From Acanthochlamys bracteata (Eukaryota > Streptophyta > Magnoliopsida > Pandanales > Velloziaceae): a stretch of DNA of 64,000 nt. The translations under genes were made by a program, and so were the position numbers. This document shows positions 1 to 64,000 of the stretch, one piece after another. Position 1 is the first letter of the stretch, and each line of letters starts with the position of its first letter. The stretch is from NCBI GenBank assembly GCA_019914995.1, contig CM034137.1, forward strand, positions 5,669,155 to 5,733,154, given 5' to 3'. The notes under the pieces are model-generated. The model was not told the origin of the DNA. It was given only the letters and a program-made list of their open reading frames with translations, and did not search any database.

Positions 1-369
1 TAGTGACCAATAATAGGTTGGTCGCCATTATAATGTTATTAAAATTTAAATTTTTTAAATATTTGATATTAAAAATATGAACTTTTTAATAAAAATTACA
101 CATACAATCATAAAAAGTAAACAACATAAGAAGCAAAATAATTACAAACATTCACTAAATTAAATAAAATTAAATATTTAAGTACAAGACACATGATATT
201 TTCATAATACAATCTCAATATTTGTTTTCATAATGCGGACTTCACACTAAAGTAATGTCATCAACACACATTTTATGCTAGCACCGACGCTAATCATGCG
301 TATAATATGAAGAAAATCACAATATATAGCAAATTTATAAATTATATATAATAAAAAATTCATAAATAT

Positions 370-690
370 AATATCGTATTTAGTTCACTCATTCTACTCC
401 AAATGTAATTCCCTTTTTTTTTACAAATCACTTCACTGAGACGATCGTGTACGCGTAGGTTTCGTAGCTTTTTGACGGCTTCTCTAATTTTTAACCACTT
501 AAGTTGTTATGATGCTAAGTTTTCGATATATAATGCTTCTAACTCACCCATCCTTATCTCCAAGCGTAATTCTGTTTCTTTTTACAAGTCACTCTCATTG
601 ATACGGTCGTATATGCGTAGGTTTCACCGTCTTTTCACCGTTTTTTCTAAGTTTTAACCATTTAAGTCGTTATGAAACTAACTCTTAGTT
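370..690. repeat. Diverged tandem duplication, about 165-bp unit
   Basis: Two adjacent copies (about 385-520 and 550-690) share the order of words: a 'taattc' plus T-run, 'ttacaa.tcact', 'cg.tcgt.ta.gcgtaggttt' and 'ttttaacca.ttaag'. The copies differ at many sites, so the duplication is old. No coding sequence is seen in it. Positions 1-369 are AT-rich with nothing recognisable. Confidence 0.6.
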
Positions 691-820
691 ATATATAAAA
701 ATCTTAATAATGCTTAAATACTTCTAATTAATTCACTTTTTGTAAAATTATAATAAATTTAGTAGTATAATAGAATTATAACAAATTTTAGTTTGCAATA
801 AAATTTTAATAAATTTTTTT

Positions 821-1290
821 TTAGGAAGATAAGATGTTACCTGCACTTATTTCACTTAGTATATCCTTATATACTAAATTATGCAATCCAATTAGCATAA
901 ATCTTTGCAATAAAATATGATAGTTATGATTTTTCAATCCAAGCATCTTATTATCTTTTATGTTTACACATCTAGAAATATTGGCTGTGTAGCCATTAGA
1001 GAGTTTGACATTTGCTAAAAGTTCACATAATGTCCAACTTTTTTCTGGCATCAAAACATAGTATGCATATGGCTTCAATGTCCTATGTTTTCCTTCACGA
1101 ATAAGATGTAGTTCCGGCCGTATGCCCATCAGTACCATTTGATTTGCCTTTGATATTAATTGAAGTTTCGAAAATACTTTAAGCAATACTTTTTTCAATA
1201 TGCATAATATCAAGATTGTGGCATATCAGCAAATGTCTCCAATAAGACAACTCGCAAAATAACCTTCTTTTGCACCAATTTAGATGTGTA
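821..1290 (-). pseudogene. CACTA (En/Spm) TNP2-like transposase relic
   Basis: The minus strand encodes a stretch with the look of the region downstream of the TNP2 transposase core in plant CACTA elements. Near 1215-1280 the frame gives SYWRHLLICHNLDIMHIE, close to the family signature (W..L..RHN.DVMHIEKN). After a frameshift and stop, the 130-residue open stretch at 821-1213 gives 'MGIRPELHL', a 'Y.L..EK' region, 'NGYTANISRCVNIKD' and 'LKNHNYHILLQR', matching the usual GYSSNI...L.SHD.H.LMQ pattern. Known His/Asp-type positions have changed (SHD to NHN), and the N-terminal transposase core is absent. It is a dead fragment; a hAT-type MITE sits immediately on its 5' side. Confidence 0.75.
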
Positions 1291-1302
1291 TGATATTAGA
1301 TT

Positions 1303-1847
1303 TAGGGGTGGCAATTCGGATTCCTTGGTTGGTTTCGGATTGTCCCATATAATAATCGGGTCAAAATTATTCAACCTTAATCTGACCTATTTATTTATAT
1401 GGGTCAAAGTTATCAACCCTAACCCAATCTATTTATAACCGGGTCAAACTCAGATCGACCCATTTAATAATTAAAATTATTAAAATAAAATAATAAATAT
1501 TAATTTTTAATAATAATATATATAAATTATTAATTATGATATATTTAAAAAGAAAAATATTAATTTTGATAAATTTTATAAATTAAATAAAAATTAGTTA
1601 AATTAAGATAAATCAAAATATATATATATACAAATTAAATTTAAATTATTTGCTATTATTTTCTAATTATTAAATAATATATATTATATAAATAGTTAAA
1701 CGGGTCAATTTTGGGTCAATCCGAATTCGACCCGAACTCGTTTAAAATTTCGGGTTATTTTTGGGTCGATCCAAATCCGGCTAAGAGTTGATCTGAACCC
1801 GAATTTTTCAGATCGGTTTCGGATCGGGTCAGAATTTGCCACCCCTA
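1303..1847. mobile_element. hAT-type MITE, 545 bp, with 8-bp TSD
   Basis: Terminal inverted repeats start TAGGGGTGGCAATTCGG on the left and, read inward from the right, TAGGGGTGGCAAATTCTG. The element is flanked on both sides by the same 8 bp, ATTAGATT (1295-1302 and 1848-1855). An 8-bp duplication is typical of hAT transposition. The interior is AT-rich with GGGTCAA/GACCCG motifs near both ends and no coding capacity. Confidence 0.88.
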
Positions 1848-1855
1848 ATTAGATT

Positions 1856-2850
1856 GGGCCGAATTTAGACCTTGTTTGGGCTTAGTTTAATTCAGCGCTG
1901 GTCAAGGTCTGATTTTGGTGTTGACAAAGAGTGGCTTTACATATTCGATATAGTTTCAAGTCGAGTAGGATTGTATTTTCTTCCCTGAGTTGACTACCTA
2001 AAGTGTTTGGTAATGCTAAACTAGAGGCGTAACAAATCGGTGGAGGAGGTTGTCTGTCGAACACAGCTTTAAATGGATTCATTTGAGTGAGAAGTGGATA
2101 CTAATCTTTTTTAAGGAATATTCTGTCTAGTGCAGCTATCATGCTCATTGCTTAGTGTTCACAGACAAAACATTGCAAACAACACTCATTATTAGCCACT
2201 TAATCTACCATACGTGTAAGAATGGTTAGCTATTCGCGTGGAGAGCTGGGTCTTGTATTTGGCGTATTTCCTTTAAAAAGAAGGAAGGAAGATAAGGGTC
2301 TTGATCACTCAATAGTTTCGTGAGACTATAGAGACTTTTGTAGCAGAAGGCTATACCGCAAGAGAGCTTGCGGTATAGGGATGTACTGCCAAGCTTAGAG
2401 AGATGATCGGCTTGATGTTCTTTCTCACTGAAAGTGGTATACCATTAATGAACTTCATAACAAGTCTTTCTATTTTAATGGTACTAATTGTTAAAATTTC
2501 AGCATTAAACAACTCAACTGAGAGGTTGAATTGAATTATCGTAAATTATAATTTAAATGAATGTTTTTGCTCAAATAGTGAACATTTTGTTGTTGAGAGA
2601 AGTCCTTATGCTAGAAGGGGCATGCCAAGATTGGTTCATTGATGTTCTTTCTTAATCTTCGCCGTTAAAACTCCACCATAAAAGATGGTGAACCATCAAA
2701 ATGGCAAGCATGGTTCTTATCGCACTTAAAGGAAGATCTTTCAATCGCTCTTCGCTATTGGATGGCGTGAACTATAAATGCTAGCTAGAAAACCAAGATG
2801 ACTATTTTTATCCAACATAAGACTACTTATTATGGAACATTATCCCGACT
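1856..2850. other. No gene seen
   Basis: Only short chance reading frames occur here, for example 1882-2082 on the minus strand, which resembles no family I know. The stretch lies between a CACTA/MITE cluster and a gag relic and is probably decayed transposon DNA. Confidence 0.4.
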
Positions 2851-2855
2851 AACTG

Positions 2856-3240
2856 TTGATTCAAAAAAAAATTAGATTCAATGAAGTTCAATCTTCAAGT
2901 AGACCTCAGAATACAACAAAGCTGACAGAATTTGTATATGTTAGGTACGGATTGCATAGTCATACATTACCTGCATGTGATCTTAATCATATTTATTCTT
3001 ATTCTAGAATGAAGAAAATTAGGGATAAATTGGAGGTAAAATATGAAAAAACAACACAAGTCAAGGAGACCCGCCTTAAACCGACTAATTCATAATTATG
3101 AAATTTTAAAAATGAAAAAAGAAACACTATTACTTATATGTATACTACATTTACTAATGTTATTAAGCCCGTAAGAAAAAGTTATAAACTCAAAAAGTTG
3201 AAGTGGAAGATTATGCTAGCAACCCTTTATACAGCTCCAA
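2856..3240 (+). pseudogene. Copia-like gag (UBN2-type) relic
   Basis: Broken frames on the plus strand give 'IRDKLEVKYEKTTQVKETRL', then after a stop and frame change 'YEILKMKKE', 'ITYMYTTFTNVI' and a K/L-rich stretch. This follows the order of the UBN2-type gag domain of plant Ty1/copia elements (W..L...YEGT..VKE.K...L...YE.FKM...E.I..M..RF..I...L...GK). Several stops and frameshifts show that it is dead. I assign it from that pattern only. Confidence 0.55.
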
Positions 3241-3249
3241 GATGCATGT

Positions 3250-4670
3250 TATAGAGAAAATTAATGATTTCTCAGGTGTGGCATTAATGAGTTGAAGATA
3301 AGCTGATGGCTGGTTCAAATCCCAAATATTTTGACCATAACAAATATTTGAAAGTCATTATTGAGATTTGAACAAGTTATATTGGATACATGAAGCTGGC
3401 CAGAACTAGAACCAAAATTATATAAGTATTGAAGCTATCAGAAGCCTACTTTGCACACAGATATCTTTCAAATTAGTCAATCAAATAGAGTTGTTTTATT
3501 ACATTTCAAAGATGAAATATTAGAGAATAAAATAAGACAAGTAGGAAGGAATTTCGTCTGGTATCTAAGAATGGAAAAATTTGTGAAAGTTAGCTACTTG
3601 CACAAAAAATTCTACTCAATCAGTTGGACAACATTTCTGGATAGCAACTTGAATATACCTTTTTACTCATGCAGGCTTTTCATGATGTGATTTTTTCTAT
3701 AGATAGGAGACATCTTTTCGAATCTCAGAGAATTCTACGAAGAAATGAATTCTACAAAAGTTTGTTGTCTGCTCTATCATGCCTGGATGCATCCGAGTGA
3801 CACTTTTTGGATAGCAACTTCCTAGTTAAATATCTTTACCTCGAATCACATTTTATTAATCCGATATTTACTGATCTAGAGAATCCAACAAAGAGGCCAG
3901 ACAACTATATGGTCAAATGGACAGAATCAAGATATCCACTCGTGCCCGAGCTAGTTTCTAATCTTCTGATCGTGCCAACTAGTGGCAAGTGAATCCAGAA
4001 GTTGCATGACATCTCTAAGTACTTTAAACTATTTATTTGTAGATTTTGTGGAAAAAAATATTAGAGAATCTTTTGGTAAATTTACAAAGATGGAAAGTTC
4101 TAGCAATACAAGCACTCCTACTGATCCAATTCAAATCATCATATCTTAGCTATCCATTTGAATTTTGATATGATATATACATGCAAATTGTAGAGGACAT
4201 CATAAAATCTATACCTATACAAAGCGATCATAATGGTCGCCAGGAAAAATCTGCCAGAAAAATTTGGATGACATGGCAGCCAAAAGCCTATGAAGCACTT
4301 GGAGCGTTGGATGAGTTTGTAACTTATATTGACATCCAATTTATCTCTAACTATGAAGACACCTTCATGAAACTCAAAGCAAGTCTTCCATATCAGCAAC
4401 CAATTACCAGCAAAGGAAAGTAATTACAAAATTTAGAGATGAAAAACCATGAATGGAATATGTAAAAATAGTCGTTTTGGTTAATTCTATGTGATGCGTT
4501 TGAACTAGCAATTGGAATCTTGATCCATTGGTGCAGATCTGTCCTGAGATCAAGAAGGAGACTTCATTGTATGTTTGTAATAAAATATGACAGCAAGAAC
4601 ACACTGAATCTAATCAAGTTCTAACATTTGCTGCCAAGAAAGAGGACAACCATTCATTAGATTCATTAAG
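3250..4670 (+). other. Unassigned decayed coding-like DNA
   Basis: Short open stretches on the plus strand at 3451-3690, 3807-3992 and 4181-4423 have coding-like composition but resemble no family I recognise. Given the gag relic just upstream and the LTR-like block just downstream, they are probably remains of an LTR retrotransposon body or of nested insertions. No intact gene is supported. Confidence 0.3.
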
Positions 4671-4689
4671 TCATTTCCTTTTATTTCAT

Positions 4690-5560
4690 TGTGTGATATT
4701 CCTTATACTTTCTTGTTGTGAGAATAGTATTGCTGTAAGTGAGATCTTGAGTTAAACCCTGTGATACACTTGTAACTTTGAGAGAAGGTTGTGCTTGCGA
4801 GTTCTCAGGTGAGCTAGCATAGGTATAGGTTAGTGGGTCTGTGTTAGGACTTTGCATTGGCGTATAATTGTAGCCGGAGGGACTGTGAAATTTAGAAGGT
4901 TGGTGAGTTATCCTTGCGAGGATATTCGAATGGAGGCGAAAGTATTTGTAAAACATTAATTCTCGTTAATTGTGTATTGTTTTGACGTGGGTAGATTTCA
5001 CTTGAAATTTCAAATAACATAGGGGTAGATACTACGGTGACTTTTCATGTAAAAATTCTTGATGTGCTATCTGGTTTACATTTCTTATCACCTGTGCTTG
5101 TTTCATTTAAGTTTTATTTGGAAACATTTTTTTGGGTAAGTCATTGTTTATTCTTAGCTACGCTTGAGCAATTTTATAATCGACTAACTGTTAACTAATC
5201 AGTGATTGAATTCTAAACAAAGAGGACTTTTTAGTTTTATTTGTCATAACTCAATCAATTGAACGGCTCTCTTGAATTCATATTCAACTGGTTTCATTAA
5301 CAATTTGTATCAGAATAGGCTTCTACTAGTTAAGGACTAACAGTCTTAAAAAAAGATTACTACGACAAGTTATGGATGCCGTTACAACCGAAAAAGATGT
5401 CACATCGACCACCACAGTGCTTAAAGTATGGCTACTGGAAGACCAAAATGGCTATCTTCACTCAAGCGCAAGACTTCACCTTTATGGACAATCATAATGG
5501 ATGGACAGATAGTACAAATCAAGAGTTTCTGCTGCCAAGCTAGTTTCGAATTCACCAATG
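4690..5560 (+). mobile_element. LTR-like end, PBS-like site and copia gag start (relic)
   Basis: The block at 4690-5302 has the word content of a plant copia LTR 3' half ('gagttatccttgcgaggat', 'gttttgacgtgggtag') and ends in ACA. It is followed at 5304-5319 by TTGTATCAGAATAGG, a diverged match to the primer-binding site complementary to initiator tRNA-Met (TGGTATCAGAGC). An ATG lies at 5372. After a frame change near 5425 the plus strand reads YGYWKTKMAIFTQAQDF followed by an acidic/aromatic run to a stop near 5542, like the first gag motif of copia elements. The downstream gag-pol is not recognisable. Confidence 0.5.
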
Positions 5561-8500
5561 ATGATAAAAGAATATCTCTATGAATGCCCGTACGCTAAAC
5601 ATACTTTCTTGTACTTCAAATCTTAATGAATTTAACCATATTTTTATATAGCATAAAGAAAGAGATATAAGACAAGATTGAGGTTACACACAAAGGAACC
5701 ACTTAAGTGAATGAGACTCACATGAATCTTTTTATTAATGACTCAAAAATTTCAAATAGAGGAAGGATAACTAATTACTCAAATGTATCCTCATTTCACT
5801 AACATAATTAACCCCTTTGCAAAATACTAATAAGCATTTAACGAACGTGAATATAAAGTGAAGATTATACGTGCCACACTCTTGGCATATAGTTTTATAG
5901 TGGATTCTATAAAGGAAGAAACATGATTTTCTCACTATGTCGATGGATTAATTTATTGAAAAACTCATGGCAAAAATTTCTCATTGAGAAAATTTGAAGA
6001 AGAACCTCAATCTCTTAGATTGAAGACAATCGTACAACAACTAAATTCTTCTTCTTGTGATGATGATGAGAATGATATTGCTATGTGACTAGAACTTCGC
6101 CGTAACTCTATGAATGGGACCGTAACTCTATTTTCTTAAGTTCTCTTTGGCAAGAACTCCACCGTGTATCCGAAACCTTAAAGTGCAAATGGTCAAACGA
6201 CAAGCTTGTTTTTGGAAGATCGCAATGTTCTTCGTCGGTCAACATTGAGGTAAATTACACGGAACGTAGCACTTGCGTCAAACAATTGAAGGTAATGGGA
6301 ACGAATGACAAAAAGAAGATGAACAAGATACTGAATATAAGAACAAATAGAGGAAGAGATTGAATAGTAAGAAGAAGCACTTTATTCCTGATGCCTTCTT
6401 TCCTAATACTTATAGCCATTGGCTAGAGTTGTTACAATTGAAATATTTTCCTTACTAGAATGCATAGTTACTATGACTACTAAGTATTCTTCTAAACATC
6501 AAACACCTAAGTACATGCATATTCTAAACTGCAAGACTCCTACCGGATACTAAACTCCTCCTTATCTGGCACTACTAATACTCAATTAGCCACTACTACA
6601 CTACACCTATCTTCTAATCTTCTTCCTTGTAAATGCATGCTTTATGTGCACCAATTAAGTGTAAGAGCAACCCACACAAGCTGACCTCCTTGTTTGGGCT
6701 GCCTGCGAAGCCATGATGCTCTTCCTTTGGGCTGCTCAATTTCTTTGTTCTTTTTGAACCTCTGCATCTAAGTAGCATCCATGACACTTAGAAGTGGGGA
6801 GTTGCTGGAGATGCCATATACGGGCTGTAGAGAATCAGTAAAACAAAAAAAAATTTCTATATTAATGTGTCGATTAAAACTAAAGTGTACAGTATGGAGT
6901 TACTTTACCAAAAAGATTTTTCTTCATCAATGTTGCTGGTTGAAATTGAAGAAGATAGTAAGGAGCCACTAGAAAACTCTCCTAAATCAGCAATCGAAGC
7001 AAGCTCAGAACATACACAGAACCAAACCGCAGCACCAAGTAATGATTTCATGCAACCAATTCCTCTTCCGCAATATTACTTGAAGAGTCAATTGGATTAA
7101 GCAGTTTTCTGAAATTTTTTGTGTTTACAAAGTTTATGTTAAATTACCTTTTTCTGATGCGTCGGAAGAAAAGTCAAGTTATATGAAATTCTTATAGGAG
7201 ATTATATCTAAAACTGAAAATGAAAAGATAAACAAGTATTCACACTATTTGGAAGCTTCACCACCTTAAGAATGGGGATGTTCAAGAAGAGTTTTTCGTA
7301 AGCTTTTCAAAAATTCACCATCCTCCTTAAATCGGCATAGAGGAAAAAAAGAAGCCAAGGTATAGACTACAAATGTGGGGATAGAGAAAATTTTAGAACT
7401 TTGTATTGTTTGTTGCTTAGTTTGTTGGAGTTCAACACTTATGATGGAATATGTCTTTGAGTCTTAATTCTTCGAAACATACCAAATGCATAGCCATTTA
7501 AGTTAACTTTTATGTTAACTAATGATGAGCGTGGTATTCATTAGCTTGAACTTGTCATCATGAGTGGCGTAGAGAATTGATTTACTCTTATTGCCCTTTT
7601 TGAGATTTGAAGCTAATGTAGTGTTTGGTTGAGAAGTTATATTGAACATCGACTATAAATTAGAATTATATTCCCAACTATTGTCTCCATAAAAGACATT
7701 ACACTAGTCAGCCTTGTCCAGTAGAAAAGAGCTACCTACACAAAAGTGTGAAAGCTAGCCTTTAGTAATTTGGCCCTACGCACAACAAATATATAAGAGA
7801 TAATCTATTAGAGAAGAGCACTACCGACGTGATAGTATGAAAGTCATCGACTGTGAGTTTTATAAAATAAAATAAAAATTAAACCAAACAATGATGCTTG
7901 ACTAACTCTTGGACGCATTGAATTTGATTCAGACGACTGGTTAGTTTGACTTGCTCGATTTAACTTCAATATTGAAGACTACAAAATTAGAAGAGATCAA
8001 AATAGGGCATATGAGCTTATTGACCATCGAAGTATTTATCATGAGTTTAGCTTTTTTGTCTTAAATTGTTTGCTTGCATATGAACAAGTGTGTGTATGAT
8101 GAGAACATATGATTAGTTGTGTTTTGAAAAATTCTCATGAGTTATACATTCAATGACATATCTGAAGATATTGGTATTATAAAATTCTACTAAGCTATAT
8201 GAATATTAATATTTTTTTTGTTGCTCAAGGGCGAGCAAAAATACTGCGTGCGATTGTATTTGATGTGCTTATATATATAATCTCATGCACTCTTTTACCA
8301 TATATGTTTGATTTTATATAGAAAAATTGATTCAAAAAAATCTCACTTAATTGTTTTTCTTATTTCAGTACTTCTGTATAGTATGAGTATTTTTTATGAA
8401 AACTTAATTTTTCGATGGATTTTCATGAACGCCAACTGGGTTTGAAGCCAAGACATTGAAATTAGTTAAACTAAATTCTTTTGGAACTTTTCGGCCAGCC

Positions 8501-9480
8501 AACTACATATTCATAGATAAATTTAACACCTAGTGCAAAACCGATTCATCTGTACAGTTTCAAATTTAAGTGAAGTTGAAAGCCTTTTTTATTTTTTAAA
8601 TTACATGTGTAATATAGTGTTAGAAAGATAAGATAGATATATGAATGAAAATAATTTTATCAAATTTTTCGGAGGCTAAATAGACCTCAAAAGGGTGCAT
8701 ACAACTTGGTGGATAGAGTTAGGATTAGCTGAAACAGCACCTAGCTTTCCTGAGGGGGGAGGAGCAGAAGCAGCCAATCTAGGGTTTATTCTTGAGTAAT
8801 TGATGGAGGAACAGAGAGAAGAATAGAGGGGAGTAAGGAGCAAAAAAGAAATACGACAGTTCATTCGACAATGCTTTTTATAGAGTTCTTTTTATTCTAT
8901 CTCTCATATTTTTCTTTGCTTTGTTAGATCTAGAAATTTATAAAATACTCTTTATAGGGTCGATGATGTAGGCTAACTATGATAATTTATTCTAATTCTA
9001 TGCTATTCGAAGTTTTATGAATGCTCATTTAGTATTCATTACCGTGGTTAATATTTTTTAGTATCTCGCCAATATTTAATCGATTAAAGATTCATATTAA
9101 TACAGAGATGTGATGTATTAGTCTTTGTAATAAATATTATGAAGTGCATGAGACACACAGACGTACTCTTTGTAGTTCGTGCATTTAGTATAGCATGCCA
9201 CAAAACTTAACAAGCTTTCTTATATGTTAATTTACATAGAGTTATAGTAAGTAATTTAGAAAGCATTTTTGGTATAGTTTGAGAAAGTATATCAAAGAAA
9301 TTAGGATTTTTTAGCTATCAGTATAGATTATATTTTTGATTGGATGAATATAGAGTTGAATTAGTTTAGTTACGCTGAAATCAAATGTCCTAGCACTTAG
9401 ATCATTTACCTTTTTTAGATCGGTAGTTTGAATAATTTTATGATAAATTATTTACAGTACTTAATAAGTTAATCAATACT
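5561..9480. other. Transposon-derived DNA without an intact gene
   Basis: No frame longer than about 77 codons stands out. 6340-6800 has LTR-like sequence (a 'caagcactttatt..tacttatag' type block and C/T-rich words). 6867-7100 encodes a Ser/Glu/Gln-rich fragment of unknown origin. The rest is AT-rich. I see no RNA gene. Confidence 0.35.
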
Positions 9481-9770
9481 CGTGGGAACGAGACTTTTTT
9501 TGTTGTTGTATTACTTGTGCAACTCATACACTTATTTTGCAACAGGCATACCGAGTCCCTATTTGGTTGCTAGCCTGATAAGGGCCCGCAGTCGAAACAG
9601 GAAGTACACGCCGCTAGTGCTTGCCAAATCCAGCACCGTCGGCTCCATCAAGGTGCATCTCTAGTGGCCGTACCCAACACAAGTGCATCCTATGCTTCCC
9701 TTCCCTCATCCGTAGCATCCAACTGCCAATGGTATTCAACTAGCGCAGCTGATTCAAGGTGATCTGTGAT
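9480..9770. repeat. GC-richer dispersed repeat, copy 1
   Basis: This block stands out from its AT-rich surroundings and shares a core with 16545-16780: a 'gttgctagcctgat/aagtcagggcccgcag' segment, then 'gcc..tagtgcttg..', '..ggctcc' and 'aggtgc.tctc.ag'. The two copies are diverged. Read on the minus strand it may be the tail of a gypsy-type polyprotein plus LTR; that assignment is an inference. Confidence 0.4.
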
Positions 9771-10870
9771 AGGCAACAACCGAGCTCTTTATCTCATAAA
9801 TTCATAATTTCATTAGATATTTTCGCTTGTTTTTTAAGGATTCAGATTGAGAATTTAAGAACATTTGCAGGACAGAGTACTGAATATATGGAGGAAATCA
9901 TCATAGTATCAAATCTAATCATGCAGGAATTAACAAAAAGAAAATCACTAAGAACATGAAGAAAACTAAATCGCTTTGAGTAGCTTTTACATGTAGCAAC
10001 ATTTTTTTGAATGTGATTTTGGTCGAGATTTTTAAAGTTATCTGAGGCCAATCCGTTGAAACAATTAGGTAACATATCTACTATGATCCACATCCAATGA
10101 ATCAAGATATATTTCAAAATGTTGTTGTAAATACTGCAGAAAAATTGGAACAAAACATGCAGAAAACCCAAAAGGAATAGAGAAGGTTTTGCTGAAGACG
10201 TTTATTGAATTTTGACTTGCATCTGTTCAATTTTTGCAATTGTATCAAGACATTTTTCAAAAGTATAACAAGATATCTACTATCATTTATTACCAAGTAC
10301 ATTAAGAAATATTGCTGAATTACCAAGAAATACTAAAGATAAACCTGAAGAATGGAAGAACAAGCTGCCACACAAATAGCGTTAAGAGTTCAGAAACTTC
10401 AAATATGTTCATTTGCTTAAAGACCATGCAGATTATAAAAGATATTTTAGGAGAAGACAGAAGATCAGTATTTTGATTTCGCAACAAGAAATCTATCGAA
10501 TACTGCTGGAAACTTCGATGAAAATATGGAACGAAATTGAATAAGAAAAGTGCACCCTGAAGGATTGAAGACTAGATCAACTCTAAAAGAACCGTTTGAT
10601 CTAAATCTGATTCGTGCAAATCTAGATCATGCTACTATAGGACAAGAGTTTTTACAAATATGGGTGAACTAAACTAGGAAAGATTGGAATTTTAAGAAAT
10701 TGTTGCTGAAGAGTTCAGATATAGGAAGTAGTCACTGTCAGCTGATACTTTTCGTGATGAATCTTACGTATCTGAAGAGTGTTTCAATGCTTGCAGAATT
10801 GACCTTCAACTAAAGGAATATCAAATATAAGAAGCATGTTTACAAAGTAGAAGAATAGACACTAGGGAAG
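9771..10870 (+). other. Unassigned decayed coding-like DNA
   Basis: The plus strand around 10340-10700 shows broken, charged, coding-like stretches, including 'EEQAATQIALRVQKLQ' and 'FDLNLIRANLDHATIGQEF', interrupted by stops. I do not recognise the family. It lies just upstream of an LTR-like end, so it is probably part of a decayed retroelement. Confidence 0.3.
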
Positions 10871-10899
10871 AGAAAATAACCACAACGAACAACACATGA

Positions 10900-11345
10900 T
10901 TGGAAAGAGCGAACCGAAGCATTCATCGAGTTCATCTTTCTACAATTCTTTCATAGATCTATTCTACTTAATTATTGATCCGTTTTCTTCTTCCTTCAGT
11001 AATAAATTTATCGTTGTACCAACAGTGATCTTTACACTATATAGATTAGTTATCTCTGTGAAAAAAACAAAAATCATTTTATAAAGAGAACTTGCCAGTT
11101 CTCTATTAAGAGAGGCTTAGCTATCTCTAAGATGTTTGAAGAGTTTGCATTACATAGAAACTCTAGGTCAAACCAAAGTTGTTCAGTTATATTAAGACTC
11201 GGTGGTTGTATATTTGGGGAAAGATAGTGAAAAGCTCTTATAGGCTACTCGTGATCGTGCACGTACATAAGGTTGCAAAACCACATAATTCTTTACGCTG
11301 CTTAGAGTTTGCTTGTCTTACTCATTTGAATTAAATTTCTCCTAA
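10900..11345 (+). mobile_element. Copia LTR-like relic (+)
   Basis: The stretch contains a TATA-like 'ctatatag' near 11037, then 'gagaggcttagctatctc', 'ggtggttgtatatttgggg' and 'gcaaaaccacataattcttt'. This order is common in the R/U5 part of plant copia LTRs. No boundaries or target-site duplication can be fixed. Confidence 0.35.
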
Positions 11346-11679
11346 CAAATTTACTGCGTAGGTTTCAGCAGCCAAATATTCACTATTTTAAGAAAGAATT
11401 TATTTTGAACTTTAATTTTCTTAGAAAAACATGCACAATCAATTCAAAAAGAGCGTTGAATTGAGTTAATATCTAAAAATTTTAATTATAAAATTTTCTA
11501 CAGATAGCGGCAATATAGCTGGTTATGACAGTTACGGTTATCTAAGTTTTAAATAGACATATGTAGTCAACAGATAATAGGAACCTAGTTGACTATGTCT
11601 AGATAGTTCTTGCGAAAATAATCGTACTAATTTTAGTAAGGTTCCAAAGCACATAAAAATTAAAGCGTTGGCAAGTAGA

Positions 11680-12034
11680 GACGACGAAAGTATACGTGGT
11701 TCGGCAAATTTCTTTGTCTATATCTACAGCCGTTCTTTGACAAAAGCAATAAATCTACTAATCTTTAAAAAGCTACACTTACTAAGACAAAATGCTTCAC
11801 CAAAGACATTTGTCTTTACAGATTTTTTTATATAAGACTAACCTTTGCAGCCTATTAGACACTAATCTCTCTAGCTACACAAGTATAACTTACAATACTA
11901 GTGAATGTCTCACGGGCTTCAACCAAGCCCACTCTTCAAATGCTCCAAACACTTAACCTCTATATTGCAGAGATAGTTACGGTCACATTTGAGCACAGGA
12001 TCAATTCTCTACATATTAAACTCAATTCTAACAT
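11680..12034 (-). mobile_element. Copia LTR-like relic (-)
   Basis: On the minus strand this block would begin TGTTAGAATTGAG at 12034, a typical LTR start. On the plus strand it contains 'acgtggttcggcaaatt' near 11694, a word frequent in reverse-oriented copia LTRs. No partner LTR or internal domain was found, so it may be a solo LTR. Confidence 0.4.
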
Positions 12035-12162
12035 GGGGAGAAGATAAAAATTGAGAAACTGCTAGGGAGTTTGTTTACTATTTTTATCCACTATTGATGA
12101 GAATAAGTATGCCTTCTGTGTTTTTCTATGTATGCTTGTGTGTGTTTTACTTTTTCTCAGTG

Positions 12163-12200
<38 letters not shown>

Positions 12201-14100
12201 TGCTTCTCCCTTATGTCTTCTGAGTATATACGTTGTGTTTACAAGATTGAAATCTGAATTAAAGTAGTTTGAAATCTTCCCTTCAAAACTCATGTCTGCT
12301 ACAGTTCCCGAGCTATTTTTGAAGTTCTGCGTTTTCTCATTATCTTAGAGTTCTTAAGCTGAGGTGATGGTTGCTTTTGAAATATCCAGTGGATCTTCAG
12401 CTGTTACCATCTTCTAGCATTTAACTTTGCCTATGCGGTCCAAGATTTGGCTTTCGATCAGTATTGAATGTGATTGATCAACGTTTAAAATTCTCGCTTG
12501 ATATTGGCTTCGGTTGAGAGAGCTGCTTGCTTAGTGTGGCCCCCAATAACTTATTCCATTTCTCTGATTTAAAGCTGAAACATATTTGACATTCCCGCTC
12601 CGAATTTGTTGATCAGATTTGTGCTCTTCTCGCGGGTTGGTGGGGAACCGGAATAGCTATGAGTCACTCGATCCCACTATTTAGATCCGAATGAGTTTGA
12701 TGATTGAGTCAACTTTGATTTTCTTATTGCATTGAAATGACGTTTTGGTCTTATGCACCTTCCTCTAAACTGTTGACATTTCTGAATTTCGGCCTCTATC
12801 AGCTAATGAGTGCTTCGCGGTGTAGCTAAATCCTTGACACAATGCTACTTAATGGTTGTAGCTCACAGTGTGTCTTGTTGCATGATATAGTAGACAAAAT
12901 GGATTAGTTATTTGATTCTTCTTTGTAGCTTGATCAACAAGACTCTTTTTTGCAACATAAAACTGCTCAGCTGATTTGTGAACTTCCAGTGTATACTACT
13001 TTGTCAACTCCTTGGTACAGGAATTTGATCTACTATCTGTTATGCATTAGTCTTGCTCTTGACATTGGCATGTTGCTGGCACATTGCTTCATCTATAATA
13101 TAGTGTCAATTTTTTGTTGAAGTCTTGAGAATGCTGGAATTCTTATCTGATAAGTTGGTGATGGTACTGATCTTCTTGGGTTGCCTACTTTACTTCAGCA
13201 GCAAGGATATAGCACATGAGCAGCTGGCTGCACCTTTCTTCATGCTCAGTTATATAGGAGCCCCTCAAACCTTAATTTTTATTACTACATGCAACTTCTC
13301 GATCCTAAGCCTCACGATAGAAATCACACAAAACTAGCGAGCTATTCAGCAGCTATCAGTAGGTAAATATTATCCTTATTGTGCTGCTGGCTTATTGTTT
13401 GTTATATGTTCCTGTAATTGTAAGCAGAACTTGACTCAGCTAATTAGTCCTTTCTAAATCATAATCTATAATGTATAATTTCTTGTTATAATCAAAATCA
13501 GCTCTGGAGTTCCAGCAAATTTTCTACTTATCAACTCATTCACTCTTGTGAATTCTTTTCGTAGGAATTCTAACAGATGAGACTGTTGTTCGCCACTGAC
13601 TAACATTTGGTAGACAAACAATTTTCATGTCTTAGATTTTATAATGTTGACCACTTTGTTGTCTGATCAATATTAGTTGTGCTGGTCAAGCTACATAATA
13701 TTGTAAGTTTGGACTTATTACTTTACGTTTGCGAGAAAATCTTAAAATATAAGGTGATGTGCATAAGTTTTAAGTACCATAATACATCCTATAAAGTATT
13801 GGAGCAAATTATCAGTCATATTTGCTATTTATGGCGTAAGATCTTCTAGACGAGTAAGTAGTCGTTTGGTAATACTTAAGACATATTTGGATATACTTTT
13901 TTTAGCTTTTGGTTAAAAGAAAGTACAAAATAATAAAATAATTGTTTGATAAATACTGATTTTTGCTAAAATAAGCCGTTTATTTATTTTACTAAAAAAA
14001 AGCATGGAAACGATTTTTCTCAAAAAAGTTATACGAAACTTTTTTTTTCTAAAATCATAAAAAATATATTTATCCATACTAAATTAAAATAATTATAACA
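12035..14100. other. No gene seen; contains a poly-T run
   Basis: A T homopolymer of about 32 bases lies near 12168-12199. The 70-codon frame at 13125-13337 (+) is hydrophobic but resembles no family I know, and I treat it as chance. 13865-14080 is an A/T-rich foldback-like stretch. Confidence 0.4.
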
Positions 14101-14660
14101 CTTATAAACTCTTCTACCGTTTTACTCTCTCTCGCTCTCTCTTCCGAGCGAGAACCGACTCCTAGCTGCTTCCCCTCCCCTCTCTCCCCACTTCCGGCGA
14201 TTCCTTCTCTCGGTCTGTTCGTTCCTGACGCCGATCGTCGTAGTATCTGTCTTCGTTCGCCTTTTCCCCACCACAGATATCTCTGCAGCTGTTAGTTTGT
14301 AGTCAATCGAGCTCGCGAGAGTGCCAAAATGCTAATCGTCGTAGTTCTATTCTCTTTCTCCGTTTTTGTTTTCCATTGTTCCCTGAATCCGGTGAATCTC
14401 TGCCTCAAATCTTTCTTATTACCCGAAAATTTCCATTTCACGGTTCGGGATCTGTCTTCTTGCCGCAAGTCCAACTTCATCGTTCGCTATCTGATTTTTG
14501 CTCCTCCTTCGACAACTTGGCTTCACCACTCGAACTCTGAGTTGCCATCATCAGCCAGTAGTCTTACTAGTTTTGATCTCACTCTGCTTCTCCGATGGCG
14601 AAGCAGCACGAGTTGGTGAAAGTTTCTCTCTCCCGTTTTGGAGTTTTGGTTGCACAGCTC
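14100..14660 (+). other. C/T-rich GC-elevated block upstream of patellin fragment
   Basis: A sharp change from A/T-rich to C/T-rich DNA occurs at about 14115 (runs of 'ctctct', 'cgatcgtcg'). It looks like a plant 5'UTR/first-exon region but does not match the missing patellin N-terminus. Open frames of 60-96 codons overlap on both strands and none is recognisable. Confidence 0.35.
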
Positions 14661-14669
14661 AAATCAAGA

Positions 14670-15661
14670 GAAATGTAATAGATTTCTTAAATAGAGGACC
14701 CAGTTTTTGAAAATGGGGATTCGAAAGCTTCTTGATTTTTCTCCTAGTGGAATTTCAACGATGGTGCAAGTTACTGATCTGAGAAATTCACCGGTGCTCG
14801 CGAAGCGCGAACTCCGGCAAGCTACTAACCAGGCTCTTGCTCTGCTCCAAGATAATTACCCTCAATTTGTTGCCAAGCAGGTTGGATTCATCTTCATTCT
14901 TTCGATTCTTTAAAATTCACTAAGGATTCTAAATGAAGTTTGTGTTTACTCTGTTCCAGAGTTTCATCAATGTTCCATGGTGGTACTTGGCATTCAATGT
15001 GATGATCAGTGCATTTCTCACACAAAGAACCAAGAGCAAGTTCATCTTTGCCGGACCGTCGAAAACTACTGATACTTTTTTCAAGTAATCCAAGCAAAAT
15101 TTTTCAAAAGTTTCAACAATGATTCATTGTTTTTGCTCAATCATTTATACAAAAAAAATTTTCTTCGTATGTGTAGGTACATTGCTCCAGAACAAGTCCC
15201 AGTTCCATATGGAGGACTCAGCCATGAGAAAGATTCAGAACTCACCGCTGCTGATTCTGTTACTGAGATCACTGTCAAACCTTCTTCCAAAGAAGTTGTA
15301 GAGATTCCTGTTTCTGAGGTATCACTTCGATCTATTCTTCTTTGTTGTGTGATGAATTAAAATGGATTGAATCAATCATCAACATAACAACGTTGGTTTT
15401 GATACATGAATGTGTTCTTTTTTTGGAACTGAGAGTAGTGGGTTGGGAGGTTGTATATGGTGCAGAATTCGTTCCGAATTCAGAGAACAGCTACACCGTG
15501 ATCGTGCAGAAGGTGAAGAAATACATCGCCAGCGATGAGCCGGTGTTGAAGAACAGCTTCAAAGTTGGTGAACCAGGGAAAGTTGTGCTTACTGTAGACA
15601 ACACTAACTTAAAGAGGAAGAAGCTTCTGTTCAGATCAAAGATCAAGAGCTCCGCTGAATA
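14670..15661 (+). pseudogene. Patellin (CRAL-TRIO + GOLD) pseudogene, 5'-truncated
   Basis: Patellins are plant phosphoinositide-binding proteins that combine a SEC14/CRAL-TRIO domain with a C-terminal GOLD domain and act at the plasma membrane and cell plate. Here only the C-terminal part remains. CRAL-TRIO pieces: FLK-stop-RTQFLKMGIRKL, 'LDFSPSGISTMVQV' and 'ATNQALALLQDNYPQF' (14670-14880); 'FINVPWWYLAFNVMISAFLT' and 'TKSKFIFAGPSKTTDTFFK' (14960-15084); 'YIAPEQVPVPYGGLS' (15177-15318). GOLD: 'ELRVVGWEVVYGAEFVP', 'YTVIVQK' and 'SFKVGEPGKVVLTVDN' (15408-15661). Introns are retained at 14881-14959, 15085-15176 and 15319-15407, so this is a DNA-level copy, not a retrocopy. Lesions: TAG at 14692-14694 where the family has Trp (FLRWR), acceptor AT instead of AG at 15406-15407, and Trp to Leu just before ELRVVGW. 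The N-terminal region is missing. Confidence 0.88.
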
Positions 15662-16239
15662 GATTACTATGCAAATTCCTGCTGCTGCTGATGAATTTTG
15701 TTCATGTGTGAAGAGATAAGCATGTTTTGTCTTGTTGAGTTTGATTTGTTGTTGAAGAAATAGACTTCATATTTTGTTGGTGGTTTGTTTTCAGTGTTCA
15801 GAATGTTATTCTGAAAGCTTTGCTTGTTATTTTACTTGAAATTTTGTACAAAGTTCCAATTCAAAAACTACCATCTTTTTATGTATTTTTTCAGTTCTTT
15901 TATCTGCCTGATGATTATAAAATTGTCAGTTTTAGTAATGTCTCTGTCGTTACATGAGAGTTAATTAGGCAGTAATCAATCTTTGCTCCAAGTTCACACA
16001 TAAGGATTATGCAAACTGTCATCCTCCATATAGCATAAACTTGAAAACTTCAAGTATTATATGTGTTCATGGGTTGGTATGGCATTGATTATCTACTGCT
16101 TTGAATATAATACTATAAGAATGTTCATGTTCAGTAGAACACCAGGTTGTTGGTATCGATAGAAAATTAAATTAGAAAGAAGCTTGCATCTGCATAGGTA
16201 ATTACTTAAAATGGTTGTTGCATCTGCATACTTAGAGCT

Positions 16240-16790
16240 CCCTGTAGCACTAACTCTAAGAAGAACTAAAGAACACAAAAAGCTTTATTCCATCTCTCCC
16301 CTTTGCTCAAGGGACTTATAATTATTTATAGAGAATTCTTTCCAAACTACTCTCAGATACAACTCTCTAAACAAGAAAAGAAATTTAAAACTAACTAAAA
16401 CTCTAAAGATCCCAAATAGAATCCATATGCCAAGTTGGCATGTTCACCCGGGTGCCAATCTGGATGACTTACTTGCACCCGGGTCACATATGGTGACCCG
16501 GAAATACTTTGGCGCCAACACTAGGCGCCATGAATACACCCTATGCAGGTACATCCGGATGTCTACTTGGCTGCTGGCCTAGTCAGGGCCCGCAGCTAGA
16601 ACATGCCCTATATGCCGGTCGTGCTTGTTGGCTTTGAACTCGCCAGCTCCGACGAGGTGCCTCTCCAGCAAAGGTGCCCGACTTAGTGGCGTTTGGTGCT
16701 CTCCCTCTGCTGCTGTAATATCAAGCTGCTCCTGAGGATTTGTTTCAGCGGATTCCTGGTAAAATGTGACATTCCCTCAATATGCTTCTT
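16240..16790 (-). mobile_element. Gypsy-like polyprotein tail / LTR relic and dispersed repeat copy 2
   Basis: The minus strand reads 'REGMSHFTRNP' near 16780-16750, as expected just after the integrase of some Ty3/gypsy polyproteins, and then degenerates. 16545-16780 shares a core with 9540-9760. An imperfect palindrome lies near 16483-16502 (GGGTCAC..GGTGACCC). The family assignment is tentative. The preceding 15662-16240 is AT-rich 3' flank with no gene. Confidence 0.35.
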
Positions 16791-16799
16791 AAATAGCTC

Positions 16800-18700
16800 T
16801 TACTATTTATATGGAGAGATATAAACTAACAAAGCACTATATTATTTATTTATTTCTACTAATTCATTAATTAATTATTAATTATTGTTATATTAAATAA
16901 TAATATATTTATATATTTAAAAATAATTATAAATATTATTCCAAATTAATAGTATAATAATGTATTTATTAATAGGTTTACAAAATATTACTATAAAAAA
17001 TATTAAATAAACATTATTTAAAATATGTCATATAAAATTAATTTTTAAATAATTAGATAATATATGAAAATAGATTTAGAAATTTAATAATATATCATTT
17101 TAGCTAAGGATTTTTTAGTCATTATATGTTCTATTTATTTATAAGCAAAAGCTTAGCCAAACATTTTTTCAATTTTTTTTTTTATGAAAAAATTTAAACA
17201 GTAAAATTTATCCAAACAGAATTTAAAAAAAATCAGCTTTTGAATCAAAAGCTCAACAGCCACTTTTCTCACAAAAAGTATATAAACAGCAGCTTTTGCG
17301 AAGCTCTAAATTTAAAGTTTAGACAAACATGGCCTTAATATAAAAACCTTTTTCTCAAAAAAAAGCTTATTTTAAAATTATTTAAAAAATAAGCTTAACA
17401 TTTTGGACTAAGAAAAATAATTATACACATATTGATTTTACCATATACAATTCACTTGTACTTTTCAATTTTTATAAATTTTAAAATATTCATGAAAATT
17501 TATTAAAAAATATGAAAATTTTATATGGAATGAAAATGGTGCATTTCGCACTGCCTAAGTGCCCTTAAAAGCTCGTCTTCAACTAATTGTTTGAACTTGT
17601 ATGATATCATACACTACATTTTATCTACAAATTCATACAAAAGAAAGGTCCCAGTTAGAACTTATGTACGTTTATAGTAAATAAGACGGTAAAAATGATA
17701 AAGAAAGGAAAACGGTGATTGCGTAACCCCACCATTTATGATTGTTAATTTTTGAACGAAAATTGACATTTTACTAAATTGAGGGACTATAAGTGCAATT
17801 TTACGACATGTGGAACACTTAATTTTATTTCATTTTATCATTTTACATTTTATTTTTTAAAAATGATTTTATAATATTTAATAATTTTTTCTAAATTAAA
17901 AATTAGAAGTAAATTATACATCATATTTTTATGTCTACTTTATTATTTTTTAGATAAAAAATAAATTTGTTTCTTATAAAGTTTTAAAATAAATTCACCT
18001 TTAAATAAACGTCTTACATCATATTGGCAAATCGAACTTCTCCTGCGTTGGCTTTTTGAGAGTATATCTTAAATAATTTCATGCACGATCGAGACGGCTT
18101 CATCAAGAACCCAAGATTAATCGTTTGTCAATTTAAAAATTAATTGTTGACATCTAGCCAGAGCTAATTTCAACTACATAATAACCTCAAACGTTTCATT
18201 CAAATAACTAAATACAAGAATTAAATAATCCACGACTTAGCCCTTCATTGATGAGTTGATTTTTTCTTTTCTTTTTTTAATTCGTGACTAACATCACTTC
18301 ATACAGCAAGAGATGCGTATGCATATTTGTTTGCAAACAGACGCATCTTTTACGCAGCTTGTTGCGCAAGACCATCCCCTTTTTTTTCCCTTTCTATCTT
18401 TGGAGTTCAGATAGAAAGACTTGAAAAGCACGTTTACTTGCGTACAAACTTCATTTCTTTTATTTTTAATATAAAATAAATAAATAATTTAAATAAATAT
18501 TTTTATTAAAAAATTTTTAAATTTAATTTTAAAATTTTGCTATTAATAAAAATTAAATATAAAAATTTACTTTTATATAAATATCTTAAATTTTAAATAT
18601 ATTTTAAACTAATTTTATTTATCATAAGATAAACACATCCGAAGCTTCCTTCCAATTGAATTGACCTTACCTTCTAGACCACAGGAACGAAATAAAATAT
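16800..18700. other. AT-rich intergenic DNA with a foldback-like stretch
   Basis: 17130-17345 contains inverted 'AGCTTTTG'/'CAAAAGCT' and 'aaacatggcc'/'gccaaaca' words typical of small non-autonomous DNA elements. A related stretch is at about 26060-26130. No gene is seen. Confidence 0.35.
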
Positions 18701-18722
18701 TATTATTAGCAGCCTCACTCAA

Positions 18723-18810
18723 CACGTGCAAAACCTATCGCTGCAGCCACCATGTGCGACCTTCCCGATTTCCTTCTTCTTTCCCACGCGTTCTCCCCTC
18801 CTTTTTATAA
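18723..18810 (+). promoter_or_regulatory. G-box and TATA box of the DUF1645 gene
   Basis: CACGTG lies at 18723-18728, a G-box/ABRE core bound by bZIP and bHLH factors. TTATAA lies at 18805-18810 in a C/T-rich context, 69 bp before the chosen start codon. The TATA box lies downstream of the in-frame ATG at 18726, which argues against that upstream ATG as the real start. Confidence 0.6.
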
Positions 18811-18878
18811 CCGCCCACCCTCGTTCTCCTTCTCCTCCTTCACATACACAACAAAATCAAATCCCCGAAACGAATTCA

Positions 18879-19556
18879 ATGTCTGCCTTCCCTACAGGTT
18901 CACCGGTACACATCTCTGCCGCACCCGACGGAGATGAAGATTTCGACTTCCAATTCGCTCCGACATCTTCCAACTTCGAGGGCGAAGAAATTATCACAGC
19001 TGATCAGCTCTTTGCCGACGGACAGATCAAGCCGTTATATCCCGTCTTCGGTCGGTATATCGATTTGTCCACGGCGGAAGAAGAGGTTGTGAGATTACCG
19101 TTGGATAAACTAGTATTGGATGACGACGGAGAGATTGCTTCCTCTGCTTCGTCGGAAAACGAAGAATTCCCGTTGCCGGATAGCTACTGTGTTTGGTCGG
19201 CGCCGCAGTCGCCTGAGAAATACAAGAAGCGGAGCTCATCGACGGGATCGTCTGCGGAACCGCGACGGTGGAAATTGAAAGATCTCATCGCCGTCGGCCG
19301 GAGCAAGAGCGATGGCAAGAAAAAGTTCACGCTTGTAAGACCGGTGAATAATTTCGACGAGAAGAGCAACAAGATGATGAGTGGCAGCACGAATCTCCAA
19401 GCAGATCGCGTGGTTGAGAATTCGAAGAAGGGAGTAGCTGCGGCGCATAGGGCGTTCTATGGTAATAAAACCGACAAGGCAGGGTTAAAAAGGTCTTTTC
19501 CGCCTTACCGGCCGGAGCTCGTCGGTTTTGGCTTTGGCCGGACACGGCGGGTTTAG
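18879..19556 (+). CDS. DUF1645 family protein, 225 aa
   Basis: An intronless gene. The protein begins MSAFPTGSPVHISAAPDGDE, then carries an acidic 'DFDFQF' segment and 'ITADQLFADGQIKPLYPVF' (about residues 40-60), the hallmark of the plant DUF1645 family. A Ser-rich stretch 'SSSTGSSAEPRRWKLKDLI' follows, then 'GRSKSDGKKKF' and a basic C-terminus with PYRPELVGFGFGRTRR, the counterpart of the usual PYRQDLVGFF motif. Family members are plant-specific, with little biochemical characterisation; some rice members are linked to stress responses and grain size. I chose the ATG at 18879 because a TATA box at 18805-18810 sits between it and the upstream in-frame ATG at 18726. No signal peptide or membrane segment is visible, and the basic patches fit a soluble or nuclear protein. 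The frame is intact. Confidence 0.88.
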   Translation: MSAFPTGSPVHISAAPDGDEDFDFQFAPTSSNFEGEEIITADQLFADGQIKPLYPVFGRYIDLSTAEEEVVRLPLDKLVLDDDGEIASSASSENEEFPLPDSYCVWSAPQSPEKYKKRSSSTGSSAEPRRWKLKDLIAVGRSKSDGKKKFTLVRPVNNFDEKSNKMMSGSTNLQADRVVENSKKGVAAAHRAFYGNKTDKAGLKRSFPPYRPELVGFGFGRTRRV

Positions 19557-22500
19557 AAATTAGAAGCTTTCTTTTGTTTTTCTTATGTTCTTTTATCAGT
19601 ATTTTTTGTCTATCATCATTGGTGGACCGGTTGTGGATGTTCCTTACTGTGCATAGTTGTAATTCCGGAGCTTCCATTTTCTGTTCTGCTTGCAGAAGAA
19701 GCGTGAGAAGAAAGAAAAAGTTTTAAAAATTATATGGAACTTTTTGTACATTTTGCAACTTCATGGATGTTTCAAGTTTGGAGCCTGATTCAAAACAAAA
19801 TGTGGCTCAATAATGTATTATTATTATTATAAACTAATAATTAGTTAGTGTGATTTTGAATCAATTTACTTATTTAACGAAAATTGTTTTCTTTGGAATT
19901 GCGTTTATAAAATTTTAAGGATGTTTATGAACTTTTATGTATTTTCAAGCTCAAAGAAGTGTTTTATAGTGCTTAAAACTTTTTCAAGAAAATCTAGAAA
20001 TATTATATATTTAATTAGAAATCAACTTTCTTTAAATAAAAAAATCTGAAAATATTTTTTTCTAAAATGTGTTTTTGGTCATCTCTTCCTGCTCTAGCTA
20101 CACACTCATATTGACACTTTGGGGCATTGTTTCAAATATTCGTAATTGAGTTTCGTAAAAGTAAAAAGCAGAAAGTAGAGTTTTTTAAAAAATATGTTAA
20201 AAATAGATTTCAATTTTTGTATTTCAATTGGTTTTTAAAGTGGGTTGGGAATAGAGTTCGGATTTTGTATTTCAATTGTTTTTAAAAATGAAATAGAAGT
20301 GGAGTTCAATTTTTGTGTCTCAATTGTATTTAAAAAAGAGAACTAAGTTAAATTGAAAGTGATATATAATATTTATAAATAGAAAACTAAAAATAATAAA
20401 TTTTGTTAATTATTTATTTAGATAAAATTTAACTATATTTCATATATAAGATTTAATAATTATATAACCTACTCAATTAACAGAGTATTTATATATTCTA
20501 TAATAAATTTATCATATAAAAAATATAATTTTTTTTAATAATAATACAAATTATAAATTTGTATCTAACACTTGTAACACAATATAACAAAAGACAAAAA
20601 TCGATATTGCAATATTAAATGCCATAAAATATATCAAGGTTATATTTTATAATATCATGCTACAGAGGACATTACATTTATTAAATTAACATCACAATCT
20701 ACATTACAATTTGACATATAACAAAATATATGATATTTATATTACACTATTACAGTTGATATTATAATATTATACGTTACAAAATATATTACACTGATAT
20801 TATAATTGATGTAAAAATAAAGCAAAATAGTTTGAAAGTTCAAATTTTGGAACTGAGTCACAACTCAAAAGTCGGGAGTTTTTAGATATTGTTTGATTTG
20901 ATTAATTTCTTTCCAAAATGGAAAAGCTAAAAATCTAGGTATAGAATATTTATAAAAAATGCTTACCTTTTTTTGCAGTGGAAAATGCTTATCTTGTTTC
21001 AAAAGTGAAAAAAGAATAATTTATACTCATGTTTTCATCTAATGCTCTTGCTAAGATCAAGATAGAAATATGCAAACTGCATTAATTGAAAGTTTAAACG
21101 TTGGGAAATATAAAGTAACATATAATCGTGTACGACATTAAATCTCATTCCAAAAACAGCATGAACTTCTTAAACTGAATAGAAAAAATCTATAAAATAA
21201 CCATGAAAACAAAATGTCAACCTTGTCTTAAACACCAAGACAACTAAAACTTTCTCAGATTTATTAATTAAAATCTCTGAGTCTGTTTTTAACACAAATC
21301 TATTAATAAAAAATTAAAAAAATTTTAGATTTTCATATCTATACCAAAAACAAGGGAGAGCAAGAAGGAGAACGACGTCGGAGTACCGCAAATAGAACGA
21401 TCGTCTTTTCAGATCTTTTCACTTTGCTGGAGAAACTAAGACAAATCACACCAAAAAGAACGTATTTCGCTCAGCAGAAGCTTATTGAGTTCCGAAGAGC
21501 AGTGGATCAACGAATTTTTAGAGCTTGCTGAATTCGGAAAGGGGAAGAAATTGAGAAGCGAAGCGTGTCAAAGAGGAGAAGAAGTAGGGAGTAACTGCAA
21601 CGAAGTTAAAACAGCATGAAATTGAAATTCCGAGCGTGTGGAACTAAGAACTAGAGTTCCCAATTCCTTGTGCAAATGAAACGTGAGAAGTCGATGGAAC
21701 TCCAACTCGGCGAGAGAAACTGAAGTTCTAGCGACTTGAAACATGCCCTTGAGCTCTAATAAAGTCGAGGATGTGCTCTTTTAGAACAAACGTGAGTTAT
21801 GAAAGGCATGTTTTAATACTACTATTTTTTTTAAAATTTTGATTTCGGATCACTTATATGTTTCAATTGCTACTTCAAGTTTTACTTTTTATTTCAAGTT
21901 GTACTTCAATTTCATCCGAATTTTATTCTAAATTTTATTTGAAATATTAATTACTACATCAAACTATATTTTTACCGAATTTTATTTCTCACTGAACTCT
22001 ATTTTTATGAAATTCATTTTCGTAAAATTCACTTTCATACAATTACGACATGTCCTAAAAAGTGAGCTGCTAAAACTGAATTATTATAAATAGTATTATT
22101 TAAAATAAATTTAACTTTTCTATTCTTCTGTAAGAAGAATGAGTTAAAAGTGCCCATGTATTTTTCTGTTAGCTGAAATAAATTAGAAGTAATTTTTTAA
22201 TCTAAGTAAGTGAAGTAAAGTATGAATAGGACACAATCTCAAAGTGCCTTTGGTAGTGTGTTTCACTCATTCCAACAACCTTATATTTTTCATATTTTAT
22301 AATAAATCTTATACAATATTATACAAATTTTTTTTAATTTTAAAAATTATATAAAAATTCTACGTTATAATATTTTGATGTTGTTTATTTTTATTATTTT
22401 TTGAGATAAAAGAGTAGAGCTTATTTTCTAAAATAGAACAAAAATACTATTGATTTCTTAAAAGCTATTCGAAAGTACTTTTATTAGGGCTCAAAATCAA

Positions 22501-25500
22501 ACTATGGGAACACCCGAATAGTTCGTCATTATTATTATCTGCTCAGCAATTAAAGAATGTCTTGAATATATTTCATAAGAAATTCCATGGGGTCGTTTGG
22601 ATTGCTTATTAAGTAATGATCTTGATGAACAATTTTGATAGAAATTTTTTAAATGAGTTTCTTTTTAGGTTAAAAGAATTATATTAAATAATTCTTTAAC
22701 CTATAATTTATTTATATTTTTTAAATTTAAAAAATTTAGAGTACCGTAATTATTTTTTAGTAAATGAAAAAATTGAAAAAGATATAGAAAATACACATAA
22801 GTAATACCAAACGAAGCTTAAGGGTATGTTTGGATACATAATTAAAAAATAAGAATAAGAAAATAGATTAGAAAAATAATAAGAGGACGGATAGAAAATG
22901 ATAACTATTTAACTTTACACTGTTTGAATATATAGTAAGAATAACAAATTATGTTTTGATAGATAGCTAAATGAATGAGTAATAGAAGTAAAGTTTTTAT
23001 AAAAATTCAAATGTCCTTTTTATTTATATTAATCTAACTTTTATTAATATAATTTTAAACTAATTTGATTAATATAAGCGAAGATAACTTTATTAATATA
23101 ATTTTTAGATTAATTTTTTATTAATGTATGATGTAATTTCACAAAACTTAAATAAAATTTAAATTAAAAATGGTCATATAGTTTTATTATTTTCTCTATC
23201 AACTAAAGTCAATTAAATTTAAATAACTAAAAATTATTATAATAAAAATTAACACATATTAATTAAATAAATATTTAATTTAAAAATATATAATTAAAAT
23301 AAATATTAAATAATTAAAAAATAAAAAAATAAATGGAGAAGCAAATTTGTTTTTTTTTGTCACCATATATACCTATCAAATTGGTAAGATACATATTTCA
23401 CCATCAATTTACCACAATTTTACCATCACCATTCCTTTCTTTCCTTTAATTAAATAAAAACAAACATTGTTAAGGTGGGAAAATACTTCACTATCACCAT
23501 TATTTACCACCAAAATCTATAATACAAATAATGCCTAAGATGGGACTACTTCAAAAAATAAAGTATTCCGGGTTAAAAAATCTATTTTTAGATTTTTCTT
23601 TAATGACTTTATTTTAAAATTAAAAAATTATATAAATAATACTGTTATAATATATAATATATTTATATTTATATTTAAAAATAAAATATAGTAGAATACT
23701 TTTTCTAAAATTAAAAAAAGATAAGAAAATAAAACCAAATAAACAGCCATACAACCTCTATAGGATTTTTATAAAAATTGTCCAACTTCGAGAAGGTAAT
23801 ATCATGAATAATGTGATATTTGTTTGTCAATACGAATGGCAATATGCCATCAACGGAAAACGGAATAGGTCAAGGAAGTGCAGATTGTTTTAGAAGTCAA
23901 TGAAAACGACGGACAAATTAAGATCAAGAGAATATAGGGCTTAATTATCAACGGATAAAACACATTTTCTTCAAATTTATTTTTAATACAAAAATAAAAT
24001 AAAAATTTTAAAATAAATTTCTTTTATCAAAAATTTATTTTTAATATAAATTAAATATAAAAAATACTTTTTATTAAAATTTTAATTTTTAATTTTTTTC
24101 AAAAAAATAAGTTTATTTAAAATAAACAAAATTTTAACTGTTCGTCAGAAACGATTGTATAATTATAAATGTGACTTTATTTTAAAATTTTTTATCTTTT
24201 TTATTTTATTGTTTTGATTATCTCAAGCTTCAAGCCTTAGGTGCGGTTTAAAATTATTATTTATTTAGTTTTTTATTTTTATCTAATTTTATATTTTTTA
24301 TTTTAAAAATTAATTTTGAAAAGCACTTTCAAAATGTTTGGCTAAACTTCAGATAGTATTTGTTGAGCTTCGTACCGTTTAGCTAAAATACCGTAATATT
24401 TTAATTTTATAGAGTAATTGTGTAACCATTTTCTTTATCTCATTCCACGGCATTGTCTTTGTACGAAAGAGATAGAAGTGGGAATTTGGAAATATTTTTG
24501 AAATGAATTTTTTAAAATAAAAAATATATTTATTTTTTGAAAAATTAATTTTATTTTTTTATTTTCAAAAAAATAATAAAAATATTTGATTTGATTAGAT
24601 AAAATTTTTATATTTTTAAAATTTTAAATAAAATTTTTAAATACTTATAAAATATATATTAAAAAATAAAAAATAAAAAAATTATTTTTTGATAAGTTAA
24701 ACGAAACAGCTCCCGAATATATGTATCAGAATCGTGACGTATATTAAAAATGGATAATTGATTTGAAAGATAGGACACCAAATGTTCTAGACAAACGGTA
24801 CCGATAGTATTCACTGTTTAATTATATTAAATAGCACTACTGTATTCATATATCTTCAAACAGAACAAGCAACCAGTTCACACCGGCGGAAACAAAAAAA
24901 AGGAGTACGAAAGGAACTCGAAGCTTAGTAATTAAGCATATACAGCTGTAGTCATTTTTAAACATAACAATTAGTTGCAAATGTGTTTAAAACATGGGAA
25001 TCAGGAACTCGATTTCTGGTCAAATTTTACAATATTTAAAAAAATTTATAAAATAATTTATTTAAATAAAAATTATATATATATATATATTATAATAATT
25101 ATAAATAACCCAAAAGGCACCTTTACAGCGAAAGGACTCCTTTGAGTTCGTTGGACCTTTTAATTAGTTTGTTTTTTCAGCTTTCATTTGTTTGGAAAAG
25201 ATTTTGTTTTATTCCATACATAATATGCTTTACTTTGGTTTGTAGGAAACATTTCTAGAGGGATTTGACTTTGACCGAATCCCATAGCTCAAATAAATAA
25301 ATCAAACCTTATTTGCATATTATTATTTATTATTATGTCATGATTAATCAAATCCTTCCATCCCTTTTCTACAATTGCGAATACTGTGGAAGCTGATCCA
25401 CAAGAGATTTGAAACAAACACTGCACTAAAATGTAGCATTTGCGTTAATCATAATTGGACATTTAAACAATAATAAGTTATCCAAAGCTATTAGCGGTTT

Positions 25501-26830
25501 TAAAAATACTTATAAAAAATACTTATCTGAAATAAAATATTTTTTTATTTTATTTCAAAAAATAAGTTTTTATAATCTAAAAGTAATAATAAAAATAATT
25601 AAATAATAAGATCTTACAACATAAATTTTTTTTATACTTTCTAAAATTTTAAATAAATTTTATAAAATATTATAAAAATTTATTTAAAATGTGAAATGAA
25701 TGATTAGAAAAATGCTCATATTAAACGCACCTTGATCAAGCTTATCTATAAAACATTAAAATTATTAAATGATAATTTTGAGAAATTTTCTATATAATAT
25801 AGAAAGATCTTTTCTAAAATTTAAAAGGTTTAACAATTTTGTAAATATACTAAAATTTTATTAAATAAGTAGTAGAAATTTTTTTATAAAAGATCTTCAA
25901 TGATATTAAAAAAATTATAAAATTTATCGGTATGTTAAATCTTACGATTTTATTTTAAATTTTTAATTTATGATTATATGCAAGCGTAATGATCTTAATT
26001 AAAAATTTTAATTTTCACAATCTTGATCTTGATCAATCAAATTTGAACGTGTACGATATTGTTTGGCTAAGCTAAAATTCTGGAGCTTTAAAGTTTAAAG
26101 TTGTTTCTATGACTTTAAATAGCAGTAAGATTTTGAATAAGAAAATGGCTTTAAGCTGATAAATATGTGGATAAATTTTTGTTGTATAAAACTGTTTGAA
26201 GTTTTAAGTTGAAAATATATTTAGCTAAAGTTATACTTATTTTCAAAGAAAGTATATAATAACTTGAAATACTATTAAAAATATAATAATTTATATTATT
26301 AAAATTTTAAATTTATTTTCATATATTATTTATTTTAAAATTTAATATTTTTATAATATAATATATTTAGTAGTAATTTATTATTGTAAAGTAAAAGTTA
26401 ATTTTGAAGTAGTAATCTCATATAAGATCTAAAGTGAACAGCTCTTCACCTTTGTCAAAGACTCAAAGCTCCCTTTGATCTTGAGTTTAAAGAAGTACTT
26501 CGAAAAATTCATCCTCTCAACTTATTTTCAAATTTAGTTAGAGACCTACTTTTTCTCTATAATGGGCACCAAATCATGGTTTAAAAATTTTTTCACATCT
26601 TAGTTTGAAACTCAACACGGGTGCACCCTGACTTTGCAGATATACAGTCTCATCAATTTTAATTATCACCGTACTCGCGTTAATAACCACGGAACAAAAC
26701 TTCCATTGATAAGTAGGGTTCAATTAAAGGGACAGTGTCCCTTTTTTTGTTGTTACCATTGGAGATCATATATTTTACGCCTGAGCTAACATGTACAAAT
26801 TGATTTTACCACCATGACCTTTGAAGCCAC
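19557..26830. other. Long AT-rich gene-free region
   Basis: About 7.3 kb without a supportable gene. It is dominated by A/T runs with many small foldback-like stretches ('ttggtt..', 'gtatgtttggata' and similar words at 22250, 22820 and 26060) that suggest decayed MITEs. One island at 21340-21790 has clearly higher GC content but no recognisable frame. A (TA)n run lies near 25076-25090. Confidence 0.5.
20120..22056. mobile_element. Possible non-autonomous DNA element with imperfect inverted ends
   Basis: The left end, from about 20121, reads GGGGCATTGTTTC then TCGTAATTGAGTTTCGTAAAAG. Read inward from 22056, the right end is GGACATGT, TCGTAATTG, a gap, then AATTTTACGAAAATG. Both ends then carry 'AGAGTTC.G' and TTTCAATT-type words in mirrored order. 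The interior holds the GC-richer island. No target-site duplication could be fixed. Confidence 0.35.
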
Positions 26831-26835
26831 AATGC

Positions 26836-29800
26836 TCATACAGGTACAGGCGTCAAGCCAGAAGATGATTGTAGACTGGTAGCATAGTCCCTAGCCCAGA
26901 AATCATAGTGTATAATCTCTTCAAGGGACGGGTTTACCACTAGGTCCTTCCTATGTGCATCGCATGTGAGCTCCACAAACTTGAAAATGTCCAGGTAACC
27001 AATCCTGAAATGCGAAGAGAACTTACCATAAAAGATGAGAAGATTAAATCACCTTGAACTGAAATTATTTTCTTACTTAGTGTGTGAATTTGAGAGAGTG
27101 CAAGGGATGAATTCTGTTTCATCCATAAATATAACATGGTAAAACAATTAAGATCTGTGTGAGCTCTTTCACCAAATTCTTACTTGACATATATAACATG
27201 CTAATAGCAATAGCCTAATTTAATTGTTTCTACCCATAATATGTTGCTATGAAATTCCTTAATTTATAGATAGAGATTCTTTTTGTGCCAGATTGAAAAG
27301 TTACTTCATAGTCAGGACCTGTATTCTACCAACTGATGATTGCATAAATATAAACAGGGAAAATCAGTTTGGAAGTTTTTATAACTATAAAAAAAGGAAG
27401 AAATTTATGTATGCATACTTTTCATTGATGAACATTTCCACAGCTTTCTCATTAGCGGCACTGAGGACTCCAGTCATAGTACCTCCAGCCCTTCCAGCTG
27501 TATAGGCAAGGTCCATTGATGGGTATTTCACATTATCAGGAGCTTTGAATGTCAAGGAACCTAGCCTGTTTGCATCCATTTTGAAACAAAAGGAACTTAT
27601 TATCAGTGTTCGCAAAGTTACAAATGACAGGAAAGTTTACCAGACCATGGGAGAGTAGAATTAGCATAGAAGAATTGGCCTACAGATGGGGACATCAAAC
27701 CACTCATAATTTCAGAATGGACCTTTCAGAAGAACATATTAAATGATGCAATCATATCATCTTTCTTGTAAAATGCAGTTCGACAGCCTCTGTTTCATAC
27801 TAAGATAGTGAAGATTCAGATAAAAGAGTGGGACTAGTTGTAAATGTTCCGAGGATTAAGGGGTGCATAGAATCACAATGTAAGAAGTAATAGCAGGCTA
27901 AATGAATAAGATCATACTTGCAAAGGTCTAGCCGAGGCCAGGTAACCTCAGAGCAGTAAATCCTATCTGGCCAAGATAGTGTGTAAAGGATAGGAAGGCG
28001 CATGTCAGGCCATCCCAGTTGCCCTAGAACTGACGAATCCTGAAAGTATAAAGACAAAGGTTTAATAATTTGAACGTGGTAAGAGAATATACTCAAACAA
28101 TGAAGTCCGTTATCCAGTAATATAAATCATCAGTAATGATATGATTCTGACCTGTGTCTCAACCATCGAGTGTATGATTGATTGTGGGTGAATCACAATT
28201 TCAATATTATCATATTCAGCGCCAAACAAATAATGCGCCTCTATCACTTCTAAACCCTGTTCAATTAAAACATAATTAGATATGGCTACAAAAATTCATC
28301 TAATTAAGTGAATATGAATATGAGATGGCAGAAAAAGAACTAACCTTATTGAAAAGTGTAGCAGAATCCACAGTTATTTTCTTTCCCATATTCCAGTTTG
28401 GATGCTTCAATGCATCAGCGACCTTGACATCTTTCAATTTATCAACTGGCCAGTCCCTATTGTATGATCAAGGAACATTCAATTAAAATTGTATCTTCAG
28501 AAATAACTGGCATATTAGAAATATAACTCAAGTCCTTTTTAATGCCAAATGTAGATATATTGGATATACAATTATCCTAATTGTACATATTTCTAATACA
28601 TACTTCTAAATAACAAGATTGGCATGGCCATATTTCCTAATTCAGACTCAGAGAGTCATCACAGTTTTGACAAGACTTTAGAACTGATATTATACCTGAA
28701 GGCCCCACCAGATGCTGTCAAAATAATTCGTCGAAGTGCACCCTCTGGTAAGCCTTGAATGCACTGGATACACAATAGACTACCTTAGAACCTTATCGAG
28801 AATAGTAAGCATATAAAAGAACAATTCTGATTAATGAGAACAGGCCTTGATACCTGGAAAATAGCGGAATGTTCTGAGTCTGCAGGAAGTATTTTAACTT
28901 TGTGCTTATGAGCAAGAGGTAGCACAAAAGGCCCTCCAGCAATTAGTGTCTCCTTGTTTGCTAATGCTATGTCCTTTCCAGCTTCTATTGCAGCTACAGT
29001 AGGCTGAATAAAGGAAGAATTCAAGATAGTAGGTTCTCAAGCTCAATAACACGAACTTTAATCATAACAAAGCAAATTCCTTTGTCCATCGTCTAATTTA
29101 GTAAAGAAACAAAGAAACAATACTATCCACTTTTTGCTATTCTATTAATTAGTCTTCACTATGTAAGTTGAATTCTCTAGTTTTTTTTTACTATATAACT
29201 GTTTTATCACTTGTTCCTATAACTGACACCAGTACAATGACCATTTCCTACTGTGAAACAGTTCCTTCTTTAAGGCTATCATTCTAAAGCCTGTCTAGAA
29301 GATCAAAGCTTCAATCACAGCTTTCCTCCAAATTTAAAACTGACATGAAAATAACATCCTAGAGGATCTCCCTCCATTAGCTTGCGAGGATTTAGTAAGG
29401 CTGCTTTTGCCAAAGCTCTACAGGCTACCTAAAACTTGTGCCTCCAACATTAGCAACAAAGTGAACGAATAGTAACCAATCATTATGTATAGGTGAGTAA
29501 TTCAAATCTGTGTTAAACTTGCAGCATAAAAGTTACAACTGAACCACAGCAAAAAACTATCAGTAGTTCCGAGTCTGTCTTACAATTTGCAAAAGAAGTG
29601 AACAAAATGCAATAGCCACTGTAAATATGCATGTTCTTAAGCTTGTATTGTTTAACAATTTTAGATATACCAAAAGCTGCATCTTAGATGGAAAACAGAC
29701 ATTGCATGCAAGTGCGTACGGAAACTTTGTACCAACTTAGAAAACTAAAGAAATTAAGTATTAGAAAATCAAAGAAATGATTTCTGACTACCTTCAACCC

Positions 29801-31947
29801 TGCACATCCTACAATTCCCGTAACCACTGTAACAGCATCTGGGTGGCGTGCAACCTGCAAAGTTCATATTCTCCAAGCATTAGTAAAATGAAGGCGTAGC
29901 GGTGATTTTACGCATTGAGCCAAAAAAGTGGATACAACCTCTATGACACCACCTTCTCCAGGAATAATTTCAGGTTTGTTGTCTACATCAGCTATGGCCT
30001 CTTTGAGTTCTTCAACCAATGCCACATTTCTAACCGCAACCACCTGAGGCTTGAATCTCTTCACCTGATTGACAATACTTAAAAAAATAAGCCTAACAAT
30101 TGTGAAATTTGCAATAATATATTTTCAAAACTATATACCTATATCATGTTACATGGAGAAGTACCTGATCCGCCAAGAGAGTCACATTAGACCCAGCTGC
30201 TAGTGCAACAATCCTAAATTTGTCTGGATTCTCTGCCACTATATCTAGGGTCTGAAATGCAAGATTACAAGGTTACAAATCAATTCCATACTCTATGAAA
30301 ACTTTATTTAAAAGCAGAATCAGTTATAGTTCGAATCTCAATAGATTAGCAGTTCTAATAAAATCTGTTTTATAGACTACTGTAAGATCAAACCCGACAA
30401 TTGGCTGAAATAAGCGCTAATTTGTTTTCACAAGCAGCATTCCTGTAGTGTACATATGGACAACAACATAATGACTTCCCATAATGAGAAGCAAAATTAA
30501 AAGATAACACTTCTCAAAACAAATGATAATAGGAAAAATATGAAAATTGGGTACCCTTGATAGCTGACGATACAAGCAAACAAAAGATTGACTTTTGCAT
30601 TAGGTAAAATAGATGTCAAATGTTTTTGCTAATAGTGAAACTAGTCAACAAATCTGAGTCTAAATTGGGATAACGAACCTGGGTGCCAATTGAACCAGTT
30701 GATCCAACAATTGAGATTGGTTTAGGACCATCCCATTTCTTCTGTCCAGGTTCAGCAACGGCATGACCTGGCCAGGCTGGCGGAGGGCCTTGCTGCATGG
30801 AGCAGGAAGCCCTCCTCAGACAACTGGATGCCTTCTCTTTCTTACCATTGTGAAATCCCACTGAAACAGTATAACTAATTCCGTTATAACAATAGCAAAT
30901 TACGTTCAGGCCAGACTTACGCACACCAATTCACCACCTGTACAAATCTATCAGCATAAGCAGAATATAAACTAATCATTTCTAAAAATAACTCCGCTAT
31001 GTTGCCGGTCCCAAGCCCGGATAAAGGAGAAGGGTTGACAGCCACTGTAAACTTTGTCTATTCTAATAACATGAATCCAAACATTACTAAAAACAATAAC
31101 ATGGAGAGAATTCCCACTACCAGTCATCATAACAAACAGAGGAATATGGATCATCAGTTTCATTTCAGAGTTCAGATTCTATTCTTTCTATTAACATAAG
31201 AATGCAAGAGTTAAAGAATTAAGGTATTCATGATTTTACTCCTATAAAAACCATCCATGTTAATCAAAAGAATCATCTCATTCCAACCAGCAATTCTCGA
31301 AAGGAAATTAAATTCTGCTGATGCAAAGAGACCAGCGACCTATTCCAAAAACAAAAAGAAAACCAAGTAATACATTTTAATTGCTGTGTGTTTACTGATC
31401 ATCGTGTTTGGTGAAACAATTATGAGTATTTTCGTTTAATGGAGAAATAGGTTACTTAGCGGTTAAACAACGAACATAAGGAACAGAAAATCCAACTGAG
31501 GTAATAAGTGTGGAAGACTTAAAGGTCCCAATACTTCACTTATGCGTATCCATTCATGCTAATCAAAAGAATCACCCATCCGAACCAGTAATTCGCGAAA
31601 GACAATTAAAATTTGCTCAAAAACAAAAAAAACAACCCAAGAATTAAAGAAAAAGATCGAAATTCGCCGCAAAATGTTACCACCAAAATCAATCGATTCA
31701 CAAGGAACAGCTATTGAATTCAAAACAAACATGTAAACAAATTGTGCTGAGTCGGAACTTAAGACAACCACTCTCTAAGCAAATTGATTAGTTCTCGATA
31801 AAACATTCACACCGACGAACAAATAAAAGACAGATAGAGAGGAAGCAAAAGGCATGGAGTACCTGTGAGAAGATTGAACGATCCTATAGTGGAGTCCAAG
31901 AAGGAGATCCCTTCAAGTTTTCCAGGCAAACTCAGCTTCAGAGCCAT
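26836..31947 (-). CDS. DXR: 1-deoxy-D-xylulose 5-phosphate reductoisomerase, complete, 12 exons
   Basis: DXR converts DXP to MEP with NADPH and a divalent metal, the first committed step of the plastid MEP isoprenoid pathway. Exons from 5': 31863-31947, 30679-30860, 30165-30251, 29939-30064, 29792-29854, 28854-29003, 28696-28763, 28345-28456, 28152-28256, 27918-28039, 27419-27565, 26836-27004. They sum to 1416 nt, giving 471 aa, normal for plants. Residues 1-50 are a Ser/Leu/Arg-rich transit peptide, followed by the plant motif PPPAWPG (54-60). GSTGSIG (81-87) binds NADPH. Asp223 and Glu225 (ADSEHSAIF) and Glu294 (NKGLE) are the expected metal ligands. ASGGAFR and [20 protein letters not shown] are the active-site segments, and the C-terminus ends GLTPVPV. 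Every intron is GT..AG in phase and no lesion was found, so the gene should be functional. Confidence 0.97.
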
Positions 31948-32200
31948 CTCTCTAAATCCTTTCTTTCTCTCTCTCTATCTCTCTCTCTCTATCCAATAAA
32001 CAACGAATCAATCAACTGCGTGTCCAATTTCGTATTACAGAGAGATCAGTGGGAGCTTTTCTTTCTTTTTTTTTGGGTTTGTTGTAAGAGGAAAGAGTGA
32101 GGGGGAGGGAGGGAAGAGATGATAAGAAGGCTCACGTGGGAGCAGACAGGCAGTGTTTTTTTTTAAAAACTCTCTGTCACTCACACAGTCACACTCTGAG
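31948..32200 (-). promoter_or_regulatory. DXR 5' leader with CT microsatellite
   Basis: Upstream of the DXR start codon a CT/TCTA-type microsatellite (31961-31993 on the plus strand, GA on the coding strand) lies in the probable 5'UTR, followed by a purine-rich coding-strand stretch to about 32170. GA/CT runs are common in plant 5' leaders. No certain TATA box was picked. Confidence 0.4.
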
Positions 32201-32219
32201 CGTTTCAGAGCGCTTATAA

Positions 32220-33236
32220 ATAATCTTTTAAAAACTATATTTTTTATGTTTAATGTATGAAATGAATTTTATTTTCTATCTAAATAATAATAATAAAATT
32301 TTATACATCAAATATTTTATATTTTTAAAATTTTATATAAAATTTATAAAATATTATAATTCAAAATTTTGAAATGAAAAAGAATTTTTGAAACTCTCTT
32401 ATAAATAATCTCAAACGCTTCTCAAAACTTTATTTAAAATTTTCATTTTTTAATAATTTTATATTATAAACAACATTATATAATAAATTGTTTATATATA
32501 TATATTATGATAAAATAAAATCAAATTTATTTTCAAAATCTTATAATAATATTTTCTAAAAATATTTTAAGCCCTCGTAAATATTCTCATCGTTTACTTG
32601 ATTTTTCTATTTTTTATAATTAAGTTAATGATCATCATGATTCATGTCTTTTATGTATGCCCTCAATAGTAGAAATATTATAATGACTAAACGTAAAACA
32701 TTGGACATGATGTAGATTGCACAACAAGAGCAAAGGCACACTAAAAAAAATTGTGTACATTAATATTTCATTAAATGTTACTGCTGAATTAATTATTTAC
32801 GTAAAAAGTTCAAATTCAAGTGATGGGAACGTATAGAGACAAGCAAGGGATAGGAAATAATGTGAGACCAAATTAGAATTTGGAATAGTTCGAATGAATA
32901 TGAAGACGCACACTTTCCAGAATCGGTCCTGGAACTTGAGAGCGCGTTTGAAAGAACTTTTCAAAAATTATTTTTTAATTTTAATTTTATTTTATATTTT
33001 TTAATATATATTTTATAAAAATATTAAAATTTTAAAAAAATTTTACGAAATGAAATTTTTTTATTATATATTTTTATTATTTTTTAAAAATAAAAATATT
33101 TTTTATTTTATAAGTAATTCTAAAAATCGCCGGAGCATTTTGACGCATAGATCATGTTTTAGAAGTGCGTTATGTAACGTTTGCTACGCCTCCCCACTCA
33201 AGCGCTTGTTTTAACTTTTTAAGTACAGACAAAAAT
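32220..33236. other. AT-rich intergenic DNA, foldback-like
   Basis: 'cttataaataatct' occurs at both about 32213 and 32399, and A/T-rich arms suggest decayed MITEs. No gene is seen. Confidence 0.35.
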
Positions 33237-33491
33237 GGCGTGTTTACTGACACCCTAAATTTTATTTTTTTAAATTTATTTTTAATATAAAATATATACA
33301 AAAAATTAAATAAATTTTTATCAAATTTTTTTTTTAAAAATTCATGTTTAAAACCTACTATAAATATATAATTAATATAAAATTATACTTTTTGTTAAAT
33401 ATTTTTAATTTTTAATTTATTTTTAAAATTCACTTTTTAAAAACTTTATTTTATCTAAAAATTCCACTTTAGCCCACCATGTAAACACGCC
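33237..33491. mobile_element. MITE, about 255 bp
   Basis: Terminal inverted repeat GGCGTGTTTAC (33237-33247) is matched by GTAAACACGCC (33481-33491). The A/T-rich interior is mirrored inward (TTTTATTTTTTT / AAAATAAAG). Target-site duplication is uncertain. A second, weaker foldback follows at about 33511-33752 (AGACGTTTGAGAATG / GACAAACACGTTCT). Confidence 0.6.
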
Positions 33492-33759
33492 CAAAGTTCA
33501 ACTCCAATTAAGAAGACGTTTGAGAATGATTAAAATTAAAAAGTTTTGAATAAATTTTATTTTAGAGTTTTCAAAATATAAATTTAGTTTTTTATTTAAA
33601 AAATAATATAAATTATATGTATATATTGTATCACATGTAACTTGTTTGTATTTTTATGAAGAAATTTTTTAAATACTATAAACAATTTATTAAAAATATA
33701 AAAAAAATTAAATAAAAAATTATATCATAAATAGTGACAAACACGTTCTAAATGTTTAG

Positions 33760-35310
33760 AGATAAAGTTGACCTGATCGTTTCATCTGATATTTTCTTTT
33801 CCTTATTGATTTGCTTGTGTTGCGGTCGCAGTAGGATTACATGTTGGTTAAGTCTAGCACGAGAGTGTTTGGTGCTTTGTGGGACTTCAGCAATAATATT
33901 CTTTGCTGGTCACTGCTTAGTTTTTAAGTAATTTGTTCGTCCACTAAATATAAATAAATATATCACTTTTCTCGAATTAGTCGAAAAAATATTTTAGGAA
34001 AACCCAAAATGTATAGATTACTAAAAACAGGAACCAGGAATTGAACAAGCTGAAATTGCAAGCAATGCAGTCACGAACACACCTGAATAAAATTAAATAA
34101 TAAAAACTACGAAAATTATGTAAAAAAATCAGCTTAGGAAAAAAAGAATGGTGTATTTCCATATTACCAAAATTCGATTTATGTATATAAGGTCATTTAT
34201 TTAAGCTTATTAAATTCACAACAAAACACACAGAAATGTGTGTAAAAATTACAGTTCCTTGTTTAGAACTTATAATGAGATATTCTGAAATATTATATTT
34301 GTTAACTTTACAATCAGATGGAAAGCAACTCCATGACTGGCAACACCGTTCTTCTATGAACTTTGACAAAGCAGAAGATGCTGACTTTCATTTTTGAAAA
34401 GTTGGTGATCTTGAATTTCTGGATAAAGTCTGTAGAAGTCCATAGGTAGGTTTGACGAATAACGTTTGCAATAAACCGTTACCTTTTTTTTCCAATCTAT
34501 CTATCTATTATTTCTTCTTGGAAAAATTTTAGTGCTTAGTCCGTTAATCCAACAGTTTTCATGAAGAATTTCATCTGCAGAATGGCAACCAAGTCGGCAC
34601 GGTATTACCATTCTTATCTTATTATTCCAAAGGCAGAGTTCCATCTCAATTCCGTTGAAATGATAACATTGATCTCTGTGAGTTATCTAGTGTCTATGTT
34701 TCTATGTTCTCATTTGTTTATTTCATCTGTCCTCTGAAAATTCTAAATTTTCTGGAACAAGACTCTAATATAGACTAAGCGAATCTATACTGAACTGTTC
34801 CCGATCACGATAAGCTTTTATTCTAATTGTATAACGTATATATATATATATAGAAAACATATAGACACTCTCTTCTCTGCCCTCTTTAGCGTTAATCGTA
34901 TTAGATTCAACGTCCAGAATAAGTAGAAAGTGAAAAAACATCGTCATGTCCTTATAACTTGATTATCGCTATTCGTCATGACCGTTATATTTGATTTGAT
35001 CAACGGTTAGAATTAAAATGAACATAGAAAAGAAAGGCTCCAAATTCCTTCCATGCATACCGTCGGTAAATATGCCAGTAACCGAAGTACGAGAAGGATG
35101 AACGAGCAGAAGAAAAATGATTTAGAAATAAAGACGTTCTTATGCGTTTCGCATTTTTATTCGGTATAAAAATTTATACAGTGCAACATAAGTAGCTTTA
35201 GCCAGTATCATATTGCAAGACCTTCCTTTATCATGGCAGCTTTGATCTCCATGAACGATCAATTTACGTTTACTTATTGCTACAGAAGGTAAGATCCCAA
35301 TTATTTGGAG
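33760..35310. other. No gene seen
   Basis: Intergenic DNA between MITEs and the 3' end of PEX14. Only short unremarkable frames occur. 35140-35310 is probably the PEX14 3'UTR. Confidence 0.4.
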
Positions 35311-35314
35311 CTTC

Positions 35315-38300
35315 TCACATTGCTTCAATGCCGTCACCTCTCTCTTCTTGAATTTCATTTCCGTTCTGATTCACGGTAGCACTAACAGCATTCTCTATTT
35401 CGGTTGTTGACTCAGTCGATCTGCCACCACTTTCCCCATCATTGGAGTTTACTGACTGCTGATCAGCGGACTGCTGCTTCAACTGTTTCGGTCGACGAAT
35501 GGCATCAGCAGCCTCTGGCATTACTACTGCAGGTGGCTGAGGAGGTACCCAACCTCGCTGAGTAGGCCTTTCGCTGGGCCCTGTCCCATAAGAGAACTGT
35601 TTTCGTTCCTCAGATTCTGGCTCAATTTCAGTAATCTTGACTGCTTTCTTCCCTCCCAACCAAGGATCTGAACCATCTTGGGTACCATTCAGATGCCCGT
35701 TTTGTCCTTCAGCAATCAGTCCTTCACTTAGTTCACTATTTGTTTGGGATTGCAGCAGAAAAGTGGATCTCTGCTGAGTTGGCTGACTGGTCTCCCAGGG
35801 CTGAAAAAATCAATGAATATTATCACTTGTTCATCCTCAAATATGTCAATCAGAAAGTAAGGTTGAAGTCTTGCTTTATCATAATAATCAAATTGATAAT
35901 GGCCTCGAAATAGAGCCAATTTATGACACAAACCTTGGGCCTAGGTGCTAAAAGTGGTTTAGATGGTTGCTGATTGGGATTGGGAGGCATGTCGTTAACT
36001 TCCTGGATCAAGAATAAACACAACACAGCTATTCATAAAAGATAGCAGGAAAGAAATTCTAAATATTCTGATACCAAAATAAGGAGCAGGAAACTGCCAG
36101 AAAATCTGATTACCTTGATGTTGGGGGGTCTCTCCCCTCTTTGTACCATGGCCATAATCTGCAAATTGAACAGAAACTTTTAAGCAGTGTGGTAAAAACT
36201 AGCAGCTCCTCCTTTTTTAATCATCTTGTTTATATGGAACAAATAGCAGCTTATTTATGTGGTAGAAAAATATTGGTTTCTTTAGAATGAAATTACATCT
36301 TAATGGAGGTTGTAAATGTCAAATATCAGTGGGTTATGATTTTCAAATCAGTACATACATCAATTATTTGAAATTACAGTTTTGCATGCTAGAAGTAGTT
36401 AACTCCATCTGTGGATTCTTCCATGTACCCAGTCCCAAGCCGAGGCAAAGGAGGAAAGTTCAGGTTAGGTGGCGAGCTGTAAAACCTGTCAAATCTTTTT
36501 AAAGGATCCATGTAGCAGACATCACTTGGTAGGATATGGCTTGGTTGAAGAAAACAGTTCTGCATGTTAGACCTTGGATAAGCATGCATGTCATGTTTCT
36601 TATTTGGATTTCTAATCCATAGGCATTTTATAGACTAATGAAAACTTTCCAACATTTGTTGCTAAAAGGATTAGGTTAAAGCAAGAGTAACTACCCTGCA
36701 CGTAGGGTTAAACATTGCTTTAAGACTCAAGAGATTTTATTTTTTGTTTCTGGTTTAAGTCAAGAAATCCTGACCAGTACAAGTGAAATTTCTTAACAGG
36801 CAGCCTAGCCCAAATGACTGGATGGGATACCTTCTTCGAAGAAGGTAATGAAGATGCTGAAAAATGCCATAATGATGGTTAGTGAAACTAAGGTCATAAT
36901 CCATATTGCTACCATATACGGGAAAGGCACTGTCCTACAGGAAGTGTTCTGTACAGTTTTCGGCATCATACAGTAGATCTTTTCTTGATCAGAGGATCAT
37001 TGCCAATATAATTTTGGATGCACAGGGGCTTAACCAATATGGCTGCAGTGAAAACAATTGAAATTACTATCATCTCAAGACAGCTTTAAGTACCATTTTG
37101 AAGTCACCAGCAATTTGACAAACAAGTAAGAGTTGCAGGTAACAAGTCTATTCCAGGAGAAATAAAACTTCTGCATAAGGTCAAGTAAAAAAGAAGCTGA
37201 AGATTTCGTACATCCATATAAGACTTTGGGTGAGGCGCAGTTAGAGGCTCCACCGATGCAGGTGCTGATGATGGTCTCCCTGCACACAACCAACTTATAA
37301 GATGGAAAGAAAGTGTTATACATGATGTACAGGGCTTAACACGCAATAATTTAAGTATGATACCTGTCCCATAATCAACAGTGGATATGCCGTTCATCTT
37401 GACTTGCTGTGTTCAAAAGCATCATTATTAGAGAACTCTAAACCGCAGGGAGAAATAACCATTGCAGACTCCATAGAAATTAACAGCCCAAAATCTACAA
37501 AATAAACTGTAACAGGGCTGTCACCTTGGAAGGTATTGAAGTAAGACTTGTGTCTGACTGTTTCAACTGGGAGTCATTCCATTGGCCATATGCTGGACCT
37601 AAATTTCAAATTAATTTCAGCTATACATCCGATGCATCAAACATAAGGCAATGGAAGCCGGAAACTAGCTCAATAAGAAACATAATAGCAAGCACTGATG
37701 TCAGTAACCAGGTAAGTCGAGGAGCTATCAAAGGATATGAAGGATTGGAGTCCAAATATGCACAAAGTTTGAAAGAAAATATAATTTGAATACTCGAACG
37801 TTGAAACATAGTCATTACGAGAGCATGAAAGAGAAGTGCATTTTGATGGCAATGAAGCCCAACGAGACACATTGATGTGAAATAGATGGCTTGCACCCGA
37901 AATTGCAAACACAAATAAAACCTGGGAATCATGAGAAAGTCAAACTAAACTATCATATTTATCATTTCTTTAATGCCACTTTTTATCTTAGATTTTCAGC
38001 TTGAATGCTTCTTACTGATGCCTGAGAGCTGACTTGCCTTTAAGCATTGTTATTTACCTAGATCAATAAAGTTATGAATACGCAGTTAAATTTAAACTTA
38101 ACTTTTATCATACACTAAGTTCAAAATGGCACAATGACGCAAATCAATAAGCAGCTCAAAGCAAGCTGAAGAGGGTACAAGTATTTTGCAGCTTAAAAGG
38201 AAAGTTGTTATGCGCTCTGCTAATTCCCAGGAATTGGGATCTCTGTCTACCGTTGCCGTGTCGCATATTACTGATGGCCATCTCTGGACATTCATCCTAC

Positions 38301-41300
38301 CACTAATGCCTGGATCAATCGACTACAGTAACCCCTGCCTTGGCAACTTCTTACAGCCCCTATCCACAACCTCTTGTAAGTCGGAAGCGGCGGTGACGTC
38401 ACACTGGCAATGCCTGTATATGCTAAAAGCACTAGAACAGCAAAGCCATTCTATCGAGTTGGGTTACAAGGCAAGCAGCTGTAGGAGGAGCAAGCTGTCA
38501 AGTCTGCTTCAACTCCTACTGGTTGCGGGGCCAAAGAGGCCCTCTTGGAAGAAACTCACGGCAGTTTGCAGGACATGACAGCTACCAGAACAATGGGACA
38601 TGTAACTTTGCGTGCCCGAACAAAATTGCTGTGGCATTGGCCCAACGAGCTGGCTTGCCTCATCTTGACCATCACGGGCTGTTGCTGTTGCAGATGCCCT
38701 CACAAGCTCGTATGCTTAAGTGCAAGCTCAGGGGTTATAATGTGGCATAGGGCCCACTGGGTCAGCATGCCACAGCACTAGAGAGCATCGGACAGACTGT
38801 TGCGTGTGATTCCTTATAAGGCCGGTATGCCATGCTCACGAGCTGGCATGCCTAGTCATTGGGCAGCATGTCTAGGCATAGTCCTCAGCATGCCTAGGCA
38901 CCAGGTCTCATGGGCTGGCAGGATATACCTAAGCACTAGGTGTCATGTGCCAACTGGCATGGCATGACATAGGGCTCGTTGGATGCCTTATAGAGCTGAT
39001 GGCATTGCCTATTTAAAGGCAATGCATGAGTACATAGATGCAAAAGCATTTAGCTTACCTATTGGGAAAGGCCAACTACCAAAAGCTACACTTGTTCAAA
39101 ACTACTTCTCTTCCACTGCACTAACTAAGAGTAACATGTGGGGGGATCGTTCGCTCCATTGGCAGAATTGAGCACACGCGCTTGGAACGGAGTGTATTGC
39201 AAATCTCCGTTACTTAACATGACCTCCGCTACTAAGGCTTTTCTCTACGTAAAGTCTCAAAACCCAGTGGTTAAATTGGTGTCGAGTTTCAATTAGCTCT
39301 ACGCATTTGGAAGATCCAAGGCATGTGCCAGGGGCGGCACTATCTTGGGAAAGACCAACTTATCCCATCTGTAACAGTGTAGCCCCCGGGAACCAAGGTA
39401 CCTTGCATCTGCATGGCCAGGCACCTTTGGCTGTTACCCAGAACACATGACCACTCTTGAGGCTCAGGGACAGACCACAGCCCAACCCTTCTAGCAGTTG
39501 GACAGCATGCTCTAAAGGGAGATTATGAACCTAGCTGCCAACCACCAGGTGGTTGTGCATGAAGATCAATCCTAGCACCTTTTGAGGGAAGTAATTGTAT
39601 TCTGTGCATCAAGAGGGCAGGTTCCCTCCTTCCTCTCTCTGCTGCCCCATAAAACAAATATGGCTGCTATTTGTACTGGGCATCCAGATTATTAACAACT
39701 TAACTTTTGATATTTAGACTTAAAAGTAAAGGGATACGTAATTAATCTTATCAAGTAACCATATCCATTTTTTAAGGCTTTTGTCCTGCAAAATTCAAAA
39801 TACTAGGCTAGTAGATTGCCACGTCAAATCCAGTCCATAAAAGAACAAAAGGAATGTGTTCACCTGTTCATACTGACTCTGAAGTAAATTCATCTCCACT
39901 ATGCAGTAAAATAGTAAGTTTGTGCAAATTATTAACATGCAATCATTGAATATTATTAGATAGGACAAAAGCTACTGTTTAGTTATTAAGTGGTCACCTC
40001 AGCAATCGGTTTTGTTTGTGATCTCACAGACTCCTGAATAAAGGAGATTGAGTAATATTCCAATGCTAGCAAGCAGGTCTTTCTTATTTACAACATAGTA
40101 CCCTGAAAGAATTTTGCTTTGGGGCTTTATTACTGGTCAGATTGCCAAATAAGCACTAATAATTTGAAAAACAGCAGTATCATTTTCCATAAAAATCAAA
40201 ATTCAAAGGACATAATAGGTAAGATTACACAAAAAAGAATTGTTCAAGTGTCAACTTAGAGTATCGTCAGTCAATATGAGAACAAGTATGCTTCTTACCA
40301 TTAGTTGTCATGGATGAAGTTTCGATCATCTTTTGGTAATAACCATTTTCACTTGTGGCTTTTAAATTGTTGAGAGCATTTTCCATGAATTTCATCTCCT
40401 TAACTTGTGTATCCATCTTTTCCATTAATTCCTCAAAAAACTTCTTCTCTAAACACATAATAACAAAGAAATGAGTGTAAATCTGCTTACTAATAATTGA
40501 AAACAGATTTAGTGCAGTTCAGAACCTTCAATCCGTGCATTGAGTAACTCTTGATTTGATTGTGCAACAAGAGCAGCAGCTGAAGCAGCTGCTTTAGCAG
40601 CTTCGGCTGCAGATTCAATCAAATTGGAACTGGATTTCTGATCCATCTCGGATTCTTTTTCTTCTTTAACAACCTTCTGGATCCATGTTTTCAACCTCGG
40701 AATAAAGATTTTCTACGAACCCAAAATAATAGGTAAATCAAAAGCTCACAACGAAGGAAATAAAAAGGAAGAGTGGAACAAATGAATAAATTAATACTTT
40801 AATTAGGACAGCAGTTCCGGCTCCTGAAGCAGCAAGCACGCCCACAGCAACAAACACATGTGATAATTGAAACTTTGGCCGTGAAGATGTTTGGACCACA
40901 GAAGCACTAGTAACAGGAACTGAAGTAGCTTGCGGTGGCTGAGCTGCTGTTTGAAGATTCGAAGCAGTAGATGATTTCGGTTGACCACCTGTGGACAGTT
41001 CATCAGTTATAGGAACAAAAGTTACTTTATGAATGTTAAGAATAAGAAAACAGATTTTATGAACCATCTCTAATTATAGTATCTATGTGCCCTTGAACAC
41101 AAGAGCTTAAAGAACGATGGAAATGGTTCATTATGAATAACTATTTACCTTGAGTTTCAGAAACAGCCCCAACATGTGTAGCACTTGAAGGTGGGTCCTA
41201 AGATCAAGGGTGAGAAAGACATTACATGGCTTGCTCTAGCAATTACAAGATAGTATTACACCTCACTACAAGAATTGGGAATACTCTCTATGAAATGCAA

Positions 41301-42627
41301 ATAAGGAGAGATCCACATCTTAGAATCTTACAGGGACACGTCGAAAGGCTTCATCTATCTCCTCCCTTGTCAATCCTTTCTTTTCAAGAAAAGAACGCCT
41401 ATAAACGACCGGTGAACCTCTAACTTTCGGGTGTGATAAAAATTTGACAGCATTTTGAACTTGCTCCTCTCTAATTGGTTGTGGAATCGCAAAAGGCGGT
41501 CTTCCCATATTATCATTGTTTGCATCAGCCTTTGCTTCCTGCATATTCCCTTCAACTGGTTTTGACAACTCAGACTCTGCAAACATGAGAATAGCATCAA
41601 CATGAAAACCGGCAATATGACGTCCACTAGCTGAAGAACTTAGAAAAGCTGTTCAACAACTTTCTATTGACAGTGGAGATTGGTCCAAAACGAGAAGAAT
41701 AATGATTGTTTTGGGTCACTTATCCTTTCCATATTATAGTTACATCTGCTATGGCCAGAAAGGTAGTAAGTGGTAGATGAGAAAGGAGAATATCTGGTCA
41801 ATAAAATTGAAGATATCATATGTTGCATTGCTATGTCTGTTGTTGTAAAAGAACACATTTTTATTTTTCTGGAATTGTCAAGTCCTCTACTCTAGGTTTC
41901 AGGGAGGAAAGGGTAGGATAACCTTCCGTATATAGAAATATAAGAACTATAACCTCCAAATCTCATCCTACTAAGCAGAGAAAACATCTTCAGGGAGCCA
42001 GTAAAACCACACTCCTTTTGGTAGTTACCAAGATCATGTTTCTAAAGCTGCAAAGATGTAGAATAAGCTGCTATGTCCGTCAAACTCAAACGTCTTCGTA
42101 AAATCTTCAATGGTGTTGAAAGAAAGCACACCTTATATATAAACACTAAAAATTAGGTAACACGCTAAACCAACAATATAATCACGTCTATGAACAATGA
42201 TAACTCATTCCGGACACAGAGTGCTTCACAATAAGCTCTCAAAATTAAGAATAAGTTTGTTCCGATAGCAAGCAATAAAAGAAAGCACAAGTTTTACGAT
42301 TGTAGTTAATACGACCTAACAGCCGATCCAAAATCCAAGAATTTATAAAACCAGTCAGTATCAACTTGCATCATTTCAACATATTTCAACTTTTCAATTC
42401 AATTACAATCAGAAAGAAGAACCTCGACGGAAATAAATCGCCCGTAATACTAAACTTTCAAACTTTGTAACAAAAATCAAACCAAAATTTTTAAAGAACA
42501 AGAGAAAAAATTAGCTAAACATTTTTTATCAAAACGATTATCAAGACTTAAAATTCCCAGTAAATACAAGGACAAGGGATAGAAAATTACCAGGGATTTT
42601 AGGATTTTCGTCCGAGTTGGTCGCCAT
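35315..42627 (-). CDS. PEX14: Peroxisomal membrane docking protein PEX14, complete
   Basis: PEX14 docks the PEX5/PEX7 cargo receptors at the peroxisome membrane. Exons from 5': 42591-42627, 41332-41576, 41149-41197, 40798-40988, 40526-40712, 40299-40448, a probable microexon 40092-40102, 39998-40033, 39864-39878, 37364-37406, 37212-37279, 36114-36158, 35934-36002, 35315-35800. This gives about 543 aa. Residues 47-94 form the conserved PEX14 N domain ([36 protein letters not shown]), which binds WxxxF motifs of PEX5. A hydrophobic segment follows at about 153-173 ([20 protein letters not shown]), then an Ala-rich helix and Glu/Lys-rich coiled coil (about 190-280). The plant C-terminal motif is [34 protein letters not shown], with a Pro/Gln-rich tail containing WVPPQPP. 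The small exons between 39864 and 40102 are the least certain part. Confidence 0.93.
38180..39720. mobile_element. GC-richer insertion inside a PEX14 intron
   Basis: The intron 37407-39863 is 2457 bp, much longer than its neighbours, and contains about 1.5 kb whose composition is clearly GC-richer than other intron sequence. It repeats GGCATGCC/AGCATGCC-type words between about 38760 and 38960 and contains short open frames on both strands, none recognisable. It is probably a decayed LTR element. I could not define ends or a target-site duplication. Confidence 0.45.
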
Positions 42628-43055
42628 CGTGCTCGCGAGAGAGGAGGAGACGGAGAGCAAGGGCGTGGACTTGTTTAGCAGGTAGCGGACGAACTTCAAA
42701 GAAAAGAAACAAGAGATTTTTTTCCTTTTTATTTTAATATTTTTTAAGGAGCCGTGGAAGCGACAAAGAAAGAAAAAGAATTGATGTGGAAAACTGATAA
42801 TAAATAATCCAACGGCTGGAAGAAGAGTAGATATATATTAATATAGGAAAATATCAATGCAATGGATAAGAAGAAGAAGAGCTAACACAGTTCAAATCTG
42901 TTCTCGCTCACAAAGCTTTTTTATGTTTTCTTAAAGGAAAGTTTATTTTACAGAGGAACAGTGATTAGAAATCGAGTAGCAGGCTTTTATTTATGGCATT
43001 GTTTTACTCCGTGGGCGTAAAAATAAATTAATTCCTTTCAAGTATTTAAATTAGT
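42628..43055. other. PEX14 upstream region
   Basis: About 100 bp of C/T-rich leader on the coding strand precede the PEX14 start codon, followed by AT-rich DNA up to the MITE. No clear TATA box was assigned. Confidence 0.35.
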
Positions 43056-43063
43056 ATTTATTG

Positions 43064-43639
43064 CATACTTATAAAAATTGGACCGAACATTGAACCGAAA
43101 AATTGTCCGGATCAATGGGTCATGGATTGACCCATTATGTTAAAAATATCAAAATATTAATGATAGTACGAACCCTTATTATTTTTCTTTGTTAAAAATC
43201 ATAAAATAAAAAATAAACTAACAAAAAATATATAAAAAACAAAAAATATTTTAAATAATAAAATTCAAAAGAAATTTTTTGTTTTAAAATAATTTTGTTA
43301 TTTTTTCTTACAATTTAATAGAATTAGTAATATAAAACTTAAAAATCACTAATAATAAATATTTTACAAATAAAATATAAAAATTTTATTTTTGCATTAT
43401 CACATCCAAATATAAAATCTAAACTACATATATATTTCAATATAAGACTACTAATAATTACTTTTATATTAATATATCATAATTTTAAACTTTTAAAATT
43501 TAATTTAGTTCCGTTTGATCCGCACGAACGAGCGAGTCGGATCGAAGCCGGATCGATTGCATAAACAATTTTATTATAAACCCGTACCAATTTATGTTCC
43601 GGTCGATCCGGACTGGTCGGTTTGAGTTTTACAACTATG
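43064..43639. mobile_element. hAT-type MITE, 576 bp, with 8-bp TSD
   Basis: The left end reads CATACTTATAAAAATTGGACCG; the right end, read inward, is CATAGTTGTAAAACTCAAACCG. Both flanks carry ATTTATTG (43056-43063 and 43640-43647), an 8-bp duplication typical of hAT. The interior is A/T-rich with GATCCG/CCGGATC words near the ends and no coding capacity. A matching terminus occurs at 44019, next to a hAT transposase relic. Confidence 0.88.
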
Positions 43640-44018
43640 ATTTATTGTAATATCAAAACTTATTGGGGACCCAAACCCCGTTGCATAATTTTTTATTTTT
43701 TACTTTTATCAAGATTTACCAAGATAAAAAAAAATTACTTTAAGAAAACAAAAATTACTATTAATGTTTTCAATAAAACATTAGGTTTATGAAGGGATGG
43801 AACCCGAGCCACAGGCCCACAACTTGTGATACACGATGAATCTATAAGCTAAGAACTATGAAGCCAGGCTAAGTTAACACTAAAGTTATTTTCCAAAAGC
43901 ATGCCCTTGAAGGGCCTTGGCATCATTACTTAAAGGATAAAATCTTACAATCAACTAGAACTCTACTTCCTAAACACTTCTTAAATCTGGAATAAGAAAC
44001 TTTAAATCAAAGTAAAAT

Positions 44019-44041
44019 CATAGTTGTAAAAATTGAAACGG
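44019..44041. mobile_element. Terminus of a second hAT-family element
   Basis: CATAGTTGTAAAAATTGAAACGG matches the ends of the 43064-43639 MITE. It points toward the hAT transposase relic at 45900-47690, whose 3' side faces it, so it is plausibly the 3' end of that element. I found no matching inverted end on the far side, up to 48660. Confidence 0.6.
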
Positions 44042-44799
44042 ACATCGACCCGAAACACTATCCTGGTCAACGAGGTAACCTGCCGGATCAACTAACACTT
44101 GGTCCAAAGTATCCGGACAGTAGTCACAGCACAGCAACTATACTTAGCAAGTTTGCATAACACAAAACTTACTTGCAAATAATATTATTCCATTCCATTT
44201 CAAAATACAGCAAGATCAATTCCATTTCAACAATAAAATTAATCCATTCCATACACACAAAACTTACTTTGTACCTAGTTTCAAATTTCAACAATAATAC
44301 CAACTGAAAAACAACAAACTCATCATTTTATCAATAACATCCAGCAATAACATCTCAATTTCTAAGAACATTCAAAGCTTTGCAGCTTTGCAAAAGGATC
44401 ATAAATTAGAGAGATATTATTTCAAATCTTCAGCTGTGCAAGAGGATAAGAGAAACACCTTTAATTCAAGACTTCAACTTTTGCCAGACAGTCAGCTAAC
44501 TCCTCCAATGGTACCTGTGCAATATTGACACTCAAGTGGATTGCATGAAAATTTCAATACAATAAAGAAGACTGCTGATATCATCCAAACAAATAACAAA
44601 AGTTATAACAATCCAATTTGTAAGGGAAAAATCTATTATGTTATAACATGCAGGAAACAAATATTTTGTTTATCACTTCTGTTTTGTAAAGGAAAATCAT
44701 TTCCGTTTTATATGCCAACAATTCAGTTAACGTAATTTGGAAAACTTATGTTGCAACCCAATTCAGCTAACAAACAGGAAATCCTATGTTGCAGAAAAC

Positions 44800-45350
44800 A
44801 AATGCAGGAAATCCTATTCTGGCAGCAAAAAAAAAAATCCACAAAGTCTGCCTACCATACTGATGCTTAACTGCTTATAATAGATAAAAAAAAAAAGAAG
44901 AAACCCTATGTTGATAGCAATAAACCACAAACAAGAATGCTCTTAGTGCTTATACAGTTATGCTAGGAAAAATATATAGGAAATTCTATGCTGATAGTAA
45001 GAAAAAATAATTCCACAAAGTCTGCCAAACTAATGCTTATACTAGATCAAAAATCCAAAAAAGTCTATGCTGGCAGCAGGAAAAAAATTCCACATACAAG
45101 ATTGTCATACTAGTGCTTATACAGTTATGCTAGATAAAAAAATACAAAAAAATTCTATTCTGATAGTAAGAAAAATAATTCTAGAAAGTCTGCCAAACTA
45201 GTGCTTATACTAGATCAAAAAAATCCCAAAAGAGCCTATGCTGCTGGCAAGAAAAAACTTCCACAGCAGCCAGACTGCCATACTGGTACTTATACTAAAT
45301 AAAAAAAATTCCACAAAATCTTATGCTTGCAGCAAGAAAAGAAATTCTAG
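44800..45350. repeat. Minisatellite, 75-90-bp unit, about 6 copies
   Basis: The core 'tgcttata' recurs at about 44872, 44946, 45034, 45113, 45202 and 45286 (a variant), i.e. every 75-90 bp. Each unit also carries 'ctatgctg.tag.aagaaaaa' and 'ttccacaaagtctgcca.act'. Alternate units share 'gcttatacagttatgctag', suggesting a two-unit higher-order period of about 170 bp. It lies inside the presumed hAT element. Confidence 0.75.
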
Positions 45351-45899
45351 CACCCAAAAGGGAGCATAACACAGTGAACAGTACATATCAAGATGTCAGC
45401 AGTACATATGAAGTATGTCAGCGATGGAATCCTCAAGCTTATGCATGTACGGTTATTATTAGATTCATACTTATAGATATGTATATAGAACTGAATATAG
45501 GATCATATTTAGAAAAAAACACTCTGTCCAATTTCCATCCAACTGATGAAACTTGTATTCAAGTCATGCAGTACAACTAGCAAGAACACATGCAAGTGAA
45601 CATCCAAAAAACACAAATTCTATCACTTTGAAAATAACAATAACCAAACTGAACCAACCACCAGCTACTACATGCTACAGCAACAAAATTGACATGTATT
45701 AGAAACTGAATTTTCCGAAAAACATAGTAACTAAATGGGATTGGTTACAAAAAAGTACCAAGCATAGAACACATTAACAGAATTTTCCAAATTGTCACAG
45801 AACATAGCAAATTAGCAAGTACAGAAACATGTATTAGTGACTGAATGTCACATTGACATGGATCAGAAACATACTATGACATCGAAAAACTCTCATGCA

Positions 45900-47690
45900 G
45901 ACCCATGTTCATTACCTCGCTCTTCATTCTCCTTATCTTCCTCATCATCCAAACCAAGATCATCAACATTCAATTTATTTTTAGTATCTACAACACAATT
46001 ATATTTCAGAAGTTAGAGTCTTAAATTTAACATAAAACATTATTAATTGGAAACAAAAAAAAAAACACATACCATCAACAGGTTTCTCTTGAATTGACTA
46101 TGCTTTCAATTGGTTGTGAAATGCTTCTAATTCTTCATTAGTTAAAATTGGTGCCACTCATCATTGTCACTAAATTCTCCAACATCGATAGGGTCATAGT
46201 TTTGACTCTTAAAATAATTCATAATATGTACATACAATTAATAAAAAATATATACAAATGGTATGAACAATAAAAAAGATAGATGAAGTGAAGAACTATT
46301 ACTTTGTCTCAATTTCAAGTTACAATGAACATATACAAGATCATTAAGCCGTTGATATTTTAACCTATTTCTTTTTTTAGAATGTATATCTTCAAATATG
46401 CTCCAATTCCTCTCACAACATGAAGCACTACAAGTTTGGCTTAATATATGAATTGCCAACTTTTGGAGATATTTAGCACTATTTTCATATAATAACCACC
46501 ATTCATCTGTAAGAGTAAAAATTTTAGAATACAAGAAAAAGTGAGAAACAACAAGAAATACGTATGGAACTATAAAAATCAAGTATGGAACTGTAACTAT
46601 CTGGAGCCATAATTTTACGATTACCTATGGCAGAAATACGTCTAAAGTCTTTTTCGACGTTTCTAAAAAGTTTCATCTCCCTAGTCAACTTACTGATCAA
46701 TTCAAAATCTCCAAAAGCATATTTTTCAATAACATCAAGAAGCCCCGAAGCAGTGGAAGAAGTTTTTTCAAATAAGCTATCATATTGATAACAAGGATTG
46801 AGCCAATAACCAGCTAAATGCAAAGATTTACTTAACTGATAATCCCACCTATTTTCGATAATGTTAAGATATGGTGCAACTCTATCTTTATTCTTGTTGA
46901 ATCTCTTCAAATTTCAGCTTTAGCACTATTAATAGCCTCAAATAAATATCCCATGCAAGGCCTGTCATCACTATCAACAATACGAAGAACATGAATTAGA
47001 GGAGCAGTAAGTTTCACAATAGTTGTACACTCTGATCAGAAAGAAGTAGTTAACACATCATCCATAATTTTTTTTCTTTTACTTTCTTTAGTATAAGCTG
47101 AGGTTGTCCATTCTCTTAATGTTACCATAACTCTCAAACTATCTTTTTGATCTAATATGCTTTGCAATGTAATAAAATTAAGTTGTAAAACGAGTGAGTG
47201 CTGGTCTAAGTATCTCCCTTCCACAAGTAAATTCTCTCATCAAATGTAAGGCAAAATAGTAGTTGTAAATATACTTTATAATTCTAGATGCATGAGCTAC
47301 CAAGTTGTTAACTTTATCTAACTTACTAAAGACATGAAATATCAAATTAACACAGTGTGCAACACAGGGAGACCAAAACAAACCTAAAAACTCCTTTTCC
47401 AATAGTCTACCAGCAGCAGCATAATTAAATGTATTATCCGTGACAAAATGAACGATATTTTCAGCACCCACATATAAGAACTTCTCTAAAGAGCTTTTAT
47501 AATATATCTGTAGTTTTTGAAGCACTAGATGCATCAACAGATTTGAAAAAACAGTATATATCGGACAATAAACTAGGAAATTGATAAAAATTTTCCTATT
47601 TTGATCCGACCATCTATCAGCCATGATGGTACACTCTGATTTTTTCCACGCATCACAATAGCTCTGGACATAGTGCTTCGTTTCTGCGAC
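45900..47690 (-). pseudogene. hAT-superfamily transposase relic (DUF659 + hAT dimerisation region)
   Basis: In order on the minus strand: 'SYCDAWKKSECTIMADRWSD' and 'FINFLVYCP' (47690-47550), then 'AENIVHFVTDNTFNYAAAGR' and 'FWSPCVAHCVNLIF', which match the DUF659 region of Ac-like hAT transposases (DGW.D, VVTDN..N...AG, PC.AHC..L). A frameshift follows near 47180, then 'NRWDYQLSKSLHLAGYWLNP' (46910-46530), then 'DEWWLLY', 'LQKLAIHILSQTCSASCCER' and 'NWSIFEDIHSKKRNRL' (46500-46280), which is the C-terminal dimerisation region. A short acidic tail lies near 46200 and 45950. The Asp of DGW is retained in altered form (ADRW). Stops and frameshifts show it is dead, and the BED zinc finger at the N-terminus is missing. 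Confidence 0.85.
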
Positions 47691-47699
47691 ATTATTTCC

Positions 47700-48660
47700 A
47701 GAGAATCAAAAGCGTGACTCTTTGATCTCTAGCTACTATACTAAACTCAGACGTGAATCATAAATTTTACCACAAAGAAAACAATTATGTCTTGCTGGAA
47801 AGAAGGAGATTAATCATTAGGTTGCAAAAATGAAAATATTTTTCTAATTCTAACTAGGAAATGAAATCAAGCATTTGACCATGTCATCAATTCAAACTAA
47901 TGGAACGCACTACTCAATCTAAAACCAGAGTGCAAATAAATTAAAATCAAAATTGGTTGTATGACTTTAGAGATCTACTTCAACTTTTATCCTAGCTAAT
48001 AAGAATCAGATCTTTCCTTTTTCTCTTTTTTTTTAACCAGAACCATTAACAACAAACTAATTCCAAACAGCACCCAGCACTCCAAAACCAACTACCATTT
48101 CCATTTCTCTCAATTCGTCAATGAAGAAAAACTAATCAAAAAGCTTGTGTCCAGACCTCAAAACTAATCGAAGAAGATCAAGAAATGGAAAAAACTCCTA
48201 CTGTCCTACACATTCTGCACATAGGTATTCAATAGCAAAATCACCAAAACAACAATTAAAGTGGGAGATTATAAATCGGGGAAAAATCAATTACTTGATG
48301 GGCTAAAAATGAACCCAAAAAATGAGGTCAGATCCTTTCAAATTTCTAACAATAAATCAGAGGGCTTTTGGTTAACCCCTAATAATTTAAGAGCGACACT
48401 TTCCTCTTTTATAGAGATTTTGGATTCTGACCTTCAGCCAGCTTATACGTTGTTGCTTAAAAATATAGCATAAAAAGAAAGCTCTGAGCATCTTGTTGGT
48501 TATGATGAGACAACTTTTATGCTACCAACTTCTATATATCTATCATCTCTTACCAAAAATAGAAACTAGTCTATGTTAGATCAGATACATTTTGATTGAT
48601 TCTAATGTAATCGCGTGCAATATTAACTACAATTAATAATTAAGAAACAAAAAAAATTAA
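47700..48660. other. No gene seen
   Basis: AT-rich DNA between the hAT relic and the tRNA-like sequence. The 70-codon frame at 48261-48473 (+) resembles no family I know. Confidence 0.35.
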
Positions 48661-48661
48661 A

Positions 48662-48679
48662 TGACAGGTGTGGGATTTC

Positions 48680-48720
<41 letters not shown>

Positions 48721-48741
48721 CGACCACTCGGCCAAACTGTC
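48662..48741 (-). tRNA. tRNA-Leu (anticodon UAG)-like gene, probably degenerate
   Basis: Read on the minus strand it begins GACAGTTTGGCCGAGTGGTC and has an anticodon arm CCAGA-TTTAGGC-TCTGG, giving anticodon TAG for Leu (CUA). A class-II variable arm follows (TCCGAAAGGGC), then a T arm GTGGG-TTGAAAT-CCCAC, the acceptor 3' strand ACCTGTC and discriminator A. Length and shape fit a plant tRNA-Leu. Two oddities: the T loop reads TTGAAAT where nearly all tRNAs have TTCAAAT (C56 changed to G), and acceptor pair 6 is T opposite C. Both argue for a decayed or poorly functional copy. Confidence 0.8.
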
Positions 48742-48955
48742 TTATCCTATTAAGGACAAACCATCAAACAAATCACGTGGATATTAGCACTGGAAGGATA
48801 TTAGTTCCAACTCTAAAACTACCTACACTTTGATGTAATAAATGGCAACCAAACTCACACTCTACGTTGATATAGGCCATCGAGGGCGAGCTTAAATGTG
48901 CAAATTACATTATAATGAGCAATGTGCAACTTATGTTGCACATGTTGAGTGAGAA

Positions 48956-51900
48956 TCATGCTTCTTGAGATGCAGACTTCCTCTGCGTGCTTATCCTAGG
49001 GAAGCATCGATGGAGAGGCTGCTCTTGAAGTGGGTTGAAGGATGAGAAGAACGAAGGGTCTTCTACAAATGACCGTAAGTAGCTTTCTAGAACAGCAACA
49101 ATTTCGTCGAATTGTGGCCTTTTATCTGGATCTGAAGCCCAACACCTACTTACAAGATGTTTGAATGCCATGGGGCAATCAGAAGGTAGAGGTGGCCTAG
49201 CATTCTGTTAGAAATTAAAGTTAAAAAATATATAAAATAAAATGAAAGCAGCACATATGTTAACTAGCTAGAAAATACAGAATGTGAAAAAGATATGTTG
49301 GCACTATAATTCTCCAGCAAGTTCATCAGGTTGACATAGGCATCTTCGATTGCCATCTTACAAAAGCAACAATTTCACATGTAATTACACTCACCTTTTG
49401 TATGCTCGTGTTAGTTCACTATCACATTTTCTCTCTTAAAATATGTCTCACACAATGTTTGAACCAAATAAATGCGAATGAGTTTATGGATTTAAATTTT
49501 AATGATAGTATCCAGTATCTGCTTTGTCATGAAATATGTAAAGATAATCGCATCATAGCTTAGCGATCCTAGCTATTAAGACTTGGAGGATAATTTGCGC
49601 TTGTAACCTGACTTATATTGGAACAGTGCCAACAGACTATAATAGAGTTTTGCTCAAGCTAATATACAAGAGTTTTGCTCCAATAATGCTACCAAGCAAT
49701 GGGAGATTGATGTAAGAAGTGATACCACCTAAACTAAATGTGCCCCTCTTACTAATGAGCCCTAAACTGTGAAGCCTACTGTAAGTGGCTGATAAAGCAA
49801 GGTTTATAACTTGTTTAAAATGGAAAATTGCTTCTGCAACTTAGGGGTGGTTCTAAAATATCCAATTAACCAATAATCTTCTAGCATTATATGCAGAAAA
49901 TCCTACATAATAGTATGTATTGTAGAAAACAAATTATATACCTTATGGGCAACAGCGAAAGCAGCTTGTTCTGGAGTCATTTCTTCAAACGGTGTCAATG
50001 CAGTCAGTAGTTCCCAAAGAACAACTCCAAAACTGTACACATCCACCTTTCTTGTGTGATGTTTCTCCTTAATCATTTCTGGAGCCATCCAACGGTAAGT
50101 ACCCATAAACCCCTTGGTAATGCTACTTTGAGATTCTAAACATGAGATCCCAAAATCAGCAACTTTCACAGACATATCCTCTCCAAGTAGTATATTCTCC
50201 GACTTCAAATCTCTATGAAGTATTCCTTGAGAATGGAGATAAGTCATTCCACGAGCAATATGAAGGGCTAACTTTAAGACCAATTTAAGAGGGACAGAAT
50301 GAGGCTCTTGCTTGTGGAGAAATTTCCTTAGAGAGCCTCCTGGCATGTACTCAGTAATAATACAGAAGACTGGAGGATTCTTGCAAGCTGCAACAAACTG
50401 CAGAATAAAAGTGAAAGATATATCTTTATATTGGATATGAAGTTTCAATAAAGGTGCCCGTACATTGAGGTCGATTACGCAAATCAAAACAGGACAACTA
50501 CATTTATAGCAAACAAGCAACTTAAGAATTGGAAAAACTTTCATGGCAGCAAAACTATGAACTTTATTTCTCCTCCTGCTTAGCACTTAGCAGGGTTTAC
50601 CCCTTAACTGGACTTTCACAGCATGGCATGGAAAGAATCCAGAAAAAATCATGCTAATATATATCAGAACCATTGGGCTTGAAATATGACCAACTATGAA
50701 ATGAAAAGAAGAAAATGAAGCCAGATTAGAGGGTATTAATGTGGGAGAAGGAAAGGAAGAGGAAAATAAGAAAAGAAGATGCAAATACCTCTTACTTCGA
50801 GTCCTGCATTTTGTTGCATGCAACTATGTAAAGAACGATAATTTTCTAGTGCTTGAGGGAAAATCATAAAAGCAGCCTATGGTGATGCAAATACTGCTTA
50901 CTTCGGTGCTCTATTTTGTAGCATGCAACAACTTAAAGAATGTATGTTCTCTCCAGTTGAAAGTGAAACATTTCATTGTTTGGATATATTTAGAAGATAA
51001 TCCAGCTATGCTATGAAATCTTGTCTCAAATTAACCTGTAATGACAGCTTCCTCATTAAAATGGAGAGGAACTTGTTCAGTATTATATCTCTGCCATGAA
51101 TGATTGAGTACAGTATCAATACCAAGTTCTCATGGTGCAAATGTAACAGCCAAATGCATGAAGTGATCATCCTAGCAGAGCATGTTTTACTTAATTACTT
51201 GTAGTGACTAGTGGACTAAAAGATCTGACCTCATACACTTTTCTGATCTGGAAAAGATGAGTAACTCTAAAACTCTCGTTTAACCATAATTTTATTTGTT
51301 CATTCCCACTGAGACCTGATGTTATTTGGTAAATCACAAATGACACAATCTTTCCAGTTGCCGTACATACTTCGAGACTTCCCTTTTAGATACTCAACAG
51401 GAGAACCTCAAAAGAGAAGAAACGATGATTTTGTTTTTAGTTCAAGCATTTCACGTTCGTGGTCACGTACACATACTGTTTCAAATCATATCTATTAGAG
51501 GCCTCTTCAGTCAAAAATGCATTCAGCAATGTGTTTAATCCACTCTCCCCCAGCACCTTCAGGTGTACGTCCTACATGCTCTACCTTATAGCCAACACCT
51601 TAATTCATGGAACAAACAAGAAAATCCATAAGATTCACCATTGAAGAAGGATTTAATGGCAGGAAGTGCATGAAGGGTTAAAAACTAGTTAACTGGGGAA
51701 TCTCCATTTACATGACAAATGTTTAGTGAACCTTTATCAAGTAATATCTGTACTTGACACGAAAGGACACCATATATCTATCTGTCATGTACTCGACGTG
51801 AATCTGCTAAGATTATATTATGCTCTTCTGTTTTAACTGTGAACACTCTGCAGTTGTTAGCATATACTTGTTGACATATTTTGAATGCTGAAAGGACAAC

Positions 51901-53400
51901 ATACTTTACTGCGCTTAAAATTACTTGCTCTCTTGCTGAAGTATAGGCTCCCATCGATTTAAAGTTGTGCTAAAATTCAAACTACCGCATTGAGTATTTA
52001 TATGGATCTATGCCTGCACATAGTTTACTAGATATCTACACATAATCAAGCATGTCTACTTGAGGTAAATCAGAGTTGAATTACGGGTGAAGTACACTTG
52101 ATGCACCAGGTGCTTTTAGTTAAAGCCCACTATTGTGCACCACAGGATGTCACCTTCTTCCAGACACAGTTACTAGTTCGACAATCTGTAAACTCCATGA
52201 TCTCAATCATAGCCTATTATCTTCCCCATAGAAAATTAAATTCATTCAATTTAACATATCCAGTTTCCTAAAAGAAGCTGCTAAACTTTCCTCGTAAACA
52301 TGAAAATTACACTTATCTGGCAGGACCCCATACTTTTTCCTTGCAGGATATATCCATTCCAAAAGAATATACAAGAAAATCTGAAGAACTAATGACAACC
52401 AAGATAACCTATATCCATTCAGAACCTGTTAACACAACTCAGCGAAGTAACTAAGTTAAGTAAGTCCATTGTAACCAAATATGTCAATTAAATTTCACCT
52501 TCTTTTATCTATGATATAGAAATATGTCTGCCACCCCTGGACTATATTATATCCCGAAAGACAACCTTACTATACTACCTGAACTCTTACTATTGTATTA
52601 AACTCCCCCAACCTTCCAACATGAAAAACATTACACGCTTCTGAGAGGCATCCATGAAGCACATCATGAGAATAACGGTTAGTATTACACGAAAAGCAAG
52701 AAACCAACTCATCAAAAAACAACAAAAAGTAGTGCTACTTTCCACGGCCATTTCTAGACATGAAAACATAGGGCTAACATGGCTGATTTCTTGTCTTACA
52801 TTTGAGTACAAAATGCCTAACCTTTGGAAAACCTATGTCAATTAAAAACAAAAAAAAAATTCAACTAAATGCGTTGTACATCTCAAAATTTAATCATAAG
52901 TTGTATTTCCAAACTTAAGAAAAAATTCTAAAGAAAAATAATATTATTATAATTCTCAAAACAAAATTTATCACCTTGATTATGTTTGGGTGTTTGAGTC
53001 TAAGTAGCAAGGACACCTCTGAAGTAAACTGCCGTTCGAGCTCATCAACAGCAGCACCGGCAGCGGCGACTGATGAATCACCATTATTACCGATGGGGTG
53101 ACTCATCATCTTGATAGCTACTTCCTTCTGGCGATAGATCCCATGGTAAATCCTGCTGTATCTTCCCGAAGCAAACTTGGATCCAATGAGAAGCTGCGAC
53201 ATATCAGCGCTCCATTCTTCTTCACCTCTTTTTCCGTCGAATATCGCCGCACCGGTGCCATGGGAAACCAAGTATTTCGACCAGGATAAACCTTTCTTGT
53301 AGTCTCGTAGTGATAATCTTCTCTCCAACTTGCCGCCTCTCTGGTGTTGCTGGTTCTGACTTTTGTGCTGGTGCGGACGGAAACAGTTGAAATTCTTCAT
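48956..53400 (-). CDS. Raf-like (HT1-type) protein kinase, complete, 376 aa
   Basis: Exons from 5': 52975-53400, 49942-50397, 48956-49204; all junctions are phase 0 and the sum is 1131 nt. The protein is a Ser/Thr (dual-specificity type) kinase of the plant Raf-like MAPKKK group C, near HT1, whose Arabidopsis founder controls stomatal CO2 responses. The N-terminus (1-62) is basic and disordered. The kinase domain spans about 63-345: Gly-rich loop GSKFASGRYSRIYHG (73-87), Lys97 (VAIK), helix-C Glu128, HRDLKSEN (203-210), DFG (223-225), MGTYRWMAPE (240-249) and DVYSFGVVLWE (261-271), with the last subdomain CWASDPDKRPQFDE in exon 3. All catalytic residues are present. A Ser/Ala-rich insert sits between Lys97 and helix C. 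Intron 1 is 2577 bp. The exact orthologue cannot be fixed by eye, so no symbol is given. Confidence 0.94.
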
Positions 53401-53582
53401 GGGTTTTCCTCAAGTCTGATTCTTCAATTATCAATCTTTTCCCAAGAAAAAAACAGGAAAAGATGAGATTTTTTTCAGCAGGAGTGGAATGGGCTACATT
53501 TCGCGGCAATGCGAGAGGGCGACGACTGATTTGTGGAAACAGGGAATGGATTTGGAGTGGTTTGTGTTTTTGCTGCTGCTGT

Positions 53583-53601
53583 GAGAGAGAGAGAGAGAGA
53601 G
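53583..53601. repeat. GA microsatellite in kinase 5' leader
   Basis: A (GA)n run of about 19 bp on the plus strand lies about 180 bp upstream of the kinase start codon, in the probable 5'UTR (CT on the coding strand). Confidence 0.6.
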
Positions 53602-53699
53602 TAGAGAACGTGAGATGAAGAGACGCCAAAAGGGTGTGCTCTCTTCTGTCTACGGCAGATTACTGATGACATTCATCACTGCCACTTTCTGTAAACAAA

Positions 53700-54365
53700 A
53701 TTATCTAAAATGCCACTAAATATCGGGTAACAGATCTGGCCTGCCGTCAACCCGTTTGATCTGACAACAGAAAACCAAAAAAAAAAAGAAAAAGAAGAGT
53801 ATTACGATCAAAATGTTGACAAATGAATGATAAAACCAAATTTTTAAAATTTTAATTATCGAAAAAAATGAAATCACCAAAAAAAATTTCCTTAACTTTT
53901 AGTATGGCTATGTGGGTAACCAAAAGTTATTGAGATATAGTAATTCTGATTATGATTCCAATTCATGCCGTTTATGTTTTCATTCTAAATTTGTATCCAT
54001 ATAGCAAAGTGAGTTGAGGAAGTAACCTATAGTATACAATGAGGCTCCAAACGGATCCTTATTGGATCTTCTTTTTTAGGTACGCATAGTGTAATTAATA
54101 TAAGGGGTAAATATGACATTTGAAGGAAAACAATAGGCTGATTGAAGAAGGCCCATGTGTTTGGAGAGTTCTGCACGGAAAAGGAACGAGAAAGATATTG
54201 GCGATAAAAAAAGGCGGGCGCCCAAATGCGTTTGTCGGACAGCAGGGCCGTATGGAGTTCGTAACTTCCGTATACGAGCCTTCACCTCGGCCTTCTGGCC
54301 CTTCCCCTTTACGTGGACCCAACACTGGGCCACTTTCAGACCAATTATTAATCAATCAATTAATA
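53700..54365. other. No certain gene
   Basis: AT-rich flank, then at 54120-54330 a GC-richer stretch with overlapping frames on both strands that resemble nothing I know. It borders the left transposon copy. Confidence 0.3.
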
Positions 54366-55581
54366 ATAATATATTATTACTTATATATATATAGGGTGTC
54401 GTACACTCTATTCTATTGTGCACACTCCCGTACTCTAAATTTGAGCCGTCGGATTCGCTTAGTAATTACATGCAGCACAATAACAGTAATTCTATAAAAA
54501 CGTGTTTTCGTACACACAGTAATTCTGTAACATGTTATTCCCCATATGTAGTTATTTGTTTTTTATATTTTTTTTCTTCTTCCTCGTTCTCTCTCCTGTT
54601 TTTCTCCTCCGTTCTCTTCGTCTCTCCCGATCGAGCTTGGATTCGCCGGCTCGATCGATCTCCGGCGAAAATTTCTAACATATGCTACTATGCTTCCAAT
54701 TTCGTTCTCTTTTCTTTATTTTCTCTCACCATCTCTTTTGAAACCGCAGTCGATCGAACCCGACTGTCGCCGAACCTTCAACCTGCGATTGGCGATCCGA
54801 ACCCATTGCCCGTATGTTTTCTTCTTCTCTCTTTGTCTTCCTACTCTTGCCATCAATTTCTACCGCTCGGCCGGTGATTTCTCTTCCTGCTCGAGACGCG
54901 GCTTTTTGATCCGTGCCGCGTGCGATTTCGGCAATCATTGCAGGTCACCCTATTCTACCTCTGACCTTCTTCTTGGCCTCCTTTGTTGTCACTGACTGCT
55001 CGCCGTCGCAACCGGCTGCATCGAGTGCGTCCGAACGGGATTGCAACGAGTCTCGGCAATTGGTTGGAAATTTATTTTGATTGGTATTTCCTTATGATTT
55101 ATTTGTATTTGTTGTTATATGATTTTTTATTGTGCGATTTGATTTTTGTTGGGAACGCAGGATTGCTATGCAGCTGGTTGCGTCGGTGAATTCGTCGATG
55201 AACGACGAAATGGATATAAAATTTTATTTTTATTCTTATTATTTTTGCAGTTGGCAATGATTTCCGATGCAATTTCTTGAATGCGGACCTGTCACGGAGA
55301 AGGAGGAGCTACTGGAGCACCAGCAGAAAGAAAGACAACACATATGAATGTATGAAATGTCTTGTGTACAAATGAACATATGAATGCAGTTAAGGAGGAG
55401 AAGAAGGAATGGAAGAAACAAAGAAAAAGAAGTGCTGCTGGAGCACCAATAGAAGCAAAGAAATTTGCCCAGGAACAAAGATGTTTTCTGTAAGTGTTAT
55501 AAATGTCAGAAAAGTTGTTGCAAGTGTAATGTTAAAAAGTGTAGTGAAAGCTTGCTTGTTTCTGCTGGTGCTGTCAAAACT

Positions 55582-55725
55582 GAGCTATGGTTGCTCAAAA
55601 TTTTGCTGTAAAACCTGAGCTATGTTTGCTCAAGGTTGTGTTGTAAACATGAGGTATGTTTGCTCATGAATATGGTTATAGAAACTGAGCTATGTTTGCT
55701 CAAGGATGTGCTGTAAGAATTTGTG
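55582..55725. repeat. 35-bp tandem repeat, 4 copies
   Basis: Units with core GAGCTATGTTTGCTCAAG begin at about 55582, 55617, 55651 (GAGGTATG) and 55687, i.e. every 34-36 bp. Confidence 0.75.
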
Positions 55726-55859
55726 AATAATGCTCATATTTGAATGACATGTGAATGATGTTGGCATCCAAATAATTGTGAATGTGAATGTGTTGGTCGT
55801 TGTGTTGTTTGGAGTGAATGCCAGTGATGAATGAACTCTCATAGTAGATAAGAACTGGC

Positions 55860-56570
55860 TAGTGAGCAGTGAGATCACTGGTAGCTCACGGGCAGTGAGT
55901 TTTGCTCTCAGCTAGTGAGCTCACTGCTCACTGATTTCCGGCCAATGAGCTCACTGGTTTTCGACCAATAAGCTCACCGGTCTCCGGTGAGGAGAAAATA
56001 ATTTTTTTTTCTGTTAACAACAGTTGTATAATATTGTTTACACAGATTGAATATAACAAATTTTTTTCTTTACAAATCAATTTAAGAAATCTAGTTTTTT
56101 TTTTTATAACTGATTGAGCTTTGAATGCTCACTAGCAGAGCTCACTGACTCACAAGCAGTGAGTTGCTCTCAGCCAGTGAGCTCACTGGTTTCCGGCCAG
56201 TGAGCTCACCGGTCTCCGACAAGGATAAAATAATTTTATTTTTATTTTTTTCTGTTAACAAAAGTTGTATAATGTTGTTTACACAGATTGAATATAACAA
56301 ATCTTTTTCTTTACAAAGCAACTTAAGAAATCTAGTTTTTTTTATAACTGATTGAGTTATCAATGCTCACTAGCAGCTGACCAGTGAGCTCACTGACTCA
56401 CAAGCAGTGAGTTGCTCTCAGCCAGTGAGCTCACTGCTCACTGGTTTCCGGCCAGTGACTAAATGGTCTTCGGCGAGGCCAAAATAATTTTTATTTTTAT
56501 TTTTTTCTGTTAACAGTAGTTGCATAATGTTGTTTAAACAGATTAAACTAACAGAAATTTTTGTTTACAA
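55860..56570. repeat. Tandem repeat, about 250-265-bp unit, 3 copies
   Basis: The anchor GCAGTGAGTT.GCTCTCAGC occurs at about 55892, 56156 and 56404. Each unit has a cluster of AGTGAGCTCACTG-type palindromes ('cagtgagctcactggtttccggcc'), then 'aaaataattttt', 'ctgttaac' and an A/T-rich tail with 'cagattgaatataacaaat'. The third copy is diverged at its end. Confidence 0.82.
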
Positions 56571-56648
56571 CACAACTTAAAAGGATTGCATAATATTGTG
56601 TACAACATCTATTTGGATATCCAAACATGCCAAAATAAGTTCATCATC

Positions 56649-57720
56649 CTACTCTAGATGAATAACTAAGTCTTCATCATCGTTGTCGTCGTCTTCACTT
56701 GTGTCTTTGTCTTCCGCATCATTTGTACCGGTAACTATCAAGTGAAAGAGTAATGACCAATGTCAAGAACTAAGTAAAAGAGTAATGACCAAAGTTAGTA
56801 AGTGAGGAATCAAGGAACTAAGTAAATTAGTATACTTATTTTTTTTTCTTTCTATTTGGATTTTTAGGACAATTTCGTTTGTCGTGTTTAACACCGGATT
56901 TATTACAGTAAGCGCATCTTCTGCGTGTCTTCGTTTTGGCTCTTGCAGTAGCTTTCTCCAAACCTCCTTTTATTCGAGTACTACTCTTACATACCTTCCC
57001 TTTTTCGTTTCTGCCCTTCGTTTGTGAGATGTTGGGATTCAAAAGTAAAACTTGAGATGCCTCAATATGCTCTATTAAACTCTCACTAGCAGTATGTTGA
57101 TTGTCAGCTAAAATCTTATCCCGGTCGTTACTCTTTCTTACTTCTTTGAGCCCCTGTGAAACCTCTTCTAACTTTTGCAACAACAATTGGTATCCGTCAT
57201 TGGTTTCCGCTGCTTCATAAATCAATTGGTTGAAAACCATCTGGAGTTAAGTAGTTCTCAATAGCTCAGTATTCTCGTTGCTACATATAGGTCTCATATC
57301 ATATGTAACTTTATATTTGTTAGCTCTTCTTCCTCCATCTCTGAAGAATAAACTAATCTTGTATCTGTATATCTCGACTCTGAAAAATCTTCATAAGATG
57401 TCCACAATGAATCCCTAAAAACTTAAAGAGTTTGCATTCACAATTATCTTCCTTTATGGATGGATTAAATTTCACCCTCCACTCACGCCGATCACCTTCC
57501 ATCGAGACTTATAAATATAAGTCGTGTAGACATCACTACCCTTTTCATCTTCACGCAGAACATACTCAGATTGAGATTTTTCAAATTCTTTCTTGAACTT
57601 GTCGTACACATTTCTTGTGTACACTTTTGCTGCATATTTTAAGACATATGAGTTGCCTTCTACAATGCGACTCGAGTGCTCACTTATATAATCCTCTTTT
57701 TTTTCATTTTCAGTAAATTT
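56649..57720 (-). pseudogene. FAR1-related / MULE transposase C-terminal fragment
   Basis: The minus strand carries, from about 57720, broken frames matching 'YTRNVYDKFKKEFEKSQSEY' and a SWIM zinc-finger region, followed by an open stretch (56836-57240) with 'ASQVLLLNPNISQTKGRNEK', 'RIKGGLEKATARAKTKTRRR' and a zinc knuckle CAYCNKSGVKHDKRNCPKN. All four CCHC ligands are present, unlike in the right copy. A splice to an acidic last exon ending 'LVIHLE' and TAG at 56649-56651 is plausible. The N-terminal FAR1 domain and the DDE core are missing beyond the 57720 breakpoint. The reading frame is broken near 57420-57500. Confidence 0.8.
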
Positions 57721-57850
57721 TGCTGCCGTTTGGATAGACTTATTTCAACTTATAAGTTACAGAAATAAAAGTTACGTTGAGTAACTTTTTCAAAACCTTT
57801 TTGTTTGTTTGGAAAAAAATAACATTATTGACTCTATTAAGTTAACATAA
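57721..57850. other. Junction DNA, possible MITE end
   Basis: The sequence changes abruptly to 'gctgccgtttggatagactt', a common start of small foldback elements, and then 'taagttacagaaataaaagttacgtt'. No partner end was identified. Confidence 0.35.
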
Positions 57851-57852
57851 TT

Positions 57853-57855
57853 ATG

Positions 57856-57940
<85 letters not shown>

Positions 57941-57945
57941 GTACA
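57853..57945. repeat. (TA)n microsatellite, about 90 bp
   Basis: Near-perfect alternating AT with a few G interruptions. It lies exactly at the outer edge of the right FAR1/MULE element. Confidence 0.9.
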
Positions 57946-58779
57946 TATTGTGCACATTGAATCACAGCCGTTGGATCTTGATCCGACTACCGTGATTCTA
58001 ACAAAGGAAGAAACAACGTTGTTGTTGGGTGGTCAAGGGCACGCTCGTCATTCGCGCCCCCTTGGCGTGAGAGTTAAAATTTTTTTTTTTTCTCATTTCT
58101 CGCTCGCGAGCTCCTTGTCTCCGCCCGAGCGATCGTCTCCCGATCGATTCGGCGCGGTTTGACGATCGCCGGATGCCATTTTTCTTAATTTCTTCTCCTC
58201 TCTTCGATTCCTCGGCCAATTTTATCTTTCCTGCAAGTGATAGCCACCCTTAGCTCGAACACCGCGGCGAAACATCCACACTGCTGGCCGGCGATCGTCA
58301 TTCGGAGCTCAAAAATCGCGCTATTCTCTTCCTCACTTTCTTCTGATCGTTCTGGATTGATCGATTTCATCAATTCCGGCACCGAGCGTGTTGTCGGCGA
58401 TGGCGGGATACGGTAAGCTACGATTTTTTTTTTTATAATCAATTTTGTCTGTTTCGTTCTCGGTTGATCAATTTCATCAACATTCTACTTATACGCGTTC
58501 TTTTCTAATTTTTCTTGAATTTTTTTCTAGCTCGGCCGGCGCTGCCAGTGACGATGCTTCAATAAAACTTTTGCAGGTATTTCAATGTCAATCACTGATT
58601 GCATCTGTTTGAGTGAATGTTGGAGCAGAACAGAACAGAGATGCATCAGTGAATGTTTGAACAGGTGAAGGGATTAGTGAATGCTTGAACAGAGATTTGA
58701 GTGAATGTTTTGAATAGATACAAATATTTGAATGCATCAGTGAATGTTCTTTTAGGTGAATGCTTATTGTAAGCTATGT

Positions 58780-58900
58780 AATTGTGTAAATGTAATGCTC
58801 AAGAGGAGCTATGTTTTAAGTGAATGCTAGCGTGAGTAATTGTGTAAATATAATGCTCAAGAGGAGCTATGTTTTAAGTGAATGCTAGTGAGCCATGCAA
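58780..58900. repeat. 58-bp direct repeat, 2 copies
   Basis: AATTGTGTAAATGTAATGCTC plus AAGAGGAGCTATGTTTTAAG is repeated at 58780 and 58838. The GAGCTATGTTT core recalls the 35-bp repeat of the left element. Confidence 0.7.
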
Positions 58901-59019
58901 CTGAGAATGCTCGTTGTGAGCTATATACTTGTGAATGCAATGCTTAAGGTTGAACTCTTGCAAGTGTTATATGTGATATTCAAATGAGTTATGTCTAGTG
59001 AATATTCAAACGAGCTTTT

Positions 59020-59863
59020 TCTATTTCACTGTTTTTTTAAAAATATTTCTTTTCGCTTTCTTTTACTATTTATTTTTTATTTTTTTATTTCACTTTTTTT
59101 TCACTGTTTTTTTTTCATTGTCTTCTGTCATTGTTTCTTTTTCATTTTTTTTATTTCACTGCTTTTTTCTACTATTTTTTTTCATTGTCTTTTTTTCACT
59201 ATTTTTTTTCACTTTTTCATTTCACTGTTTTTTTTAATTATATTTTTTCACTTCTATTTTTCATTATTTTTTTTTTATTTTTTTTATTTCATTGCTTTTT
59301 TGTACTTTTTTTTTTCATTGTCTTTTTTCACTATTGTTTTCCACTTTTCTATTTCACTGTTTTTTTTTATTATTTTTTTCACTTCTATTTTTCACTTTTT
59401 TTTTTCATTTTTTTTATTTCACTGCTTTTTTTCACTGTTTTTTTTTTCAATGTCTTTTCTCACTGTTTTTTATTCATTATTTTTTTTACTTCTATTTTTT
59501 ACTGTTTTTTTTTATTTTTTTATTTTACTGCTTTTTCACTGTTTTTTTTTTCATTGTCTTTTGTCACTGTTTTTTATTCATTATTTTTTTTCACTTCTAT
59601 ATTTTACTTTTTTTTTTTCATTTTTTTATTTTACTGCTTTTTCCACTGTTTTTTGTTTATTGTCTTTTCTCATTGTTTTTTTTTCACTTCTCCATTTCAC
59701 TGTTTTTTTTTCATTATTCTTTTTTCACTGTTTTGGCTTTTCTCATTTTTTTTATTTCACTGTTTTTTTCAACTGATTTTTTTTTCATTGTCTTTTCTTC
59801 CATATTTCCCATATCACTATTTTTTTTAATTTTTATTTCACTGCTTTGTTCTCTGTTTTGGCT
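59020..59863 (+). repeat. Pyrimidine-rich satellite, left inverted arm
   Basis: About 840 bp of T-runs punctuated every 12-20 bp by CACTG, CATTG, CACTT or CATT. The innermost part (59727-59863) includes GTTTTGGCTTTTCTCATTTT, CAACTGATTTTTTTTTCATTG and CCCATATCACTATT, and matches the reverse complement of 63403-63541 nearly base for base. Long Phe/Ser/His-rich frames here are artefacts of the repeat. Confidence 0.9.
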
Positions 59864-60030
59864 TAAATCTTTTTTTATTTCACTTCAATTTTTCTTTCAC
59901 TGTGTGGAAATGCAAACAGAATTGAATATCACAGCTGTATATAACAAATTGCTCCCTATACAATACAACTTAATAAGATTGGATACAACATCCAAACGTT
60001 TCCAAAAAATGGCAAAAAAAAAACATCATC

Positions 60031-62566
60031 TTACTCTAAACGAGTAGCTGATTCTTCTTCTTCACTAGTATCTTCGCATTCACCATCATCTCTATTTTTG
60101 TCTTCAGCATCATCTCTTCCAAAAACTATCAATTAAAATTGATGACAATTGTTAAGAAAAAAGTTTGAATTAAAAAAAAAAGGTATCTTACTAATCAAAA
60201 CTAAGCAAATAATTTTTACTTACTTGTCTTATTCTTTCTATTTAGATTTTTAGGATAATTTCGTTTGTCGTGTTGAACACCAGACTTGTTACAAAATGCG
60301 CATTTTCTACCTGTTTTTACTTTGGCTTTTGCAGTAGTTTTCTCCAAACCTCCTTTTATTCTACCAATACCCTTATAAATAGTTCCTTCTTTTTTTCTTC
60401 CCTTCGTTTGTGATATATTAGGATTCAATAGTAAGACTTGAGATGCATCAACTGGGGCTATTTATTCTAATGCTGGAATGCTATCATGGTCACTAGGCTT
60501 CCTCACTTCTTTGAGCCGTGGTGCTGTTTCTTCTAGTGCTTTCAACAAAATTTGATAGCCCTCGTTGGTTTCAGCAGTTTCGTAAACCAATTGGTTACAA
60601 ATCATCTGTAGGTGTGTAGTTCTGAGTAACTCAACATTTCCATGCCCATTTCAAGATCCACTATCATATTTAGCTCTATACTTGTTTGCCCCTTTCTTCC
60701 ACCGCTGAAGAATAAAGTGATATGGTATCTCTATATCCCGACTCAGAAAAACCTTCACAAGATGTCCACAAGGAATTCCCATAAACTCAAAAAGCTTACA
60801 TTCACAGTTACCTTTCTTTGTTGTTGTATTGAACTTCACCTTCCACTCCCGCTGATCATCTTCCACTCGAGACTTGTAAATATATGTTGTGTATCCGTCA
60901 CTACCCTTTTCATCGTCATGCAGCACATACTCAGTTTGAGCTTTTTCAAATTCTTGTTTGAATCTGTCGTACACATTTCTCGTGTACATTCTTGCTGCAC
61001 TTTGCAAGACAAATGCATTTTCATCCACAATGCAACACGAGTGTTCACTCGTATAATCTTCTTTCTTTTCTTTCTCAATTATTTTTCTCATACACTTTTC
61101 ATTCTTCAATACAAACTCTCGAAGTGTTGTTCTCGACTGAAAAAAATTTTTGTAAATATCATTCATACCTTCGGATCGTCCGGTAGTGTTCATACCGGCA
61201 TAAAAAGTATCCAAGTGATCGACGGGTGCCCATTTTTGTCTAATCTCATATATTTCTTGGAGCCACTTATTCTCTTGCAATCCATATGCACACAATAATT
61301 TTTTCCACCGTATCTCAAAAGTGCTAGGTGTGTAACTTTCTCTAATACACCTTTTCATATCTTTTTTGAAATTTGAACTTTTGAAGTACACATGTGAAAG
61401 CTTTTCCGCAAATTTTTTGAGAATATGCCACAGACAAAATCTATGTCGTGTATTAGGAAATACATTTGCAACAGCTGCAGTCATAGCTCTATCTTAATCT
61501 GTAATGATCGAACGTGGAGCATCACCGCCCATAACTGCAAGCCATGTCTCAAAAAGCCACTGAAAGGACTCTTCTGTCTCATCTAAAAGCAGTGCACAAC
61601 CAAACTGGATTGATTGCATGTGATGGTTGACTCCAGTGAATGGCGCAAATGGCATTTCGTACACATTCGTGCGGTAGGTGGTATCAAAGAATACCACATC
61701 ACCAAAATACTGAAACTGTGTGCGTGATCTGCCATCTATCCAAAAAAAATTTATTGCCCTTGATTCTTCATCCATCTGTATTGCATAAAAAAAACTCAAG
61801 TCTTCTATACTCTTCCTTTTAAAGAAATCAAGGGCTGCGGTAGCATCGCCACTAATAGATTTTTTATATTCCTTCGAGCGGCACAAATGGTTCCAACAGT
61901 CTCTATTATCAAAACCATGCTGAGCTCCGTCAAATATATCTGCAACCTTAGCGATGGGTATGCCTTCATCTCGAAAAGAGTCAATCAATCTCTTAGCTGC
62001 AATGGGCAAATTTTTGCAGACAGGCATACGCATTCTTTTCGCCGGGCTAACTAAGTCGTGATTGTGTTGACCTTCATAACCCACCACTTCCCACATTCCT
62101 TTAAGTTGCTTTTTCACTCTCATTGTTGCAGTGCATCCACACTTCGCCGTACTTGTGCTTCTCTTTTTTTTTGCTTCTTTCTCAAAGACGTCATTTATCT
62201 TTTGCAATCCCCGACTTCTTTGATTTCCATAACGATCACAGGTCATTTGACAAAGAGTGACTTCATCAGAGTTAGCTCGTGTCTTTTCTGTAGATCGAAT
62301 GACGACACTAAACCCCACGGCTTTTTCCATAATTTATATAGAATTGTTTCGCAGCATTGAGGGTTTCAAATGTCATCCCTAAGCACGGTGACTTATCACT
62401 CTCGTTGCGTTCATTTGGAGTTGTAGAAGAAGAACCAAGCTGACAGTCTGAAATTAAATATAGAAAAAATATATATATAAGCAACAACGTCAAAAACTCC
62501 ATAACAAAAGAAAGAGAAGGTCATGATCATTTCTTGAATGGAAATACCTATGTCAAACTGAGCCAT
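60031..62566 (-). pseudogene. FAR1-related MULE transposase pseudogene, nearly full length
   Basis: FAR1/FRS proteins derive from Mutator-like transposases. Ancestral exons by eye: 62548-62566 (MAQFDI), 60224-62448, 60031-60125 (acidic tail ending ATRLE). Domains: FAR1 zinc-binding N domain ('AAKQFYINYG', 'GFSVVIRS', 'CGCTATMRVK', 'WEVVGYEGQHNHDL'); MULE transposase core ('VVFFDTTYRTNVYEMPFAPF', 'SIIT[stop]DRAM', 'RHRFCLWHILKKF'); SWIM zinc finger (CECKLFEFMGIPCGH); C-terminal knuckle CAFCNKSGVQHDKRNYPKN with the last Cys changed to Tyr. Lesions: a one-base A insertion in the A run at 62322-62326; TAA at 61494-61496 where the family has CAA (QDRAM); TGA at 60651-60653 where CGA is expected; and TAA at 60462-60464. 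Otherwise the frame is open over about 270-residue blocks, so the decay is recent. Confidence 0.88.
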
Positions 62567-63402
62567 TATGAGTAGAAGAAGAGATGAATATGAAAAAAAA
62601 TTTTACAAACAATGGTGGATTGCAAAGTTAGCAAAATAGAGGAAGCACAGACAGAGAGGTGGAGACGAGATGAGACGTTAGAAGCGGGAAAAAAAAGATT
62701 AGGTGAAAGTTAATGATGATAGATTAGTTTAATTTAGTAGTCAATGACAAATGTACCCATTATTAAATAAGCTATTCTATGTTTTAATTTAGTTTTTTTG
62801 TCTTTACAGTTTTAAGTTTGCTCTCTTTTAATCCCATTTTTTGCTCTCTGTCGTGTGTTTCATTTTTTGCTCTCTGTTTAATCTTTCATGTTTTGCTCTC
62901 TGTTTAATCTTTTAGTTTTATTTTTGCTCTCTTTTACTCTCTTTTATTTGTCTTTAGTTTTATATTTGCTCTCAGTTTTACTCGGTTTTGTTTGTCTTTA
63001 GTTTTGCTCTGTTTTGCTCTGTTTTGTGGGTGGTATTTTTTGCTCTCAGTTTTGCTCTGTTTTGTTTGTCTTTACGATTTTATTTTTAGTTGCTGGAAGA
63101 TTAAATTTTTGCTTCGTTGCATTGAAAGCCATATATAATCTTCAAACACAACAGAACATACCTCTATAGAAGCTTTCATGATTCATTATCCACAACACTT
63201 CATGATTCATTCGTTCATTCATTCATTCATCATTCACAAGCTTTCATCAATTCATTGTCTATAACACTTCCATTGACAACAAGATTTCATTCATAAAAAA
63301 ATCTTTACAACATTCACAGGTCTTTACAACATTCACAAAAATTTTATTTACCTTATAATCTTCACAACAAAACACAAAGTTGACGCTTACATTTCTGTTT
63401 CT
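62567..63402. repeat. Upstream side of FAR1-related gene: TGCTCTC-rich and ATTC repeats
   Basis: 62800-63085 repeats TTTTGCTCTC(T/A)GTTT with variants about every 20-40 bp. 63200-63240 has (ATTC)n. The remaining sequence is AT-rich and would hold the transposase promoter (minus strand). Confidence 0.65.
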
Positions 63403-64000
63403 AGCCAAAACAGAGAACAAAGCAAAGAGTGAAATAAAAATTAAAAACAATAGTGATATGGGAAATGTGGAAGAAAAAACAATGAAAAAAAAATCAGTTG
63501 AAAAAAATAGTGAAATAAAAAAAATAAGAAAAGCCAAAACAGTGAAAAATGGAAGTGAAAAAAAATAATGAAAAAAAAACAGTGAAATGGAGAAGTGGAA
63601 TAAAAAACAGTGAGAAAAGACAATGAAAAAAAAACAGTGGAAAAAGCAGTAAAATAAAAAAATGAAAAAATAACAGTAAAAATAGAAGTGAAAAAAAATA
63701 ATGAATAAAAAACAGTGAGAAAAGATAATGAAAAAAAATATCAGTTGAAAAAAACAGTGAAATAAAAAAAATGAGAAAAGCCAAAAGAGTGAAAAATAGA
63801 AGTGAAAAAAAATAATGAAAAAAAAAACAGTGAGAAAAGATAATGAAAAAAAAATCAGTTGAAAAAAACAGTGAAATAAAAAAAATGAGAAAAGCCAAAA
63901 CAATGAAAAATAGAAGTGAAAAAAAATAATAAAAAAAAACAGTGAAATGTAGAAGTGGAATAAAAAACAGTGAGAAAAGACAATGAAAAAAAAAACAGTG
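63403..64000 (-). repeat. Purine-rich satellite, right inverted arm (runs off window)
   Basis: The reverse complement of the 59020-59863 array: A-runs with CAGTG, CAATG and AAGTG every 12-20 bp. The inner border AGCCAAAAC at 63403 pairs with GTTTTGGCT ending at 59863. Within the arm the unit 'gaaaagccaaaa..gtgaaaaatagaagtg' recurs at about 63530, 63774 and 63888, a higher-order period of about 115-245 bp. Confidence 0.9.

Follow-up and report, generated by a model that had tools for sequence, protein, structure and literature searches.

The window, the 64,000-nucleotide stretch of the Acanthochlamys bracteata genome analysed here, contains near its end the greater part of a Mutator-like element (MULE) with a FAR1/MULE/SWIM transposase. 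The element measures 8,593 bp, from window position 57946 to window-equivalent position 66538 (C12:5735692), where the right terminus reads CGGGTGGGTTATGTGCAC; the original prediction, with an extent of 57946 to 64000 (about 6 kb), underestimated the size. Pfam matches, on the minus strand and enclosed by the two arrays, fall on FAR1 (PF03101, E 7.3e-14) and MULE (PF10551, E 7.6e-19) in the first open reading frame, SWIM (PF04434) in the second, and the ZSWIM1-3 RNaseH-like domain, with nothing else matched. The FAR1-domain transposase gene expected between the arms is therefore borne out, as is the MULE domain characteristic of Mutator-like elements. Rfam at gathering scores returned one tRNA and nothing else. 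The element is a degenerate MULE, whose features are listed in the table.

Table. Features of the element, its surroundings and two related copies (window positions unless a contig is named)
Feature	Position	Strand	Remark
Piece of an older, ~74%-identical MULE	56590..57720	-	other piece to the right of the element, C12:5736096-5737296
(TA)n microsatellite holding the left end	57852..57948	.	
In-window part of the 8,593-bp MULE	57946..64000	- (strand of transposase)	rest reaches C12:5735692
Outer terminal inverted repeat, left (3') arm	57946..58592	+	inner limit at an internal deletion of ~529 bp (versus L010)
Remaining non-satellite spacer, left arm	58596..58995	+	
T-rich CACTG/CATTG array, 3'-side copy (917 bp), probable ancestral side	58996..59912	+	
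Transposase ORF, C-terminal half: end of MULE domain and SWIM zinc finger	60651..61484	-	ORFs and Pfam
In-frame TAA stop codon breaking the transposase	61494..61496	-	
Transposase ORF, N-terminal half: FAR1 domain and most of MULE domain	61494..62330	-	ORFs and Pfam
5' leader region, transposase side	62331..63404	-	TTTTGCTCTCTG-type tandem repeats at 62835-63068
Diagnostic 'filled' junction, TTTCTAG then CCAAAACAG, leader to copied array	63398..63413	+	exact match at nine genomic sites
Inverted 5'-side array copy	63405..64000 in the window, on to window-equivalent 64878	-	then spacer and outer repeat beyond the window
L017 region	C6:4553950-4563060		
L013 region	C11:2638000-2662500		

Both inverted arms contain T-rich CACTG arrays, of 917 and 1,480 bp. 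By T or A content, which set the array limits, the 5'-side array spans 63399-64878, with 63399-64000 inside the window. As proposed from the window alone, the arrays are reverse complements (for instance 59705-59842 against 63428-63565, 138 nt at 91%). Since low-complexity T/A runs can match by chance, the non-repetitive part of the arm provides the decisive test: 57946-58560 recurs inverted at C12:5735039-5735654, about 1.9 kb beyond the window end, with 93% identity. This match rules out a chance or low-complexity artefact and confirms that the arm continues past 64000 to a matching outer terminus. Long terminal inverted repeats are found throughout the copies from L009, the window copy, to L017, the longest self-match reaching 84.5-90.6% over 1,378-2,980 columns (that of L013 takes in host flank). 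The arrays, 608-1,480 bp long and unequal between the arms of a copy, supply tandem repeats of varying number within long arms, as is typical of foldback elements. The idea that the arms had been largely replaced by a simple satellite does not hold, as a non-satellite terminal repeat (~0.6-0.75 kb) persists, together with a spacer (~0.9 kb in L010); in the left arm of the window copy, about 529 bp are deleted at ~58592 relative to L010.

The left end at 57946 lacks, by eye, the outermost ~9 bp found in other copies. The terminus of this lineage is CGGGTGAGTTATGTGCAC or near it and, compared by eye, differs from GGGGTTTGCTAGAACA, the search mask given for MuTAnT elements in the available part of PMC4486113. 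A (TA)4 or longer run lies within 30 bp outside 28 of 30 termini (a count that leaves out L037 and L038), versus 0.8% of window positions. The two termini without one both belong to L012, the sole copy with ends outside TA repeats, which displays a clean 9-bp target duplication, AAATAGCAT, within the 8-11 bp usual for Mutator-like elements. The 9-11-bp duplication initially expected was thus found in this sister copy only; the remaining recognised termini border on TA microsatellites, and the window copy, with its left terminus lost and its TA repeat, gives no duplication reading. The lineage is located mostly in TA microsatellites. Nested in the older ~74%-identical MULE lies the present element, itself surrounded by a repeat that contains a TA run.

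The genome search for other copies led to ten two-sided copies and eight one-sided relatives that were read, and to an eleventh two-sided copy known from search matches (C2:7780787-7790125). Of 888 candidates for related transposase loci, 139 were scored. Weaker matches at C5:6360857, C19:5848419, C2:6697897, C15:5028654, C15:5030899, C12:3554641 and C9:1921019 lie outside this sample. Among the family members, L015 misses a terminus on one side, L021 consists of a single arm end and L018 has lost its entire core. Among the array matches listed (40 of 56 candidates scored), C8:6893-6894 kb alone falls outside known family copies, which supports neither a general genomic satellite nor the alternative of simple repeats arising independently in many places.

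Reading the junctions directly distinguishes one-sided from two-sided forms. In all eight one-sided relatives (L020, L022, L023, L024, L025, L026/L027, L028 and L037), the array is located 3' of the transposase, while the two-sided copies harbor an inverted copy of spacer and array between the 5' leader and the 5' terminal repeat. In L020, L022, L026 and L028, the 5' leader continues through an 'empty' sequence (TCATTCACAACACAAC...CATAAAACAGAGG); L023-L025 carry a different 5' leader, so that this junction is not readable in them. The later part of the empty sequence (query positions 105-261) has no match in the ten fetched two-sided copies, except for 3-4 starting bases in L017. There, the ancestral leader runs up to ACAAATTTTT and is followed by an inverted copy of the element's own 3' flank, TTGCCATTTTTT, leading into the array, the copied tract reaching ~120 bp beyond the array. 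A trimmed junction, TTTCTAGCCAAAACAG, is shared at nine places, namely eight of the ten fetched two-sided copies and the unfetched C2 copy; L013 has lost it by deletion, and L014 has additional sequence just inside it. Judged on these sequences, the L017 junction is apparently an earlier form than the trimmed one.

In the core tree, rooted on the chosen outgroup L038, the array is absent in the outgroup, the one-sided copies occupy successive branches and the ten two-sided copies stand together. Nine of these, without L017, form a clade at 100/100, whereas support for uniting all ten is low (68/36; recovered in 74% of bootstrap trees), the one-sided L020 being unresolved beside L017. With this choice of root, the tree supports a polarity from one-sided to two-sided. 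Given the weakness of the inclusive clade, the extension in L017 and that in the nine may have been separate events, and descent of the trimmed junction from that of L017 is thus not demonstrable.

Within copies, the two outer arms are sisters in 10 of 15 cases (mean under label shuffling 0.34, maximum 3) and the two spacers in 6 of 7 (mean 0.42, maximum 3), although the spacer pairing is less firm than the best tree suggests, bootstraps giving 3 to 6 of 7. Left arms and right arms were never seen as two groups in the arm trees, which cover spacers of at least 600 bp and outer arms of at least 300 bp. L011, L014, L015, L017 and L025 are unpaired in the best outer-arm tree, and L010 in the spacer tree. 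The arrays are only partly homogenised: in 3 of 10 copies the two arrays are each other's best match, and array length differs within a copy (917 versus 1,480 bp here). Because the arms pair by copy and not by side, the two arms rewrite each other; at the level of sequence, the pairing shows copying from arm to arm and is silent on its timing and pathway. L036, whose transposase core is ~3% from that of L009, has outer arms that are both merely 68-69% like those of L010 and 97% like each other; by sequence, both are of another subfamily's type.

These comparisons indicate that the satellite was at first one-sided and was then copied to the other side, leaving an unusually clear record of arm growth, and not that it replaced the arms. 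We consider it highly probable that the arms grew by copying: repair of the 5' end from the 3' arm, trimming, spread and continued mutual rewriting. The ancestor would have carried ~0.7-kb terminal repeats and a single T-rich array, 3' of the transposase. In one lineage, the 5' end would have broken; most likely, its damaged terminal repeat was then repaired with the homologous repeat of the 3' arm as template. Synthesis would have proceeded through spacer and array to ~120 bp beyond the array, before the product was joined to the 5' leader in a short run of T. With the inverted spacer and array thereby placed on the 5' side, the arms would have become about three times as long. Subsequent deletion would have trimmed the inner edge to the junction of the window copy, the trimmed form then multiplying, and since the extension the two arms of each copy would have kept rewriting each other. 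We infer break repair, as opposed to template switching during replication, as well as the standing of L017 as ancestral form and any link with transposition.

Two other readings concern the role of the arms. They may have been kept for function, if the CACTGTTTTTTT units serve as extra transposase-binding sites and were retained in both arms by selection. CACTGTT also occurs in subterminal sequence (TGCACTGTTCGTGCAC) and is present 12 and 21 times in the arrays of the window copy, but a 7-mer match is weak and the one-sided relatives amplified as well; we regard this reading, which is compatible with an origin by copying and not opposed to it, as unlikely. We give similarly low credence to the arms acting as a silencing trigger, read-through transcription yielding a putative ~2-kb hairpin RNA diced into siRNA. 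Comparing the left 2.8 kb of the window copy with its right 3.2 kb gives exact partners for 899 of 2,777 24-mers, the longest uninterrupted match being 144, and a hairpin RNA is proposed for the maize Mu killer locus in the part of PMC3440606 available; the same pairing is, however, expected of any long-armed element, and a hairpin would be a consequence of the arms, not their origin.

Recombination between two elements, joining the 3' arms of two inverted copies into a symmetric composite, would yield the same inverted terminal repeat, spacer and array on the 5' side, and the foreign outer arms of L036 suggest that arms of different subfamilies recombine. It is nevertheless rather improbable, since a normal 5' leader is joined just ~120 bp inside the donor array edge, which fits a limited copy tract. 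Finally, loss of the 5' array in the relatives, from an ancestor with arrays in both arms, is highly improbable and largely refuted by junction sequence: deletions are frequent (the left arm of L009, the L013 junction, the L018 core), but four one-sided copies carry a 5'-junction sequence that no deletion could create, L017 retains part of it, and one-sided copies occupy successive branches above an outgroup stretch without array.

Growth of the arms by copying has its closest parallel in Galileo, a P-superfamily element of Drosophila (PMC3573991, portions available). Galileo also has long arms with tandem repeats unequal in number between arms and TIRs lengthened by internal sequence from beside the other TIR, copied in inverted orientation, for which repair from the other TIR is proposed; its arm repeat units were found to be extra transposase-binding sites. 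It differs in transposase superfamily and host kingdom, the P-type THAP transposase having no counterpart among the Pfam matches here. In the text available, its longest TIRs are never found in nearly complete copies, whereas ten extended-arm copies here carry (broken) transposase genes, and a likely junction intermediate, L017, is visible here, unlike in Galileo.

Among MULE-related systems, compared on the available portions of the cited texts, MuTAnT/AutoMuTAnT of Medicago (PMC4486113) and the SaTar MULEs of guayule and rice (PMC5907723) also reside in TA microsatellites. AutoMuTAnT, with a Jittery-like transposase (4,873 bp), and AgS-MULE1 (5.3 kb, 400-bp TIRs) are smaller than the present element, and those portions mention no satellite arms. 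Tm1, a Mutator/Foldback element of Meloidogyne (PMC3169594), shares a MULE-type transposase, 9-bp duplications and arms of short tandem repeats unequal in number between ends, but has an unrelated unit of ~14 bp and a Phantom/FLYWCH-type transposase; the portion available describes no one-sided ancestors and discusses TIR-length expansion as the likely origin. FARE, an Arabidopsis foldback with a MULE domain named in the same source, likewise has a MULE-type transposase. Multiple-TIR MULEs of tomato, Arabidopsis and others (PMC3310237, which also mentions extended TIRs in plant MULEs) have structurally duplicated ends and were amplified, but their extension is in tandem and not by inverted copy, and in one family TIRs group mainly by side and position (low support), whereas here they group by copy. 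In the accessible parts of the open-access literature on related cases, we found no plant case with one-sided ancestors or junctions resolved to the breakpoint.

The repeated evolution of long, internally repetitive foldback arms in unrelated transposons is an open question. Here, a single plant genome offers an outgroup without the array, relatives with it on one side, what is likely an early extension whose donor tract can be read base by base, two-sided copies with the trimmed junction, and a paired arm exchange, so that foldback-arm growth becomes testable step by step in MULEs. The same system lends itself to asking whether foldback arms seed host palindromes and silencing hairpins. Tentatively, and with the odds against it, the arms might be self-propagating, every repair of an end rewriting it from the other, so that they grow inward, swap as matched pairs between subfamilies and sometimes run outward into host DNA; if true, transposon arms would seed large chromosomal palindromes in plants. 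In the assembly, L013, on C11, occupies the middle of a palindrome with ~8 kb of flanking host DNA in its arms, ~99% identical.

Alignment of the two arrays of the window MULE (window at C12:5669155-5733154 of the 195.5-Mb genome) confirmed that the T-rich and A-rich arrays are reverse complements, lying within a larger inverted repeat truncated by the window edge. As originally noted, they enclose a FAR1-domain MULE transposase gene, carried on the minus strand with FAR1, MULE and SWIM domains and broken by a TAA at 61494-61496. The inverted arm expected beyond 64000 was recovered by a DNA search of the genome, which placed an inverted match of window 57946-58560 at C12:5735039-5735654 (93% identity), and its outer end was located as CGGGTGGGTTATGTGCAC, adjoining a TA run at C12:5735692. 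The total length is 8,593 bp; ~9 terminal bp, judged by eye, are absent from the left end, and ~529 bp are missing from the left arm at window 58592 relative to the related copy L010.

Coordinates of features in and around the family
Feature	Position	Description
Palindrome	C11:2638210-2662158 (L013/L034/L035)	arms ~10.5 kb, including ~8 kb of host flank at ~99%
Older MULE pieces	window 56590-57720 and C12:5736096-5737296	same family as the element
Short tandem repeats of TTTTGCTCTCTG type	window 62835-63068	transposase 5' leader

The family was sampled as 20 stretches around DNA matches to the element, plus some later ones, seven weaker matches being left out. Further copies were present: nine more with arrays in both arms (L010-L017 and L036) were read besides the window's own, L009, and an eleventh such two-sided copy, at C2:7780787-7790125, is known from search matches alone. 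In all ten read copies, the parts of the transposase examined are interrupted by one or more stops or frame breaks. L018 (~3.1 kb) retains one arm in full together with a short outer end. Array-like matches at C8:6893580-6894233, beyond these copies, may be another family fragment. L038 (C4:7101000-7105900), a shorter related MULE, lacks arrays. Its transposase region is covered by an open frame of 758 aa, its inverted repeats match at up to 96%, and it is probably a younger lineage.

A target-site duplication, proposed as a check at 9-11 bp, was found in the sister copy L012, flanked by the 9-bp AAATAGCAT; the other recognised termini adjoin TA runs. Termini were recognised with up to three substitutions, setting aside L037-L038 and loci that duplicate others or contain flanks. 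Of the 30 so recognised, 28 carry (TA)4+ in the 30 bp immediately beyond the element, a state of 0.8% of window positions, and the remaining two are both ends of L012.

The best explanation, in which we have considerable confidence, is that the inverted arms grew by copying, the 3'-side array being copied to the 5' side. Eight relatives carry the array only on the transposase 3' side (L020, L022, L023, L024, L025, L026/L027, L028 and L037). A-rich stretches near the 5' end of L022, L026 and L028 are situated where the outer terminal repeat borders the interior, a place at which L009 is also A-rich, and were read as parts of that repeat. The leader of L020, L022, L026 and L028, which form the empty-junction comparison (that of L023-L025 is different), runs on as TTTCTAGTCATTC(A/C)CAAC..., and the sequence into which it leads (query 105-261) has no match in the ten two-sided copies, save the first 3-4 bases in L017. 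In most two-sided copies, the leader switches at TTTCTAG to CCAAAACAG, followed by the inverted array. The resulting 16-mer occurs exactly at nine places (L009-L012, L014-L016, L036 and the C2 copy), the reversed pattern, used as control, giving one match. L014 has additional sequence immediately inside this junction, and L013 lost it to a deletion spanning it. In L017 the leader is of the empty type (with an exact 18-mer match at C6:4560194) as far as ACAAATTTTT. From there the copy's own 3' flank follows in inverted form, reaching the array ~120 bp on; the join was placed within a short T-run. From these sequences we infer that L017 would represent an earlier junction and the nine-place junction a trimmed descendant. 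In L020 an unrelated insert is bordered on both sides by ancestral 5' sequence, so this copy is not a case of simple loss.

Regarding polarity, in a transposase-region tree of 20 rows, rooted on L038 by choice and with one row (the older host MULE's right piece) 45% filled, L038 (array-free over the 4.9 kb read) and the one-sided L037 fall outside the other copies, one-sided copies branch off successively, and two-sided copies lie together. The nine two-sided copies without L017 are supported at 100/100, as is the group that takes in one-sided L020 as well; the ten two-sided copies as sole group receive 68/36. Two separate extensions, that of L017 and that of the nine, may have occurred and are compatible with this tree; our confidence in the best explanation is slightly lowered because the tree leaves room for them.

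Comparison of the arms indicates that the two arms of a copy rewrite each other. When 17 left and 16 right outer arms (33 in all) are placed on one tree, left/right labels require 15 changes. Outer arms are sisters within 10 of 15 copies (bootstrap 5-95% range 8-12; label shuffles mean 0.34, maximum 3), L011, L014, L015, L017 and L025 being unpaired in the best tree. Spacers, the non-satellite parts between outer repeat and array, are sisters in 6/7 copies (3-6 across bootstraps; label shuffles average 0.42 and reach 3 at most), the exception being L010. The outer arms of L036 (C7) are 97% like one another and 68-69% like those of L010, and its transposase core differs from that of L009 by ~3%. 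These outer arms belong to a second terminal type, also found elsewhere in the genome including C2; L036 and the C2 copy combine it with the common trimmed junction, and paired arm exchange between subfamilies appears to have occurred. Arrays are matched less well than arms: shared 14-mers are 0.48 within copies versus 0.32-0.36 between, and the own mate is the mutual best match in 3/10 copies (L009, L013 and L036).

L013 is central in an inverted repeat (C11:2638210-2648676 / 2651743-2662158; 96.4% over 10,554 columns) with identities, in 400-column steps, of 97-100% in host flank, 94-95% in outer repeat and 99% in spacer. Inverted flanks were absent from all seven other copies tested (0.4-0.5 kb per side; L015 and L036 left out). 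The palindrome, a possible consequence of arm rewriting, could be a real inverted duplication or an assembly join of haplotypes misjoined through the arms.

The separate parts of this system are of known kinds, since precedents are described in the portions of the literature consulted: Galileo, whose arms grow in the same manner as in the present MULE and for which a repair model is given (PMC3573991), the Mutator/Foldback element Tm1 with arms of tandem repeats (PMC3169594), MULEs targeting TA (PMC4486113; PMC5907723) and sequence-acquiring plant MULEs, with mention of extended TIRs (PMC3310237). No plant MULE that combines them and preserves the successive steps was found in the open-access literature searched.

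The window MULE sits in a TA-containing repeat, matched by an L011 flank at 91%, and this repeat lies inside an older MULE 74-75% like L010, forming a three-level nest. Elsewhere in the window, a 168-bp tandem repeat of about two diverged copies occupies 44944-45295 and a minus-strand tRNA-Leu gene 48662-48741.
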